The translations under genes and the position numbers were made by a program. From Streptomyces sp. NBC_01255 (GTDB taxonomy: Bacteria; Actinomycetota; Actinomycetes; Streptomycetales; Streptomycetaceae), in the NCBI RefSeq assembly GCF_036226445.1, contig NZ_CP108474.1:6510001-6574000 (forward strand): a stretch of DNA of 64,000 bases, written 5' to 3'. Below the pieces are notes generated by a model. The model was not told where the DNA came from. It saw nothing but the letters and a program-made list of their open reading frames with translations, and searched no databases. This document shows positions 1-64,000 of this stretch, piece after piece (position 1 is the first letter of the stretch; each line of letters opens with the position of its first letter).

Positions 1-483
1 GGCATCCGCGACGACGCCTCGCTCGCGGCGGCGCTCGCCACCGGCTGCACCCGCGTCAACCTGGGCACCGCGGCCCTGGAGACCCCCGAGTGGGTCGCCA
101 AGGTCATCGCCGAGTTCGGCGACAAGATCGCCGTCGGCCTCGACGTGCGCGGCACGACCCTGCGCGGCCGCGGCTGGACCCGCGACGGCGGCGACCTGTA
201 CGAGACGATGGCCCGCCTCGACGCCGAGGGCTGCGCCCGCTACGTCGTCACCGACATCGCCAAGGACGGCACGCTCCAGGGCCCCAACCTGGAGCTCCTG
301 AGGAACGTCTGCGCGGCCACCGACAAGCCCGTCGTCGCCTCCGGCGGCGTCTCCTCCCTGGACGACCTGCGGGCCCTGTCCGGTCTCGTCCCGCTGGGCG
401 TCGAGGGCGCGATCGTCGGCAAGGCGCTCTACGCCAAGGCGTTCACCCTCGAAGAGGCGCTGGAGGCGGTGGCCGCCGTATGA
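1..483 (+). CDS. priA: PriA, bifunctional HisA/TrpF isomerase (5' end missing)
   Basis: This is the C-terminal 160 residues of the (beta/alpha)8 phosphoribosyl isomerase that converts ProFAR to PRFAR in histidine synthesis and, in actinomycetes, phosphoribosylanthranilate to CdRP in tryptophan synthesis. The reading frame is open from base 1, so the start lies outside the window. The GLDVRG and TDIAKDG segments carry the two aspartates typical of PriA, and the C-terminal phosphate-binding glycines ([15 protein letters not shown]) are intact. The stop overlaps the next start (ATGA). No separate trpF is seen in the window, which fits a dual-function enzyme, although specificity cannot be proven from the fragment. 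Confidence 0.93.
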
Positions 484-881
484 CCGATTCCGTACGCAAG
501 GTGGTGACCGGCGCCCCCTGGGAGGAGCAGTTCGGCTACTCCCGCGCGGTGGAGCTGCCGAACGGCCTGGTCCTGGTCTCCGGCTGTACGTCGGTGGTCG
601 GCGGCCAGATCGCCGGGGGAGGCCCCTACGAGCAGACGGTCAACTCCTTCAACGTGGCCCTCGACGCGCTGAAGCAGCTGGACCTGGGTGCGGAGCACGT
701 CGTACGGACCCGGATGTACATCACGCACGCCCGAGACGTGGACGAGGTCGGCCGCGCCCACAAGGAGTTCTTCGACACCGTCCGTCCGGCCGCGTCGATG
801 ATCATCGTCTCCGGCTTCGTCGACCCGAGCCTGGTCGTCGAGGTCGAGGTCGAGGCCTACCGGGGGGAGGAGTCCGCATGA
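480..881 (+). CDS. RidA family protein
   Basis: This 133-residue protein has the RidA/YjgF trimeric fold signature: an N-terminal strand region, a VSGCTS segment, an RMYITHARD segment with the conserved arginine, and a C-terminal VEVEVEAY strand. Family members deaminate reactive enamine/imine intermediates in the cytoplasm. It is translationally coupled on both sides (ATGA with priA before it and with hisF after it), so it is made with the his enzymes. Whether it works in histidine synthesis or only shares the transcript is not known. Confidence 0.85.
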
Positions 882-1633
882 GCCTCGCCGTACGGGTGAT
901 CCCCTGCCTGGACGTGGACAACGGCCGGGTCGTCAAGGGCGTCAACTTCCAGAACCTCCGTGACGCGGGCGACCCCGTCGAGATGGCCAAGTTGTACGAC
1001 GCCGAGGGCGCCGACGAGCTGACCTTCCTCGACATCACCGCCTCCTCCGGGAACCGCGAGACCACCTACGACGTGGTGCGCCGTACCGCCGAGCAGGTCT
1101 TCATCCCGCTCACCGTGGGCGGCGGGGTCCGCGCGGCCGGGGACGTCGACAAGCTGCTGCGGGCCGGGGCCGACAAGGTGGGCGTCAACACCGCCGCCAT
1201 CGAGCGCCCCGAGCTGATCAAGGAGATCGCGGAGCGCTTCGGCCGCCAGGTGCTCGTCCTCTCCGTGGACGCGCGCCGGACCGAGTCGGGCTCCTTCGAG
1301 GTCACCACCCACGGCGGGCGCCGGGGCACCGGCATCGACGCCGTCGAGTGGGCGCACCGGGCCGCCGAGCTGGGCGCGGGCGAGATCCTGCTCAACTCGA
1401 TGGACGCGGACGGCACCAAGGACGGCTACGACACCGAGATGATCGCGGCCGTGCGCAAGCACGTCACGGTCCCGGTGATCGCCTCCGGCGGCGCCGGCAA
1501 GCTCTCCGACTTCCCGCCGGCGGTCGCGGCCGGCGCGGACGCGGTGCTCGCCGCCTCGGTCTTCCACTTCGGCGATCTGCGGATCTCGCAGGTCAAGGAC
1601 GCACTGCGGGAGGCGGGCCACCCGGTCCGCTGA
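878..1633 (+). CDS. hisF: HisF, imidazole glycerol phosphate synthase cyclase subunit
   Basis: This is a full-length 251-residue (beta/alpha)8 barrel. HisF uses ammonia from HisH to turn PRFAR into imidazole glycerol phosphate and AICAR. The two catalytic aspartates are visible: Asp12 in IPCLDVDNG and Asp131 in LSVDARR. The phosphate-binding glycine segments ([14 protein letters not shown]) are also present. The start overlaps the RidA stop by 4 bases. A strong hairpin 12 bases after the stop ends the his unit. Confidence 0.97.
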
Positions 1634-1644
1634 GCGGTCGTCAC

Positions 1645-1668
1645 GAAGGGCCCCCACGGGGGCCCTTC
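1645..1668 (+). terminator. Terminator after hisF
   Basis: There is a near-perfect stem with arms GAAGGGCCCCC and GGGGGCCCTTC-type sequence around ACG, followed by TTCTTC. It lies directly downstream of hisF and upstream of an independent regulator gene. It looks like a rho-independent-type terminator of the GC-rich Streptomyces kind, with little U-tract. Confidence 0.8.
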
Positions 1669-1680
1669 TTCTTCCCCGGA

Positions 1681-1743
1681 TGTGCAGGATTATTTGTGCA
1701 ATTTATGTTGTGCAAGTTTTCCTGCGCATCTAGGGTCGGTGTC
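1681..1743 (+). promoter_or_regulatory. Promoter with three 14-bp-phased TGTGCA repeats
   Basis: TGTGCA occurs at 1681, 1695 and 1709, exactly 14 bp apart, and the last two lie within TTGTGCAA. The third overlaps a -35 element TTGTGC (1708-1713), separated by 17 bp from a -10 TAGGGT (1731-1736). This predicts a transcript starting at about 1743, directly at the ATG of the ArsR-type gene at 1744 (leaderless mRNA). The repeats are well placed for autorepression by that regulator, which is an inference. Confidence 0.6.
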
Positions 1744-2331
1744 ATGACCTCGCAGGAGAACCGTCGGATCACCGACCTCGGCACCCTCAAGGCCATCTCG
1801 CACCCGCTGCGGATGCGCCTCTACCGCGCCCTCTTCGTGGCCCGCACCGCCACCGCGTCCCAGCTCGCCGACCAGGTCGACGAGGCCGTCTCGCTCGTCA
1901 GCTACCACCTGCGCAAGCTCGCCGACCACGGCCTCATCGAGGAGGCCGAGACCCGGTCGGCGGACGGCCGCGAGCGCTGGTGGCAGCCCAGCTCGTACGG
2001 CGTCTCCATCCACGACGAGGACGTCCGGGGCACCCCCGAGCTGGCCGCCGCGAGCGACGCCCTCGGCCGCACCATCAACGAACAGCGCACCGAACTCCAC
2101 CGGCGCTTCCTCGACGAGCGTCTGACCTGGTCCGACGCGTGGCGCTCCGCCTCCATCAGCTCCGAGTGGCTGCCCCGCCTCACTGCCGCCGAACTCGCCG
2201 CCCTCGAAGAGGAGCTGGGCGCCGTCCTGGAGAAGCACGACCAGAAGGCCCGCGCCGCCGAAGCGGCCGGGGACACCGAGGGCCGCGAGAACGTCGCCAT
2301 CCACCTCCACGCGTTCCCGTACCGCTCATGA
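1744..2331 (+). CDS. ArsR/HTH_20-type winged-helix transcriptional regulator
   Basis: This is a 195-residue protein. Residues about 8-90 form a winged helix of the ArsR kind: LKAISHPLRMRLYRAL, then the recognition helix region VSLVSYHLRKLADHGLIEEA. The C-terminal half is helical and charged, with no visible metal-binding cysteines, so it is not a classical metal sensor. It probably represses its own promoter and the coupled MFS gene downstream (ATGA overlap). The ATG start matches a leaderless promoter. The ligand cannot be predicted. Confidence 0.85.
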   Translation: MTSQENRRITDLGTLKAISHPLRMRLYRALFVARTATASQLADQVDEAVSLVSYHLRKLADHGLIEEAETRSADGRERWWQPSSYGVSIHDEDVRGTPELAAASDALGRTINEQRTELHRRFLDERLTWSDAWRSASISSEWLPRLTAAELAALEEELGAVLEKHDQKARAAEAAGDTEGRENVAIHLHAFPYRS

Positions 2332-3584
2332 CCGCCACCCAGCTCGCCCCCGTCGAGCGCCCCGCCTACCGCGACCCCAACATCCTGCGCTGGCTCGGCG
2401 CGTACACCGCGTCCGCCACCGGCGACATGGTCTACCACCTGGCCCTCTCCTGGGCCGCCGTGCAGAGCGGCACCCCCGCGCAGGCCGGGATCGTCCTCGC
2501 CCTCAGCGCCGTGATGCGCGCCCTGCTCATGCTCGGCGGGGGAGTGGTCGCCGACCGCTTCGGGCCCTGGCGGGTCGTCATATCCTCCGACGCCGTCCGC
2601 TGCGTCGTCGTCCTCGGCCTCGCGGCGACACTGGCCCTCGCCACCCCAGGCCTCTGGGTCCTCGCCGCCGTCGCGCTCGTCTTCGGAGCCGTGGACGCCC
2701 TGTTCATGCCCGCCGTCGGCGCCCTGCCGCCACGGATCGCCTCCGCCGGACAGCTCGGCCGGGTCCAGGGGATGCGGGGCCTCGCCTACCGGATCTCGGT
2801 CCTGGTCGGCGCCCCGCTCGGCGGACTCGCGGTCGCCCTCGGCGGGTCGGCCGCCGCGTTCGGCGCCGCCGGGCTGCTCTTCGCCCTCTCGCTGCCCCTG
2901 CTCCTGACGCTCCGCCTCAGGGCGCTGCAGCCCGGTGAAGGGGCGGAGGTCCGCGCGAAGACCACCGCCCTGCAGGACCTCACCGACGGACTGCGCTACA
3001 TCCGCCGCCACCGCGTCCTCGGCCCGCTGGTCGTCGTCATCGCCCTCAGCGACCTCGGCTTCGTCGGTCCCCTCAACGTCGGCCTCGCGCTCCTCTCCGA
3101 CCAGCGCGGCTGGGGCGCCGCCGGCATCGGCTGGATCCTCGCCGGATTCGGTACGGGCGCGGGGGCCGCGTCCCTGCTCCTGACCGTCAGGGGCCGCATC
3201 CCGCGCGCCGGGTTCGTCCTCTCCTGGACCATCGCCCTCGGCGCGGTGTCGATCGCCGCCCTCGCGTACGTACCGCAGCTGCCGGTGGCCGTCGCCGTGT
3301 CCGTCTCGGTCGGCCTGCTCGCCGGCCTCAGCGGCGCCCTGTGCGGAGCACTCACCCAGACCGAGTGCGACCCCGCCTACCTGGGCCGGGTCACCTCGGT
3401 CACCACCTTCTTCAGCCTCGGGATCGCCCCAATGAGCTTCCCGCTCACCGGCGCGGCCGTCGGCCTGTGGGGGCCCGCCCCCGTCTTCACCGCCAGCGCC
3501 GCGGTCTGCGCCCTCGGCGGGATCTACGGCCTCTCGGTGAAGGCCCTCCGCCGCGCCGAGCTGCCGCGTACCGAGAAGGTCTAG
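2328..3584 (+). CDS. MFS transporter, probable drug/metabolite exporter
   Basis: This 418-residue membrane protein has about 11-12 hydrophobic segments. The usual MFS loop 2-3 signature appears as [19 protein letters not shown]. Its start overlaps the regulator stop (ATGA), so the two form a local regulator-transporter cassette, a layout typical of inducible efflux. The substrate is unknown. The stop overlaps by two bases the stop of the convergent TIGR03085 gene. Confidence 0.88.
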
Positions 3585-4216
3585 ATCCCCAGCTGCTTCG
3601 TCTCGCGGAGCCGCTCGATCGCGTCGGGCTCGCCCTCCAGGGCCACCTTCGCCGCCGCCTGGCGCCCGTACAGGTACATCACGAGCTCGCCCGGCTCCCC
3701 GGAGGCCGTCACCACCGGGGTGCCGCGGTGCGCCACCGCCGTCTGGCCGTTCGGGCGGCGCAGCACCAGGCCCACCGGGGCCTTCCGGCCGAGGAGCCGG
3801 GCCATGCGCTCCAGCCGGGACCAGAGGGCGTCCGCGAAGACCGGGTCGAGCTCGCGCGCCGACCACTCCGGCTGGGCCCTCCGCACGTCCTCCGCGTGGA
3901 CGTAGAACTCGACGACGTTCGCCCCCTCGTCCACCTGCTTGATGGTGAACGGGGAGAACCGCGGCGGGCCCGTACGGATGAGCTGGATCAGCTCCTCGTA
4001 CGGCTTGTCGGCGAACTCCGCCTGTACCCGGTCCTGCCGCTCCTTCAGCGCCGGTACGAGCGAACCCGCCGCGGCGTCCGGGCGCCGCTCGCGGACCACC
4101 ACATGGGCCGCGAGATCCCGGGTCCGCCAGCCCTCGCAGAGCGTCGGGGCGTCCGGGCCCGCCGCCTCCAACAGATCGGCGAGCAGAAGCCGTTCACGTT
4201 TCGCATGCGTCGACAT
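3581..4216 (-). CDS. TIGR03085 family metal-binding protein (DinB/MDMPI-like)
   Basis: This 211-residue cytoplasmic protein resembles the mycothiol-dependent maleylpyruvate isomerase/DinB four-helix family. It has an N-terminal helix, then [14 protein letters not shown] with a histidine in the family's metal-binding position, and a second histidine in [14 protein letters not shown]. The actinobacterial subfamily TIGR03085 is commonly found beside hisI, as here. The ATG at 4216 is chosen because upstream sequence lacks family similarity. The reaction catalysed is not established. It converges on the MFS gene with overlapping stops. Confidence 0.78.
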
Positions 4217-4266
4217 GCCCGCCAGCGTACGACCGGCGCCACCGGTCCGCCCAGTGGACGTCCCGC

Positions 4267-4300
4267 CGGACACCGCGCCCGAGCGCGGCACAATGGCGCC
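4267..4300 (+). promoter_or_regulatory. Candidate hisI promoter (leaderless)
   Basis: CACAAT at 4289-4294 ends exactly 7 bases before the hisI ATG at 4301, so transcription would start at the ATG. A weak CGGACA (4267-4272) is the best -35, 16 bp upstream. This resembles other leaderless starts in the window, but the -35 match is poor. Confidence 0.4.
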
Positions 4301-4651
4301 ATGAGCAGCAATCTCGACCCGGCCATCGCCGCCCGCCTCAAGCGCAGCCCCGACGGGCTGGTGCCCGCCATCGCCCAGCAGTACGACACCGGCGAGGTGC
4401 TGATGCTCGGCTGGATGGACGACGAGGCCCTCCACCGCACCCTCACCACCGGCCGCTGCACCTACTGGTCCCGCAGCCGCAACGAGTACTGGGTCAAGGG
4501 CGACACCTCCGGGCACGTCCAGCACGTCAAGTCCGTCGCCCTCGACTGCGACGCCGACACCGTCCTCGTCAAGGTCGACCAGGTCGGAGCCGCCTGCCAC
4601 ACCGGCGACCGCACCTGCTTCGACGCCGACGTGCTCCCGCTCTCCCAGTAA
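4301..4651 (+). CDS. hisI: HisI, phosphoribosyl-AMP cyclohydrolase
   Basis: This 116-residue enzyme hydrolyses phosphoribosyl-AMP in the third step of histidine synthesis. The LDCDAD motif supplies the Mg-binding aspartates (82, 84, 86), and cysteines 83, 99 and 106 are the family's zinc ligands. The family signature YWSRSR is near residue 55. It stands alone, without a fused HisE domain, as is usual in actinobacteria. trpE begins 11 bases after the stop, so histidine and tryptophan genes are cotranscribed here. Confidence 0.96.
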
Positions 4652-4662
4652 GGTCTGGCGCC

Positions 4663-6153
4663 ATGGATCTCGAGACCTTCCGCAAGCTGGCGGCCGACCG
4701 CCGCGTCATCCCCGTCAGCCGCAGGCTCCTCGCGGACGGCGACACCCCGGTCGGGCTCTACCGCAAGCTCGCCGCCGAACGCCCCGGCACCTACCTCCTC
4801 GAATCCGCGGAGAACGGCCGCAGCTGGTCCCGCTACTCCTTCGTCGGAGTCCGCAGCGACGCCACCCTCACCGTCCGGGACGGCGAGGCCCACTGGCTCG
4901 GCACGCCGCCCGTCGGCGTCCCCACGGACGGCGACCCGCTCCAGGCCCTGCGCGCCACGGTCGAGACCCTCCACACCCCCCGGAGCCCCGAGCCCGGGAT
5001 GCCCCCGTTCACCGGCGGCATGGTCGGCTACCTCGGTTACGACATCGTCCGCCGCCTGGAGAAGATCGGGGACTCCACCCGCGACGACCTGAAGCTCCCC
5101 GAGCTCACCATGCTCCTCACCAGTGACCTCGCGGTCCTCGACCACTGGGACGGCACGGTCCTGCTGATCGCCAACGCGATCAACCACAACGACCTGGAGA
5201 CCGGCGTCGACGAGGCGTACGCGCACGCCGTCGCCCGCCTCGACGCCATGGAGGCCGACCTGGCCCGCCCGGTCGCCACCGTCCCCGCCGCGCTCCCGCC
5301 CTCCGAGCTCCCCGAGTTCTCCGCTCTCTGGGGCGGCCCGGCCTACCAGGACGCCGTCGAGGACATCAAGGAGCGCATCCGGGCCGGCGAGGCCTTCCAG
5401 GTCGTCCCCTCCCAGCGCTTCGAGACCCCGTGCGCCGCCTCCGCGCTCGACGTCTACCGGGTCCTGCGGGCCACCAACCCCTCCCCGTACATGTACCTCT
5501 TCCGCTTCGAGAACGGCTTCGACGTCGTCGGATCCAGCCCCGAGGCCCTCGTCAAGGTCGAGGACGGCCACGCGCTGCTCCACCCCATCGCCGGCACCCG
5601 GCACCGCGGCGCCACCCCGCAGGAGGACCACGACCTCGCCGAGGAGCTGCTCGCCGACCCCAAGGAGCGCGCCGAGCACCTCATGCTCGTCGACCTCGGC
5701 CGCAACGACCTCGGCCGGGTGTGCGCACCCGGCTCCGTGGAGGTCGTCGACTTCATGTCCGTCGAGCGCTACTCGCACGTCATGCACATCGTGTCCACCG
5801 TGACCGGCAAGGTCGCCGAGGGACGGACCGCCTTCGACGTCCTCACCGCCTGCTTCCCGGCCGGCACGCTCTCCGGCGCGCCCAAGCCCCGCGCCATGCA
5901 GATCATCGAGGAGCTCGAACCCTCCCGGCGCGGCCTGTACGGCGGATGTGTCGGTTATCTCGATTTCGCCGGCGACGCGGACACGGCCATCGCCATCCGC
6001 ACCGCCCTGCTGCGCGACGGCACCGCGTACGTGCAGGCCGGAGCGGGTGTCGTCGCCGATTCCGATCCGGTCGCCGAGGACAACGAGTGCCGCAACAAGG
6101 CCGCGGCCGTGCTCCGCGCCGTCCACACCGCCAACCGGATGAACGGCTCCTGA
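4663..6153 (+). CDS. trpE: TrpE, anthranilate synthase component I
   Basis: This is a full-length 496-residue chorismate-using enzyme that forms anthranilate with ammonia from a TrpG partner. The N-terminal LLESAENG segment and its surroundings form the feedback tryptophan site. The C-terminal catalytic domain shows [32 protein letters not shown] and [13 protein letters not shown]. No trpG or trpD lies in the window, so the amidotransferase and the phosphoribosyltransferase must be encoded elsewhere. Between hisI and trpE there is only an 11-base gap and no room for a leader-peptide attenuator. Confidence 0.96.
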
Positions 6154-6176
6154 GCCCGTAGGGGATAGTGGGGTAC

Positions 6177-6821
6177 GTGAGTGCCGTACCCGTACCCCAG
6201 CCCCGGGCAGCCCGCGTGGCCGTCCCCACCGGCGGAGGCCGTCGCAGCCTGGCCGCGGCCCTCTTCCTCGGCGCCCTCGGTGCCACCGTCGTCCTGCTCT
6301 CCGCCGGCCAGATCTGGGCGGAGGGCGTCGCGTCCGTCAGCGGCGGCACCGTCCCCGTCGCGGCCGACGGCGGCGCCGTCACCGGTGTGCCGACCGCCCT
6401 CGCGATCGTCGGCCTGGCCGCGCTCTTCGCCGTCTTCGCCGTCCGCCGCACCGGCCGCACCCTCGTCGCCGCGCTCCTCGCGCTGAGCGGCGCGGGCGCC
6501 GCCCTCGCCGCGGTCCTCGGCGCCTCCGACAGCTCCGCCCTCGATGCGGAGGCCGCCCGGATCAGCGGCGACACAGCCGCCGTCGTGTCCGGCCTGACCC
6601 ACACCGCCTGGCCGTACGTCACGGCCGCCGGCGCCGTCCTCATCCTGGTCGCCGGCCTCTTCGCGCTGCGCTTCGGCAAGACCTGGCCGGCGATGGGCGG
6701 CCGCTACGAGCGGTCCGGGACTCCGCGCACCGGGCGCACGGCCCCCGCGGTCGACCCGGACCGGCCCGAGGACCTCTGGAAGGCCCTGGACCGCGGCGAG
6801 GACCCCACCCGCGGCGAGTGA
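6177..6821 (+). CDS. TIGR02234 family membrane protein of the trp region
   Basis: This predicted integral membrane protein of about 214 residues has four hydrophobic segments (about 18-40, 66-84, 89-108 and 141-161) and a charged C-terminal tail. It belongs to the Trp-region conserved membrane family of actinobacteria, known only from its constant place near trpE/trpC. The GTG at 6177 is preferred over GTG 6168 because a GATAGT box (6164-6169) would start the transcript right at it. Its function is unknown, and a part in tryptophan metabolism is guilt by association only. Confidence 0.75.
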   Translation: MSAVPVPQPRAARVAVPTGGGRRSLAAALFLGALGATVVLLSAGQIWAEGVASVSGGTVPVAADGGAVTGVPTALAIVGLAALFAVFAVRRTGRTLVAALLALSGAGAALAAVLGASDSSALDAEAARISGDTAAVVSGLTHTAWPYVTAAGAVLILVAGLFALRFGKTWPAMGGRYERSGTPRTGRTAPAVDPDRPEDLWKALDRGEDPTRGE

Positions 6822-6971
6822 GCCGACGACGGTGACGCGGAGGCTCACCGCGACGCGTGATCGTCCGGGCACCCCCGATTCATCCTCGCGCGCCCGCGTG
6901 CGGGACAATGAACACGGAGTGTCCGCGCACGCGAGACCTCACCATCGAGCAACAGCAACGAGGAGCAACTC

Positions 6972-7226
6972 ATGGCGGGCAGCGCCCACGGACACACCCC
7001 GGCCGCCTGGACCGGTGTCATCATCTCCTTCATCGGCTTCTGCATCGCCGGCGTCTTCATGGTGGCCGCCAACCAGCCCGGATTCTGGGCGGGCATGGGT
7101 GTCATCGTCCTCGGCGGCATCGTCGGCGGCGCGATGAAGGCCGCAGGCCTCGGCATGCCGAAGGAGTCGGCGGCCGTCGTCGCCGCCCGCGAGGCCGCGA
7201 CCGCGACCGCGCAGGCCCGTTCCTGA
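6972..7226 (+). CDS. HGxxPAAW family small membrane protein
   Basis: This 84-residue protein carries the defining motif HGHTPAAW at residues 6-13, then two hydrophobic helices (about 14-34 and 39-58) and a short Ala/Thr-rich cytoplasmic tail. A clear Shine-Dalgarno GAGGAG (6960-6965) precedes the ATG, and GACAAT at 6904-6909 is a possible -10. The family is actinobacterial and of unknown function. The gene has its own terminator at 7247-7275. Confidence 0.85.
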   Translation: MAGSAHGHTPAAWTGVIISFIGFCIAGVFMVAANQPGFWAGMGVIVLGGIVGGAMKAAGLGMPKESAAVVAAREAATATAQARS

Positions 7227-7246
7227 CGCGACACGACGTACCTGTA

Positions 7247-7275
7247 GGCGCAGTCCGGCCGTGCCGGGCTGCGCC
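7247..7275 (+). terminator. Terminator hairpin
   Basis: There is a 12-bp stem (GGCGCAG-T-CCGG with CCGG-G-CTGCGCC, one wobble pair) around a 5-nt loop, followed by TT. It ends the HGxxPAAW gene and separates it from the DUF2752 gene. Confidence 0.8.
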
Positions 7276-7303
7276 TTCGCGCGTCAGGGGCGAGAATCAC
7301 CGG

Positions 7304-7840
7304 GTGGACCCGCAGCCGACGGCCGAAGCCGACAATCCCCTCGCCCGACCGGGTGAATCCGCCCGACCGGGTGAATCCGCCCGGGCGGATGCTCCGGCGC
7401 CGACCGCGCACCCTGTTCCCCTTCCGCCGTGGGCCCGGCCTCGGCCGCTCGCCCGGCGGCTGCTCGCGCCGGTCGCGACCCTCGCCGGGGTCGCCGCCGC
7501 CTTCGCCTACGTCGGGGCCGTCGACCCCAACGAACCCGGGCACTACCCCGTCTGCCCCCTGCTCCGCTTCACCGGCATCTTCTGCCCCGGGTGCGGCGGA
7601 CTCCGCAGCGCCCACGCCTTCGTCCACGGCGACCTCCCGGCCGCCCTGGGCGCGAACGCCCTCGCCGTCCTCGGCTACGGACTCTTCGCCGTCGTCATGG
7701 TCCTCTGGCTGGTTCGCGCCATCCGCGGGGTGCCGATGCGCCTCGCGATCTCCCCGGTCTGGTGGTGGGGGATCGGCGCCGTCCTCGCCCTCTTCACCCT
7801 GGTCCGGAACCTCCCCTTCGGCTCCGCGCTGGCCCCGTGA
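7304..7840 (+). CDS. DUF2752 domain membrane protein
   Basis: This 178-residue protein has a proline-rich N-terminus of about 45 residues, then three membrane segments. The hallmark FCPGCGGLRSAHAF (conserved CPxCG) marks DUF2752. The GTG start is placed exactly 7 bases after a GAGAAT -10 element, so the mRNA is probably leaderless. An 18-bp unit is duplicated in tandem at 7342-7377 and gives a repeated RPGESA segment in the disordered N-terminus. The biochemical role is unknown. Confidence 0.82.
   Translation: MDPQPTAEADNPLARPGESARPGESARADAPAPTAHPVPLPPWARPRPLARRLLAPVATLAGVAAAFAYVGAVDPNEPGHYPVCPLLRFTGIFCPGCGGLRSAHAFVHGDLPAALGANALAVLGYGLFAVVMVLWLVRAIRGVPMRLAISPVWWWGIGAVLALFTLVRNLPFGSALAP
7342..7377 (+). 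repeat. 18-bp tandem duplication inside the DUF2752 gene
   Basis: The unit CGCCCGACCGGGTGAATC occurs twice with no mismatch (7342-7359 and 7360-7377). It keeps the reading frame and adds six residues to the N-terminal linker. This is likely a slippage event. Confidence 0.85.
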
Positions 7841-7851
7841 GGGTCCGCGCG

Positions 7852-7891
7852 CTCCCGGGTAAACCCCTACGGGAGTCCCAGCAGGTGGGAC
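7852..7891 (+). other. Overlapping hairpins upstream of trpC
   Basis: CTCCCG (7852-7857) can pair with CGGGAG (7870-7875), and GTCCCA (7875-7880) with TGGGAC (7886-7891). The two stems share one base. They lie just after the DUF2752 stop and upstream of the likely trpC promoter, so they most simply form its terminator. Confidence 0.5.
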
Positions 7892-7930
7892 GCCACTCCG
7901 GCCGATGCGAGTCCGGGGCCGTCCTGCGGA

Positions 7931-7998
7931 TAGGATCGATGTGGCTGAACCTGGTTCCTCATCACCATCACCGTCCCGGAAGGGGGCCCCTCGCGTGA
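7931..7998 (+). promoter_or_regulatory. trpC promoter and leader, with a 19-codon micro-ORF
   Basis: TAGGAT (7931-7936) is a good -10. It is followed by a leader ending in GGAAGGGGG (7978-7986), a Shine-Dalgarno for trpC. An ATG at 7939 opens a 19-residue frame that begins Met-Trp and contains four consecutive His codons. Its TGA overlaps the trpC GTG (GTGA), as expected for a coupled leader peptide. If TAGGAT is the -10, the transcript would start at about 7943, after that ATG, so the micro-ORF would then be untranslated. The two readings conflict. Confidence 0.45.
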
Positions 7999-8804
7999 GT
8001 GTGCTCGACGAGATCATCGAAGGCGTACGCGCCGACCTCGCAGAGCGGCAGGCGCGGGTCACCCTCGACGAGCTCAAGGAGCGCGCCGCCAAGGCGCCGC
8101 AGGCCAAGGACGGCGTCGCCGCACTGCGCGGCGACGGCGTCAAGGTGATCTGCGAGGTCAAGCGCTCCAGCCCGTCCAAGGGCGCGCTCGCCGCGATCGC
8201 CGACCCCGCAGGACTTGCCGCGGACTACGAGGCGGGCGGCGCGGCCGTCATCTCCGTCCTCACGGAAGAGCGCCGCTTCGGCGGCTCCCTCGCCGACCTG
8301 GAGGCCGTGCGCGCCCGGGTCGACATCCCCGTCCTGCGCAAGGACTTCATCGTCACCGCGTACCAGCTCTGGGAAGCCCGGGCGTACGGAGCGGATCTCG
8401 CGCTCCTCATCGTCTCCGCCCTGGAGCAGGAGGCGCTGGTCTCCCTCATCGAGCGTGCCGAGTCCATCGGGCTGACCCCGCTGGTCGAGGTCCACGACGA
8501 GGACGAGGTCGAGCGCGCCGTCGACGCGGGCGCCCGGATCATCGGCGTCAACGCCCGCGACCTCAAGACCCTCAAGGTCGACCGCACCACCTTCGAGCGT
8601 GTCGCCCCCGAGATCCCGGCGCACATCGTCAAGATCGCCGAGTCCGGCGTCCGCGGCCCGCACGACCTCATCGCGTACGCCAACGCCGGCGCAGACGCGG
8701 TCCTGGTCGGCGAGTCCCTCGTCACCGGCCGCGACCCGAAGGCCGCCGTCGCCGACCTGGTCGCCGCCGGCGCCCACCCGGCCCTCCGCCACGGCCGGAG
8801 CTGA
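7995..8804 (+). CDS. trpC: TrpC, indole-3-glycerol phosphate synthase
   Basis: This 269-residue (beta/alpha)8 enzyme converts CdRP to indole glycerol phosphate. Signature segments include [12 protein letters not shown] near residue 55, LRKDFIV with the catalytic lysine, and [10 protein letters not shown] and IAESGVRG near the C-terminus. The GTG start has a Shine-Dalgarno and the usual family N-terminus ([14 protein letters not shown]). It leads the trpC-M-B-A unit. The upstream CdRP would come from PriA. Confidence 0.96.
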
Positions 8805-8811
8805 CCCCGAC

Positions 8812-9102
8812 ATGACCGCCGTCCGCGCCACGCCGACCCCTCCGGGCACCGCCCGGGGGACCGTCGTCGTGGCGTCGGCGGTCACCGGACGCGGCGGCCG
8901 ACTGCGTACCGCCGCCGCGTTCGTACCGGCACCGCACGCCCCGCTGGCCAGGGGCTGCCGACCGCGCGGCTGCCGTGCACCCGCCCGCCGTGTCCACGGC
9001 CGCCGGGTCCGGTACGTGATCGGCGACGAGCCCGGCCAGGTCAACGGCATGCGATGGCGCGCGCGCCCCGCGCGCACCACCACGGACACCACCACCGCCT
9101 GA
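8812..9102 (+). CDS. trpM: TrpM, small modulator of tryptophan biosynthesis
   Basis: This is a short basic protein (96 residues from ATG 8812) between trpC and trpB. The region RGCRPRGCRAPARRVHGRR and the following YVIGDEPGQVNGMRWR look like the conserved core of Streptomyces TrpM/TrpX, a small protein reported to modulate tryptophan synthesis and development in S. coelicolor. The N-terminal 40 and C-terminal 12 residues are low-complexity, and the true start could be further inside. trpC stops 7 bases upstream. The two cysteines in a repeated RGCRPRGCR are notable. Confidence 0.68.
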   Translation: MTAVRATPTPPGTARGTVVVASAVTGRGGRLRTAAAFVPAPHAPLARGCRPRGCRAPARRVHGRRVRYVIGDEPGQVNGMRWRARPARTTTDTTTA

Positions 9103-9166
9103 CAAGGCCGGCCCTTGCCTCCGCCACTTCGTCGTGGCCGGGGTGCCCTCCCATGGGAACTCGGGT

Positions 9167-9184
9167 GCGGCCCTGACAGGCCGC
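9167..9184 (+). other. Hairpin in the trpM-trpB spacer
   Basis: GCGGCC (9167-9172) and GGCCGC (9179-9184) form a 6-bp stem in the 171-base spacer before trpB. It is a possible processing or attenuation element, with no poly-T after it. Confidence 0.35.
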
Positions 9185-9273
9185 GGTGTCTCCGTTCGTG
9201 AGGAGGTCGCGCGCATATCGTGACCACCGTCAGCACGTCACCCGGGGCACTCGGCCCCGCGAGGAGCATCCGC

Positions 9274-10508
<1,235 letters not shown>

Positions 10509-10512
<4 letters not shown>

Positions 10513-11345
10513 CGACCGGGACTGCATTCACGGGCAGGGTCCAGCTGCTGAGCGAGACCCTCGCCAAGGCCAAGGCCGAGAACCGGGCGGCGCTCATCGC
10601 CTACCTGCCGGCCGGCTTCCCGACCGTCGACGGCGGCATCGCGGCCATCAAGGCCGTCTTCGACGGCGGCGCGGACGTCGTCGAGGTCGGTCTGCCCCAC
10701 AGCGACCCGGTCCTCGACGGCCCGGTCATCCAGACGGCCGACGACATCGCCCTGCGCGGCGGCGTCAAGATCGCCGACGTCATGCGGACGGTCAAGGAGG
10801 CCTACGAGGCCACCGGCAAGCCCGTCCTCGTCATGACGTACTGGAACCCGATCGACCGGTACGGCATCGAGCGCTTCACCGAGGAGCTCGCCGCGGCCGG
10901 CGGTGCGGGCTGCATCCTGCCCGACCTGCCGGTCCAGGAGTCCGCCGTCTGGCGCGAGAACGCCGACAAGCACGGTCTCGCCACCGTCTTCGTCGTCGCG
11001 CCCAGCAGCAAGGACGCGCGCCTCGCCACCATCACCGCGGCCGGCTCCGGCTTCGTCTACGCCGCCTCGCTCATGGGTGTCACCGGCACCCGCGAGTCGG
11101 TCGGCGAGCAGGCCGCCGACCTCGTCCGCCGCACCCGCGCCACCTCCGAACTGCCGGTGTGCGTCGGACTCGGCGTCTCCAACGCCACCCAGGCGAAGGA
11201 GGTCGCCGTCTTCGCCGACGGCGTCATCGTCGGCTCCGCCTTCGTCCAGCGGATCCTGGACGCCGACGGCGACGAGGCCGCAGGGCTCGCCGCCGTAAGG
11301 GAACTGGCGGGCGAACTCGCGGCGGGCGTGCGTCGCGTTTCGTAA
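10509..11345 (+). CDS. trpA: TrpA, tryptophan synthase alpha subunit
   Basis: This 278-residue barrel cleaves indole glycerol phosphate and channels indole to TrpB. The catalytic acids are Glu59 (VEVGLPHSD) and Asp70 (DPVLDGP), equivalent to Glu49 and Asp60 of the Salmonella enzyme. The GTG start overlaps the trpB stop by four bases, which ensures balanced synthesis of the two subunits. A perfect 15-bp palindrome 20 bases downstream ends the operon. Confidence 0.96.
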
Positions 11346-11365
11346 CCCATTCGGGTGGATCCAGG

Positions 11366-11395
11366 ACCGGGGAGGCACGTACGTGCCTCCCCGGT
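11366..11395 (+). terminator. Terminator of the trp unit
   Basis: This is a perfect inverted repeat with 15-bp arms (ACCGGGGAGGCACGT and its complement), followed by TCGTT. It lies between trpA and the thioredoxin-fold gene. Confidence 0.85.
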
Positions 11396-11408
11396 TCGTT
11401 CTGTGGGC

Positions 11409-12251
11409 GTGAGCGAGAAGAACCGTGGTGACGGTAACCGGAGCGCGCGGGAGCGCCTCCAGCAGCAGCGCGAGCGCGACAAGGCCCGCGAGAAGCAGCG
11501 GCGCGTCCTGATCGTGTCGGCGGCGGTGGTCGGCGTCCTCGGCCTGGCCGCGGTGGTCGGGGTGATCGCCGCGAACAGCGGCGACGACGGCGGATCGGAC
11601 AAGGCGGGCCCGGTGGTGGCGCCGACGGGGTCCGTCGAGGGCGACAAGCCCGCCATCCCCACGGGCAAGGCGGACGCCCCGTCGACGCTCGCGATCTGGG
11701 AGGACTTCCGCTGCCCGGCGTGCGCCCAGTTCGAGAACGTCATGCGGGACGCCATCCACGAGCTGGAGGCCTCCGGCGCGCTCAAGACCGAGTACCACCT
11801 CGCCACCCTCATCGACGGGAACATGGGCGGCAGCGGCTCGCTGCGCGCGGCGAACGCGGCCGCGTGCGCCCAGGACGCGGGGAAGTTCACCGCGTACCAC
11901 GACACGCTCTACATCAACCAGCCGCCGGAGACGGACGACGCCTTCGGGAACAACGCCAAGCTCCTCGAACTGGCGGCGAAGGTGCCCGGGCTCGACACGC
12001 CCGCCTTCCGCAGCTGTGTCGAGGACGGCACGCACGACACCTGGGTGGCGAAGTCCAACGAGGCCTTCCAGAACGGCGGCTTCCGCGGCACCCCGACCGT
12101 CCTCCTCAACGGCGAATCGATCTTCCCGACGAAGGGGAACGAGCAGATCTCCCCGGAGAACCTGAAGAAGTGGGTCGCCGAGGCCAACAAGGGCAAGAAG
12201 CCGGGCACGGCCTCTCCGGCGGCCTCCTCGGCCGCTCCCTCGGCCGGCTAG
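11409..12251 (+). CDS. Membrane-anchored DsbA-like thioredoxin-domain protein
   Basis: This 280-residue protein has a charged cytoplasmic N-terminus (residues 1-32), one membrane helix (about 33-56) and an extracytoplasmic thioredoxin_4/DsbA domain. The redox motif is Cys102-Pro-Ala-Cys105 (RCPACAQF), with a cis-Pro loop at RGTPTVLLN. Two further cysteines lie in the helical insertion. The C-terminus is a short Ser/Ala tail. Such proteins form or shuffle disulfides in exported proteins. The neighbouring lgt fits a membrane/export role. Confidence 0.88.
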   Translation: MSEKNRGDGNRSARERLQQQRERDKAREKQRRVLIVSAAVVGVLGLAAVVGVIAANSGDDGGSDKAGPVVAPTGSVEGDKPAIPTGKADAPSTLAIWEDFRCPACAQFENVMRDAIHELEASGALKTEYHLATLIDGNMGGSGSLRAANAAACAQDAGKFTAYHDTLYINQPPETDDAFGNNAKLLELAAKVPGLDTPAFRSCVEDGTHDTWVAKSNEAFQNGGFRGTPTVLLNGESIFPTKGNEQISPENLKKWVAEANKGKKPGTASPAASSAAPSAG

Positions 12252-12328
12252 TCCGGCGGGTTAGTTACCCATACGTTGCCGGGTGGGCTGCCGTCGCGCC
12301 CGCCCGGCAAGGTAGCGTCGGACCTGCC

Positions 12329-13309
12329 ATGGACCTTGCCTACATTCCCAGCCCATCGACCGGCGTGATCAATCTCGGACCGGTCCCGCTGCGCGGCTAT
12401 GCCTTCTGCATCATCATCGGTGTCTTCGTCGCCGTCTGGTACGGCAACAAGCGCTGGATCGCCCGGGGCGGCACCGCCGGCACCGTGGCCGACATCGCCG
12501 TCTGGGCGGTGCCCTTCGGCCTCGTCGGCGGACGCCTGTACCACGTGATCACCGACTACCAGCTGTACTTCAGCGAGGGTGAGAACTGGGTCGACGCCTT
12601 CAAGATCTGGGAGGGCGGCCTCGGTATCTGGGGCGCCATCGCGCTCGGCGCGGTGGGTGCCTGGATCGGCTGCCGTCGACGGGGCATCCCGCTCCCGGCG
12701 TACGCGGACGCGATCGCGCCCGGTATCGTCCTCGCCCAGGCCATCGGCCGCTGGGGCAACTGGTTCAACCAGGAGCTCTACGGCAAGCCGACGGACCTGC
12801 CCTGGGCTCTGAAGATCACCGAGAGCGCGAACCGCGAGGCCGGGCTGTACCACCCGACCTTCCTGTACGAGTCGCTCTGGTGCGTCGGCGTCGCCGTCCT
12901 GGTCGTCTGGGCCGACCGCCGCTTCAAGCTGGGCCACGGGCGTGCCTTCGCGCTCTACGTCGCCGCGTACTGCGCGGGCCGTGTCTGGACCGAGTACCTG
13001 CGCGTCGACGAGGCGCACCACATCCTCGGTCTGCGACTGAACGTGTGGACGGCGATCATCGTCTTCCTGCTCGCGGTGATCTACATCGTGATCTCGGCGC
13101 GGATCCGGCCGGGACGCGAGGAGATCGTGGAACCCAAGGCTGACAAGGCCGAGAAGGCCGGGAAGGCCGGGGACGACGACATCGTGGACGGTGAGCTCGA
13201 GGACGCGGCTCTGGACGCGGACGCGGACGACGTGGATACGGATACGGACGCGGATACGGACGTGGAGCACGGTGCCGACAACGGCGCCGGGTCGGCCGCC
13301 AAGGGCTGA
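12329..13309 (+). CDS. lgt: Lgt, prolipoprotein diacylglyceryl transferase
   Basis: This is a 326-residue integral membrane enzyme that transfers diacylglycerol from phosphatidylglycerol to the lipobox cysteine. Seven membrane segments are visible. Signature motifs are GGRLYHVI near residue 72 and GRWGNWFNQELYG near residue 142. After the last helix there is an unusual tail of about 60 residues, Lys/Glu- then Asp-rich and encoded by GAC/GAT-type triplet repeats (about 13,200-13,262), probably disordered and cytoplasmic. A TAGCGT box at 12313-12318 may be the promoter. The window itself encodes a lipoprotein substrate (LivK). Confidence 0.95.
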   Translation: MDLAYIPSPSTGVINLGPVPLRGYAFCIIIGVFVAVWYGNKRWIARGGTAGTVADIAVWAVPFGLVGGRLYHVITDYQLYFSEGENWVDAFKIWEGGLGIWGAIALGAVGAWIGCRRRGIPLPAYADAIAPGIVLAQAIGRWGNWFNQELYGKPTDLPWALKITESANREAGLYHPTFLYESLWCVGVAVLVVWADRRFKLGHGRAFALYVAAYCAGRVWTEYLRVDEAHHILGLRLNVWTAIIVFLLAVIYIVISARIRPGREEIVEPKADKAEKAGKAGDDDIVDGELEDAALDADADDVDTDTDADTDVEHGADNGAGSAAKG

Positions 13310-13330
13310 TCCCGCTTTCCTCCTTCGTCG

Positions 13331-13365
13331 AAGGGCCGTCGGACCGAGAGGTTCCGGCGGCCCTT
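13331..13365 (+). terminator. Terminator between lgt and the convergent operon
   Basis: A 13-bp stem (AAGGGCCGTCGGA with TCCGGCGGCCCTT, one wobble) encloses a 9-nt loop and is followed by TTCG. It can serve both lgt and the minus-strand operon that ends at 13,380. Confidence 0.8.
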
Positions 13366-13379
13366 TCGCGTGCCGGGGC

Positions 13380-14195
13380 TCAGGCCGTGCGGGAGGCGAG
13401 GGCGAGGACCCGGTGGGCGCCCTCCACGACCGCCGCGTCGACGAAGCGGCCGTCGGGGAGGGCCAGGGCGCCCCGGTCGGCCGCGGCCGCCGCGACGACC
13501 TCCCGCGCCGCGTCGATCTCCTCCGGGGTGGGGAGGTAGGCCCGCTCGATGACGGGGAGCTGGCGGGGGTGGATCGCGGCCCGGCCGAGGAAGCCCATCG
13601 CGCGGCCCCGGGCGCAGCCGGCGGCCAGGGCGTCCAGGTCGCCGATGTCGGGGTGGACCGACTGGGCGGGCGGGGGCAGGGCGGCCGCGCGGGCCGCGAC
13701 CACCACGCGGCTGCGCGGCCAGTCGAGCCCCCGGTCGTCCCGTACCCCGAGGTCGGCGCGGAGGTCGGCCTCGCCGAGCGCGATGCCGCGCACGGCGGGG
13801 TGGGCGGTGGCGATGGCGTACGCGTGCTCCACGGCGAGGGCGTTCTCCAGGAGCGGGTAGAGGGGGAGACCAGGGGCGAGGCCGGCGATCCGGTGGATGT
13901 CAGTGGCGTGTGTCACCTTGGGTACACGGAGACCGCAGAGGCCGGGGAGGGGGGCCAGGGTGGGGATGTCGAGCGGGGAGTGGACGCGGACGTGCACCGG
14001 GACGGGGTGGGCGTCGGCGAGCAGATCGACCGTGGCGTCGAGGGCGTACGCCTTGCGGTGCGGGGCGACCGCGTCCTCCAGGTCGACGATGACGACGTCG
14101 GCGCCGGACGACAGGGCCTTGCACACGACCTCGGGGCGGTCGCCGGGGACGTACAGCCAGGTGAGGGGAGTGCGCAGGCGCTCCATATCGTTCAT
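13380..14195 (-). CDS. HpcH/HpaI-CitE family CoA ester lyase
   Basis: This 271-residue TIM-barrel protein resembles CitE and related beta-hydroxyacyl-CoA lyases. It shows LYVPGDRPEVVCKAL near the N-terminus, the acidic metal site in VIVDLEDAV, RVPKV, and a later GEADLRADLG. The start overlaps the CoA-transferase stop by four bases. It is the last gene of the seven-gene minus-strand operon. With the CoA-transferase upstream it suggests activation of a hydroxy-acid to its CoA ester and carbon-carbon cleavage, which is an inference. The substrate is unknown. Confidence 0.82.
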   Translation of the reverse strand: MNDMERLRTPLTWLYVPGDRPEVVCKALSSGADVVIVDLEDAVAPHRKAYALDATVDLLADAHPVPVHVRVHSPLDIPTLAPLPGLCGLRVPKVTHATDIHRIAGLAPGLPLYPLLENALAVEHAYAIATAHPAVRGIALGEADLRADLGVRDDRGLDWPRSRVVVAARAAALPPPAQSVHPDIGDLDALAAGCARGRAMGFLGRAAIHPRQLPVIERAYLPTPEEIDAAREVVAAAAADRGALALPDGRFVDAAVVEGAHRVLALASRTA

Positions 14196-15433
14196 ACCGC
14201 TCCCCGGGCGCGGAGGGCGTCGATCTCGGCGGGCGTGAGGCCGAGTTCGGTGAGGACGCCGTCGGTGTCGGCGCCGTGGGGGCGGCCGGGCCAGCGGATC
14301 GCCCCGGGGGTCTCGGAGAGCCGGAAGAGCACGTTCTGCATCCTGATCGGGCCGAGTTCCGGGTCCTGCACCTCGGTGACGGTGCCGAGCGCCTGGTACT
14401 GCGGATCGTCGAGGACGTCCCGGATGTCGTAGACCGGGGCGATGGCGGCCTCGGCCTTCTCGAAGCAGGCCATGGCCTCGTCGCGGGTGTGACGCGCGAT
14501 CCAGGTGCCGACCGCCTCGTCCAGGACGTCCGCGTGCTCGGCGCGGCCCGTGCCGTCGGCGAACCACGGCTCGTCGATGAGCTCCGGACGCCCGACGAGG
14601 CGCAGCACGCGCTCGGCGATCGACTGGGCCGAGGTGGAGACGGCCACCCAGGAGCCGTCGGCGGTCCGGTAGGTGTTGCGCGGGGCGTTGTTGCGGGAGC
14701 GGTTGCCGGTGCGGGGCTGGACGTAGCCGAGCTGGTCGTACCAGAGGGGGTGGGGTCCGATGACGGAGAGCATCGGTTCGATGATCGCCATGTCGACGAC
14801 CTGGCCGCGGCCGGTCGTGTTCCTGGCGGTGAGCGCGGTCATCACCGCGTACGCGGTGGCGAGGGCGGCGATCGAGTCGGCCAGGCCGAAGGGGGGCAGG
14901 GTGGGCGGGCCGTCGGGCTCGCCGGTGATGGAGGCGAAGCCGCTCATCGCCTCGGCGAGGGTGCCGAAGCCGGGGCGGTGGGCGTACGGGCCGAACTGGC
15001 CGAAGCCGGTGACGCGGGCGAGGACGAGACGCGGGTTGACGGTGGAGAGCTCCTCCCAGCCCAGACCCCAGCGTTCCAGGGTGCCGGGGCGGAAGTTCTC
15101 CACGATCACGTCGGCGTCGGCGGCGAGCTTGAGGAGGGTGTCGCGGCCGCCCGGCGCGGAGAGATCGAGGGTGATCGTCCGCTTGTTCCGGCCGAGGACC
15201 TTCCACCACAGGCCGACACCGTCCTTGGCGGGGCCGTGGCCGCGGGACGGATCGGGCTTGCGGGGGTGCTCGACCTTGACGACGTCGGCGCCGAAGTCGC
15301 CGAGCATCGTGGCGGCGATCGGTCCGGCGAAGAGGGTCGCGAGGTCGAGCACGCGCAGTCCGTGGAGGGGCGGTGCGGCGGGAGCGGCGGTGTGCGGGGT
15401 GGTCTGCGGGGTGGTCTGCGGGGTGGTCGTCAT
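14192..15433 (-). CDS. CaiB/BaiF (class III) CoA-transferase
   Basis: This 413-residue protein belongs to the formyl-CoA/carnitine-CoA transferase family. It shows LFAGPIAATMLGDFGADVVKVE near residues 34-56, NFRPGTLERWGLG, and GFGQFGPYAHRPGFG. At the place of the catalytic aspartate, which forms the acyl anhydride in characterised members, the sequence reads VDMAIIEPML, so glutamate may take that role. The N-terminus has a repeated QTTP segment. It is coupled to ribokinase upstream and the lyase downstream (ATGA overlaps). Confidence 0.85.
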   Translation of the reverse strand: MTTTPQTTPQTTPHTAAPAAPPLHGLRVLDLATLFAGPIAATMLGDFGADVVKVEHPRKPDPSRGHGPAKDGVGLWWKVLGRNKRTITLDLSAPGGRDTLLKLAADADVIVENFRPGTLERWGLGWEELSTVNPRLVLARVTGFGQFGPYAHRPGFGTLAEAMSGFASITGEPDGPPTLPPFGLADSIAALATAYAVMTALTARNTTGRGQVVDMAIIEPMLSVIGPHPLWYDQLGYVQPRTGNRSRNNAPRNTYRTADGSWVAVSTSAQSIAERVLRLVGRPELIDEPWFADGTGRAEHADVLDEAVGTWIARHTRDEAMACFEKAEAAIAPVYDIRDVLDDPQYQALGTVTEVQDPELGPIRMQNVLFRLSETPGAIRWPGRPHGADTDGVLTELGLTPAEIDALRARGAV

Positions 15434-16350
15434 ACGGGGTCGGCCTCCAGGTCGTCGAGGGAGCCGAAGGCCGCCTCGATCTCGGTCCGGTACGGCATCG
15501 AGGTCGACGCGCCCTCGCGCTGGACGGACAGCGCGGCGGCGGTCTGCGCCCAGGCGAGCGCCTCCGGGACGGGCCGGCCCTCGCCGAGGGCGACCGCGAG
15601 GGCGCCGACGAAGGTGTCGCCGGCGGCGGTGGTGTCCACGGCCCTGACGCGGGGGGCGGGCACGGTGACCGGCTCGGCGCCGCGTGCCGCGTACAGGCTG
15701 CCGGCCGAGCCCAGCGTGACGACGACCTCGGGGACGTCCCGCAGCAGAGCCTGGGCGGCGGCGCGCGGGTCGGTGAGTCCGGTGAGCGCGGTGGCCTCGT
15801 GCTCGTTGGGGACCAGCAGGTCGGTGGCGGCGAGGAGTTCGGGAGGGAGCTGCTGGGCGGGGGCGGGCGTGAGGACGGTGCGGACGCCGAGGCGGCGGGC
15901 GGTCGTGGCGCCCTCGGTGACGGCGGAGAGGGGGAGTTCGAGCTGGAGGAGCAGGGTGTCGGCGGTGCCGATGAGGGCTTCGTCGCCGTGGCTGAGTGAG
16001 GTGACGGCGGCGTTGGCGCCGGGGACGACGACGATCGCGTTGCCGCCCTCGTCGTCGACGACGATGTGGGCGGTGCCGGACGGGCCCTCGGCGGTCCGCA
16101 GGAGGTCGGTGTCGACCGCGCAGTGCTCCAGGTTGGCCCGGAGGCGTACGCCGAAGTCGTCCGCGCCGACCGCGCCGATCATCGCCACCTCGGCGCCGGC
16201 GCGGGCGGCGGCCACGGCCTGGTTGGCGCCCTTGCCGCCGGGGACCGTGCGGAACGCGCGGCCGGTGACCGTCTCGCCGCGGGCCGGGGCCCTCGATACG
16301 AAGGCGACGAGGTCCATGTTCATGCTGCCGAGTACGACGATGCTGGTCAT
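15430..16350 (-). CDS. rbsK: Ribokinase (PfkB family)
   Basis: This 306-residue sugar kinase phosphorylates ribose to ribose 5-phosphate using ATP. The first PfkB signature is PGGKGANQAVAAARAG (37-52), and the second is DTTAAGDTFVGAL with catalytic base Asp245. It directly follows four ADP-ribosylglycohydrolase-family genes with a 4-base overlap. That context suggests it captures ribose liberated from ribosylated substrates rather than imported ribose, since no ribose ABC transporter is adjacent. Deoxyribokinase activity is an alternative. Confidence 0.88.
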   Translation of the reverse strand: MTSIVVLGSMNMDLVAFVSRAPARGETVTGRAFRTVPGGKGANQAVAAARAGAEVAMIGAVGADDFGVRLRANLEHCAVDTDLLRTAEGPSGTAHIVVDDEGGNAIVVVPGANAAVTSLSHGDEALIGTADTLLLQLELPLSAVTEGATTARRLGVRTVLTPAPAQQLPPELLAATDLLVPNEHEATALTGLTDPRAAAQALLRDVPEVVVTLGSAGSLYAARGAEPVTVPAPRVRAVDTTAAGDTFVGALAVALGEGRPVPEALAWAQTAAALSVQREGASTSMPYRTEIEAAFGSLDDLEADPV

Positions 16351-17855
16351 GGGCGTACTGCCTCCAGATGTGTCAGTTCGGCCAGGGTGTCGAAGCCGAT
16401 GTCGTCGAAGGACGGGACCGAGGTCGCGAGACGGTTCTTGAGGGGGGTGGTCCAGTGTTCGGGCAGCCGGTCGGGGTGACCGGCGAGCAGCCCGGCGACC
16501 GAACCGGCGGTGGCGCCGTTGGAGTCGGTGTCCCAGCCGCCCGACACCGCCGCGCAGACGGAGCGGGAGAAGTCGCCGTCGCCGTGGGTGAGGGCGGCGG
16601 CGAGGAGGGCGGCGTTGGGGACGGCATGGACCCAGTGGTACCCGCCGAGCCCGGCGTGCAGGCGGTCGACGACCGTGTCGAAGTCGTCGTGGGCGCGGGC
16701 GGAGTCGATGCCGAGGCGGACGGCCCGGGCGAGGCGGGAGCGGGGCGGGATCACGCCGAGTCCGGCGGTGAGCGACCGGTGGACGTCGGCGGTGCCGGTA
16801 GCGGCGGTGGCGAGGGTGGCGGCGACGAACATGGCGCCGTAGACGCCGTTCGCGGTGTGGGTGAGCGCCGCGTCCCGGTACGCCTGCGCGGCGGCGGCGG
16901 CCGGGTCGCCCGGGTGGGTCCAGCCGTGGACGTCCGCCCGGATCTGGGCGCCGATCCACTCGCGGAAGGGGTTGCGGCGGACGGCGGTGAGCGGGGGCTC
17001 GACGCCGTCGAGGAGGTTGCGGTAGGCGACGCGCTCGGCCGTGAAGGTGCGGCCGGCGGGGAGTTCGTCGAGCCAGAGGCGGGCGACGTCGGCGGTGGTG
17101 AAGCCGCGGCCGTACCGCTGGAGGAGCAGCAGGTTGAGGAGGGGGTAGTTGAGGTCGTCGTCCTCGGGCATCCCGTCGATGTTCTCGGCGAGGGAGGTGG
17201 TGGCGGAACGACGGTTCCAGGGGTGGGCGGCGAGCAGTTCGGGCGGTACGCCGCGGGCGGTGAACCAGGTCGAGAGGGGCCAGTTGCCGGCGGCGCGGGC
17301 GAGGGCGCGGATGGCGGGGAGGGGAAGCTTCTCGACGGGCTTGCCGAGCAGACACCCGGCGGCCCGCCCGAGCCAGGCGGCGTGCAGCCGGTGGAGGAGG
17401 GCGTTGCTTTCCCCCACCCCGCCCCTTCCCGAAACTCTGACGAGACCGGGGGCGCCGCCCCCGGACCCCTGGGTCCCCGGCGCTTCGCGCGGGGGGAGCC
17501 GGGGTGCTCCGCCGCCGGTCCCGGCAGGGTTGGGGGGCGGGGGTACCACCCGGGCGGAGCTCTGGGGGAGGGCGGTGAGGGGGGTCGTCAGTGCCTGGAT
17601 GCTCGGTAGCGACGTCGGTTCGTGGTGCGAGGAGGGGGTGGGGAGGGACGCAAGGGTGTCCAGGAGTTCCTCCGCGAGGGGGCGGAGGTCCGGGCGGGGC
17701 TCGGCGGAGGCGCCGGCCGTGTCCGGGGCCGGGGTGCCGCCCGCCGCCGCCCAGCGGGTGGCGATCGCGTGGGTGTCGCGGCCGTCCTCCGCCGCCTGGC
17801 GGAGCTCGTGGCCCACCAGGTCCTCCGGCTGCACCCAGGTCAGCCGGAGGTTCAC
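16347..17855 (-). CDS. ADP-ribosylglycohydrolase family protein, paralogue 1 (with N-terminal domain)
   Basis: This 502-residue protein has three parts. Residues 1-75 are a small helical region. Residues 100-150 are a Pro/Gly-rich linker encoded by intergenic-type palindromic DNA. From about 152 onward lies the ADP-ribosyl hydrolase (DraG/ARH) fold. The metal/substrate motifs are of a variant subgroup: GRAAGCLLGKPVE (164-175), EDDD at 231-234 in place of TDDT, and DTDS at 442-445. The GTG start overlaps the upstream stop. Family members remove ADP-ribose from proteins or small molecules. The substrate here is unknown. Confidence 0.82.
   Translation of the reverse strand: MNLRLTWVQPEDLVGHELRQAAEDGRDTHAIATRWAAAGGTPAPDTAGASAEPRPDLRPLAEELLDTLASLPTPSSHHEPTSLPSIQALTTPLTALPQSSARVVPPPPNPAGTGGGAPRLPPREAPGTQGSGGGAPGLVRVSGRGGVGESNALLHRLHAAWLGRAAGCLLGKPVEKLPLPAIRALARAAGNWPLSTWFTARGVPPELLAAHPWNRRSATTSLAENIDGMPEDDDLNYPLLNLLLLQRYGRGFTTADVARLWLDELPAGRTFTAERVAYRNLLDGVEPPLTAVRRNPFREWIGAQIRADVHGWTHPGDPAAAAAQAYRDAALTHTANGVYGAMFVAATLATAATGTADVHRSLTAGLGVIPPRSRLARAVRLGIDSARAHDDFDTVVDRLHAGLGGYHWVHAVPNAALLAAALTHGDGDFSRSVCAAVSGGWDTDSNGATAGSVAGLLAGHPDRLPEHWTTPLKNRLATSVPSFDDIGFDTLAELTHLEAVRP
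17446..17511 (-). repeat. Intergenic-type GC palindromes inside paralogue 1
   Basis: CCGGGGGC/GCCCCCGG (17446-17464) and following GGACCCCTGGGTCC-type and CGCTTCGCG palindromes are the sort of element usually found between Streptomyces genes. Here they are translated in frame and make up the Pro/Gly linker of the hydrolase at 16347-17855. Confidence 0.55.
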
Positions 17856-19018
17856 CGGTCCGCGCTCGTCAGCGTCGCGAACGCCGACTCGTGCGCCCGG
17901 CGCGCCTCCTCGTCCCGGGCGAAGACCTCGCGCGTCACCCGGGCCAGTGCCGCCGCCGGGGCGTGCAGGTCGAGCCGGCTCGCCTCCGCGACGCGTTTCG
18001 CCCAGTCGGCGGGGACGGCGGACTCGCCGTGCAGCGCGCCCACGATCGCGCCCGCCATTGTGGCGATCGAGTCGCAGTCACGGCCGTAGTTGACCGAGCC
18101 CAGGACCGTACGGCGGTAATCGCCCTCGCCGACGAGGAGCATGCCGAGGGCGATCGGGAGTTCCTCGATCGCGTGCAGGCGAGACGGGCGGCGGGCTCCC
18201 AGGGAGGGAGAGCGGTAGTCCGGGCCGACCGTGTCGAAGGGGGCCACCGCCGTCCGGAGCGGAGTGAGCGCGGACTCGAAGTCCGTGTGGCGGGCCGCCA
18301 CTTCGGCGACCGCTTCGATCGCCGACCTCGTGCCGTCCTTGGCGAGAGACAGGGCTGTGTCGACGACCGTGCCCGGCGTGGCGCCCGGTGCGCACGCCGC
18401 CGCTACCGCCGCCGCGAACACGCCCGCCGCCTCCCGGCCGTACGAGGACTGGTGCGCGCCGGCGACGTCGAGGGCCTCGGCGTAGGCGGCCGCCGGGTGG
18501 GCGGCGTTGACGAGTCCGACCGGTGCCATGTACATCGCGGCGCCGCAGTTGACGATGTTGCCGTCGCCGGCCTCGCGCGGGTCCACGTGGCCGTAGTGGA
18601 GCCGGGCCACGAGCCACTTCTCGGCGAGGAAGATCCGCTGGAGGGGGAGCGCCTCGGCTTCCAGCTCCGGGATCCAGACGGGGGCGCCCATGAGTTCGGG
18701 GACGAGGAAGTCCGCGACCGCGTACGCGTCGAGGTGGCCGCGGACCTTCTCGTACACCCGGATCAGGGCGTGGGTCATCAAGGTGTCGTCGGTGACGTGC
18801 CCGTCGCCCTTGTGGTACGGCGCGATGGGGCGGGCGGTGCGCCAGTCGTCGCCGTTCCAGGGGCCGACGACGCCGGTGACGCGGCCGCCGTGACGCTCCA
18901 GGATCTGCTGGGGGGTGTAGCCCTCGACGGGGCCGCCGAGCGCGTCGCCGACGGCGGCCCCGAGAAGGCTGCCGGTGATCCGGTCATCCAGGGTGGGCAC
19001 ATCCAGTGTGGGGGTCAT
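17852..19018 (-). CDS. ADP-ribosylglycohydrolase family protein, paralogue 2 (canonical motifs)
   Basis: This 388-residue protein has all the classic ARH/DraG dinuclear-metal motifs: GDALG (24-28), TDDT (76-79) and RDCDS (313-317) followed by the GAIVGALHG helix. It is therefore the paralogue most likely to be an active hydrolase of N- or O-linked ADP-ribose or ribosyl substrates. ATG 19018 is preferred since AGGTGG stands about 11 bases upstream. GTG 19033 would add five residues. The start lies inside the 3' end of paralogue 3 (35-50 base overlap), a deeper overlap than at the other junctions. Confidence 0.87.
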   Translation of the reverse strand: MTPTLDVPTLDDRITGSLLGAAVGDALGGPVEGYTPQQILERHGGRVTGVVGPWNGDDWRTARPIAPYHKGDGHVTDDTLMTHALIRVYEKVRGHLDAYAVADFLVPELMGAPVWIPELEAEALPLQRIFLAEKWLVARLHYGHVDPREAGDGNIVNCGAAMYMAPVGLVNAAHPAAAYAEALDVAGAHQSSYGREAAGVFAAAVAAACAPGATPGTVVDTALSLAKDGTRSAIEAVAEVAARHTDFESALTPLRTAVAPFDTVGPDYRSPSLGARRPSRLHAIEELPIALGMLLVGEGDYRRTVLGSVNYGRDCDSIATMAGAIVGALHGESAVPADWAKRVAEASRLDLHAPAAALARVTREVFARDEEARRAHESAFATLTSADR

Positions 19019-20546
19019 GTCGGAATTGTCCACCTGAGGTGGTCGGTTCCGTGGCTCCTAGCAGCCCGGCGAGTTCGACCAGGTCCGTCCCCGCGAACCG
19101 CGGCAGCGCGCACCCCGCGAGCGTCCGGCAGGCCTCGCGCCAGGTCGCCGGTACCGAACGGCCGCCGCCCAGCGCGCCGGTGAGCGCGCCCGCGAGCGCG
19201 GGGGCGGAGTCCGCGACCCGGGAGAGGCAGACGGCGGCCGGTACCGCGGCCGTCATCTCGCCCCGGGCGGCGGTGGCGAGGGCGAGGGCGACCGGGACGG
19301 TCTCGGCCGCGGCGATCCCGTAGCTGTAGACGTGGTCCACGATCTGGTGCTCCAGGAGCGGGACCAGTTCGAAGGCCGAACCGGCCGTCTGGGCCAGCTT
19401 CACCGCGTACCGGGCGTTGCGGCCGATCTCGGTGACGGGCGGGAGTTCGGCGAGCGCCGCCTCGACGGCCTCGTCGACCGTCGCCCCGCCGAGCGCCGCG
19501 GCGATGGCCGCCGCCGTCGCGCGGGCGCCGTGGACGCCGTCGCCGTCCTGGGTGTACCGGGCGTCGAACTCGGCGAGTTCGGCGGCGGCGCGCGGGTCGC
19601 CGGGGTGGACGACGGCGAGGACGGCGGCGCGGACGCAGGCGGCGTCGTCGAAGTAGTGCGGGTTGTCGTGGCCGGTGGCGGGCGGGCGCAGGCCGGTGGC
19701 GAGGTTGCCGAGCCCGGCGCGTACGGAGATCCGGGCGCGGAGGGGGAGGATGGCGGACTCGACCTCGGGGGCGCGGTCGGCAGCGGCGGCGACCTGGCCG
19801 GCGAGGGCGTTCCAGGCGAGGTCCACGGCGGCGCGGAGGCGGCGCTCCGGGGGGAGGCCGGCGAAGACGGGGCCGGAGGCGGTGAGGATCGCCTCGGCGG
19901 TGAAGGCCGCCCACTCGGCGTCGTCGGAGGGGCCGAGGCGGAGGGGCTCGGGGGGCTGGTTGAGGGCGATGGGGACGGGGAGGGTGGTCGTCGCGTTCTG
20001 CTCGGCGAAGGTGTCGAGCTCGCGGGTGAGGCGGCGGGTCCACTCCGGCATGCGGGCGGCGCGGTGGCGGGCGGCGGGCCAGCCGGCGGCGTCGCCTGCG
20101 GCGAGCCCGAGGAGGAGGCCCTCGACGGCGTCGCGGCCGGCCCTGCGGGTGGCCTCGGGCTCCGGGGCCTCGTGGGTGCCGCCCCACGAACCGGTGCCGC
20201 GTACCGGGGCGGATCCAGGCGGGGCGTCGGCGCCCGGCAGCGGGGCGGGGTCCTGCGGGTCACCGAGCAGGGGGCCGGTACCCGGCATCGGGGGCTGTGC
20301 CCACCCTCCCCCAGAGCTTCGCATGGGAGGTTCCCCCAGCCCTGCGGGACGATTGCCCACAGCGGTGGTGGCGGCGCACACAGCGGTGGCGCCCGCAGCG
20401 GTGGCCGCGCCAGGGGCGGCGGCCCCGGTGGGGACGTGGGCGGCCGCGCCCGTGGCGGTGGCCCCGGTCCTGGCGGCGGCGGTGGCCCCGGCGATCCCGG
20501 TGGCCGTGTCGGCGGCCGTGGGTTCCATCGTGATGTCCGCGCTCAT
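18984..20546 (-). CDS. ADP-ribosylglycohydrolase family protein, paralogue 3 (degenerate metal site)
   Basis: This is a 520-residue protein. Residues 1-130 are low-complexity Ala/Thr/Gly/Pro, part of it encoded by a palindromic repeat. The ARH-like fold starts near 136. The motifs are eroded compared with paralogues 2 and 4: GDAAG (151-155), SDDA (207-210) instead of TDDT, and RVADS (443-447), where the first aspartate of RDxDS is valine. Loss of a metal ligand suggests altered or no hydrolysis, perhaps a binding subunit. The ATG start overlaps the stop of paralogue 4. Confidence 0.8.
   Translation of the reverse strand: MSADITMEPTAADTATGIAGATAAARTGATATGAAAHVPTGAAAPGAATAAGATAVCAATTAVGNRPAGLGEPPMRSSGGGWAQPPMPGTGPLLGDPQDPAPLPGADAPPGSAPVRGTGSWGGTHEAPEPEATRRAGRDAVEGLLLGLAAGDAAGWPAARHRAARMPEWTRRLTRELDTFAEQNATTTLPVPIALNQPPEPLRLGPSDDAEWAAFTAEAILTASGPVFAGLPPERRLRAAVDLAWNALAGQVAAAADRAPEVESAILPLRARISVRAGLGNLATGLRPPATGHDNPHYFDDAACVRAAVLAVVHPGDPRAAAELAEFDARYTQDGDGVHGARATAAAIAAALGGATVDEAVEAALAELPPVTEIGRNARYAVKLAQTAGSAFELVPLLEHQIVDHVYSYGIAAAETVPVALALATAARGEMTAAVPAAVCLSRVADSAPALAGALTGALGGGRSVPATWREACRTLAGCALPRFAGTDLVELAGLLGATEPTTSGGQFRHDPHTGCAHPG
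20298..20363 (-). repeat. Palindromic repeat copy inside paralogue 3
   Basis: The 20 bases at 20344-20363 (GCGGGACGATTGCCCACAGC) are the exact reverse complement of 47719-47738 in the spacer after pepN. Here the element includes CTCCCCCAGAGCTTC-type flanking sequence and is read in frame as residues of the disordered N-terminus, including AVGNRPAG at 62-69. Confidence 0.75.
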
Positions 20547-21538
20547 GACAGGGTCTCCTCCGGGGTCAGAAGGTCCGCGACGTCCAGGACGTGGTAGCCG
20601 CGCATCGAGGGCAGGCAGCTGCCGGTGACCGGGGCGATCGCCGTCGCCCATTCCTCCGGGATCGCCGGAGCGCCCGACATCGCTCCGGCCAGGGCGCCGG
20701 CGACCGCTGCCGTCGTGTCGGCGTCGCGGCCCATGTTGACCGCGGTCAGGACCGCCGTACGGAAGTCCCCGCGGGCCGCCGCGAAGGCGCCGAAGGCCAG
20801 GCCCACCGCCTCCGGTGCCAGGTCCGTCCACGGGTAGCCGCCGATGACGACCGCCGAGCGGACCTGACGCTCGCGGGTGAGCGGGTCCGGCTGGACGCGC
20901 TGGGCGGCGACGACCGCGCGGCGCAGGGAGCGGGCCGTCCAGGAGTCCATCGGGACGACGGAGAGGGCCGCCGCGATGATCGAGGTCACCCCCGCGCCCG
21001 CCATCGCCGCCGCGACGCCCGCGGCGACGGCCTGGCCCCCGTAGATGCCTTCTCCCTCGTGGCTGACGCTGCCGTCGATCGCGACGAGGCGCGCCGCCTC
21101 CGCCGGGCGTCCGGCGGCGAAGACCCCGAACGGTGCGGCGCGCATCGCGAGCCCGTCGCTCCAGGCGTGGCGGTGCTGGGCGGAGATGGGCGCGGCGAGT
21201 CCCCGGCGAAGGTTCTCCAGCGTGCCGCGCTCCGAGAAGCCCGCACCGCGGAAGGGGCCTTCGTCGAGGTCGGCGATCCAGTGGTGCCAGGCCCGTTCGA
21301 CGTGGTGGACGGTGAGCGCCGAGCCGTGCCGGGCGAGGAGCAGGGCCGAGAAGATCGCGTACTCGGTGTCGTCGGTGCCCGCCGGACGGTCCGTCACGAA
21401 GCCCTCGATGCGGCCCCATCGGCGGCGGATCTCCGAGGGGCGCATGTTCTCCGCGGGGGCTCCGAGGGCGTCGCCGACGGCGAGGCCGAGGAGCGCCCCT
21501 CTCGCCCGTTCACGCGTGTCGCATGCCGTGGTCGTCAT
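20543..21538 (-). CDS. ADP-ribosylglycohydrolase family protein, paralogue 4 (first gene of operon)
   Basis: This compact 331-residue member has the complete motifs GDALG (22-26), TDDT (55-58) and RDADT (271-275). It is the promoter-proximal gene of the seven-gene operon. The ATG at 21538 has a GAAGGGG Shine-Dalgarno, and an extension to 21640 would add an Arg-rich segment without family similarity. It and paralogue 2 are the best candidates for active enzymes. The 265-base gap to the divergent transporter gene holds the operon promoter, which could not be pinned down by eye. Confidence 0.87.
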   Translation of the reverse strand: MTTTACDTRERARGALLGLAVGDALGAPAENMRPSEIRRRWGRIEGFVTDRPAGTDDTEYAIFSALLLARHGSALTVHHVERAWHHWIADLDEGPFRGAGFSERGTLENLRRGLAAPISAQHRHAWSDGLAMRAAPFGVFAAGRPAEAARLVAIDGSVSHEGEGIYGGQAVAAGVAAAMAGAGVTSIIAAALSVVPMDSWTARSLRRAVVAAQRVQPDPLTRERQVRSAVVIGGYPWTDLAPEAVGLAFGAFAAARGDFRTAVLTAVNMGRDADTTAAVAGALAGAMSGAPAIPEEWATAIAPVTGSCLPSMRGYHVLDVADLLTPEETLS

Positions 21539-21685
21539 TCTCGCGGCCCCTTCCTCGGTGGGGGCGCGCAGTTCGGCGCCCCGATGCCTGGATCTGTGCC
21601 ACCGCGGGCCGCGAACTCGCCGAAGAAACGTCTCTGTCACCCGGCTGACACCTCGCCAGAATCAGGTTCACCCGGCACGCAACTC

Positions 21686-21701
21686 CTAAGGGGGGCCTTA
21701 G
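21686..21701 (+). promoter_or_regulatory. Palindrome upstream of VIT1-type gene
   Basis: CTAAGG-GGGG-CCTTAG lies in the divergent spacer, 103 bases before the transporter ATG. It could be an operator for either direction. It does not match the DmdR/IdeR iron box closely. Confidence 0.4.
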
Positions 21702-21803
21702 TAAGTACGGCCTGCCTTGCTGGCGGGCCCCTTACATCGCGCGTATTTTCGAGGTGTTGGGGGCGGCGGGTGCGACCCGGCCCGCCGGAACAAGGGGAGA
21801 GTC

Positions 21804-22532
21804 ATGTCCATCATCGAAGCCCAGGCGCCACTGCACGAGGCCCATCGCGACAACCACACGCACCGAGACGTGAACGGCGGTTGGCTGCGGCCCGCGGTGT
21901 TCGGCGCGATGGACGGCCTCGTCTCCAACCTCGCCCTGATGACCGGCGTCGCCGGTGGCGCGGTGTCCACGCAGACCGTGGTCATCACCGGCGTCGCGGG
22001 ACTCGCCGCCGGCGCCTTCTCCATGGCGGCCGGCGAGTACACCTCCGTGGCCTCGCAGCGCGAGCTCGTCCAGGCGGAACTGGACGTCGAGCGTCGTCAG
22101 TTGCGCAAGCACCCCATCGACGAGATGGAGGAGCTCGCCGCGCTGTACGTGTCCCGGGGCGTCGAGCCCGCGCTCGCCCGCGAGGTCGCGATGCAGTTGT
22201 CGAAGGACCCCGAGCAGGCCCTGGAGATCCACGCCCGCGAGGAGCTCGGCATCGATCCGGACGACCTGCCGTCGCCGATGGTCGCCGCCGTGTCGTCCTT
22301 CGGCTCCTTCGCGCTCGGCGCCCTGCTGCCCGTGCTGCCGTTCCTGCTCGGCGCGACCGCGCTCTGGCCCGCCGTGCTGCTCGCGCTCCTCGGGCTCTTC
22401 GCCTGCGGCGCGCTGGTGGCCCGGGTGACCGCCCGCGGCTGGCTCTTCAGCGGGCTGCGCCAGCTCGTCCTGGGCGGGGCCGCGGCCGCCGTGACGTACG
22501 GGCTCGGGATGCTCTTCGGAGCGGCGCTGTAG
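21804..22532 (+). CDS. VIT1/CCC1 family transporter
   Basis: This 242-residue membrane protein of the vacuolar iron transporter-like family has a short hydrophilic N-terminus, then FGAMDGLVSNLALMTGV and GLAAGAFSMAAGEYTSV, both family signatures. A charged cytoplasmic helix region (about 95-150) follows, then three C-terminal membrane segments. Homologues move Fe2+ or Mn2+ out of the cytosol. The ATG has an AAGGGGAGA Shine-Dalgarno. Metal specificity is inferred from the family only. Confidence 0.87.
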   Translation: MSIIEAQAPLHEAHRDNHTHRDVNGGWLRPAVFGAMDGLVSNLALMTGVAGGAVSTQTVVITGVAGLAAGAFSMAAGEYTSVASQRELVQAELDVERRQLRKHPIDEMEELAALYVSRGVEPALAREVAMQLSKDPEQALEIHAREELGIDPDDLPSPMVAAVSSFGSFALGALLPVLPFLLGATALWPAVLLALLGLFACGALVARVTARGWLFSGLRQLVLGGAAAAVTYGLGMLFGAAL

Positions 22533-22712
22533 CTCCGGATATCGGAACGGATTCCGTAGCCGTAAGGGAGATCGGGAGGGCCTCGCAAGGGGCCTTTCCG
22601 GCATTTCGGGGCACCTTTTCGGGATGTAAGGCCCGTATCGGCTGTGACGTATATCCCTGGCTCGATCCGCCGCCGCGATGAGACACTATGCACGACGCCA
22701 CATAAGTAGCCG

Positions 22713-22750
22713 GTTACTCGGCGGTTTCGAACCCGTGACCAACGGGAATG
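22713..22750 (+). promoter_or_regulatory. Candidate GlnR operator for gltBD
   Basis: GTTAC-n6-GTTTC-n6-GTGAC-n6-GAATG follows exactly the 5-6-5-6-5-6-5 spacing of the actinomycete GlnR box (gTnAc-n6-GaAAc, twice). Both a-sites match fully and the b-sites match in part. It lies about 280 bases upstream of gltB. Confidence 0.5.
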
Positions 22751-22951
22751 AGGCATGAGCGTCGTTGGGCAATGAGGCCCACTCCATGACGGACCGCCGG
22801 AAGCCCGGAGATCCTCCGGCTCCCCCCGGTCCGTCCCCTGCGGAAACGTCCCTGTTCCCGCATCCCATAGGTGAGAACGCACCACCACTGCGTGTCGGTG
22901 GTGTCCGCATGCTGGAATGAGCTATCCACTTCGCGAGAAGCCAGCCATCAT

Positions 22952-22967
22952 GTAACCTGCACGAAAT
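22952..22967 (+). promoter_or_regulatory. Second candidate GlnR half-box
   Basis: GTAAC-n6-GAAAT matches one a-site/b-site unit of the GlnR consensus, 64 bases upstream of the gltB ATG. It is a single unit only, so weaker evidence. Confidence 0.4.
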
Positions 22968-23030
22968 TTCGCGGAGGGCCAACGTCGTCCCTCGGCAGTT
23001 ACATATGCCAATACGACGACGGGAGAGCCG

Positions 23031-27582
<4,552 letters not shown>

Positions 27583-27590
<8 letters not shown>

Positions 27591-29043
27591 CCCCAAGGGC
27601 TTCCTGACCACCGGGCGCGAGGTCGCCAAGACCCGGCCGGTGGGCGAGCGAGTCAGAGACTGGAACGAGGTCTACGTTCCCGGCTCCCTGCTGCCGATCA
27701 TCAGCAAGCAGGCCGGCCGCTGCATGGACTGCGGCATCCCGTTCTGCCACAACGGCTGCCCCCTCGGGAACCTGATCCCCGAGTGGAACGACTACGCCTA
27801 CCGCGAGGACTGGTCGGCGGCGCAGGAGCGTCTGCACGCCACCAACAACTTCCCGGAGTTCACCGGCCGCCTGTGCCCGGCTCCGTGCGAGTCGGCGTGC
27901 GTGCTCGGCATCAACCAGCCGGCCGTCACGATCAAGAACGTCGAAGTCTCCATCATCGACAAGGCCTGGGACGCCAACGACGTCAAGCCGCAGGTGCCCG
28001 AGCGCCTGTCCGGCAAGACCGCCGCCGTCATCGGCTCGGGCCCGGCGGGTCTCGCCGCCGCCCAGCAGCTGACCCGGGCCGGCCACACCGTGGTCGTGTA
28101 CGAGCGCGCCGACCGCATCGGCGGCCTGCTGCGCTACGGCATCCCCGAGTTCAAGATGGAGAAGCGGCACATCAACCGCCGCATCGAGCAGATGCGCGCG
28201 GAGGGCACCAAGTTCCGTACCGGCATCGAGATCGGCCGCGACCTGACCTCGACGGACCTGCGCAAGCGGTTCGACGCCGTGGTCATCGCCGCCGGCGCCA
28301 CCACCGCGCGTGACCTGCCCGTCCCGGGCCGCGAACTCAACGGCATCCACCAGGCGATGGAGTACCTGCCGCTGGCGAACAAGGTCGTCGAGGGCGACTT
28401 CGTGGCCCCGCCGATCACCGCCGAGGGCAAGCACGTCGTCGTCATCGGCGGCGGCGACACCGGCGCGGACTGCGTCGGTACGGCGCACCGCCAGGGCGCG
28501 GCCTCGGTCACACAGCTGGAGATCATGCCGAGGCCGGGCGAGGACCGGAACGCCGGCCAGCCCTGGCCGACCTTCCCGATGCTGTACAAGGTCACCTCGG
28601 CGCACGAGGAGGGCGGCGAGCGGGTCTACTCCGTCTCCACCACCCACTTCGAGGGCGACGAGGACGGCAACGTCCAGTTCCTCCACCTCGTCGAGGTCGA
28701 GTTCGTCGAGGGCAAGCTGACCCAGAAGCCGGGCACGGAGCGCAAGATCCCCGCCCAGCTGGTCACGCTCGCGATGGGCTTCACCGGCACGGACGTGGAG
28801 AACGGTCTGGTCGCCCAGTTTGGTCTGGACCTGGATGCGCGGGGTAACATCGCCCGTGACGCGGACTTCGCCACCAACGTCGATGGCGTGTACGTCGCCG
28901 GTGACGCGGGTCGCGGCCAGTCCCTCATCGTGTGGGCCATCGCCGAGGGCCGCTCCGCCGCCCGTGGCGTGGACCGCTACCTGACCGGAGCCAGCTCGCT
29001 GCCGGCCCCGATCCGCCCGACGGACCGTTCGCTGACGGTCTGA
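27583..29043 (+). CDS. gltD: GltD, glutamate synthase small subunit
   Basis: This 486-residue NADPH-oxidising subunit feeds electrons to GltB. The N-terminal 4Fe-4S cysteines are Cys47, 50, 55 and 59, with a second group at 98, 102 and 106. The FAD dinucleotide fold is [15 protein letters not shown] near 147, and the NADPH fold is [15 protein letters not shown] near 285. The start is inside the end of gltB. A long hairpin downstream ends the operon. Confidence 0.96.
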
Positions 29044-29095
29044 TCCCGCCGGATCACCCCCTGAACGTCCCGTACAACGACGTACGGAACTGAGC

Positions 29096-29142
29096 GCGGC
29101 GCCCCCCGAATGTCCCCGACCGGACGACTGGGAGGGCGCCGC
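29096..29142 (+). terminator. Bidirectional terminator between gltD and the LLM gene
   Basis: GCGGCGCCCCCC (29096-29107) pairs with GGGAGGGCGCCGC (29130-29142) with one bulge, and the loop can fold again. It lies between convergent genes. Confidence 0.7.
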
Positions 29143-29149
29143 GGTGCGT

Positions 29150-30274
29150 TCACTCGCCGGAGAGTGCCCGGAAGTGCGGGATGACCTTCGTGCCCCACTG
29201 GCGGATGGTCTCCAGGCAGACCTCCTGCGGCACCGTGCCCATCTGGATCAGGCACATCACCTCGTCCACGCCGATCTCCCGCAGCCGCTCCACGTAGGCG
29301 ATCGCGGTCGCGGAGTCCCCGTAGGCGTGGTCGGTGTTGTACGTGCCGGTGTCGACCGGCCGGGCCGGGATGTCCGCCTCGTGCAGCCGGGCCACCAGCT
29401 TCTGCCGCTCCTCCTCCAGGGCGCCCGCGTGGTCCTCGTCCTCCGCGTAACCGGTGGGCGCCGGGGCGCCGCCGTACCAGTGGGCGATCGACTCGGCGAA
29501 GAAGCGCTGGCCGCGCGTGCCGAGCCGCAGGGCGCGGTCGGCGTCGTCCAGGACGATCGTCGGGCAGAGGGCGGAGAAGTGGTCGTTGACCTCGGTGGAG
29601 ACGAACCGCGATCCGTCCCGTACGGCGAGGGTCTCGTCGTACACCGCGCGCATCGCGCGGACGTCGTCGGCGCCCGCGAACCCCATCACCAGCGCGCCGA
29701 TGCCGAGTTCGGCCGCCTGCCGGAGCGAGTCGTGCTGCGAGCAGGCCATGAAGAGCGGCGGGTGCGGATGCTGCACGGGGCGCGGCAGGACCGCGCCGGG
29801 GCCGATGTCGAGGGAGCCGTGCCACTCGAACTCCGGCTCGCGCCACGCCGCGGCGAAGATCCGCAGGGCCTCCTCCGTCTGCGGCCGGGTGTCCTCGGGG
29901 TCCACCCCGAACATCCGCATCTCCTGGCGGGTCGCGCCCCGGCCGGCGCCGACGTCGAGGCGGCCGCCGGAGAGCACGTCGAGCATGGCGGCGCGTTCGG
30001 CGACCCGGACGGGGTGCTGGTACCCGAAGGGCATGGTGACCACACCGTGCCCGACGCGGATGGTCCGCGTACGGGCGGCGACCCAGGTCAGGAAGATCTC
30101 GGACGCGCTCATGTGGGCGTACTGGGTGAGGGAGTGGTGCTCGACCGCCCAGACACGGTCGAAGCCCATCTCCTCGGCGAGGACTGCCTGTTCGACGCAG
30201 TCGTGGATGACCGCGCGTTCGCGTGCGGGGGTGGGGTCGACGAGCTGTGCTTCGAAGATCATGGAGAACTTCAC
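29150..30274 (-). CDS. LLM class flavin-dependent oxidoreductase
   Basis: This 374-residue luciferase-like monooxygenase barrel has VEHHSLTQYAHM near residue 45, RTIRVGHGVV, and GGRLDVGAGRGATRQEM near 104-119. It uses FMN or F420. The GTG at 30274 has an excellent Shine-Dalgarno (GGGAGGAG). It is divergent from a PadR regulator across a 122-base spacer containing an inverted repeat, so PadR control is likely. The substrate is unknown. Confidence 0.87.
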   Translation of the reverse strand: MKFSMIFEAQLVDPTPARERAVIHDCVEQAVLAEEMGFDRVWAVEHHSLTQYAHMSASEIFLTWVAARTRTIRVGHGVVTMPFGYQHPVRVAERAAMLDVLSGGRLDVGAGRGATRQEMRMFGVDPEDTRPQTEEALRIFAAAWREPEFEWHGSLDIGPGAVLPRPVQHPHPPLFMACSQHDSLRQAAELGIGALVMGFAGADDVRAMRAVYDETLAVRDGSRFVSTEVNDHFSALCPTIVLDDADRALRLGTRGQRFFAESIAHWYGGAPAPTGYAEDEDHAGALEEERQKLVARLHEADIPARPVDTGTYNTDHAYGDSATAIAYVERLREIGVDEVMCLIQMGTVPQEVCLETIRQWGTKVIPHFRALSGE

Positions 30275-30331
30275 GGTGAGCTCCTCCCGAACCTGTGCGG
30301 GTGCGCTGCGGCTGCGGCTCGCTGCGACAGG

Positions 30332-30363
30332 TATGCCTAATCGAAATACTTCTAGCAGGCATA
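30332..30363 (+). promoter_or_regulatory. Inverted repeat between LLM and PadR genes
   Basis: TATGCCT (30332-30338) and AGGCATA (30357-30363) form a spaced dyad in the AT-richer divergent promoter region. It is a good candidate PadR operator. TACACT (30384-30389) is the likely -10 for the PadR gene. Confidence 0.5.
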
Positions 30364-30396
30364 GATGGAAGAGGGAAGCGCCGTACACTTCCGTCC

Positions 30397-31008
30397 GTGG
30401 ACGAGACGACGGAGGGGGCCCCGGAGGCACTGCCCGGGCTTCCCGCGACCAGCTGGGCCGTGCTCGGACTGCTCTCCTTCGGACGGGAGTTGTCCGGCTA
30501 CGACCTCAAGAAATGGTCCGACCGGTCGCTGCGCCTCTTCTACTGGAGCCCGTCGTTCAGCCAGATCTACAGCGAGCTCAAACGGCTGGAGACGACCGGC
30601 TACGCCACCTCGCGCCTGGTCGCACCCGAGACCGGCACGCGCGACAAGCGCGTCTACCGGATCACCGACGCGGGCCTCGCCGCCGTCCGCCTCTGGGCCC
30701 GCACGGCCCCCCTCGACCCGCCCGTCCTCAAGCACGGGCCGATGCTGCGGCTCTGGCTGGGCCATCTCCTCGAACCCGACCGGATGCGCGAGATCCTGGC
30801 CGGACACCGGGAGTACGCCGAGGGGATGCGGCTGCGCGCCGAAGCCGACGTGGCGGACGCCGGGGCCGACGAGGCGTGGGCGTACCCCCGGCTCACCCTC
30901 ACCTGGGCCGAGCGGTACTACGCGGCCGAGCGCGACCTGGCCGACGCCATGCTCGCGGACATCGAGCACCTGGGGAAGGGGACGGGGGAGGAGCGCCCAT
31001 GGCCATGA
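30397..31008 (+). CDS. PadR family transcriptional regulator
   Basis: This 203-residue protein has an N-terminal winged helix (ATSWAVLGLLSFGRELSGYDLKK region, then YWSPSFSQIYSELKRLETTGY and a beta-wing KRVYRITDAG) and a C-terminal helical dimerisation domain. This is the Vir_Tr_2-containing PadR layout. The GTG start lies 8 bases after a TACACT -10, so the mRNA is probably leaderless. It is divergent from the LLM gene, its likely target. Confidence 0.88.
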   Translation: MDETTEGAPEALPGLPATSWAVLGLLSFGRELSGYDLKKWSDRSLRLFYWSPSFSQIYSELKRLETTGYATSRLVAPETGTRDKRVYRITDAGLAAVRLWARTAPLDPPVLKHGPMLRLWLGHLLEPDRMREILAGHREYAEGMRLRAEADVADAGADEAWAYPRLTLTWAERYYAAERDLADAMLADIEHLGKGTGEERPWP

Positions 31009-31045
31009 CCCGCCCCTGTCCGCCGCCCCGCCGGGGCCGTCGGCG

Positions 31046-31936
31046 TCAGCCTTCCTCCCCCAGCCGCGCGAACTGCTCCTCGGTGAGCGTGAGATCGAGC
31101 GCGCCCAGGTTCTCCAGGAGGTGCGCCGCCGAGGACGTACCGGGGATGGGGAGGATGTGCGGGGCCCGGTGCAGGAGCCAGGCCAGGGCCGTCTGGGACG
31201 GGGTGGCGCCGACCTCGCGGGCGACGCGGGCCACGCGGCCGTCCGGCCCCGCGTGCCCGCCCATGGCGATCGGGAAGAAGGGGACGAAGGCGATGCCACG
31301 CCCCGCCGTGTGCTCGACGACAGCCTCGTGGTCGCGGGTCGCCAGGTTGTAGAGGTTCTGCACGGCCGCGATCGGCGTGACGGACTCGGCCTCCTCCAGC
31401 TGCGCGACCGTCACCTCCGAAAGGCCGACGTGCCGGACCTTGCCCTCCTCCTGGAGCCGGCGCAACGCCCCCACCTGCTCGGCGACCGGGTAGTTCTCGT
31501 CGAGACGGTGCAGATACAGCAGGTCGATCCGCTCCGTACCCAGCCGGCGCAGGCTCAGTTCGGCCTGCTGGCGCAGATAGGCGGGGTGCCCGAGCGGCAC
31601 CCACTCGGTGGGGGAGGGCCTGACCACACCGACCTTGGTGGCCACCGCGACGGTGTCGCCGTACGGGCGGAGCGCCTCGGCGAGGAGCTCCTCGCCCGCC
31701 CCCAGCGCGTACGCGTCGGCCGTGTCGAAGAGGGTGACCCCCGCCTCGGCGGCCGTCCGCAGCAGGGCCAGCGCGGCCGTCCGGCCGGCCGGGGCCGACC
31801 AGATGCGGGCCTCGGGGCCGGTCGGGTCGCCAGGGCCGTCGGCGAGGCGCATCGTGCCGTAGCCGATGCGCCGGACCGGGAGGTCGCCCCCGAGCTGGAA
31901 TATCGTCGTGTCAGCGGAGTCCGCGTTGTTTGTCAT
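31046..31936 (-). CDS. Aldo/keto reductase
   Basis: This is a 296-residue NADPH-dependent barrel enzyme. The catalytic tetrad is visible: Asp71 and Tyr76 (DTADAYALG), Lys101 (TKVG) and His143 (YLHRLD). The C-terminal IPGTSSAAHLLEN segment binds cofactor phosphate. Its promoter (31944-31975) has a 20-bp spacer filled by a perfect palindrome, so activation by the divergent MerR regulator is likely. The carbonyl substrate is unknown, and detoxification of reactive aldehydes or quinones is a reasonable inference. Confidence 0.9.
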   Translation of the reverse strand: MTNNADSADTTIFQLGGDLPVRRIGYGTMRLADGPGDPTGPEARIWSAPAGRTAALALLRTAAEAGVTLFDTADAYALGAGEELLAEALRPYGDTVAVATKVGVVRPSPTEWVPLGHPAYLRQQAELSLRRLGTERIDLLYLHRLDENYPVAEQVGALRRLQEEGKVRHVGLSEVTVAQLEEAESVTPIAAVQNLYNLATRDHEAVVEHTAGRGIAFVPFFPIAMGGHAGPDGRVARVAREVGATPSQTALAWLLHRAPHILPIPGTSSAAHLLENLGALDLTLTEEQFARLGEEG

Positions 31937-31943
31937 GTCCGGA

Positions 31944-31975
31944 ACCGTAGGAGCTCACACCGGTGTGAGCTTCAA
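31944..31975 (-). promoter_or_regulatory. MerR-type activatable promoter
   Basis: On the minus strand, -35 TTGAAG (31975-31970) and -10 TACGGT (31949-31944) are separated by 20 bp instead of 17. The spacer contains the perfect 18-bp palindrome GCTCACACCGGTGTGAGC (31953-31970, overlapping the -35 by one base). This is the classic MerR-family arrangement in which the activator untwists an over-long spacer. Transcription would begin at about 31937, at the aldo-keto reductase ATG. Confidence 0.75.
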
Positions 31976-32006
31976 GCGGAAACGGGCCGATGTGAGGGGG
32001 GTCACA

Positions 32007-32420
32007 GTGAAGATCGGTGAGCTGTCACGCGAGACCGGGGTCGGTGTCCGGCTGCTCCGCTACTACGAGGAGCAGGGTCTCCTCGCCTCGGAGCGCACCC
32101 CGGGCGGGCAGCGGGTGTACGGCCCCGACGCCCCCGCGGTCGTCCGCCGCATCCGGGCCCTCCTCGGCGCCGGACTGCCGACCCGGGTCATCGCCGAGGT
32201 CCTGGACTGCGTGTGCGGCAGCGAGGCGGAGATCGAGCCCTGCCTCAGTCCGATGCTCGTCGCCCAGCTCGACGCCATCGACGAGAAGATCCACGGCCTC
32301 CAGGACACCCGTTCCTCCCTCGCGGCGCTCGTCGCGGTCACCGAGAACAGGCAACTCGTCGCCGACGACCGGGCGATGGGTATTCCAGTGGCCGACTCCG
32401 GGACGCACGGGCGATCATGA
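32007..32420 (+). CDS. MerR family transcriptional regulator
   Basis: This 137-residue protein has an N-terminal winged helix (KIGELSRETGVGVRLLRYYEEQGLL), a wing TPGGQRVY, and a C-terminal coiled-coil dimerisation helix. Between them are Cys68, Cys70 and Cys79 (DCVCGSEAEIEPC), which could sense a metal or an electrophile. It begins with GTG 70 bases from the divergent aldo-keto reductase. VOC gene translation starts 5 bases after its stop. Confidence 0.9.
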   Translation: MKIGELSRETGVGVRLLRYYEEQGLLASERTPGGQRVYGPDAPAVVRRIRALLGAGLPTRVIAEVLDCVCGSEAEIEPCLSPMLVAQLDAIDEKIHGLQDTRSSLAALVAVTENRQLVADDRAMGIPVADSGTHGRS

Positions 32421-32424
32421 CGCC

Positions 32425-32805
32425 ATGACTTCTCTCGTACGACACGTCACCATCGACTGCGCCGACGCCTACGCCCTGGCGAGCTTCTGGGCCGTGGCGC
32501 TGGACGCGAAGCTCGGCGCCGACGACTTCCCCGGAGACCCCGAGGCCATCGTCGAGTCGCCCGGCGTGAGCCTCCTCTTCATCCAGGTACCCGAGGCGAA
32601 GTCGGTGAAGAACCGCGTCCACCTCGACCTCCAGCCGCAGGACCGCACCCGCGACGAGGAGATCGAGCGGCTGCTCGCCCTCGGCGCCACCCTCCTCGAC
32701 GACCGGCGGAACGCCGACGGCACCGGCTGGGCGACCCTCGCCGACCCGGAGGGCAACGAGTTCTGCGTCGAGCGCAGTGCGGGGGAGCGTGCCGCGACCT
32801 CGTAG
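32425..32805 (+). CDS. VOC (glyoxalase/bleomycin resistance) family protein
   Basis: This 126-residue protein has the paired beta-alpha-beta-beta-beta layout of the vicinal oxygen chelate fold: VRHVTIDCADAYALASFW at the start and WATLADPEGNEFCV at the end, the latter with the conserved metal-ligand region. It belongs to the Glyoxalase_6-like group. It lies 4 bases after the MerR gene and is probably cotranscribed with it. The substrate is not known. Confidence 0.85.
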   Translation: MTSLVRHVTIDCADAYALASFWAVALDAKLGADDFPGDPEAIVESPGVSLLFIQVPEAKSVKNRVHLDLQPQDRTRDEEIERLLALGATLLDDRRNADGTGWATLADPEGNEFCVERSAGERAATS

Positions 32806-32881
32806 GGAGTGCGCTGAGCCCAGGGAAACGTTCGGAGTAATCCGGACAGAGGGTGTCGGGTATCCGGTGTTTCCTGGAGTC

Positions 32882-33409
32882 ATGGGAGACAAGGGACACA
32901 CCGCAGCCAACGCAGCCACCTGGCCGGCCTTCGAGGCCGCCGAACCCGAGCTGGCCGCGGCCGTGCGCGAGCGCTTCGGCCAGTACACGCACCACGCGCT
33001 CGCCACCGTACGGAAGGACGGCTCGCCCCGGCTCAGCGGCATCGAGGCGGACTTCCGCTTCGGCGAGCTCTGGCTCGGCATGATGCCGCACTCCCGGAAG
33101 GCGCTCGACCTGCGCCGCGACCCGCGCTTCGCGCTGCTCGCCAACCCCGGCTCCGGCACTGGCATGGGCGGCGGGGACGTCCGCGTCTCCGGGCGGGCGG
33201 TAGAGATCACCGACCCGGAGACCGTCGAGCGGTACGCGGCCGACGCGGGCGCGCCGCTGCCCTTCCACCTCTTCCGGGTGGAACCCACCGAGGTCGTACG
33301 GATCCGGGTGGAGGGCGACGAGATGGTCCTGCGGACCTGGGCCCCCGGGCGTCCCGTGCGGACGATCCGGCGCGGCAACGACGACAGCCCGCCGCGCGAG
33401 GAGTCCTGA
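32882..33409 (+). CDS. Pyridoxamine 5'-phosphate oxidase-related flavin/F420-binding protein
   Basis: This 175-residue split-barrel protein shows HHALATVRKDGSPRLSGIEADF near residues 40-60 and RKALDLRRDPRFALLANPG near 76-94, a layout common to PNPOx-like FMN/F420 proteins of actinobacteria. It probably reduces or binds a small substrate with a deazaflavin or flavin, and its true reaction is unknown. GGAG precedes the ATG. Confidence 0.8.
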   Translation: MGDKGHTAANAATWPAFEAAEPELAAAVRERFGQYTHHALATVRKDGSPRLSGIEADFRFGELWLGMMPHSRKALDLRRDPRFALLANPGSGTGMGGGDVRVSGRAVEITDPETVERYAADAGAPLPFHLFRVEPTEVVRIRVEGDEMVLRTWAPGRPVRTIRRGNDDSPPREES

Positions 33410-33457
33410 GGCACCCGCCAGGGCCCGCCGGACACGCCCTGGGGCGAGAATGGGCGG

Positions 33458-34078
33458 GTGCCGAACACTGCCAGCAAGAAGAAGACCCAGGTGAGCGCCG
33501 GGCCCGAGCGGCGCCGTGAGCTCCTCGACACGGCGGCCGAGGTCTTCGCCGCCCAGGGGTACAACGCCACCACCGTCCGCAAGATCGCGGACGCCGCCGG
33601 CATGCTCGCCGGCAGCCTCTACTACCACTTCGACTCCAAGGAGTCGATGCTCGACGAGATCCTCTCCGGCTTCCTGAACGAGCTGTGGGAGGGGTACGAC
33701 GCCGTCCTCGGCGCCGGGCTCGGGCCCCGCGAGACCATCGAGGCGCTGGTCACCGAGTCCTTCCGGGAGATCGACCGGCATCGCGCCGCCGTCGCCATCT
33801 ACCAGAAGGAGTCCCGGCACCTCACCGACCTGCCCCGCTTCCACTACCTCGTGGACTCGCAGGAGAGGTTCGAGAAGGCCTGGCTCGGTACGCTGGAGCG
33901 CGGTGTCGCGGCCGGGGTGTTCCGCGCCGACCTCGACGTCCGGCTGACCTACCGGTTCGTGCGCGACACGGTCTGGGTCGCCGCGTCCTGGTACCGGCCC
34001 GGCGGCCGGCACAGCCCGGAGGAGATCGCCCGCCAGTACCTGTCGATGGTCCTGGACGGCGTCGCCGTACGCGCGTGA
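33458..34078 (+). CDS. TetR family transcriptional regulator (KstR2-like)
   Basis: This 206-residue repressor has its helix-turn-helix at residues about 20-65 (AAEVFAAQGYNATTVRKIADAAGMLAGSLYYHFDSKESML). The recognition region and C-terminal domain recall the KstR2 group, which senses CoA esters of steroid degradation, but ligand prediction is uncertain. GAGAAT at 33446-33451 ends exactly 7 bases before the GTG, predicting a leaderless mRNA. No obvious target operon is adjacent. Confidence 0.87.
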   Translation: MPNTASKKKTQVSAGPERRRELLDTAAEVFAAQGYNATTVRKIADAAGMLAGSLYYHFDSKESMLDEILSGFLNELWEGYDAVLGAGLGPRETIEALVTESFREIDRHRAAVAIYQKESRHLTDLPRFHYLVDSQERFEKAWLGTLERGVAAGVFRADLDVRLTYRFVRDTVWVAASWYRPGGRHSPEEIARQYLSMVLDGVAVRA

Positions 34079-34203
34079 CCGACAGGCCCGTCGCCTCCGG
34101 CGATCACGGAACGGCTGTGAAGTCGCCCACGTCGCGGCGCCCGGGCCTGGTGTGATCCGTCCAGGCATCGGTCGGGCGGGGCGGGAAGGTCCTGAGGCGC
34201 ACT

Positions 34204-34336
34204 ATTGTTCCGGTAGAGACATCCGGAGTGCGTATCGCGTGTTCCGGGAGAAGCAGCCGGGGTCCGTTCACGTGCTCCGGGAGACACAGCCGGGGCCCGT
34301 TCACGTGTTCCGGGTAGAACAGCCGGGGCCCGCATC
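34204..34336 (+). repeat. Four-copy ~33-bp tandem repeat
   Basis: Copies start at about 34204 (degenerate, 34-bp step), 34238, 34271 and 34304. Copies 1 and 2 agree at 29 of 33 positions. The common core is GTTCCGGGAGA then CAGCCGGGG. Each of the last three copies contains CAGCCGGGG, which can pair with CCCCGGCTG of the downstream hairpin arm. Confidence 0.8.
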
Positions 34337-34359
34337 GTGCAGGTGCGGGCCCCGGCTGT
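34319..34359 (+). terminator. Strong hairpin (attenuator-like) before the helicase gene
   Basis: A perfect 16-bp stem (34319-34334 with 34344-34359) and a 9-nt loop lie 28 bases upstream of the DEAD-box ATG. It could terminate upstream transcription or attenuate the helicase gene. The 5' arm is part of repeat copy 4. Confidence 0.7.
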
Positions 34360-34387
34360 GCCGCGAGCACCGGCCAGGAAGGCACGC

Positions 34388-36127
34388 ATGACCCGCTCCG
34401 AACGCCCCTTCAAGCGCAGCTCCCGCACCGCCCAGGTGAAGTCCACGTCACAGCCGAAGGCCTCCCGCGGTGGCCGTCGTCCCACCGCGCCCCCGCCGCC
34501 GAGCGAGTTCACCCCGCCGGAGACGGTGACGCCCGCGCTTCCCGCGGTGGCCTCCTTCGCCGACCTGGACATGCCCGAGGGCCTCCTGCGGATTCTGGGC
34601 GAGCAGGGTGTGACGGAGCCGTTCCCGATCCAGGCCGCGACCCTGCCGAACTCCCTCGCCGGGCGCGACGTCCTCGGCCGGGGCCGCACCGGCTCCGGCA
34701 AGACCCTCGCCTTCGGCCTCGCGCTGCTCGCCCGCACCGCCGGCCGCCGCGCCGAGCCGACCGCGCCCCTCGCGCTGGTCCTGGTGCCCACCCGCGAGCT
34801 CGCGCAGCAGGTCACGGACGCCCTCACCCCGTACGCCGGCGCCCTGCGCCTGCGGATCACCACGGTCGTCGGCGGCATGTCGATCTCCCGGCAGTCCTCC
34901 GCGCTGCGGCGCGGCGCCGAGGTCCTCATCGCCACGCCCGGCCGGCTCATGGACCTCATCGAGCGCGGCGACTGCCGTCTCGACCGGGTCGCCGTCACCG
35001 TCCTCGACGAGGCCGACCAGATGGCCGACATGGGCTTCCTGCCGCAGGTCACCAAGCTGCTCAAGCAGGTCGAGCCGGGCGGTCAGCGGCTGCTCTTCTC
35101 GGCCACGCTCGACCGGAACATCGACAAGCTGGTCAAGATGTTCCTGGACGACCCGGTCGTGCACTCGGTCGACCCCTCGGCCGGTGCCGTGACCACCATG
35201 GAGCACCACGTCCTGTACGTCATGGACGAGACCGACAAGAAGGCCGTCACGCTGAAGATCGCGGCCCGCGACGGCCGGACGATCCTCTTCCTCGACACCA
35301 AGCGGTCCGTGGACCGGCTGGTCAAGCGGCTCCTCGCCAACGGCGTACGGGCCTCGGGCCTGCACGGCGGCCGCTCGCAGCCGCAGCGGAACCGGACCCT
35401 GGACCAGTTCAAGACCGGCCAGGTCACCACGCTCGTCGCGACGAACGTGGCGGCCCGCGGCATCCACGTCGACGACCTCGACATGGTCGTGAACGTCGAC
35501 CCGCCGATGGACCACAAGGACTACCTGCACCGCGGCGGCCGGACCGCCCGCGCCGGCGAGTCCGGCAGCGTCTTCACCCTGGTCCTGCCCGAGCAGAAGC
35601 GGGACATGGGCCGGCTGATGTCGAACGCCGGGATCAGCCCGCGCACGGCGCAGATCAAGTCCAGCGACCAGCACCTGACCGACCTGACCGGCGCCAAGGA
35701 GCCCTCCGGCGTCCCGATCGTCATCGAGACGCCGCAGCCGACCCAGCCGCGCAAGGCGGCGGGAGCCGGTGGCAGCGGCGCCGGTGGCGGCCGAGGCCGT
35801 CGTCGCCGTCCCGCCCCCGCCGGTGGCGGAAGCGGGACGGGCTCGACCACGTCGATGGGCTCGGGGCGCGCCTCCGGCTCCGGTACGTCCACGGGCCGTG
35901 GATCCGGCTCCGCGGGCGGCTCCGGGCGCTCCGCGGGCGGCACGGGCCGTGCCGCGGCCGGTGCGGGTCGCGGCTCCGGCGGTGGCCGGGGCGCCGGCTC
36001 CGGCGCGGGTGCGGGTCGCGGTGCCGGGGCGGGAGCCGCCCGCGGCGGACGTCAGGCGCCGAGCACGAGCCGTTCCCGCAGCGCCAGCACGTCGCGGAAC
36101 TCCAGGCCGAGGCCGACGGAGCAGTAA
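34388..36127 (+). CDS. DEAD/DEAH-box RNA helicase with Gly/Arg/Ser-rich tail
   Basis: This 579-residue ATP-dependent RNA helicase carries the Q-motif region (near 79), Walker A GRTGSGKT (99-106), motif II DEAD (207-210), motif III SAT (238-240) and motif VI HRGGRTAR (381-388), in the right order. Residues 1-45 are basic and disordered. From about 445 the tail is Gly/Arg/Ser repeats, typical of RNA-annealing extensions. Its last 76 bases overlap the convergent phosphatase gene. The role is probably rRNA/mRNA remodelling at low temperature (family inference). Confidence 0.93.
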   Translation: MTRSERPFKRSSRTAQVKSTSQPKASRGGRRPTAPPPPSEFTPPETVTPALPAVASFADLDMPEGLLRILGEQGVTEPFPIQAATLPNSLAGRDVLGRGRTGSGKTLAFGLALLARTAGRRAEPTAPLALVLVPTRELAQQVTDALTPYAGALRLRITTVVGGMSISRQSSALRRGAEVLIATPGRLMDLIERGDCRLDRVAVTVLDEADQMADMGFLPQVTKLLKQVEPGGQRLLFSATLDRNIDKLVKMFLDDPVVHSVDPSAGAVTTMEHHVLYVMDETDKKAVTLKIAARDGRTILFLDTKRSVDRLVKRLLANGVRASGLHGGRSQPQRNRTLDQFKTGQVTTLVATNVAARGIHVDDLDMVVNVDPPMDHKDYLHRGGRTARAGESGSVFTLVLPEQKRDMGRLMSNAGISPRTAQIKSSDQHLTDLTGAKEPSGVPIVIETPQPTQPRKAAGAGGSGAGGGRGRRRRPAPAGGGSGTGSTTSMGSGRASGSGTSTGRGSGSAGGSGRSAGGTGRAAAGAGRGSGGGRGAGSGAGAGRGAGAGAARGGRQAPSTSRSRSASTSRNSRPRPTEQ

Positions 36128-36957
36128 CGGAGAAGGCTTCCGTATGAGGCCCGGACCTGGTCGAGGGCAGTGTCGAGATACTCCGGACGTACTTCCTGGA
36201 GCGGCACGATCAGGTCCGGGTTCTGCATGAGCCCGCCCTGCTTGAGTCCCTCGCGCACCTTGGCGTCGTAGGCGGCGCGGATGGTGTTCGAGGCCAGGTA
36301 GTCGTCGCGGGCCGACGCCGTCGGCACGCCCAGCAGGGTGAGCAGGAGATAGCCGGTCCAGCCGGTGCGGTCCTTGCCCGAGGTGCAGTGGAAGAGCACC
36401 GGCCCCCGGGCGGGGTCGCCCAGGTCCCGCAGGTTCGCGGCGAACGCGGCCCGGTTCGCGGCGTCGGTGACGAAGGTCCGGTACACGTCGCTCATGAAGG
36501 CGGCCGCCCGCCCGCCGCCGAGCATCTCCTCCTGCCGCACCGGGTCGCGGGAGCCGATCGCGGCCATCAGCTGCCCGAACAGACCGTTGTCGGTGATGGG
36601 CCGGGCGACCGGGACCGTACCGGCCGGCAGGCGGTCGGCGCCGTCGTACTGCACCTCCAGCGGGATCCGCAGGTCGACGACGGTCCCGAGGCCGATTCCG
36701 GCGAGGGTGGTGAGGTCGGCGGCGGTGAGCTTGCCGAGGTGGTCGCCCCGGTAGGCGAGGCCGTGGCGGACCCGGCCGCCGTCGTAGGTGCGGTATCCAC
36801 CGAGGTCACGGACGTTGACCGCGCCCTGGAGCGGGATCTGGCGGATCGTGTTCCGGGGTGCTCGCGGTTTCGCGTGCGCCTGCGCGTTCGTGGGCAGGGC
36901 CGTGAACAGGGCGGTGGCGCCGGTGGTGGTGAGCAGCGCGCGTCGGGACAGGGGCAT
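36052..36957 (-). CDS. Secreted tyrosine-protein phosphatase (Y_phosphatase3 family)
   Basis: This 301-residue protein has a probable Tat signal (SRRALL, hydrophobic stretch, cleavage near AQAHA at 25-29). The mature part has NVRDLGGYRTYDG and VDLRIP and the P-loop HCTSGKDRTG with Cys191 as nucleophile and Arg197, fitting HC(X)5R. Members act on phosphotyrosine and also phosphoinositides. It is convergent with the helicase. A CAAACGTTTG palindrome lies upstream. Confidence 0.9.
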   Translation of the reverse strand: MPLSRRALLTTTGATALFTALPTNAQAHAKPRAPRNTIRQIPLQGAVNVRDLGGYRTYDGGRVRHGLAYRGDHLGKLTAADLTTLAGIGLGTVVDLRIPLEVQYDGADRLPAGTVPVARPITDNGLFGQLMAAIGSRDPVRQEEMLGGGRAAAFMSDVYRTFVTDAANRAAFAANLRDLGDPARGPVLFHCTSGKDRTGWTGYLLLTLLGVPTASARDDYLASNTIRAAYDAKVREGLKQGGLMQNPDLIVPLQEVRPEYLDTALDQVRASYGSLLRYCSVGLGLEFRDVLALRERLVLGA

Positions 36958-37005
36958 GGCCGGACTCCCTCATGAACATACGGGCTGACGGGCGGACGGG
37001 CCCAC

Positions 37006-37015
37006 CAAACGTTTG
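37006..37015 (-). promoter_or_regulatory. Palindrome upstream of the phosphatase gene
   Basis: CAAACGTTTG, flanked by TTAGG on the right, lies about 50 bases before the phosphatase start. It resembles TetR-type operators, with no other support. Confidence 0.3.
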
Positions 37016-37189
37016 TTAGGCGACTGGGGAGGAAGGTAGCAGCCGCCGGGGCCGTACGGGAGAGGCCTGCTCGTGATCGGTGAAACGTCGTGCACGACAT
37101 CCGCACGAGTGGTGACGAGCGGTGAACGTCCGGGGAATTGAAGAGGGTTGGCCTTCCGGGGGCCGCTCTACGCGCGTCATCATCCAGCC

Positions 37190-37615
37190 ATGCGAATCCC
37201 CCCTCGATTCACCCTCGCCGGCGGTGTCGCCACCGCCCTCCTCTCCTCCCTCCTCCTCGGGGCCCCCGCCACCGCCGCGCCGGCCCCCGCACCCGCGACC
37301 GTCGCGTCCTCGCTCGCGGCGACCGCGGCCGTCGGGGACATCTGTTACTCCGACCTGCCGTCCCAGGCCCACACCACCCTGCGGCTGATCGACGCGGGCG
37401 GCCCCTTCCCGTACCGCCAGGACGGCGCCGTCTTCCAGAACCGGGAAGGGATCCTCCCGTCCCACTCGCTGGGCTACTACCACGAGTACACGGTCAAGAC
37501 CCCGGGCGTCTCCACCCGCGGTGCCCGCCGGATCGTGACCGGGAACTCGTTCCAGGAGGACTACTACACGGCCGACCACTACGCCTCGTTCGACCTGATC
37601 GACCACGACTGCTGA
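37190..37615 (+). CDS. Secreted guanyl-specific ribonuclease (RNase Sa/T1 family)
   Basis: This 141-residue precursor has a Sec signal peptide (about 1-30) and an Ala/Pro-rich pro-region. The mature domain closely follows Streptomyces RNase Sa: the catalytic residues are Glu99 (YYHEYT), Arg114 (ARRIVTG) and His130 (TADHYASF), and Cys52 and Cys141 match its single disulfide. It cleaves RNA after guanosine outside the cell. No barstar-like inhibitor gene is seen nearby. Confidence 0.92.
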   Translation: MRIPPRFTLAGGVATALLSSLLLGAPATAAPAPAPATVASSLAATAAVGDICYSDLPSQAHTTLRLIDAGGPFPYRQDGAVFQNREGILPSHSLGYYHEYTVKTPGVSTRGARRIVTGNSFQEDYYTADHYASFDLIDHDC

Positions 37616-37639
37616 TCGACCACTCCTGCTGATGTCCCG

Positions 37640-39109
37640 TCAGCCGCGGCGCGGGGCCGTCCACTCCAGACGGGTCCTGACCCGGGCGTCCCGGACGTGT
37701 TCGAGGGCGGCGAGTGCCGTCTCGCGCGCCGCGCCGTCCGGGTCGCCGTCCGCGAGGATCGTCGCCAAGGCGTCCACGGCCCGCGGGTCCTGACGGATCG
37801 CCAGGCCGCGCGCCGCCTCCGCCGCCGTCTCCGGATCGTCGTCGCCGAGCCGCTCGGCGAGCCCCTCCCGTACGAGAGGGGTGTCGTCGGGCAGCTCGGC
37901 GAGGGCGAGCGTCGCCCAGTCCCGCACCCGGGCGTCGCCGTCCCGGCTCAGCGCGAGGAGCACCCCGAGGGCCTCGGTGTGCCCCGCCGGCACGATCCCG
38001 GCCAACGCCCCCGCGACCGCCCGCCGTACCGCCGCCTCCGGATGCCCGGCCGCCGCGAGCAGCTCGGGCACCGCCTCCGCGTCCCCGCACTCCCCGAGCG
38101 CGAGCACCGTCGACAGCAGGGGTTCCCGCGCCGTGGGCCCGGCCTCCGCGGCCAGCGGGCGCAGCACCGGCAGCGCGCTCGCCGCGAAGCCCGGCAGCGC
38201 GCCGAGCACCCGCGCGCCGAGCGCCCGCCGCAGCGGATCGCGATAGGCGCACCAGCCCGCCGCCGCCACGAAGGTCTCCTCGTCGGCCCGGCCGGCCAGT
38301 TCGGCCACCGCCGTCGTCCAGGCGTCGAGCTCCGGATCCCCGCAGCGCAGCGCCCGCGCCGCGAGTTCCTCGTGCGGGGTGCGCAGCCCGATCGCCGCCT
38401 CCAGGAGCGTGGCGATCGCCGCGTGACCGGTCTGCCGCTCGTCGCCGCGCGTGGGAGCGCCGTCCTCCCGCAGCAGCTCGACGACGACCGTCACCCCGCC
38501 GTCCTCCCGGACCCGGCGGACGACCGCCTCGTACGTCTGCCCGCCGTCGTTCCCCGCGACGAGCCCGCGCCGCAGCTCGGCCGCGATGTCGGCGCCGATC
38601 CACCGCCGCGCCTCCCGCAGCGCGGCCTCCGGGGCGGCCGCCCCGTGGTCGAGCAGCGCCCGTACGCAGGCGGTGGAGCCGCGCCGGGCGGCGGCGACGA
38701 GCGGGAGGAAACCGTCGGGTCCCGGGCGGTCCGGGTCGGCGCCGTGCTCCAGGAGCACCCGCGCCGTGCCGGCGTGGCCGAGCCGGAGCGCCCAGGCGAG
38801 CGCCGTGAAGCCGAACTCCTCCTCCTGGTCGGCCGGCGCGCCGCCCGCGAGCAGCGCCCGGACGACCTCGGCGTGCCCGCCGCAGGCCGCCCCGCACAGG
38901 GGCAGGTCGCTGTCCTCCTCGCCACTGCGCCGCCCCGGATCGGCACCGGCGGCGAGCAGCACCCGGACGATCCCCGGCTCGTCGCCGACGGCGGCCCGGT
39001 ACAGCGCGGTCTCCCCGTCCTCCCGGCCCTCGGGGTCCGCCCCGCTCCGCAGGGCGCGTACGGCCCCGTCCTCGTCCCCGGCTCGGATGGCGTCGAACAA
39101 CGTACTCAT
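37640..39109 (-). CDS. Ankyrin-repeat/HEAT-like repeat protein
   Basis: This 489-residue cytoplasmic protein is built of repeats. Residues about 1-180 hold five ankyrin units (forms such as GETALYRAAVGDEPGIVRVLL and GFTALAWALRLGHAGTARVLL). Residues about 260-480 hold alpha-helical HEAT/PBS-type units. Such proteins are scaffolds for protein binding, and no enzymatic motif is seen. The ATG at 39109 gives the first ankyrin helix (STLFDAIRAGDE). Partners are unknown. Confidence 0.82.
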   Translation of the reverse strand: MSTLFDAIRAGDEDGAVRALRSGADPEGREDGETALYRAAVGDEPGIVRVLLAAGADPGRRSGEEDSDLPLCGAACGGHAEVVRALLAGGAPADQEEEFGFTALAWALRLGHAGTARVLLEHGADPDRPGPDGFLPLVAAARRGSTACVRALLDHGAAAPEAALREARRWIGADIAAELRRGLVAGNDGGQTYEAVVRRVREDGGVTVVVELLREDGAPTRGDERQTGHAAIATLLEAAIGLRTPHEELAARALRCGDPELDAWTTAVAELAGRADEETFVAAAGWCAYRDPLRRALGARVLGALPGFAASALPVLRPLAAEAGPTAREPLLSTVLALGECGDAEAVPELLAAAGHPEAAVRRAVAGALAGIVPAGHTEALGVLLALSRDGDARVRDWATLALAELPDDTPLVREGLAERLGDDDPETAAEAARGLAIRQDPRAVDALATILADGDPDGAARETALAALEHVRDARVRTRLEWTAPRRG

Positions 39110-39200
39110 GCGCCGACCCTGACGCCCCGTCCGTACATGGCGCAAATCCATTCCCCGTACGGCGGCGGGCCCAGGCACTTTCGCGTCCCCGTGGGGCCGG

Positions 39201-40085
39201 TCAGGCCGCGCACTCCAGGACCGAGCCGCACACCCCGCACCGCGCCCGCAGGGTCCGCCCCGCGGGGACCCGCAGCCGCTGGAGGCAGACCGGGCAGGCG
39301 AAGGAGACGCCGGTCGCCGGGGTCCCGCCGTCGAAGGAGTACGGGGCTCCCGCCGCCGCCCGGCCCTGGCGCCGCTCCCTGCCGTACCGCCGCCGCTCCG
39401 CCCAGCCCGCCCCGGCGAGCGGCGGCTGCCGCCGCTCCCGCTCCGCCTCGGCCCGGCCCCGTACCCACGCCTCGTACGCCACCGCGCTGGTGAACCACGG
39501 CGAGGGGTCCTCCCCGAAGACCTCGGCCCGCTTGGCGAGGACGTAGCCGAACTCCTCCGGGGTCAGATAGCCGAGCTTCTGGCTCTCGACCCCGTCCTGT
39601 CGGTACGCGTCGAGGAGCAGCCAGCCCGCGCCCAGGTAGGTGGTCACGACGTCGGTGAGGATCTCGTTCTCCGCGGTGCCGGGGAAGCCGAGGCCGAGCC
39701 GGTGCAGCAGGACGTGGGTGATCTCGTGGGCGAGGGCCGCGCCGATGTCCCGGCGGCGGGTCCGGAAGCGGTCGTTGAGTTCGACGAAGTACTCGGGTCC
39801 GGCGGCGAGCTCGACGGTGGCCGCGTGCTCCATGGGGCGGAAACTCGCCACGATGCGGGCGTCGGGGAGCCGTAGGTGGTGGACGAGCGCGCGGGCCACC
39901 CGCTGGGTGCCCAGATGGAGGTCCTCGTCGTCGCCGATGGCCATGTCGGCGGCCGGCACGCTCGCCGGAAACCGCTGGACACCGTCGGGGGAGAGGCGCC
40001 GGTAGAGCGCGGTGAGCGAGTCCCGGACCGCCGCGCGGTGCGGGAAGCCGTGGCCGACACGGTCGGCCCCCTGGCGGTTCGGCAT
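39201..40085 (-). CDS. HExxH metallopeptidase-like protein with C-terminal zinc ribbon
   Basis: This 294-residue protein has no signal peptide. Residues 120-124 are HEITH inside a helix, a zinc-protease signature, with possible downstream ligands in the TDVVTTYLGAG helix. The C-terminal 35 residues contain two CxxC pairs (CPVC, CGVC), forming a zinc ribbon, after an Arg-rich segment. The ATG at 40085 has a strong GGAGGGGGG Shine-Dalgarno. The substrate is unknown. Confidence 0.75.
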   Translation of the reverse strand: MPNRQGADRVGHGFPHRAAVRDSLTALYRRLSPDGVQRFPASVPAADMAIGDDEDLHLGTQRVARALVHHLRLPDARIVASFRPMEHAATVELAAGPEYFVELNDRFRTRRRDIGAALAHEITHVLLHRLGLGFPGTAENEILTDVVTTYLGAGWLLLDAYRQDGVESQKLGYLTPEEFGYVLAKRAEVFGEDPSPWFTSAVAYEAWVRGRAEAERERRQPPLAGAGWAERRRYGRERRQGRAAAGAPYSFDGGTPATGVSFACPVCLQRLRVPAGRTLRARCGVCGSVLECAA

Positions 40086-40163
40086 ACCGGATCCCCCCTC
40101 CCGTCCACTGTACGGTCCCTCCACCGGTTCTGGCCGAAAAGGCTTTCTTGTGGCGGCAGTTGA

Positions 40164-41027
<864 letters not shown>

Positions 41028-41043
41028 CGGCGAACCGTGAACG

Positions 41044-41076
41044 GGTGCCCCGGAGCGGCCTCGGCTCCGGGGCACC
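41044..41076 (+). terminator. Terminator between trypsin and GH35 genes
   Basis: A perfect 13-bp stem (GGTGCCCCGGAGC with GCTCCGGGGCACC) and 7-nt loop, then TTCA. It lies between convergent genes and can serve both. Confidence 0.85.
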
Positions 41077-41098
41077 TTCACGCGCGTGATGCCCTTGT

Positions 41099-42856
41099 TC
41101 AGTGTGAAAGGACATCGAGGACGACCTCCGCCCCCGCCCCGCCCGCCAGCTCAAGCACCCACACCTCGTTGGCGCCCTCCCGCAGCACCGGCCCCGGCAC
41201 GAACAGCGACTCCTGCGGGCCGACGCTCCAGTACCGGCCCAGGCAGAAGCCGTTCACCCAGACGAAGCCGCGCGTCGCGTCCGGGAGCGAGAGCATGGCG
41301 TCTCCCGGACCCGTCACGTCCACGACGGCCCGGTAGAGCCCCGGCCCCCCCTCCCCGGCCACCGGCCGGAACGGCACCTTCGCCACCGCCGCCGACTCGA
41401 AGGCGTCCAGGCGCAGGCCCTGAGCCCGGAACCCGTGCAGGTACTGCCGCTCGTGCCGCACCCCGCCGGCGATCCCCTTCGGCTCGGCAAGCCGCGGCCC
41501 GTAGTTGACCCGGCCGAGCGACTCCACCCACAGGTCCACCACGGCCGGCCCCGCCACCGGCTCCACGAGCGTCGAGTCCTCGGCGTCGAGCACCCCCGCC
41601 GGGACCCCGTCGACGCACACCGTCGCCCGGTCCCGCAGCCCCGTCACCCCCAGCGCGTACGGCTGCCGGTGCCCCGGGACCTCCACCCGGTAGCGGACCA
41701 GGCCCCGGTCCACGCCCAGCTCCTCGAAGGACGGCGGCACCGGCGCCCGCGCCTCCTCGTCGCCGAGCACCTCCAGGACCTCGTCGAGCGGCGCCCACTC
41801 CACGAGGCCGCCCCGCACCGGGGCCGCCAGCCGCGCCGGCGGCTCGGGCAGCGCGGGCAGCGGCCCCTCCGCGAACTCCGCGAGCACCTCGCGGAAGCGC
41901 CGGAACTTCTCCGTCGGCCGCCCCGCCTCGTCCACCGGCGCGTCGTAGTCGTACGAGGTCACCGTCGGCCGCAGCACCCCGTCGTGCAGCTCACCCGTCC
42001 GGTTCGCCCCCGCCCAGCCGCCGAAGTTGGTCCCGCCGTGCGCCATGTACACATTGACCGACGCCCCGCACTCCAGGATCTCCCGCAGCGCCGTCGCCGC
42101 GTCCGCCGCGTCCCGCACCGCGTGCTCCGTGCCCCAGTGGTCGAACCAGCCGCACCAGAACTCCATGCACATCAGCGGGCCCTTCGGCTGATGCCGCCGC
42201 AGCGTCGCGAACCCCTCCCGCGCCCCCGAGCCGAAGTTCGCCGTCGCGAGCACCCCCGGCACCGAACCACCCGTCAGCATGTGGTCCTCAGGACCGTCCG
42301 ACGTGAAGAGCGGCATGCTCACCCCGCACGCGCGCAGCAGCTCCGCCACCCACTCCAGATACGCCCGGTCGCTGCCGTAACTCCCGTACTCGTTCTCCAC
42401 CTGCACCAGGATCACCGGGCCGCCCCGGTCGACCTGCCGCTCCACCACCTGCGGAAGCAGCCGCCGGAACCAGGCCTCCACCGCCGCCAGGAACTCCGGG
42501 TCGAGGGTCCGCACGCGCCGCCCGAGTGGTCCCGTCAGCCAGTGCGGAAGCCCGCCGTTCTCCCACTCGGCGCAGATGTACGGACCCGGGCGCACGATCG
42601 CGTGCATCCCGGCCCGCTCCACCGCGTCCAGGAACCGGCCGAGCGCCTCCACGTCCCCGTACCGACCGGGCTCCGGCGCGTACAGGTTCCAGGGGACGTA
42701 CGTCTCGACGCAGTTCAGGCCCATCGCGCGCAGCATCCCGAGCCGGTGCTCCCAGTGCGCCTCGTGCACCCGGAAGTAGTGCAACGCCCCCGAGAGGAGG
42801 CGCACCGGCCGCCCGTCGAGCAGAAAGTCCTCGTCACCCACAGCGAACGTGCTCAT
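41099..42856 (-). CDS. GH35 beta-galactosidase
   Basis: This 585-residue protein has no signal peptide and is likely cytoplasmic. The catalytic barrel has YVPWNLYAPEPG and PGPYICAEWENGGLP. The acid/base is Glu156 (VENEYG) and the nucleophile is Glu232 (MEFWCG), with AHGGTNFGGWAG after it. C-terminal jelly-roll domains follow. It is divergent from an AraC regulator that probably controls it. Galactan- or galactoside-derived oligosaccharides are the likely substrates. Confidence 0.92.
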   Translation of the reverse strand: MSTFAVGDEDFLLDGRPVRLLSGALHYFRVHEAHWEHRLGMLRAMGLNCVETYVPWNLYAPEPGRYGDVEALGRFLDAVERAGMHAIVRPGPYICAEWENGGLPHWLTGPLGRRVRTLDPEFLAAVEAWFRRLLPQVVERQVDRGGPVILVQVENEYGSYGSDRAYLEWVAELLRACGVSMPLFTSDGPEDHMLTGGSVPGVLATANFGSGAREGFATLRRHQPKGPLMCMEFWCGWFDHWGTEHAVRDAADAATALREILECGASVNVYMAHGGTNFGGWAGANRTGELHDGVLRPTVTSYDYDAPVDEAGRPTEKFRRFREVLAEFAEGPLPALPEPPARLAAPVRGGLVEWAPLDEVLEVLGDEEARAPVPPSFEELGVDRGLVRYRVEVPGHRQPYALGVTGLRDRATVCVDGVPAGVLDAEDSTLVEPVAGPAVVDLWVESLGRVNYGPRLAEPKGIAGGVRHERQYLHGFRAQGLRLDAFESAAVAKVPFRPVAGEGGPGLYRAVVDVTGPGDAMLSLPDATRGFVWVNGFCLGRYWSVGPQESLFVPGPVLREGANEVWVLELAGGAGAEVVLDVLSH

Positions 42857-42914
42857 GACCTCACCCTCGCCCTCTGGCGGCGGACCGGTCCATGGACAAA
42901 GATCGTCGCAGTTT

Positions 42915-42942
42915 GGACGTTAGAGACGTCGCAGCGGACGTC
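42915..42942 (+). promoter_or_regulatory. 21-bp-spaced GGACGT repeats in the GH35/AraC spacer
   Basis: GGACGT occurs at 42915 and 42936, 21 bp (two helical turns) apart, with another GACGTC between at 42925. Direct repeats at this spacing are typical of AraC half-sites. Confidence 0.5.
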
Positions 42943-42959
42943 AGGGAGGCCCACCCGGC

Positions 42960-43847
42960 ATGTACCACACCTGGATGCGCTACTTCACGCCCAGCCCGGT
43001 CCACCACCGCCTCGGCCTCGTCTGCCTCGGCGTCGGACTCCAGCACGGCACCCTGCCCACGGTCGGACCCCGCACCCTCGACCACCACGTCGCCGTCGTC
43101 GTGTCCGCGGGCAGCGGCTGGTACCTGGGCGCCGACGGGCGCCGCACCGTCGTCACCGCCCCCGCCCTGATCTGGCTCACCCCCGGCACCCCCCACCACT
43201 ACGCCGCCGACCCCGGCACCGGCTGGGACGAGGCCTTCGTCGACTTCTCGGGACCCGCCACCGCCACGTACACCGAGCTCGGCTACATCGAGCCCGACCG
43301 GCCCGTCGTGCCCCTCTCCGACGCCGCCCCCGCCCGCGCCGCCATCAGCCGCATAGCCCGCGCCGCCCGCCCCGGCAACCCCCTCCTGGAGGTCGAGACC
43401 GGCGCCGCCGTCCACGAGCTGCTCGTCGCGCTGCGCCGCGCCCGCGCCGACACCAACGCCGACGGCGACCCCGTCCTCGCCGCCCTCGCCCGCGACGCCT
43501 TCCAGCCGCTCTCCGTCGCCGAACATGCGGCCCGGCACGGCATGACCGCCGCCGAACTGCGCACCGCCGTCCGCCGCGCGGCCGGCTGCAGCCCCAAGGA
43601 CTACCTGCTCACCGTCCGCCTCGGCCGCGCCAAGGAACTCCTCGCCGCCACCGAGCTCCCCGTCGCGGCCGTCGCCCGCCGCGTCGGCTACGACGACCCC
43701 GCCTACTTCTCCCGGCTCTTCACCCGCCGGGTCGGCACCGCGCCCATCCGCTTCCGCGAGCAGCAGGGGCGGTCCGTCCACGGCGGCTGGAGCAACCGCG
43801 TACCGGATCCCGAACACCCGCCCACGATCCAGCCGAGATCGGTCTAA
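42960..43847 (+). CDS. AraC family transcriptional regulator
   Basis: This 295-residue protein has an N-terminal cupin-like sensing domain (about 15-120, with LTPGTPHHYAADPG) and a C-terminal double helix-turn-helix (about 185-275) ending in the family signature VARRVGYDDPAYFSRLFTRRVGTAPIRFR. It probably activates the divergent GH35 gene in response to a sugar. The ATG is 103 bases from the GH35 start. Confidence 0.9.
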   Translation: MYHTWMRYFTPSPVHHRLGLVCLGVGLQHGTLPTVGPRTLDHHVAVVVSAGSGWYLGADGRRTVVTAPALIWLTPGTPHHYAADPGTGWDEAFVDFSGPATATYTELGYIEPDRPVVPLSDAAPARAAISRIARAARPGNPLLEVETGAAVHELLVALRRARADTNADGDPVLAALARDAFQPLSVAEHAARHGMTAAELRTAVRRAAGCSPKDYLLTVRLGRAKELLAATELPVAAVARRVGYDDPAYFSRLFTRRVGTAPIRFREQQGRSVHGGWSNRVPDPEHPPTIQPRSV

Positions 43848-43858
43848 GCTCGCAGATC

Positions 43859-44182
43859 ATGAGTGACTCCACCCTGCCCCGCCCGGTCGACGACTCCGTA
43901 CGGGCCGAACTGACCCGGCTCCGCGAGAGCATCGACAACATCGACGCCGCGGTCGTGTACATGCTCGCCGAGCGCTTCAAGTGCACCCAGCAGGTCGGCG
44001 TCCTCAAGGCCGAGCACAAGCTGCCGCCCGCCGACCCCGCCCGCGAGTCCCGCCAGATCGCCCGGCTGCGGGAACTGGCCGAGAGCGCGAGACTGGACCC
44101 GGCCTTCGCGGAGAAGCTCCTGAACTTCATCATCGCGGAGGTCATCCGCCACCACGAGACGATCGCGGACGGAGCACGCTGA
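43859..44182 (+). CDS. Chorismate mutase (AroQ type)
   Basis: This 107-residue all-helical enzyme converts chorismate to prephenate for Phe/Tyr. AroQ residues are in place: Arg22 in LTRLRESIDNIDAA, Arg39 and Lys50 (GVLKAEH). No signal peptide is present. A TAAGCT box (43845-43850, overlapping the AraC stop) could be its -10. Its stop overlaps the asparaginase start (TGATG), an unexpected pairing. Confidence 0.9.
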   Translation: MSDSTLPRPVDDSVRAELTRLRESIDNIDAAVVYMLAERFKCTQQVGVLKAEHKLPPADPARESRQIARLRELAESARLDPAFAEKLLNFIIAEVIRHHETIADGAR

Positions 44183-45168
44183 TGGCCCGCGTCACGGTCT
44201 TCACCCTCGGAGGGACCATCTCCGCGCGAGGCGGTGACGCGGCCCGCATGACCGGCCAGGAGGTCCTGGCAGGTCTCGGCGCGCCCGAGGACGTCGTCCT
44301 CCGCGACTTCCGGCGGGTCCCCAGCTCGTCCCTCACCCACGCGGACCTCGCGGACCTCGCCGCCGAGGTCCGTGCCACCGTCGCCGACGGCTCCGGCGTG
44401 GTCGTCGTCCAGGGCACGGACACCCTGGAGGAGACCGCCTTCCTCCTCGACCTGCTCTGCACCACCGAGCAGCCCATCGCCGTCACCGGCGCCATGCGCC
44501 GCCCCGACCTGCCCGGCGCCGACGGCCCCGCCAACCTCGCCGCCGCGCTCGCCGTCGCCGCCGACCCCGCCTGCCGGAACCTCGGCGTCGTGGTCGTCCT
44601 GGCCGACGAGATCCACGCCGCCCGCCTCGCCCGCAAGACCCACACGACCTCGGTCGCCACCTTCGCCTCGCCCGGGGCCGGCCCGATCGGCACCGTCGTC
44701 GAGGGCGAGCCCCGGATCCTGCTCCGCCCCGCCGCCCGCGCCGCGCTCTGCCCGCTGACGTTCGACCCCGAGGTCAGGGTCGCCCTCCTCACCCTCTCCC
44801 AAGGCGACCGGGGCGAATTCCTCGAAGCCGTCGACGACCGCTTCCGGGGCCTCGTCGTCGCTGCGTTCGGCGCCGGCCACGTCCCCACCTGGTTCGTCGA
44901 ACCGCTCGCCGAGCTCGCCCGCCGCATCCCGGTCGTCCTCGCCTCCCGTACGGGCGGCGGAGCGACCCTCTCGCACACCTACCGCGGCCCCGGCTCCGAG
45001 TACGACCTGCTGCACCACGGACTGATCCCCGCCGGCCCCCTCGACCCCGCCAAGGCCCGGATCCTCCTCCACACCCTGCTCTCCAGCGGCGCGGCCGGCC
45101 CCACCGGCTACGACCGCCCCCGCATCACGGCCGCCTTCGCCCACCTGAACGGCTCCGGACTCGCCTGA
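44182..45168 (+). CDS. L-asparaginase (type I/II family)
   Basis: This 328-residue amidohydrolase releases ammonia from asparagine. The catalytic threonines are Thr12 (LGGTIS) and Thr79 with Asp80 (QGTDTLEE). A TGAMRRPD segment and a lysine in ARKTHTTS follow. There is no signal peptide, so it is cytoplasmic. It is translated by reinitiation after chorismate mutase (TGATG). Confidence 0.9.
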   Translation: MARVTVFTLGGTISARGGDAARMTGQEVLAGLGAPEDVVLRDFRRVPSSSLTHADLADLAAEVRATVADGSGVVVVQGTDTLEETAFLLDLLCTTEQPIAVTGAMRRPDLPGADGPANLAAALAVAADPACRNLGVVVVLADEIHAARLARKTHTTSVATFASPGAGPIGTVVEGEPRILLRPAARAALCPLTFDPEVRVALLTLSQGDRGEFLEAVDDRFRGLVVAAFGAGHVPTWFVEPLAELARRIPVVLASRTGGGATLSHTYRGPGSEYDLLHHGLIPAGPLDPAKARILLHTLLSSGAAGPTGYDRPRITAAFAHLNGSGLA

Positions 45169-45225
45169 GCCGCGTTACCCCACCACCCCTGCCACGGGCC
45201 GGAGCCATCAGGCAGCATGGGCCCC

Positions 45226-47712
45226 ATGTCCGTACTGACGCGCGACGAAGCGCAGACCCGTGCCCAGCTCCTCGACGTCCACCGCTATCTGGTGGACCTC
45301 GACCTCACCACCGGCGCCGAGACCTTCGGGTCCACCAGCACCGTCCGATTCACCGCCCGCGCCGCCGGGGACACCTTCGTCGAGCTCAAGCCCGAGACCC
45401 TCCACTCCGCGACCCTCGACGGAGTGGCCCTCGACACCGCCGCCCTCACCGGCAACCGGCTCCCGCTGACCCTCGCCGAGGGCGAGCACGAGCTGATCGT
45501 CACCACGACCATGCGGTACTCCCGCACGGGCGAGGGCATGCACCGCTTCACGGACCCCACCGACGACGAGTCGTACGTCTACACGCAGCTCTTCATGGAG
45601 GACGTCCAGCGGGTCTTCGCCGCCTTCGACCAGCCCGACCTGAAGGCCGTCTTCGAGCTGACCGTCACCGCCCCCGAGGGCTGGACCGTCCTCGCCAACG
45701 GCATCACCGAGCGGCAGCCCGACGGGCGGTGGAAGGCCGCCCCCACCCAGCTGCTCTCCACCTACTTCGTGTGCGTCGCCGCCGGCCCCTGGCACTCGGT
45801 CCGCACCGAGCACGCCGGGCTCCCCTTCGGTATCCACTGCCGCCGCTCCCTCGCCCCCCACCTCGACGCCGACGCCGACGAGATCTTCGCCGTCACCAAG
45901 GCCTGCTACGACCGGTACCACGAGAAGTTCGACGAGCCGTACCCCTTCGACTCGTACGACCAGGCCTTCGTCCCCGAGTTCAACTCCGGCGCCATGGAGA
46001 ACCCCGGCCTCGTCACCTTCCGCGACGAGTTCGTCTTCCGCTCCGCCGTCACCGTCACCGAGCGCCAGACCCGCGCCATGGTCATCGCCCACGAGATGGC
46101 CCACATGTGGTTCGGCGACCTCGTCACCCTGCGCTGGTGGGACGACATCTGGCTGAACGAGTCCTTCGCCGAGTACATGGGCTACCAGACCCTCAACGAG
46201 GCCTGCGCCGACCTCTTCCCCGACACCTGGGTCGACTTCGGCGTCACCCGCAAGGCCTGGGGGTACGAGGCCGACCAGCGGCCCTCCACCCACCCCGTCG
46301 CCCCGGACCCGGAAGCCGTCCCCGACACCGCGTCCGCGCTCCTCAACTTCGACGGCATCTCCTACGCCAAGGGCGCCTCAGCCCTCCGCCAGCTCGTCGC
46401 CTGGCTCGGCGAGAAGGACTTCCTCGCCGGCATCAACATCCACTTCAAGCGGCACAAGTTCGGCAACGCCACCCTCGCCGACTTCATCGACAACCTCGCC
46501 GCCGCCACCGACCGCGACGTCCACGCCTGGGCCGAGCAGTGGCTGCGCACCACGGGCGTCGACACGCTCACCCCGCGCCTCGACGGCGAGGGCAACCGCT
46601 GGCGGCTCACCGTCGACCGCGAGGGCAGCCGCCCGCACCGCGTCGACGTCGGCGTGTACGACCGGGACGGCTCCGGCGACCTCGTCCTGCGCGAGCGGCG
46701 CGCCGTCGACGTCCCGCAGGAGGCGCCCGCCGAGCTGACCGGACCGCGCCCCGCCCTCGTCGTCCTCAACGACGAGGACCTCACCTACGCCAAGCTCCGC
46801 TTCGACGAGATCTCCGAGGAGTCCGCCCTGCGCGGCCTCTCCCGCATCCCCGACGCGCTGACCCGCGCCGTCGTCTGGAACGCGATGCGGGACATGGTCA
46901 GGGACGGCGACCTCGCCCCCGCCGACTACCTGGAGTTCGCCCTCGCGCACCTGACCGAGGAGACCGAACTCTCCCTCGTCCAGGGCGTCCTGAGCTTTGC
47001 CCGCACCCAGATCGCTGACCGGTACGTCACCGAGGACGAGCGCCCCGCCGCCCTCGCGACGATCGGCGAGATCGCCCGCGCGCTGCTCCGCCGCACCGAG
47101 GACGGCGAGGCCCCGGGCCTGCGCCTCACCGCCGTGCGCACGTACATCGACAGCGCCACCACGCCCGCGAAGATCGCCTCCTGGCTGGAGGAGGGCACCG
47201 TCCACGGCGGCCCCGAGCTCGACCCCGAGCTGCGCTGGCGGATCCTCGCCCGCCTCGCCGTCCTCGGCGCCACCGACGAGGCGGTGATCGCCGCCGAGCT
47301 GGCGCGCGACCCGAGCGCCACCGGCCAGGAGGGCGCCGCCCTCTGCCGGGCCGCCCTCCCGGACCCGGCGGCGAAGGAGGCCGCCTGGTCGGCCCTCTTC
47401 GACACGGACGACCTGTCCAACTACCTCTTCACCGCCACCGCCCGGGGCTTCTGGCAGCCCGAACAGGCCGAGCTGGTACGGGAGTACGTGCCCCGCTTCT
47501 ACACCGCCGCCACCGCCCTCGGCGACCGCCGCGGCGCGGCGATGGGCGAGGCCGCGGGCCGGTACGCCTTCCCGTCGTACGCGATCGACGCCGACTCCCT
47601 GGCCCTCGGCGAGTCCCACCTGACAGCCGACACCATGATCCCGGCGCTCCGCCGCAAACTCGTCGACCAACTCGACGACCTCCGCCGCGCGCTGGCGGTC
47701 CGCACCGCCTGA
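45226..47712 (+). CDS. pepN: PepN, aminopeptidase N (M1 family)
   Basis: This metallo-aminopeptidase of about 828 residues trims N-terminal residues from peptides in the cytoplasm. The substrate motif GAMEN is at 255-259, and the zinc site HEMAH is at 289-293 with the third ligand in NESFAEY. The C-terminal ERAP1-like helical domain is complete. Two in-frame ATGs exist: 45217 and 45226. The second follows a CAGCAT box by 8 bases and is chosen. The difference is three residues. Confidence 0.95.
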   Translation: MSVLTRDEAQTRAQLLDVHRYLVDLDLTTGAETFGSTSTVRFTARAAGDTFVELKPETLHSATLDGVALDTAALTGNRLPLTLAEGEHELIVTTTMRYSRTGEGMHRFTDPTDDESYVYTQLFMEDVQRVFAAFDQPDLKAVFELTVTAPEGWTVLANGITERQPDGRWKAAPTQLLSTYFVCVAAGPWHSVRTEHAGLPFGIHCRRSLAPHLDADADEIFAVTKACYDRYHEKFDEPYPFDSYDQAFVPEFNSGAMENPGLVTFRDEFVFRSAVTVTERQTRAMVIAHEMAHMWFGDLVTLRWWDDIWLNESFAEYMGYQTLNEACADLFPDTWVDFGVTRKAWGYEADQRPSTHPVAPDPEAVPDTASALLNFDGISYAKGASALRQLVAWLGEKDFLAGINIHFKRHKFGNATLADFIDNLAAATDRDVHAWAEQWLRTTGVDTLTPRLDGEGNRWRLTVDREGSRPHRVDVGVYDRDGSGDLVLRERRAVDVPQEAPAELTGPRPALVVLNDEDLTYAKLRFDEISEESALRGLSRIPDALTRAVVWNAMRDMVRDGDLAPADYLEFALAHLTEETELSLVQGVLSFARTQIADRYVTEDERPAALATIGEIARALLRRTEDGEAPGLRLTAVRTYIDSATTPAKIASWLEEGTVHGGPELDPELRWRILARLAVLGATDEAVIAAELARDPSATGQEGAALCRAALPDPAAKEAAWSALFDTDDLSNYLFTATARGFWQPEQAELVREYVPRFYTAATALGDRRGAAMGEAAGRYAFPSYAIDADSLALGESHLTADTMIPALRRKLVDQLDDLRRALAVRTA

Positions 47713-47718
47713 CCCCCC

Positions 47719-47783
47719 GCTGTGGGCAATCGTCCCGCTGGGGCTGGGTGACCCCCAGCCCAGCGGGACGATTGCCCGCACTG
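47719..47783 (+). repeat. Palindromic repeat after pepN
   Basis: The outer arms (47721-47738 and 47763-47780) pair with one mismatch, and an inner TGGGGCTGGGT/ACCCCCAGCCCA stem extends the hairpin. The left arm is identical (reverse complement) to 20 bases inside the ADP-ribosylglycohydrolase gene at 20344-20363. It may also serve as the pepN terminator. Confidence 0.8.
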
Positions 47784-47865
47784 GGGCAAGGCCGCCGTCC
47801 CCCGTTCGGGTCACAACACCCGACTCCCCGGACATACCCCGACAACCCCCGGCACGCTGTCGTCC

Positions 47866-49251
47866 ATGCGTGCCGCACCCCCACCCCTCGCCGGAGGCGC
47901 CCCCGGCGCCGACGCCCTTCGTCCCCTCCTGGACACCGTCCTCGACGCACTCCGTGCCGGCGCGGAGGAGAGGGGCGGGCCGCTCCCCGCAGGCGGGCCC
48001 GAGGCCGTCGCGGCGCGGGTGGCGGCCCTCGGAGCCGTACTCCCCGAGACCGGGACCGGCGCCGGCGAGGCGCTCCGTGCCCTCGTCACCGCCCTCGCCG
48101 CCGGCGCCGCCGACCCCGCGCACCCGCTCTGCGCCGCCCACCTCCACACCCCGCCCCTCGCGCTCGCCGCCGCAGCCGATCTCGCCGCCTCCGCGCTCAA
48201 CCCGTCCATGGACTCCTGGGACCAGGCCCCCGCCGCCTCCGCCCTCGAAGCCCTGGTCACCGCCGCCCTCGCCGCCGAGGTCTTCCCCGCGGCGGAAGCC
48301 CCCGACGCCCTCGTCACCACCGGCGGCACCGAGTCCAACCAGCTCGCCCTGCTCCTCGCGCGCGAGCGTCACGCCGGACACGGGGCCGTACGGACCGTCG
48401 TCGGGGCCAACGCCCACCACTCCCTCCACCGCGCCGCCTGGCTCCTCGGACTCCCCGCCCCGGTCACGGTCCCCACCCCGCACGGCGTCCTCGAACCGGC
48501 CGCCCTGGCCGAGGTCCTGACCACGACCCAAGGCCCCGTCCTCGTCGTCGCCACCGCCGGCACCACCGACGAGGGCCTGATCGACCCGCTCCCGGAGCTC
48601 GCCGACGTCGCCGCGGCCCACCGCGCCGAACTCCACGTCGACGCCGCCTACGGAGGCCCCGTCCTCCTCAGCACCGCCCACCGCCGGCTCCTCGACGGCC
48701 TCGACCGGGCCCGTACCGTCACCGTCGACCTCCACAAGCTCGGCTGGCAGCCGGCCGCCGCCGGACTCCTCGCCGTACGCGACGCCGCCGACCTCGCCGT
48801 CCTCGGCCACACCGCCGACTACCTCAACGCCGACGACGACACCGAGGCCGGGCTCCCCGACCTCCTCGGCCGCTCCCTGCGCACCACCCGCCGACCCGAC
48901 GTCCTCAAGACGGCCGTCACCCTCCGCGCCCTCGGCCGCTCCGGCCTCGGCGCCCTCGTCGACGCGTGCATGGCCCTCGCCCAGGACCTCGCCGACCTCG
49001 TGGAGAAGACCCCCGGCCTCGACCTGCGCGCCCGGCCCACCCTCACGACCGTCCTCTTCCGGCCGGCGGAAGCCACCGACGACACCGTCGCCGCGATCCG
49101 CCGCACCCTCCTCGCCGAGGGCCGCGCGGTCCTCGGCCGCGCCGAGGCGGACGGCCGCCTCTGGCTCAAGGCCACCCTGCTCAACCCCCACGCCACCCCC
49201 GGCGACCTGGCACAGCTCATCACCCTCGTGGAAGGCAGCACGCACCGATGA
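47866..49251 (+). CDS. PLP-dependent decarboxylase (DesA-like)
   Basis: This 461-residue group II decarboxylase shows NPSMDSWDQAP near 108, VTTGGTESNQLALLLARE near 149, VDAAYGGP, and the PLP lysine Lys291 in DLHKLGW. The layout follows DesA, which makes cadaverine from lysine for desferrioxamine. Aromatic amino-acid or diaminobutyrate decarboxylation is possible. The stop overlaps the N-monooxygenase start (ATGA), so both act on one substrate. No iron box is evident upstream. Confidence 0.85.
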   Translation: MRAAPPPLAGGAPGADALRPLLDTVLDALRAGAEERGGPLPAGGPEAVAARVAALGAVLPETGTGAGEALRALVTALAAGAADPAHPLCAAHLHTPPLALAAAADLAASALNPSMDSWDQAPAASALEALVTAALAAEVFPAAEAPDALVTTGGTESNQLALLLARERHAGHGAVRTVVGANAHHSLHRAAWLLGLPAPVTVPTPHGVLEPAALAEVLTTTQGPVLVVATAGTTDEGLIDPLPELADVAAAHRAELHVDAAYGGPVLLSTAHRRLLDGLDRARTVTVDLHKLGWQPAAAGLLAVRDAADLAVLGHTADYLNADDDTEAGLPDLLGRSLRTTRRPDVLKTAVTLRALGRSGLGALVDACMALAQDLADLVEKTPGLDLRARPTLTTVLFRPAEATDDTVAAIRRTLLAEGRAVLGRAEADGRLWLKATLLNPHATPGDLAQLITLVEGSTHR

Positions 49252-50672
49252 CCGGCAGCACCGGCAGCACCCCCAAGGACGACGACCTCGACCAGCCCCA
49301 CGACCTGGTGGGTGTCGGCATCGGCCCCTTCAACCTCTCGCTCGCCGCCCTCGCGCACGGCGTCCCCGGCGGCCTCTCCGCCACCTTCTACGAGCAGCGG
49401 CCCGCCTTCCACTGGCACCCCGGCCTCCTCATCGAGGGCGCCACCCTCCAGGTCCCCTTCCTCGCCGACCTGGTGACCCTCGCCGACCCCGCAAGCCCCT
49501 GGACCTTCCTCAACTACCTGAAGAGCCGCGAGCGCCTCTTCCCCTTCTACTTCGCCGAGAGGTTCCACATCCAGCGCGCCGAGTACGACGCGTACTGCCG
49601 ATGGGTCAGCGAGCGGCTCCCCGGGCTCCACTTCGGCCACCAGGTCGACTCCGTCCGCTGGAACCCCGAGCGCCGCCTCTTCGAGGTCGACTTCACCCAG
49701 ATCGACCCGGACGGCGAGGCCGAGGCCCTCGGTCGCGCCTACACCCGGAACGTCGTCCTCGGCGTCGGCACCGAGCCGTACGTTCCCGAACCCCTCCGGC
49801 CGCTCGCCGAGGCCCCCGGCGTCCCCGTGATCCACTCCGCCGACTACCTCGCCCACCGCGAGACGCTCCTCGCCGCCGGTCACGTCACCGTCATCGGCTC
49901 CGGCCAGTCCGGCGCCGAGATCTTCCTCGACCTGCTCCGCGCCCGCCCCGCCGGAGCCGAGAAGATCCACTGGCTGGCCCGCACCGAGGCCTTCGCCCCC
50001 ATGGAGTACTCCAAGCTCGGCCTGGAACACTTCACCCCCGACTACACCCGCTACTTCCACTCCCTGCCCGAGCCCGTACGCGGCGAACTCGTCCCCCGCC
50101 AGTGGCAGCTGCACAAGGGCATCGACGCCGACACCATCGCAGCCATCCACGACGAGCTCTACCGCCGCACCCTGCGCGGCGGCTGGCCCGACGCCGTCCT
50201 CACCCCCGGAGTCGGCGTCCGCACCGCGGGCCGCGTCGCCACCACCCAGGTCGAACTCCACCTGGAACACCTCCAGCAGGGCACCCGCTCCCGGCTCACC
50301 ACCGACGCCGTCGTCCTCGCGACCGGCTACCGCGAGCGCCCCGTGGACCGGATGCTCGCCGGACTCGACCCGTACCTGCGCCACGACGCGGCCGGCCGCG
50401 CCCGGATCGACGAGCGGTACCGGCTGGTCCTCGATCCCTCCGTCACCGGCTCCGTCTACGTCCAGAACGCCGAGAAGCACACCCATGGTGTCGGCGCCCC
50501 CGACCTCGGCCTCGCCGCCTGGCGCAGCGCGACCATCCTCAACGCGGTCACCGGCAAGGAGCCCTACCCGCTGCCGCGCCGCACCGCCTTCACCAGCTTC
50601 GGCCTGGAGACACGAGAGGCGCCGAGCATCCCGGCCCAGGACCGGAAGCTGACGCCCCTCGTACAGCATTGA
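49248..50672 (+). CDS. Diamine/lysine/ornithine N-monooxygenase (DesB/IucD family)
   Basis: This 474-residue flavoprotein N-hydroxylates a primary amine. The FAD fold is VGVGIGPFNLSLAAL near 20, the NADPH fold is VIGSGQSGAEIF near 213, and the ATGYRERP motif is near 362. Coupled to a decarboxylase, it probably hydroxylates the diamine product, as DesB does cadaverine. The acyltransferase (DesC) and NIS synthetase (DesD) expected for a siderophore cluster are absent. The next gene is convergent and unrelated. Confidence 0.88.
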   Translation: MTGSTGSTPKDDDLDQPHDLVGVGIGPFNLSLAALAHGVPGGLSATFYEQRPAFHWHPGLLIEGATLQVPFLADLVTLADPASPWTFLNYLKSRERLFPFYFAERFHIQRAEYDAYCRWVSERLPGLHFGHQVDSVRWNPERRLFEVDFTQIDPDGEAEALGRAYTRNVVLGVGTEPYVPEPLRPLAEAPGVPVIHSADYLAHRETLLAAGHVTVIGSGQSGAEIFLDLLRARPAGAEKIHWLARTEAFAPMEYSKLGLEHFTPDYTRYFHSLPEPVRGELVPRQWQLHKGIDADTIAAIHDELYRRTLRGGWPDAVLTPGVGVRTAGRVATTQVELHLEHLQQGTRSRLTTDAVVLATGYRERPVDRMLAGLDPYLRHDAAGRARIDERYRLVLDPSVTGSVYVQNAEKHTHGVGAPDLGLAAWRSATILNAVTGKEPYPLPRRTAFTSFGLETREAPSIPAQDRKLTPLVQH

Positions 50673-50715
50673 CGTACTGACCGACGTACTGACCGACGTA
50701 CTGACCGACGTACTA
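50671..50715. repeat. 12-bp tandem repeat at a convergent gene junction
   Basis: GACGTACTGACC is repeated three times exactly (50671-50706), plus a partial copy to 50715. It starts within the stop codon of the monooxygenase and ends in the stop codon of the 5'-nucleotidase. Confidence 0.9.
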
Positions 50716-52509
50716 GAAGACCGGCACGCCGTCCCGGGTCAGCTTCCAGTCCACCGACGCGAACAGACCCGGGTCGACCGTCCCCTTCGCCTTCACCCAC
50801 TGGATGATGGTGTTGCGGATCTCGTCCGAGTTCGCCCACAGCTGCTGCGCGTTCGCGACGTGCGGGAACGCGCCGCCGCCGCTCGCCCGGTAGTTGTTGA
50901 CCGCGAGGACGAACTTCGCGGCCGGGTCGAGCGGCTTGCCCTCGAAGGACAGGTTCACGATCCGCGCACCGGCCGGCTTCGCGATGTCGATCTCGTACGT
51001 CAGACCCGACACGGCGTCGTAGTTGTAGTCAGGCGTCCCGGCCGCGTTGGTGAGCAGCGCGGTGTCCACCGGCGCCCCCGCCGCCGTCTGGACGTAGTAC
51101 TTCGCCGAGTACTCCAGGTACTCCTTCAGCTGGGCACCCGTCATGAGCCGGGCCTCCAGGGTGTTCTCGAACGGGTACAGCCCGGCGGCGTCCTTGATGG
51201 TGACCTGGCCGGCCGGGATCCGGGCCGTGCGCGAGAAGCAGGAGGCCTGCGAGAGCACCGGCAGGGCCGCGTGCGCGCCGCCCGCGAGGGCCGCCTTCAC
51301 CGTCTCCGCCTGGACCACGTTGATCAGGTCGATGATCGGCTCGTCCTTCCACGGCGCGTCGGCCGTGGTCATGGCCGCGGTGGAGGTGCCGATGACCTGA
51401 TTGACGTACGCGACGACCTTCTCGTGCTCGTCCGCGAGCAGCCCGGTGATCTCCGGGTCCTCCGCCACCGTGTTGGAGTTGAGGACCTGCGCGCCGCACT
51501 TCTCGACGACCCAGCGGCCCTTCTCCCACACCAGGTCGAAGTCGATGAGGGTGAGGCGCTGGCCCCACTTGAGCGGCTCGGACAGGACGACGTCCTTGCC
51601 GGTCTCCTTGTTCTTCACCCGGTACTCGGGGATCTCGGTGTGCGCGTGGCCGACGAGGATCGCGTCGATGCCCGGCACCTGCTCGGCGACGAGCCCGGCC
51701 GCGTTCTCGATGTGGGGGAGCTGGTCACCGTACGAGGACGTGCCGCTGGAGCCGGAGTGCGCCGATACGACGACCACGTCCGCGCCCATCGAGCGCAGCC
51801 GCGGCACCCACTTCGCGGCCTGCTCCTCAAGGCCGGGGAAGACCATCTTCCCGGAGACGTTCGCCTTGTCCCAGATGGCGATGCCCGGATTGGTCAGGCC
51901 GAGTATCGCGACCTTGACGTCCCTGCCGTGCGGGGTGCGCATCCGGTGCATGCTGTACGGGGCGAAGGCCGGGCGCAGGGTCTTCGCGTCGAGCGCGTTG
52001 GCGCCGAGCAGCGGGAAGTCGCACTGCTCCTCGAACTTCCGCAGCACCGGGATGCCGTAGTTGAACTCGTGGTTGCCGAGCGCGGCGGCGTCGTAGCCGA
52101 TGGCGTTCATCGCCTGGGCCATCGGGTGGACCGGGCCGCCGGCCTGGGTGATGGGGTCGACCTTGGCGTAGTAATAGGACAGCTGGGTGCCCTGGATGGT
52201 GTCGCCGGCGTCGATGAGGAGGGTGTTGCGGCGGCCCTTCGCCGCGCGGACCTGGTCGACGAGGGTGGAGATCTTGGCGAGACCGATGTCGTTGTGCGCC
52301 TTGTCGTCGAACTCCTTGTCCGTGAAGTAGTCCCAGTTGAAGACGTTGCCGTGCAGGTCGGTCGTCCCCATCACGGTGAACGAGTACCGCTTCGCCGGCT
52401 TGGGGCGGCGCCCGTGGGCCTCGGCGGGAGCGACGGCGCCCGCGGTGAGGGCGGCTCCGGCCCCGACGGCCACGGAGCTCTCCAGGAACGTCCGGCGGTT
52501 CAACGGCAT
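50713..52509 (-). CDS. Tat-exported bifunctional UDP-sugar hydrolase/5'-nucleotidase family protein
   Basis: This 598-residue protein has a twin-arginine signal (NRRTFLESS, then an Ala-rich hydrophobic stretch to about 31). The N-terminal calcineurin-like domain has TTDLHGN, GDTIQG, GNHEF and GHAHTE metal motifs. The C-terminal 5'-nucleotidase domain (about 360-590) binds nucleotide, with NNYRASGGGAF near 550. It probably scavenges phosphate and nucleosides outside the membrane. An AAGGAG Shine-Dalgarno supports ATG 52509. Confidence 0.92.
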   Translation of the reverse strand: MPLNRRTFLESSVAVGAGAALTAGAVAPAEAHGRRPKPAKRYSFTVMGTTDLHGNVFNWDYFTDKEFDDKAHNDIGLAKISTLVDQVRAAKGRRNTLLIDAGDTIQGTQLSYYYAKVDPITQAGGPVHPMAQAMNAIGYDAAALGNHEFNYGIPVLRKFEEQCDFPLLGANALDAKTLRPAFAPYSMHRMRTPHGRDVKVAILGLTNPGIAIWDKANVSGKMVFPGLEEQAAKWVPRLRSMGADVVVVSAHSGSSGTSSYGDQLPHIENAAGLVAEQVPGIDAILVGHAHTEIPEYRVKNKETGKDVVLSEPLKWGQRLTLIDFDLVWEKGRWVVEKCGAQVLNSNTVAEDPEITGLLADEHEKVVAYVNQVIGTSTAAMTTADAPWKDEPIIDLINVVQAETVKAALAGGAHAALPVLSQASCFSRTARIPAGQVTIKDAAGLYPFENTLEARLMTGAQLKEYLEYSAKYYVQTAAGAPVDTALLTNAAGTPDYNYDAVSGLTYEIDIAKPAGARIVNLSFEGKPLDPAAKFVLAVNNYRASGGGAFPHVANAQQLWANSDEIRNTIIQWVKAKGTVDPGLFASVDWKLTRDGVPVF

Positions 52510-52640
52510 GTGCTTCTCCTTGGTTCGATGGCGTTGTTCGCGGCGCGCGATCGGACACAGGATCAGGCGCACAACGCGCGTAGATTCTGGCTCAGGCGGC
52601 ACGTCGGCAACAGCCCTTTCGGGTTACGGAGTGGGAAAGT

Positions 52641-52665
52641 GTTCGGTGGACGATCGTTACCGAAC
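52641..52665 (+). promoter_or_regulatory. Dyad between 5'-nucleotidase and SIMPL genes
   Basis: GTTCGGT (52641-52647) and ACCGAAC (52659-52665) flank a central ACGATCGT palindrome. This long dyad lies in the divergent promoter region just before the SIMPL gene's Shine-Dalgarno, and is a likely operator for one or both genes. Confidence 0.5.
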
Positions 52666-52681
52666 ATGGAGGAGTCAGGAC

Positions 52682-53368
52682 GTGACGCAGGAACACGCGA
52701 CCCCCGGGGCCCCGCAGGTGACGGTGCGTGGCGAGGGCCGGCTGGAGGTCGACCCCGAGTTCGCCCGGATCTGGGTGAGCGTCTCCGCGCGCGGCACGGA
52801 CCGCTCGGCGACGCTCACGGAGCTGACCCGGCGGAACGCGCGGGTGCTCGACCTCGTCAAGGCGCAGGGGGAGGCGGTCCAGAAGCTGGAGACGGGCCGG
52901 TTCTCGATCTCGCCGGAGCTCGGCAGGCGTGGGCGCGGCGAGCGGGTCCACGCCTTCGTGGGCCGGGTGCGGCTGACGGCCGAGCTGACCGATTTCACGG
53001 CCCTCGGGGAGCTGGTGACCCGGCTCGCCGATCTGGAGATGACGGCTGTCGACGGGCCGTGGTGGGAGCTGCGGCCGGACTCCCCGGCGTACGCGGAGGC
53101 GCGGCGTCTCGCGGTGACGGAGGCCGTGCAGCGGGCGCGGGCGTACGCGTCGGCCCTCGGCACCTCGCTCGCCTCACTCCTCGAACTCGCGGACGCCGGT
53201 CTCGCGGGGCCCGGCATGCCGGGGCTGCCTCCGGTCTTCGCGGCGGCGCCGGCGGGCTTCGCGGCGGAGCGGGCCGGCGAGGCGCCTCCGCTGGACCTCG
53301 AACCGCAGCGGCAGACGGTCACGGCCGAGGTCGTCGCGCGCTTCACGATGATGCCGCCCGCACTCTGA
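52682..53368 (+). CDS. SIMPL domain-containing protein
   Basis: This 228-residue protein of the SIMPL (DUF541) family begins with VTVRGEGRLEVDPEFARIWVSVSARG, the usual first strands. It contains the PAYAEARRLAVTEAVQRARAYASALG helix and ends with a TAEVVARFTM strand. No signal peptide is seen, unlike many homologues, so it is probably cytoplasmic. The GTG start follows GGAGGAG by 7 bases. The biochemical role of the family is unclear. Confidence 0.85.
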   Translation: MTQEHATPGAPQVTVRGEGRLEVDPEFARIWVSVSARGTDRSATLTELTRRNARVLDLVKAQGEAVQKLETGRFSISPELGRRGRGERVHAFVGRVRLTAELTDFTALGELVTRLADLEMTAVDGPWWELRPDSPAYAEARRLAVTEAVQRARAYASALGTSLASLLELADAGLAGPGMPGLPPVFAAAPAGFAAERAGEAPPLDLEPQRQTVTAEVVARFTMMPPAL

Positions 53369-53433
53369 GACAAGGGGCGCGAGGGCGCGAAAATCGCTCA
53401 TCGGAGCACCCCGGTGCACAGATTCAAGACTTG

Positions 53434-53462
53434 TCAACAGCCTTTCATGGAAAGGTTGTTGA
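53434..53462 (+). terminator. Hairpin between SIMPL gene and pyk
   Basis: A 13-bp stem with one wobble (TCAACAGCCTTTC with GAAAGGTTGTTGA) and a 3-nt loop lies in the AT-richer spacer. It could end the SIMPL transcript or act as an operator near the pyk promoter. Confidence 0.55.
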
Positions 53463-53502
53463 GTAGTCATGTCCCGCCGATTTCCTACTGATGGGTAAGG
53501 CC

Positions 53503-53514
53503 TAGGCTCGACTT
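53503..53514 (+). promoter_or_regulatory. pyk -10 element (leaderless start)
   Basis: TAGGCT at 53503-53508 ends 7 bases before the pyk ATG at 53515, which predicts a transcript beginning at the A of the start codon. Confidence 0.6.
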
Positions 53515-54942
53515 ATGCGCCGAGCGAAAATCGTTTGTACCCTTGGGCCCGCCACCGAAACATACGACCAGATCAAGGCGTTGATCGAGGCCGGAATGGA
53601 CGTGGCCCGCTTCAACCTCAGTCACGGCTCGTACGTCGAGCACGAGGAGCGCTACCAGCGCGTACGCAAAGCCTCCGACGAGACGGGCCGCAGCGTCGGT
53701 GTCCTCGCCGACCTTCAAGGCCCGAAGATTCGTCTCGGCCGCTTCCGTGACGGCCCCGTACTCCTTGAACGCGGCGACGACTTCACCATCACCGTCGAGC
53801 CGATGGAAGGCGACCGCCACTGCTGCGGGACGACCTACTCCGGCCTCGCCGCGGACGTGACCGCCGGTGAGCGCATCCTCGTCGACGACGGCCGCGTCAC
53901 CCTGGAGGTCACCTCCGTCGAAGGGCCGCGGGTGAACACCCTGGTCATCGAGGGCGGCATGGTCTCCGACCACAAGGGCCTCAACCTGCCCGGCGTCGCC
54001 GTCTCCGTACCCGCCCTGTCCGAGAAGGACATCGAGGACCTCCGCTGGGCCCTGCGCATCGGCGCCGACGTCATCGCCCTCTCCTTCGTCCGCAGCGCCC
54101 AGGACATCGTGGACGTCCACCGGATCATGGACGAGGAGGGCCGCCGGCTGCCCGTCATCGCCAAGATCGAGAAGCCGCAGGCCGTGGAGAACATCGAGGA
54201 GATCGTCGCCGCCTTCGACGGCATCATGGTCGCCCGCGGCGACCTGGGCGTCGAAATGCCCCTGGAGCAGGTGCCGATCGTCCAGAAGCGGGCGGTCAAG
54301 CTGGCCAAGCGCAACGCCAAGCCGGTCATCGTCGCCACCCAGATGCTTGACTCGATGATCGAGAACTCCCGCCCCACGCGCGCCGAGGCGAGCGACGTGG
54401 CGAACGCGGTCATCGACGGCACCGACGCCGTCATGCTCTCCGGCGAGACGAGCGTCGGCCGCTATCCGATCGAGACGGTCCGCACCATGGGCCGGATCGT
54501 CGAGGCCGCGGAGGAGGACGTCCTCGCCAAGGGCCTGCCGCCGCTGACCGAGCGCAACAAGCCCCGCACCCAGGGCGGCGCCGTCGCCCGGGCCGCCGCC
54601 GAGATGGGCGACTTCCTCGGGGCCAAGTTCCTCGTGGCCTTCACCCAGTCCGGCGACACGGTCAAGCGGCTCTCCCGCTACCGCTCGCCGATCCCGCTGC
54701 TCGCCTTCACGCCGGACCCGGCGACGCGCTCGCAGCTCAACCTCACCTGGGGTGTGGAGACCTTCCTCGGTCCGCACGTCGACTCCACGGACGCGATGGT
54801 GGCGCAGGTGGACGAGGAGCTGCTGCGGATCGGGCGCTGCAAGAAGGGCGACATCGTGGTCATCACGGCGGGGTCCCCGCCGGGTGTCGCCGGCTCGACG
54901 AACCTGGTCCGGGTCCATCACATCGGCGAGCCCTTGACCTAG
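53515..54942 (+). CDS. pyk: Pyruvate kinase
   Basis: This 475-residue glycolytic enzyme transfers phosphate from phosphoenolpyruvate to ADP. Family motifs are all present: RFNLSHGSYVEHEER near 33, the LADLQGPKIRLG strand, the catalytic signature KIEKPQAVENIEEIVAAFDGIMVARGDLG (about 221-249), and VATQMLDSMI and GTDAVMLSGETSVG. No Shine-Dalgarno is seen. The TAGGCT placement argues for a leaderless mRNA. Confidence 0.97.
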   Translation: MRRAKIVCTLGPATETYDQIKALIEAGMDVARFNLSHGSYVEHEERYQRVRKASDETGRSVGVLADLQGPKIRLGRFRDGPVLLERGDDFTITVEPMEGDRHCCGTTYSGLAADVTAGERILVDDGRVTLEVTSVEGPRVNTLVIEGGMVSDHKGLNLPGVAVSVPALSEKDIEDLRWALRIGADVIALSFVRSAQDIVDVHRIMDEEGRRLPVIAKIEKPQAVENIEEIVAAFDGIMVARGDLGVEMPLEQVPIVQKRAVKLAKRNAKPVIVATQMLDSMIENSRPTRAEASDVANAVIDGTDAVMLSGETSVGRYPIETVRTMGRIVEAAEEDVLAKGLPPLTERNKPRTQGGAVARAAAEMGDFLGAKFLVAFTQSGDTVKRLSRYRSPIPLLAFTPDPATRSQLNLTWGVETFLGPHVDSTDAMVAQVDEELLRIGRCKKGDIVVITAGSPPGVAGSTNLVRVHHIGEPLT

Positions 54943-54996
54943 GCCGTTCGGCGGAGCGCAGGACGCTCGACTCGCACCTTGGAATCAAAGGTAAAG

Positions 54997-55069
54997 TGCC
55001 CCGGGTGGGATTCGAACCCACGCTGTATGGTGTTTGAGACCACTGCCTCTTCCGCTGGGCTACCGGGGC
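54997..55069 (-). tRNA. tRNA with anticodon CAA (Leu by anticodon), short variable arm
   Basis: The 73-nt cloverleaf on the minus strand has a 7-bp acceptor (GCCCCGG with CCGGGGC) and discriminator A73. It has a 3-4-bp D stem, an anticodon stem GTGGT/ACCAT with loop CTCAAAC (anticodon CAA at 55036-55034), and a 5-nt variable loop. The T arm is GTGGG-TTCGAAT-CCCAC. CCA is not encoded. CAA reads UUG (Leu), but normal bacterial leucine tRNAs have a long class II variable arm, which this one lacks. Charging identity is therefore uncertain. Confidence 0.85.
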
Positions 55070-55185
55070 ATCCTTCAAAACGAAGGTCGGTGATCACCCG
55101 CCGTGTCCCTACCTTACAGGAGGTGGGTAGGCTCATGGTGAGCTGTATCCGCCTCCGAAACGAGGCCATCGAACGAGGAGCCCGC

Positions 55186-55839
55186 GTGACCGCCCCCGAG
55201 TCGCCCCAGCCCGCCGACGACGCCGAGCCGTCGCACGTCCCGCCGCTGACGACCCGCGTCGTCATCGCCGAGGACGAGGCGCTCATCCGCCTCGACCTCA
55301 AGGAAATGCTCGAGGAAGAGGGCTACGAGGTCGTCGGTGAGGCCGGCGACGGCGCCACCGCCGTCGAGCTCGCCCGCGAGCACCGCCCCGACCTCGTCAT
55401 CCTCGACGTCAAGATGCCCGTCCTCGACGGCATCTCGGCCGCCGAGAAGATCGCGGGCGAGTCCATCGCCCCGGTCCTCATGCTGACCGCCTTCTCGCAG
55501 CGCGAGCTCGTCGAGCGGGCGCGGGACGCCGGCGCCATGGCGTACCTGGTGAAGCCGTTCAGCAAGAGCGACGTGGTGCCCGCCATCGAGATGGCCGTCT
55601 CCCGCTTCGCCGAGCTGCGCGCGCTGGAGAAGGAGGTCGCCGACCTCTCCCTCCGCCTGGAGACCCGCAAGCTGGTGGACCGCGCCAAGTCGATCCTGCA
55701 GACCCAGTACGGGCTTACGGAACCGGCCGCGTTCCGCTGGATCCAGAAGACCTCCATGGACCGGCGCATGTCGATGCAGCAGGTCGCCGAGGCGGTCATC
55801 GAGGACGCCGAGGAGAAGAAGGCGGCCAAGGGCCAGTAG
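55186..55839 (+). CDS. ANTAR-domain response regulator (PdtaR-like)
   Basis: This 217-residue protein has a receiver domain (about 22-140) with phospho-acceptor Asp74 (VILDVKMP), Thr101 and Lys123. A linker and a C-terminal ANTAR domain (about 150-205, with RAKSILQTQYGLTEPAAFRWIQ) follow. ANTAR domains bind paired hexanucleotide RNA hairpins and prevent termination. The layout equals mycobacterial PdtaR, whose kinase PdtaS is usually unlinked, as here. The GTG start has CGAGGAG 5 bases upstream. TAGGCT (55128-55133) may be its -10. Confidence 0.92.
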   Translation: MTAPESPQPADDAEPSHVPPLTTRVVIAEDEALIRLDLKEMLEEEGYEVVGEAGDGATAVELAREHRPDLVILDVKMPVLDGISAAEKIAGESIAPVLMLTAFSQRELVERARDAGAMAYLVKPFSKSDVVPAIEMAVSRFAELRALEKEVADLSLRLETRKLVDRAKSILQTQYGLTEPAAFRWIQKTSMDRRMSMQQVAEAVIEDAEEKKAAKGQ

Positions 55840-55860
55840 CCGGAGCTTTACCGCACGAAA

Positions 55861-55898
55861 GGAAGGCCCGCCCCACGTCACTGTGGGGCGGGCCTTCC
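55861..55898 (+). terminator. Bidirectional terminator between response regulator and livF
   Basis: A perfect 16-bp stem (GGAAGGCCCGCCCCAC and its complement) and 6-nt loop lie between convergent genes. Confidence 0.9.
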
Positions 55899-55921
55899 GT
55901 CTGTGGTGCGGACCGGGCCGG

Positions 55922-56634
55922 TCAGTCCTCGCCGAGGTACGCCTTGCGGACGGACTCGTCGTGGAGCAGGTTCTGTCCCGTGCCCGAGAGCACGACCTTG
56001 CCGATCTCCATGACGTGACCTTGGTCCGCCAGGGCGAGCGCGGCCTGGGCGTTCTGCTCGACGAGCAGGATCGTGGTGCCCTGGGCCTTCAGCTCCGCGA
56101 TCGTCGCCATGATCTTCTGCATCATGATCGGCGAGAGACCCATGGAGGGCTCGTCGAGCATGAGCAGCTTCGGCTGGGACATCAGCGCCCGGCCCATGGC
56201 GAGCATCTGCTGCTCACCGCCGGAGAGCGTGCCGGCGGCCTGCTTGCGACGCTCGCCCAGGATCGGGAAGAGGTCGTAGGCGCGCTGGACGTCCTTGGCG
56301 ATGCCCGCGGTGTCCTTCCGGAGGAAGGCGCCGAGGAGGAGGTTCTCCTCGATGGTCATGCGGGGGAAGATGTGCCGGCCCTCGGGGGAGTGGGCCAGAC
56401 CCAGCGAGACGATCTTGTGCGCGGGGATCTTGCGGAGGGACTTGCCCTCGAACTTGATCTGGCCGCCGACCGGCTTGAGGAGCCCGGAGAGGGTCCGCAG
56501 GGTGGTGGTCTTCCCGGCGCCGTTGGTGCCGATGAGGGTGACGACCTCACCGGCGTTGACCGAGAAGGAGATGCCCTTGACGGCCTCGATCTTCCCGTAG
56601 GCGACGCGCAGGTCCTCGACTTCGAGCAGTGCGG

Positions 56635-56638
<4 letters not shown>
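55922..56638 (-). CDS. livF: LivF, branched-chain amino-acid ABC transporter ATPase
   Basis: This 238-residue cytoplasmic ATPase has Walker A GTNGAGKTT, the signature LSGGEQQ, Walker B LLMLDEPS and the H-loop region. The LivF type is shown by GLAHSPEGRHIFPRMTIEENL. Its start overlaps the livG stop by four bases. It is the last gene of livK-H-M-G-F. Confidence 0.95.
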
Positions 56639-57669
<1,031 letters not shown>

Positions 57670-57672
57670 GGT

Positions 57673-59514
57673 TCAGGCACCTGCCTTCGCGAGCGGGGCG
57701 GGCGTCTCGTCGTTCTCGTGGAACTCCAGCTGGTTGCGCCGGTTGGCGATCATGCCCTCCGGGCGGAAGCGCATGAGCAGGATCAGCGCGACGCCGAAGG
57801 CGAAGAGCTGGTACTCGCCCATGAACTGGAGCTTGTTGGGAATGAGGAAGAGCAGCGAGGCACCGACCAGCGGGCCGCTCATCGTGCCCATGCCGCCGAG
57901 GACGACGGCCGCGAGCAGGAAGGCGGAGTTGGGCGGGATCGGACCGGCGAACAGGTACTGCTCCGGCGTCACCGTGTAGGTGACGTGGGCCTGCACGGTG
58001 CCGGCGAGACCGGCGAGCGAGGCGCCGAGCGCGAAGGCGATGAGCTTGACCCGGAAGCCGTTGATGCCCATGGCGAGCGCCGCGGTCTCGTCCTCGCGGA
58101 TGGCGACCCAGGCGCGGCCGATGCGGGAGTCGCCGCTGCGCCGGAAGACCAGCACGACGACCGCCATGATCAGCAGCATCAGGAAGAAGTAGTTCGCGAA
58201 GCGGCCGATGGTGAATCCGGCGATCGCGTGCTCCGCGCCGAAGTCGAACCCGAAGATGTTCAGGTTCGGGATGGACGCGATGCCGTTGGAGCCGTTGGTG
58301 ATGTCCGGACCGGAGGTGCCGTCGGTGTTCATGACGGCGATGCGGAAGATCTCACCGAAACCGAGCGTCACGATGGCGAGGTAGTCGCCGCGCAGCCGCA
58401 GGGTCGGGGCGCCGATGAGGACACCGAAGACCAGGGAGGCTCCGGCGCCGACCAGGACGGCGGCCCAGAAGGGGAAGTGCACGCCGAACGGGGAGGTCGG
58501 GGCTCCCGAGACGAGGGCGGCCGCGTAGGCGCCGACGCCGAGGAAGGCGACGTAACCGAGGTCGAGGAGACCGGCGAGGCCGACGACGATGTTCAGGCCC
58601 AGGGCGACTGTGGCGAAGATCAGGATGTAGACACCGAGCGTCGCGTACTGGTCGTCGGTCTGGGTGAAGGGGAAGAGCGCCGCCGCGGTGAACGCGCCCG
58701 CGATGGTGAGGTTCTGGTGCTTCTTGGTGAGCTGCGTGGCCTGCTGCATGAGGCCCGACTTGCTGATTGCGGCGAAGCCGACGCCGGCCGTGATCAGGAA
58801 GCCGAGGAACAGCTCGTCGTACTCGGTGCCGACGCCGTAGGTGAAGACGCCGAGCGCCACGGCGAGGATGCCCGTGATGATCAGGATCTCGACCGAGGAG
58901 TGCATCGGGGGCAGCTTGCGGGCGGTGCCGGTGGCGGCGAAGGCGCCCTTGAAGGCCGTCCAGCCGTTGCCGGCGCGGTGCTTGAACTGGTCCCAGCCGG
59001 TGTCCTCGGGGTCCACGGGGTGCACCGCGGGCCGCTCGAAGGGAAGGGCGAGGGCGCCGAGAAGGGTGATCAGGGTGGCGAGGGCGACGATCGCGCCGCC
59101 CGGCTCCAGGTTGACTGGCCCGCCCAGCGAGATGCTGATCGCGGCGACGGTGTACCAGGTGGTGCCGAAGGCGGCGAGCGCGGCGACCTTGACGGCCGCG
59201 TCGGCGCCGGCCGGGGTCAGCCAGCGGGTGCCCTTGACGCCGTACGAGGAGAGGGCGAAGAGGGCGGTGAGCAGACCCAGGACAAGAACCTGGAGCTGGA
59301 GGCCGGCCGGGGAGCCGTAGTACGTGAGGTCGCCGGGGAACGTGGGCGTCCAGGTCCAGGCGAGGAAGCAGCTGGCGACCGTGAGGACGGCGCCGCCCAG
59401 GACGAGCGCGCGGGCGGCCTTCGCCGGCACGAAGCCGATCAGACCGGTCGCCTCGTCACGCTTGGAGACCGATGGTGCCTGGGGGTTCTCGGAGATGGTG
59501 GTCATGGTGCTCAC
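57673..59514 (-). CDS. livM: LivM, branched-chain amino-acid ABC transporter permease (long form)
   Basis: This 613-residue permease has the conserved C-terminal half (about 290-600) with NIVVGLAGLLDLGYVAFLGVGAY, RLRGDYLAIVTLGFGEIFRI and the ATPase-coupling region AWVAIREDETAALAMGIN. The N-terminal 280 residues hold about six extra membrane segments and soluble loops, longer than in E. coli LivM (425 residues). GTG 59514 is chosen since it overlaps the livH stop (GTGA). An ATG at 59505 is also possible. Confidence 0.92.
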   Translation of the reverse strand: MSTMTTISENPQAPSVSKRDEATGLIGFVPAKAARALVLGGAVLTVASCFLAWTWTPTFPGDLTYYGSPAGLQLQVLVLGLLTALFALSSYGVKGTRWLTPAGADAAVKVAALAAFGTTWYTVAAISISLGGPVNLEPGGAIVALATLITLLGALALPFERPAVHPVDPEDTGWDQFKHRAGNGWTAFKGAFAATGTARKLPPMHSSVEILIITGILAVALGVFTYGVGTEYDELFLGFLITAGVGFAAISKSGLMQQATQLTKKHQNLTIAGAFTAAALFPFTQTDDQYATLGVYILIFATVALGLNIVVGLAGLLDLGYVAFLGVGAYAAALVSGAPTSPFGVHFPFWAAVLVGAGASLVFGVLIGAPTLRLRGDYLAIVTLGFGEIFRIAVMNTDGTSGPDITNGSNGIASIPNLNIFGFDFGAEHAIAGFTIGRFANYFFLMLLIMAVVVLVFRRSGDSRIGRAWVAIREDETAALAMGINGFRVKLIAFALGASLAGLAGTVQAHVTYTVTPEQYLFAGPIPPNSAFLLAAVVLGGMGTMSGPLVGASLLFLIPNKLQFMGEYQLFAFGVALILLMRFRPEGMIANRRNQLEFHENDETPAPLAKAGA

Positions 59515-60440
59515 GCCCTGTCCGCGACGCGCTCGCCCAGGAGGCCTTGTGGCCGGGCGAGGAGTACGACGATGAGGAGTACGAAGGCCCAGACGTCGGC
59601 CCAGGACTGGCCGCCGAGCTGCTCCATACCGGGGATGTGGCTGACGTACGCCGTCGCCATGGTCTCGGCGATACCGAGGACGACTCCGCCGATCATGGCT
59701 CCGTAGATGTTGCCGATACCGCCGAGGACGGCGGCCGTGAAGGCCTTGAGTCCGAGGAGGAAGCCCATCTTGTAATCGACGACGCCGTACTTGAGGCCGT
59801 AGGCGACGGCGCCGACGGCGGCCATCGCGGCGCCGAGGGCGAACGCGATCACGATGATCCGGTCGGTGTTGACACCCATGAGCTTCGCGGTGTCCGGGTC
59901 CTGCGCCGTGGCCTGCATGCCGCGGCCGACGCGGGTGCGCATCACGAAGAAGGCGAGGACGGCCATGCAGATCGGGGCGGCGATCAGGAGGAAGACGTCA
60001 CCGGTCTGGATGGTGATCGGGCCGAGCTCGATCGGGCCGCCGGGGATCTGCGGGAAGGTCCGGGCGGACTTCGCCTCGGGGTACCACACCCACACCGCGT
60101 ACTGCAGGGCGAGCGAGAGACCGATGGCCGTGATGAGCGGGGCGAGGCGGGGGCCGCCGCGCAGCGGACGGTAGGCGAACCGTTCCGCTCCGACGGCTAT
60201 GGTCGTCGCGACGAGCACGGCACCGATGATCATGACGGGCAGCGCGACCCACATGCTGGTGCCGCCGGGCAGGATGAGCCAGACCGTGAGCGCCCCGAAG
60301 CCGCCGGTCATGAAGATCTCGCCATGGGCGAAGTTGATGAGCTGGACGATGCCGTAGACCATCGTGTAGCCGACGGCGACGAGCCCGTACATGGATCCCA
60401 GTAGCAGGCCGTTGACCAGCTGCTGCGGCAGTTCGTTCAC
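59511..60440 (-). CDS. livH: LivH, branched-chain amino-acid ABC transporter permease
   Basis: This 309-residue membrane protein has eight or so helices. It contains VAVGYTMVYGIVQLINFAHGE near the N-terminus and MGVNTDRIIVIAFALGAAMA, the ATPase-contact region. GTG 60440 is selected because GGAGG stands 8 bases upstream. A longer frame to 60476 adds no conserved sequence. Confidence 0.93.
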   Translation of the reverse strand: MNELPQQLVNGLLLGSMYGLVAVGYTMVYGIVQLINFAHGEIFMTGGFGALTVWLILPGGTSMWVALPVMIIGAVLVATTIAVGAERFAYRPLRGGPRLAPLITAIGLSLALQYAVWVWYPEAKSARTFPQIPGGPIELGPITIQTGDVFLLIAAPICMAVLAFFVMRTRVGRGMQATAQDPDTAKLMGVNTDRIIVIAFALGAAMAAVGAVAYGLKYGVVDYKMGFLLGLKAFTAAVLGGIGNIYGAMIGGVVLGIAETMATAYVSHIPGMEQLGGQSWADVWAFVLLIVVLLARPQGLLGERVADRA

Positions 60441-60473
60441 CGCATTGTCCTCCGAGACTTTCGACGGATGTGA

Positions 60474-60511
60474 CACCGCGCGGGGAGCCTGGTGCGGCCC
60501 CCCGCGCGGTG
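60474..60511 (-). terminator. Hairpin between livK and livH
   Basis: A perfect 12-bp stem (CACCGCGCGGGG and its complement) with a 14-nt loop sits in the 116-base spacer. It probably acts as a partial terminator or mRNA stabiliser that keeps binding-protein output above permease output. Confidence 0.65.
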
Positions 60512-60556
60512 AAAGTGGTGCTGAATGGTGCTGGTGGTGCGGAGTGGGGAGGCGGA

Positions 60557-61792
60557 TCAGCCGCCGAAGGTCCCGGACTCGACCGGCTTGAACGCGCCGC
60601 CCTCGACCTTGTAGACGGTCAGCTGCTTGTTGGTGGTGTCACCGAACTCGTCGAAGGAGACCTTGCCGGTCACACCCTCGAAGGAGACGCCCTGCATGGC
60701 CTCGACGACCTTGGCGCGCTCGGGGACCTTGCCGCCGTTGCCCTCGGTGGCCTTCTTGACGGCCTCGATGATCGCCCAGGTGGAGTCGTAGGCGTAGCCA
60801 CCGTAGGCCTCGTAGGCCTCCTTGTAGCCCTTGGCCTTGTAGTTGGTCAGGAACTCCTTGGCGGAGGCGAGCTCCTCGATCGGCGAGCCGACGGAGGTGG
60901 CGATGTCGCCGTTGGTCGCGGCCGCGCCGCCGAGCTTCACGTACTCGGGGCTGAAGATCGCGTCGCCACCGACGACGGTGACCTTCGCGCCGGCTTCCTT
61001 GATCTGCTTGGCCAGCGGGCCGGCGGCCGGGTACTCGCCACCGTAGTAGACGACGTCGGCGCCGGAGCTCTTCACCTTGGTCGCGACCGCGGAGAAGTCC
61101 TTGGTGTCGGGGTTGATGTGCTCGGTGCCGAGGACCTTGCCGCCGAGCTTCTCGAACTCGCCCTTGAAGGTGCCCGCGAGGCCGGCGCCGTAGGTCTTCT
61201 TGTCATCGATGATGAAGGCCTTGGTCTTCTTGGCCTTGTTGAAGACGTACTGGGCGGCGAACGGGCCCTGGATGGCGTCCGTGGTGGCGGTGCGGAAGTA
61301 CGACTTGTAGCCGCGCTTCTTGTCGCCGGAGGACCAGTTGACACCCTGGGTCAGGGCCGGGTTGGTGTTGGCCGGGGAGACCTGCACCAGCTTCGCGTCG
61401 TCGAAGACCTTCTGCATCGACTCGGCGACGGAGGAGTTCAGCGGGCCGACGACGCCGAGGACGCTCTTGTCGGCGACGAACTTGACCGCGTTCTGCTGGC
61501 CGGCGGAGGGCTGCGCCTGGTCGTCCAGGGACTCCAGCTTGAAGGTCACGCCCTTGACGTAGGCCTTCTCGTTGGCCGTCTTGACCGCGAGGTCGGCCGA
61601 GTTCTTGATGCCGAGGCCGAGGGCGGACAGCTCACCGGTGAGCGGAGCGTCGAGACCGATGGTCACGGTGACGTTGCCACCGTCGCCGTTCTCGGCGGCG
61701 CCGCCCTTGTCGTCACGCGATCCGCAGGCGGTGAGGGTGAGTGCACCCGCGGTGACCGCGGTGGTGAGTATGAGCAACGAACGGTTTCGCAC
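60557..61792 (-). CDS. livK: Branched-chain amino-acid ABC transporter substrate-binding lipoprotein
   Basis: This 411-residue lipoprotein has a signal peptide and lipobox LTAC with Cys23, which Lgt would lipidate. The mature part is a two-lobed periplasmic-binding type I fold with PLTGELSALG near 50, VVGPLNSSVAES, and DDKKTYGAGLAGTFK. It delivers Leu/Ile/Val-type ligands to LivHM. The GTG start has an AAAGGA Shine-Dalgarno. It is the first gene of the operon. Confidence 0.93.
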   Translation of the reverse strand: MRNRSLLILTTAVTAGALTLTACGSRDDKGGAAENGDGGNVTVTIGLDAPLTGELSALGLGIKNSADLAVKTANEKAYVKGVTFKLESLDDQAQPSAGQQNAVKFVADKSVLGVVGPLNSSVAESMQKVFDDAKLVQVSPANTNPALTQGVNWSSGDKKRGYKSYFRTATTDAIQGPFAAQYVFNKAKKTKAFIIDDKKTYGAGLAGTFKGEFEKLGGKVLGTEHINPDTKDFSAVATKVKSSGADVVYYGGEYPAAGPLAKQIKEAGAKVTVVGGDAIFSPEYVKLGGAAATNGDIATSVGSPIEELASAKEFLTNYKAKGYKEAYEAYGGYAYDSTWAIIEAVKKATEGNGGKVPERAKVVEAMQGVSFEGVTGKVSFDEFGDTTNKQLTVYKVEGGAFKPVESGTFGG

Positions 61793-62275
61793 GAAGGGTC
61801 CTTTCCCTGGCGCGGCCCCCTCGGATGAGGCGGTGCCGTGAAGCTGCGGAGCGAGGGGTGCCGTTGTCGAGCGCCGGGCCGTACTGGGTGGTACAGGGCC
61901 GTGCCGTTAGGACGCGCCCGGCGGCGCGGTGACTGGCGGTGACTCTAAGCGCAGGTGGGGAGGGTCGGGGAGCGCCGAGGACATGATGTGACTGTCTTGT
62001 TATGCCGACGGGGAAAGAGTGTGCGCGGCGACAGGGAATACCGGGGCATAGGGGTTGGTATTGAGGTGTTCACATAGTGAGAACATGCAGTTCCGCTAAG
62101 GGGCTTGAGGTTTTTTGGTACTGACGGTCCGCTGAGCGAACTCTCCGGATATCGGACAGTGGCAGAAACCTCAGCGGACGAATCAGCCCTTCCGTTCCTC
62201 TCGATTTCTCCCCGTTCACCTCCCGAACGAAGATCACGGAGAGTGACAGTGGGCGGAATCGAAGAGGGGACGACG
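61793..62275. other. Long non-coding region upstream of livK
   Basis: The 483 bases hold no convincing gene and are less GC-rich than the surroundings. Visible elements are TGTTC-n9-GAACA at 62067-62085, and a perfect 10-bp inverted repeat GTCCGCTGAG/CTCAGCGGAC (62127-62136 and 62170-62179), which could fold a 53-base RNA hairpin. A TTTTTT run at 62111-62116 also occurs. The livK promoter must lie here. Confidence 0.6.
62067..62085 (-). promoter_or_regulatory. TGTTC-n9-GAACA dyad upstream of livK
   Basis: A 19-bp dyad, TGTTCACATAGTGAGAACA, lies about 275 bases upstream of the livK start in an AT-richer stretch. It is a candidate regulator binding site. Confidence 0.4.
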
Positions 62276-62307
62276 AAGGGGCGGCACCCTGCCGGGTGCC
62301 GCCCCTT
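62276..62307 (-). terminator. Terminator after the thioesterase gene
   Basis: A perfect 14-bp stem (AAGGGGCGGCACCC and its complement) with a 4-nt loop, 20 bases beyond the stop of the minus-strand thioesterase gene. Confidence 0.85.
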
Positions 62308-62326
62308 GATCGTCGGTCCGTGTGCG

Positions 62327-62812
62327 TCAGCCGCCCGCGACGATCCCCGCGTCCTTCGCCGTGACCTCGCGCAGCAGGCAGGTCAGCCGAGCCGAGCAGA
62401 CCCGCCTGCCCTCCTCGTCGCTGATCACGATCTCGTACGTGGCGGTGGACCGCCCGCGGTGCACGGGGGTCGCCACGCCCGTCACGAGGCCGCTGCGCAC
62501 CCCGCGGTGATGGGTGCAGTTGAGGTCGACGCCGACCGCGATCCTGGACACCCCGCCGTGCAGCATCGAGCCGATGGAGCCCAGCGTCTCGGCGAGCACC
62601 GCGGAGGCGCCGCCGTGCAGCAGCCCGTACGGCTGCGTGTTGCCCTCCACCGGCATCGTGCCGACGACCCGCTCGGCCGAGGCCTCCAGGATCTGCACGC
62701 CCATCCGGTTGCCGAGGTGCCCGGCGGAGAAGAGCGCGGGCAGGTCGACTCCCAGTGCCGCGTACTCGTCGATGACCTCCTGCGGGAACTTCACGTGCTG
62801 CTGTTCGCCCAT
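62327..62812 (-). CDS. PaaI family hotdog-fold thioesterase
   Basis: This 161-residue single-hotdog protein has the PaaI signature YGLLHGGASAVLAETLGS (about 62-79) with the catalytic-region His-Gly-Gly, and RIAVGVDLNCTHHRGV strands. It hydrolyses acyl- or aryl-CoA esters in the cytoplasm. A near-perfect dyad upstream (62861-62880) suggests TetR-type control. The physiological substrate is unknown. Confidence 0.9.
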   Translation of the reverse strand: MGEQQHVKFPQEVIDEYAALGVDLPALFSAGHLGNRMGVQILEASAERVVGTMPVEGNTQPYGLLHGGASAVLAETLGSIGSMLHGGVSRIAVGVDLNCTHHRGVRSGLVTGVATPVHRGRSTATYEIVISDEEGRRVCSARLTCLLREVTAKDAGIVAGG

Positions 62813-62860
62813 GGACCGGCTCCGTTCGTCTCTGTACGGCTGCGTGTCGCGTTCCGACCC

Positions 62861-62880
62861 GCCTGAGCAAACGCTTAGGC
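62861..62880 (-). promoter_or_regulatory. Dyad upstream of the thioesterase gene
   Basis: GCCTGAGC-AAAC-GCTTAGGC, with one mismatch between arms, spans the end of the FdhF-like gene and precedes the thioesterase. The form is typical of TetR-family operators that control acyl-CoA genes (inference). Confidence 0.5.
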
Positions 62881-64000
62881 GGACTGCGATTGTTCCAGAC
62901 GGACGATCACGGACTTGCTGGCGGGTGTGTTGCTGACGTCCGCCGTGGACTCCAGCGGGACGAGCACGTTCGTCTCCGGGTAGTAGGCCGCCGCACAGCC
63001 CCGCGACGTCGGGTAGTGCACCACCCGGAAGCCGGGCGCCCGCCGCTCGGTCCCGTCCGTCCACTCGCTCACCAGATCCGTGTACGCCCCGTCGGCGAGC
63101 CCGAGCGCCGCCGCGTCCTCGGGGTGGACGAGGACGACCCGGCGGCCGCCCTTGATGCCCCGGTAGCGGTCGTCCAGGCCGTAGATCGTGGTGTTGTACT
63201 GGTCGTGCGAGCGGAGCGTCTGGAGCAGCAGCCGGCCCTCCGGCACCTTCGGGTACTCGACGGGCGCGGCCGTGAAGTTGGCCTTGCCGGTCTTCGTGGG
63301 GAAGCGGCGCTCGTCGCGCGGGCCGTGCGGCAGCGCGAAGCCGCCGGCGTTCGCCGCGAGACGGGCGTTGAAGTCCTCGAAACCGGGCACCACGCGCGCG
63401 ATGCGGTCCCGGATCGTGGCGTAGTCGGCCTCGAACTCCTCCCAGGGCGTGGCGGATCCGTCCCCGAGGGCGGCCCGCGCCATGCGCGCCACGATCGCCG
63501 GCTCGGACAGCAGGTGCGGGCTCGCCGGCGGCAGATTGCCGCGCGAGGCGTGCACCAGACTCATCGAGTCCTCGACCGTCACGATCTGGCGGCCGCTCTT
63601 CTGCACGTCCTTGTCCGTGCGCCCGAGCGTGGGCAGGATCAGCGCGCGCGTGCCCGTGACCGCGTGCGAGCGGTTCAGCTTCGTCGAGACATGGACGGTC
63701 AGCCGGGCCTGCCGCATCGCCGCCTCCGTCACCTCCGTGTCGGGGGTCGCCCCCACGAAGTTGCCGCCCATCGCGAAGAACACCTTCGCCTCGCCGTCGC
63801 GCAGCGCCTGGATCGAGCGGACCACGTCGTAGCCGTGGTGGCGCGGCGAGACGATCCCGAACTCCTTGTCCAGGGCGTCGAGGAAGGCCGGCGCGGGGCG
63901 CTCGAAGATCCCCATCGTCCGGTCGCCCTGCACGTTCGAATGGCCCCGCACCGGGCACACGCCCGCGCCCGGCCGCCCGATGTTCCCGCGCAGCAGAAGG
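62875..64000 (-). CDS. FdhF/YdeP family molybdopterin oxidoreductase (5' part missing)
   Basis: This is the C-terminal 375 residues of a formate dehydrogenase-like alpha subunit; the frame runs out of the window. The visible part includes VCPVRGHSNVQGDRTMGI, KVFFAMGGNFVGATPD (pterin-binding region) and a C-terminal molydopterin dinucleotide-binding domain from about 62,880-63,300 (QTLRSHDQYNTTIYG, PEDAAALGLADG). Members of the YdeP group often lack the N-terminal Fe-S ligands, which cannot be checked here. Substrate unknown. Confidence 0.88.
   Translation of the reverse strand, partial: LLLRGNIGRPGAGVCPVRGHSNVQGDRTMGIFERPAPAFLDALDKEFGIVSPRHHGYDVVRSIQALRDGEAKVFFAMGGNFVGATPDTEVTEAAMRQARLTVHVSTKLNRSHAVTGTRALILPTLGRTDKDVQKSGRQIVTVEDSMSLVHASRGNLPPASPHLLSEPAIVARMARAALGDGSATPWEEFEADYATIRDRIARVVPGFEDFNARLAANAGGFALPHGPRDERRFPTKTGKANFTAAPVEYPKVPEGRLLLQTLRSHDQYNTTIYGLDDRYRGIKGGRRVVLVHPEDAAALGLADGAYTDLVSEWTDGTERRAPGFRVVHYPTSRGCAAAYYPETNVLVPLESTADVSNTPASKSVIVRLEQSQSA

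Follow-up and report, generated by a model that had tools for sequence, protein, structure and literature searches.

In actinobacteria, glycoside-utilisation operons of the LacI/CUT1 type comprise a repressor, a palindromic operator, two permeases, a solute-binding protein (SBP), hydrolases and a sugar kinase, and the degradation of itaconate and citramalate (Rip/Ict-Ich-Ccl) involves a CoA-transferase with a CitE-like C-C lyase. In the ADP-ribosylglycohydrolase (ARH) fold family, which includes DraG, ARH1 and ARH3, the GNG loop of DraG and ARH3 holds the ADP-ribose diphosphate. Eight DraG/ARH homologues are listed for S. coelicolor in PMC9411070, where four of them, SCO2028-2031, are given as uncharacterised and discussed as part of ADP-ribosylation; the same four are among the uncharacterised homologues in PMC5087735. 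Purified SCO2028 and SCO2030 were inactive on U-alpha-ADPr, the one substrate to which the statement in PMC13036486 refers. The E. coli operon yegTUV codes for a nucleoside-type MFS transporter, the ARH-family protein YegU and the PfkB kinase YegV, its function being given as unknown in PMC10819704.

The locus considered here lies in a 64,000-nucleotide stretch from Streptomyces sp. NBC_01255 (hereafter the window) and consists of seven genes, all read from the minus strand, at positions 13380-21538, recognised from open reading frames and Pfam domains. No published description of a pathway with these seven genes was found among open-licence PMC papers. The genes and their flanks are:

21539..21803, no strand: intergenic region common to the operon and a divergent VIT-family gene, without a LacI-type operator within 2 mismatches
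20543..21538, minus: ARHa, 331-aa hydrolase of the ARH/DraG fold, with WSDGLAMR in place of the GNG loop; the Glu and the two metal motifs are preserved
18984..20546, minus: ARHb, divergent ARH paralogue, 520 aa, with a Pro/Ala-rich N-terminus and the loop FDDAACVR; lacks the catalytic Glu and one of the metal-site Asp residues
17852..19018, minus: ARHc, ARH hydrolase of 388 aa with an intact set of catalytic residues and the loop VNCGAAMY
16347..17855, minus: ARHd, ARH hydrolase variant, 502 aa; motifs EDDD and GWDTDS, loop EWIGAQIR, N-terminal segment of ~90 aa conserved
15430..16350, minus: ribokinase, above the TIGR02152 cut-off
14192..15433, minus: family III CoA-transferase (CaiB/BaiF); FGLADSIAAL contains a conserved Asp, the candidate catalytic residue
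13380..14195, minus: CitE-like C-C lyase; Glu117 and Asp144 (candidate metal ligands) and Asp253 (candidate catalytic residue) invariant in a ten-row alignment
13310..13379, minus: GC-rich hairpin between CitE and a convergent gene, a possible terminator with weak statistics

The first-pass annotation had described a seven-gene array with near-universal 4-base overlaps, and such overlaps are indeed present at five of the six junctions: ATGA at ARHa/ARHb, ARHd/ribokinase, ribokinase/CaiB and CaiB/CitE, and GTGA at ARHc/ARHd. The sixth junction is excluded from this count because the ARHb/ARHc overlap is 35 bases with the start at 19018, or 50 bases if ARHc starts at the possible alternative GTG at 19033. 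The PfkB, CoA_transf_3 and HpcH_HpaI domains were confirmed by Pfam in the ribokinase, CaiB and CitE genes, respectively. All seven genes are under purifying selection (dN/dS 0.075-0.399 in 21 comparisons with three relatives), which together with the conserved gene order rules out a chance array of open reading frames, and the operon at 13380-21538 is confirmed as real at the sequence level. The sigma-70 promoter scan and the T-tract terminator scan gave no match, and the hairpin after CitE is only weakly better than shuffled sequences (z -1.38).

All four ARH proteins possess the PF03747 domain, with scores of 207.7, 125.6, 177.6 and 163.2 bits for ARHa to ARHd against a cut-off of 26.2. In the alignments, the catalytic Glu and the two Asp metal motifs are conserved in ARHa, ARHc and ARHd, while ARHb has lost the Glu in all 25 rows and the first Asp of GxDxD in all 24 rows covering the site. 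Across all four alignments (28, 25, 28 and 37 rows), each row has other residues in place of the GNG loop, which is present in two other ARHs of the same genome. The solved ARH protein MJ1187 has SCGAAMR at this position, which shows that the loop is variable across the family as a whole. Neither of the relevant equivalog cut-offs was reached, the DraG scores (TIGR02662, cut-off 337.05) being 77.1 and 52.2 bits and the best Tri1 score (NF041672, cut-off 490) 55.2 bits. All four genes belong to the ARH/DraG fold family, as in the first-pass annotation, but not all four paralogues need be hydrolases, the metal site of ARHb being degenerate, and none of them has the GNG loop.

In the tree, each paralogue forms one group holding rows of three to five families, with a support of 100/100 for ARHb, ARHc and ARHd and 96/77 for ARHa, and ARHa and ARHb are sisters (97/90). 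The four paralogues are old and separate by this tree, and a recent tandem duplication of one ARH is ruled out by the presence of one group per paralogue across families. ARHb was also considered as a pseudogene, which is ruled out by its dN/dS of 0.12-0.23 and by the same altered motifs in its relatives. As for ARHd-type paralogues outside the operon, sugar-type permeases are encoded on the same stretch in five of the ten loci fetched.

ARHc, used as the operon marker, was found in 43 of 246 sampled genomes of the class, representing five families and including 25 non-Streptomyces genomes, mostly with the same gene order. A phylum-wide sample yielded hits in 8 of 296 genomes, all of them Streptomyces; it is therefore the class sample that documents the occurrence in other families. 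Of 80 named Streptomyces loci fetched, 67 were longer than 19 kb ("long"); 55 of these have all seven genes in the same order, 11 lack the ribokinase only, and the remaining one (L098) contains partial, rearranged pieces. The operon is located between gltB and lgt in 64 of the 67. One f38 genome (L055) has the rearranged set CaiB-CitE-LacI-transporter-ARHc-d-a-b, so it is the gene set itself that is conserved and not the order alone. Since the order is kept far beyond close relatives, the confinement to them that the first-pass annotation had named as a point against its pathway is not observed.

Outside Streptomyces, the operon starts with genes coding for a LacI repressor, two permeases and a CUT1 sugar-type SBP, as identified by Pfam on examples. 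The SBP and both permeases are beside the ARHs in all 23 non-Streptomyces genomes whose stretch shows that side, and LacI is in all 22 testable ones; its best NCBIfam score is to RbsR, below the cut-off. A LacI-type operator (GKAAACGTTTMC) is found upstream within 1 mismatch in 27 of 28 LacI-linked loci, and the 28th has two palindromes with 2 mismatches. The linked form also occurs inside Streptomyces, namely in L072 and in five of the 80 named loci, of which two occupy the same gltB-lgt interval. In most Streptomyces loci seen, including that of NBC_01255, there is neither repressor nor operator, and the transporter is either missing or encoded elsewhere. The operator was found in 1 of 92 unlinked Streptomyces loci (two of the 92 being copies of others counted), and there are no matches in the 64-kb window or in the surroundings of the unlinked transporter. 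For the window there is also no evident LacI orthologue (best identity 39%), and the SBP orthologue lies elsewhere in the genome, unlinked to the operon. Among genomes of the genus, an SBP orthologue is present in 23 of 32 with the operon (linked only in G014) versus 1 of 7 without it (Fisher p 0.008, uncorrected for phylogeny). CUT1 transporters mostly carry oligosaccharides, so the substrate may exceed a simple riboside in size.

The operon ribokinase has the expected motifs and scores 317.4 bits against the TIGR02152 cut-off of 299.65, being the only match to this family in the genome at E up to 1e-40. It is the gene most often missing (the 11 of 67 loci above), a point against the ribose-recycling pathway of the first-pass annotation, though all eight tested operon genomes without it have a ribokinase-type gene elsewhere, scoring just under the cut-off (266.7-297.6 bits). 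The corresponding comparison, 8/8 versus 2/4, is too small for significance.

The curated families gave no match pointing to the substrate of CaiB and CitE, both of which fall well short of the NCBIfam cut-offs set for characterised families, CitE reaching 122.9 bits against 375 for the RipC/Ccl equivalog NF038242; its scores are continuous from operon to non-operon copies, with no clear break. Six CaiB-CitE loci without ARHs were found in several genomes (L193-L197, L199). Their neighbors include MmgE/PrpD together with a PF04199 cyclase at three loci, a BhcR-like IclR regulator (below the cut-off) at three and a DctM transporter at one. These clusters look like dicarboxylic-acid catabolism, and from such gene context the CaiB-CitE module is putatively assigned to dicarboxylates.

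Like yegTUV, the relatives' operon combines a transporter, an ARH-family hydrolase and a PfkB-type kinase, but with CUT1 instead of MFS, LacI instead of a GntR-type regulator, four ARHs instead of one, and a CoA-transferase and lyase which yegTUV lacks. It shares all the parts of LacI/CUT1 glycoside operons and differs in having ARH-fold hydrolases and a CoA-transferase/lyase branch for the non-sugar part, with the repressor and operator absent from the window. The CoA-transferase paired with a CitE-like lyase resembles Rip/Ict-Ich-Ccl, whereas no hydratase was detected by Pfam among the seven genes and the RipC equivalog is not reached. The fold and, in ARHa, ARHc and ARHd, the catalytic motifs are those of DraG, ARH1 and ARH3, unlike the replaced loops, the ARHb metal site, the equivalog scores and the sugar-type context.

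The LacI repressor, operator and CUT1 transporter of the relatives point to a small glycoside being taken up and broken down and not to protein de-ADP-ribosylation. The core idea of the first-pass annotation is partly supported, namely as to a linked pathway removing and recycling ribose, with a separate acid branch. We consider it fairly probable that the operon is catabolic and acts on an imported compound in which ribose is joined to a malate-type hydroxy-dicarboxylate, the ARH folds serving as ribosidases. The substrate, the step order and the ARHa-ARHb partnership we infer as follows. The CUT1 transporter under LacI control, in the form of other families, would import the conjugate; ARHa, ARHc and ARHd would cut the ribosyl bond or bonds as metal-dependent hydrolases, with ARHb as a partner or altered subunit of its sister ARHa; and the ribokinase would convert ribose to ribose 5-phosphate. 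The CaiB-type transferase would attach CoA to the acid part, which would be a hydroxy-dicarboxylate resembling malate, citramalate or hydroxymethylglutarate, and the CitE-like lyase would cleave the product to a 2-oxo acid and an acyl-CoA, for instance acetyl-CoA. Most Streptomyces seen, including NBC_01255, would retain the catabolic part. The nine operon-bearing genomes of the genus without a transporter orthologue and the one operon-less genome with it are points against this reading.

Reversal of ADP-ribosylation on proteins, nucleic acids or small molecules, the ribokinase and CoA enzymes clearing the products, would agree with PF03747 in all four ARHs, with the motifs kept in three of them and with the listing of SCO2028-2031 within the ADP-ribosylation hydrolases of S. 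coelicolor (PMC9411070, PMC5087735). It is nevertheless improbable given the relatives' LacI, operator and transporter, the lack of the GNG loop in all four, DraG scores far from the cut-off, the inactivity of SCO2028 and SCO2030 on the one substrate given in PMC13036486, and the lack of an ADP-ribosyltransferase among the seven genes by Pfam. A pathway turned inward in Streptomyces, recycling or detoxifying an endogenous riboside (e.g. a damaged nucleoside or the cell's own conjugate) independently of uptake, fits the loss of LacI and operator from most loci seen, the fixed gltB-lgt position and the 9 of 32 operon-bearing genomes without a transporter orthologue; the retention of the mostly unlinked transporter in the other 23 and the persistence of the linked form within the genus make it rather unlikely.

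It is quite improbable that CaiB and CitE are an independent dicarboxylic-acid module merely sharing the transcript with the riboside genes. Such independence is suggested by the ARH-free loci and by one f19 genome, whose pair was not seen beside the ARHs (L054, contig ending 1.8 kb past ARHd), a related pair being on another contig (L193). However, 23 of 24 testable non-Streptomyces genomes have both genes within the cluster (with CitE 1-2 kb away in L058 and L085), as do the 67 long named Streptomyces loci without exception; the pair is also kept in the rearranged f38 cluster and is retained where the ribokinase is lost.

Under the preferred reading of a catabolic riboside operon, genes usually labelled as ADP-ribose removers look like a system for riboside uptake, cleavage and catabolism of both halves. 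If true, a fold known chiefly from ADP-ribosylation would have a second, overlooked biochemical role. More tentatively, the ARH/DraG fold may represent an unrecognised class of glycoside hydrolases for ribosides without ADP, three to four copies of which, with LacI/CUT1, possibly dismantle a widespread, undescribed ribose-hydroxydicarboxylate conjugate; in that case half of the listed S. coelicolor DraG/ARH homologues would belong to carbohydrate catabolism and not to ADP-ribosylation signalling. The prediction is a ribose conjugate so important that five or more families have an operon dedicated to it, and the relatives' LacI, operator and CUT1 transporter provide genetic handles to it, namely a repressor-controlled operon and a binding protein amenable to ligand screening.

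In relatives, a gene coding for a 638-aa protein is inserted between the ribokinase and CaiB genes, of which only the C-terminal FGE/SUMF1 part was recognised.

The operon consists of seven co-directional genes on the minus strand, running from 21538 to 13380 of the window and coding for four ADP-ribosylglycohydrolase paralogues (ARHa to ARHd), a ribokinase, a CoA-transferase (CaiB) and a CitE-like lyase (CitE). The window itself occupies G000:C1:6510001–6574000 on a Streptomyces chromosome. These names, given in the first-pass annotation, were borne out by Pfam and NCBIfam, and its statement that nearly all junctions are 4-base overlaps also held, with ATGA or GTGA overlaps at five of the six junctions and the only exception of ARHb/ARHc, which overlap by 35 or 50 bases. 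Purifying selection acts on all seven genes (dN/dS 0.075–0.399 in 21 comparisons with three Streptomyces relatives). By their translations, we label the genes flanking the operon as VIT-family and gltB at one end and as lgt, DsbA-like and trpB at the other. The stretch separating ARHa from the divergent VIT-family gene contains a near-palindrome, CTCCTAAGGGGGGCCTTAGTAAG, at 21683–21705, which may serve to regulate the VIT-family gene.

ARHc, used as the operon marker, was present in 43 of the 246 genomes of the class sample, namely in 18 of the 22 members of the genus and in 25 genomes from four other families (19 from f21, four from f19 and one each from f17 and f38); a protein from the f21 clusters has named relatives in Jiangella, Haloactinopolyspora and Phytoactinopolyspora. 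The operon region was fetched and labelled in all 43, the window serving for our own genome. The search for the seven-gene order suggested earlier showed the order to be kept across families, with ARHa-b-c-d intact in 22 of the 25 other-family genomes, the array being cut by contig ends in loci L056 and L087 and rearranged to c-d-a-b in L055. CaiB and CitE lie within the cluster in 23 of the 24 testable genomes (L201 is cut), the exception being L054, on a contig that stops 1.8 kb beyond ARHd; in L058 and L085 CitE is 1–2 kb away from CaiB. The ribokinase was found in 22 of 24 testable genomes and not seen in L054 and L055.

Within the genus, 17 of the 18 operon-bearing genomes of the class sample keep the order of the six genes other than the ribokinase, the last (G228) being cut by a contig end, and 13 of the 18 have the ribokinase. 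A second set comprised the 80 best Streptomyces loci among the matches listed, from which near-identical records may be left out; all are from Streptomyces or filed as Kitasatospora, with ARHc identity up to 96%. Order was counted on the 67 of them exceeding 19 kb: in 55 the full set of seven keeps the order, in 11 the other six do but the ribokinase is missing, and L098 has a partial and rearranged operon, with 64 of the 67 located between gltB and lgt. Two of the 80 loci belong to genomes already represented by other fetched loci (L093 = L078, L096 = L231). The operon is real and old. The ARH genes of relative G012 are split over three places, and in G010 there are gaps, ARHb and the ribokinase not being detected. 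Streptomyces G014 has a lone ARHa between lgt and gltB (L083:8178–9200) and, on another contig (L072), a LacI-transporter-ARH operon without ribokinase.

Ahead of the ARH genes, genomes of the other families carry genes for a LacI regulator, two permeases and a solute-binding protein (SBP) of CUT1 type, as assigned by Pfam on examples. Where the fetched stretch covers that side, transporter genes adjoin the ARHs in 23 of 23 other-family genomes and LacI in 22 of 22. In 27 of 28 LacI-linked loci, the 260 nt upstream of the LacI match include a LacI-type palindrome, GKAAACGTTTMC, with at most one mismatch; the remaining locus (L209) carries a 2-mismatch form twice. Among 92 Streptomyces loci without LacI, the palindrome was found in one at up to one mismatch and in six at two mismatches; there were 63 such matches overall in 3.03 Mb. 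The linked form also exists inside Streptomyces, in L072 and in five of the best 80 loci (L118, L151, L152, L154, L156), and in L151 and L154 it sits in the usual gltB-lgt interval. In the simplest history, what entered Streptomyces would have been a complete uptake operon under LacI control; in most strains, this one included, repressor and operator would then have been lost and the transporter unlinked.

In our own genome (G000), the protein that best matches the SBP of the relatives is encoded at G000:C1:2018816–2020108 and is adjoined by two permeases:

L188:8814–11787 (G000:C1 about 2018813–2021786): CUT1 transporter not linked to the operon, made up of the SBP and two permeases and orthologous to the linked one of relatives

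No LacI or other regulator was found beside these genes in the fetched locus L188, and the relatives' LacI has only distant paralogues in this genome (best 39%). The 39 genus genomes compared comprise 32 with the operon, of which 23 have the SBP orthologue (the nine without it include G001, 79% complete), and seven without the operon (its absence from G008, G017 and G018 judged by an ARHd search), of which one has it, with a Fisher p of 0.008 that ignores phylogeny; it is linked to the operon only in G014 among those 23. The operon probably lets hydrolases of the ARH fold break down a ribose conjugate that is imported, most Streptomyces seen having uncoupled it from its repressor and transporter. 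A serious variant, albeit an unlikely one, is an inward-turned role in Streptomyces; the lack of LacI and operator in most Streptomyces loci seen speaks for it, and the presence of the transporter in most operon-bearing genomes against it.

The operon kinase exceeds the ribokinase cut-off and is the operon gene most often missing. All eight tested operon genomes without it have a ribokinase-type gene elsewhere, scoring 266.7–297.6 bits, just below the cut-off of 299.65; our own genome and G202 have the operon ribokinase only, and G013 and G141 have another besides. This pattern is consistent with ribose being released and any ribokinase being able to use it, in a small comparison of 12 genomes (E up to 1e-40).

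Candidate catalytic residues are kept in the CoA-transferase and the lyase in the commonest forms (132 and 131 rows) and in a ten-row alignment. CitE was found in 77 of the 246 class genomes (E up to 1e-50), with no clear break between operon copies (weakest 2.4e-93) and the others (best 1.1e-111, G246). Of the non-operon regions fetched, L193–L197 and L199 have the CaiB-CitE pair without ARHs, with CaiB apart in L199, and the CaiB of L198 is more distant (47%). In L192:4098–15946, from a genome that gave no ARHc match, some 8 kb separate the CaiB-CitE pair from an ARHa-ARHb pair, to which LacI and permeases are divergent; the locus may be a reduced form of the system. Neighbours tested include MmgE/PrpD and PF04199 cyclases beside the pair in L195–L197 and, in L196, L197 and L199, IclR regulators of BhcR-like type that score below cut-off; L195 also has an allantoinase-like enzyme, and L194 has a DctM transporter. 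These neighbours point to the acid being a hydroxy-dicarboxylate such as a malate or citramalate derivative. In 14 genomes of f21 and one of f17, CaiB is preceded by an inserted gene:

L052:6523–8445, L053:10548–12464 and equivalents: protein of some 638 aa, FGE/SUMF1-like in its C-terminal domain, encoded between the ribokinase and CaiB genes of many relatives

It is present in 16 class genomes of 246, all with ARHc, the sixteenth copy (G246) lying elsewhere. Its N-terminal part of about 450 aa has no Pfam match, and homologues occur also in Micromonospora and Nonomuraea.

In a 45-row maximum-likelihood tree, each ARH paralogue forms one group spanning three to five families (support 100/100 for ARHb, ARHc and ARHd, 96/77 for ARHa, with ARHa and ARHb sisters at 97/90), and our genome's other ARHs are on long branches of unsure placement. 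That these proteins reverse ADP-ribosylation is improbable, even with the Glu and both Asp motifs intact in ARHa, ARHc and ARHd in the rows covering them; in ARHb the Glu is replaced in 25/25 rows and the first Asp of GRDADT in 24/24 covering rows. The loop of DraG that holds the ADP-ribose diphosphate reads AGNGAAMR. Its GNG is absent from all four paralogues, which have WSDG(L/A)AMR in ARHa (28/28 rows), FDD(A/G)A in ARHb (25/25), VNCGAAMY in ARHc (28/28) and a G-A-x-I-R type in ARHd (37/37), and is kept in two other ARHs of our genome, at 7.03 and 2.29 Mb; SCGAAMR in the solved MJ1187 counts against a simple reading of this loss. SCO2028–SCO2031 are presumably ARHa–ARHd, judging by four consecutive numbers and the S. 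coelicolor map rather than by sequence comparison. They are named as uncharacterised DraG/ARH homologues (PMC9411070), SCO2028–2030 only being listed in PMC5087735, and assays of purified SCO2028 and SCO2030 on U-alpha-ADPr detected no activity (PMC13036486). The nearest architecture, E. coli yegTUV, is of unknown function (PMC10819704), and the firmicutes R2K ATP-grasp setting differs in having the ADP-ribosylglycohydrolase gene between two peptide-ligase genes (PMC4431377). No description of the pathway was found in the open-licence PMC papers searched.

Outside the operon, permeases of the same kind are on the fetched stretch in 5 of 10 loci with ARHd-type paralogues (L059, L060, L061, L062, L064), and LacI and permeases adjoin ARHa-ARHb pairs in all three loci seen (L060, L192, L200), so the ARH fold family seems tied to sugar uptake more widely. 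Tentatively, and with somewhat more doubt than confidence, the fold may be seen as forming a class of glycosidases that act on ribosides lacking ADP. A fifth ARHd-type protein of our genome (about 46–48% identical) is encoded directly after a BCCT betaine/carnitine/choline transporter gene (L067:7955–10726, G000:C1 about 1721954–1724725).
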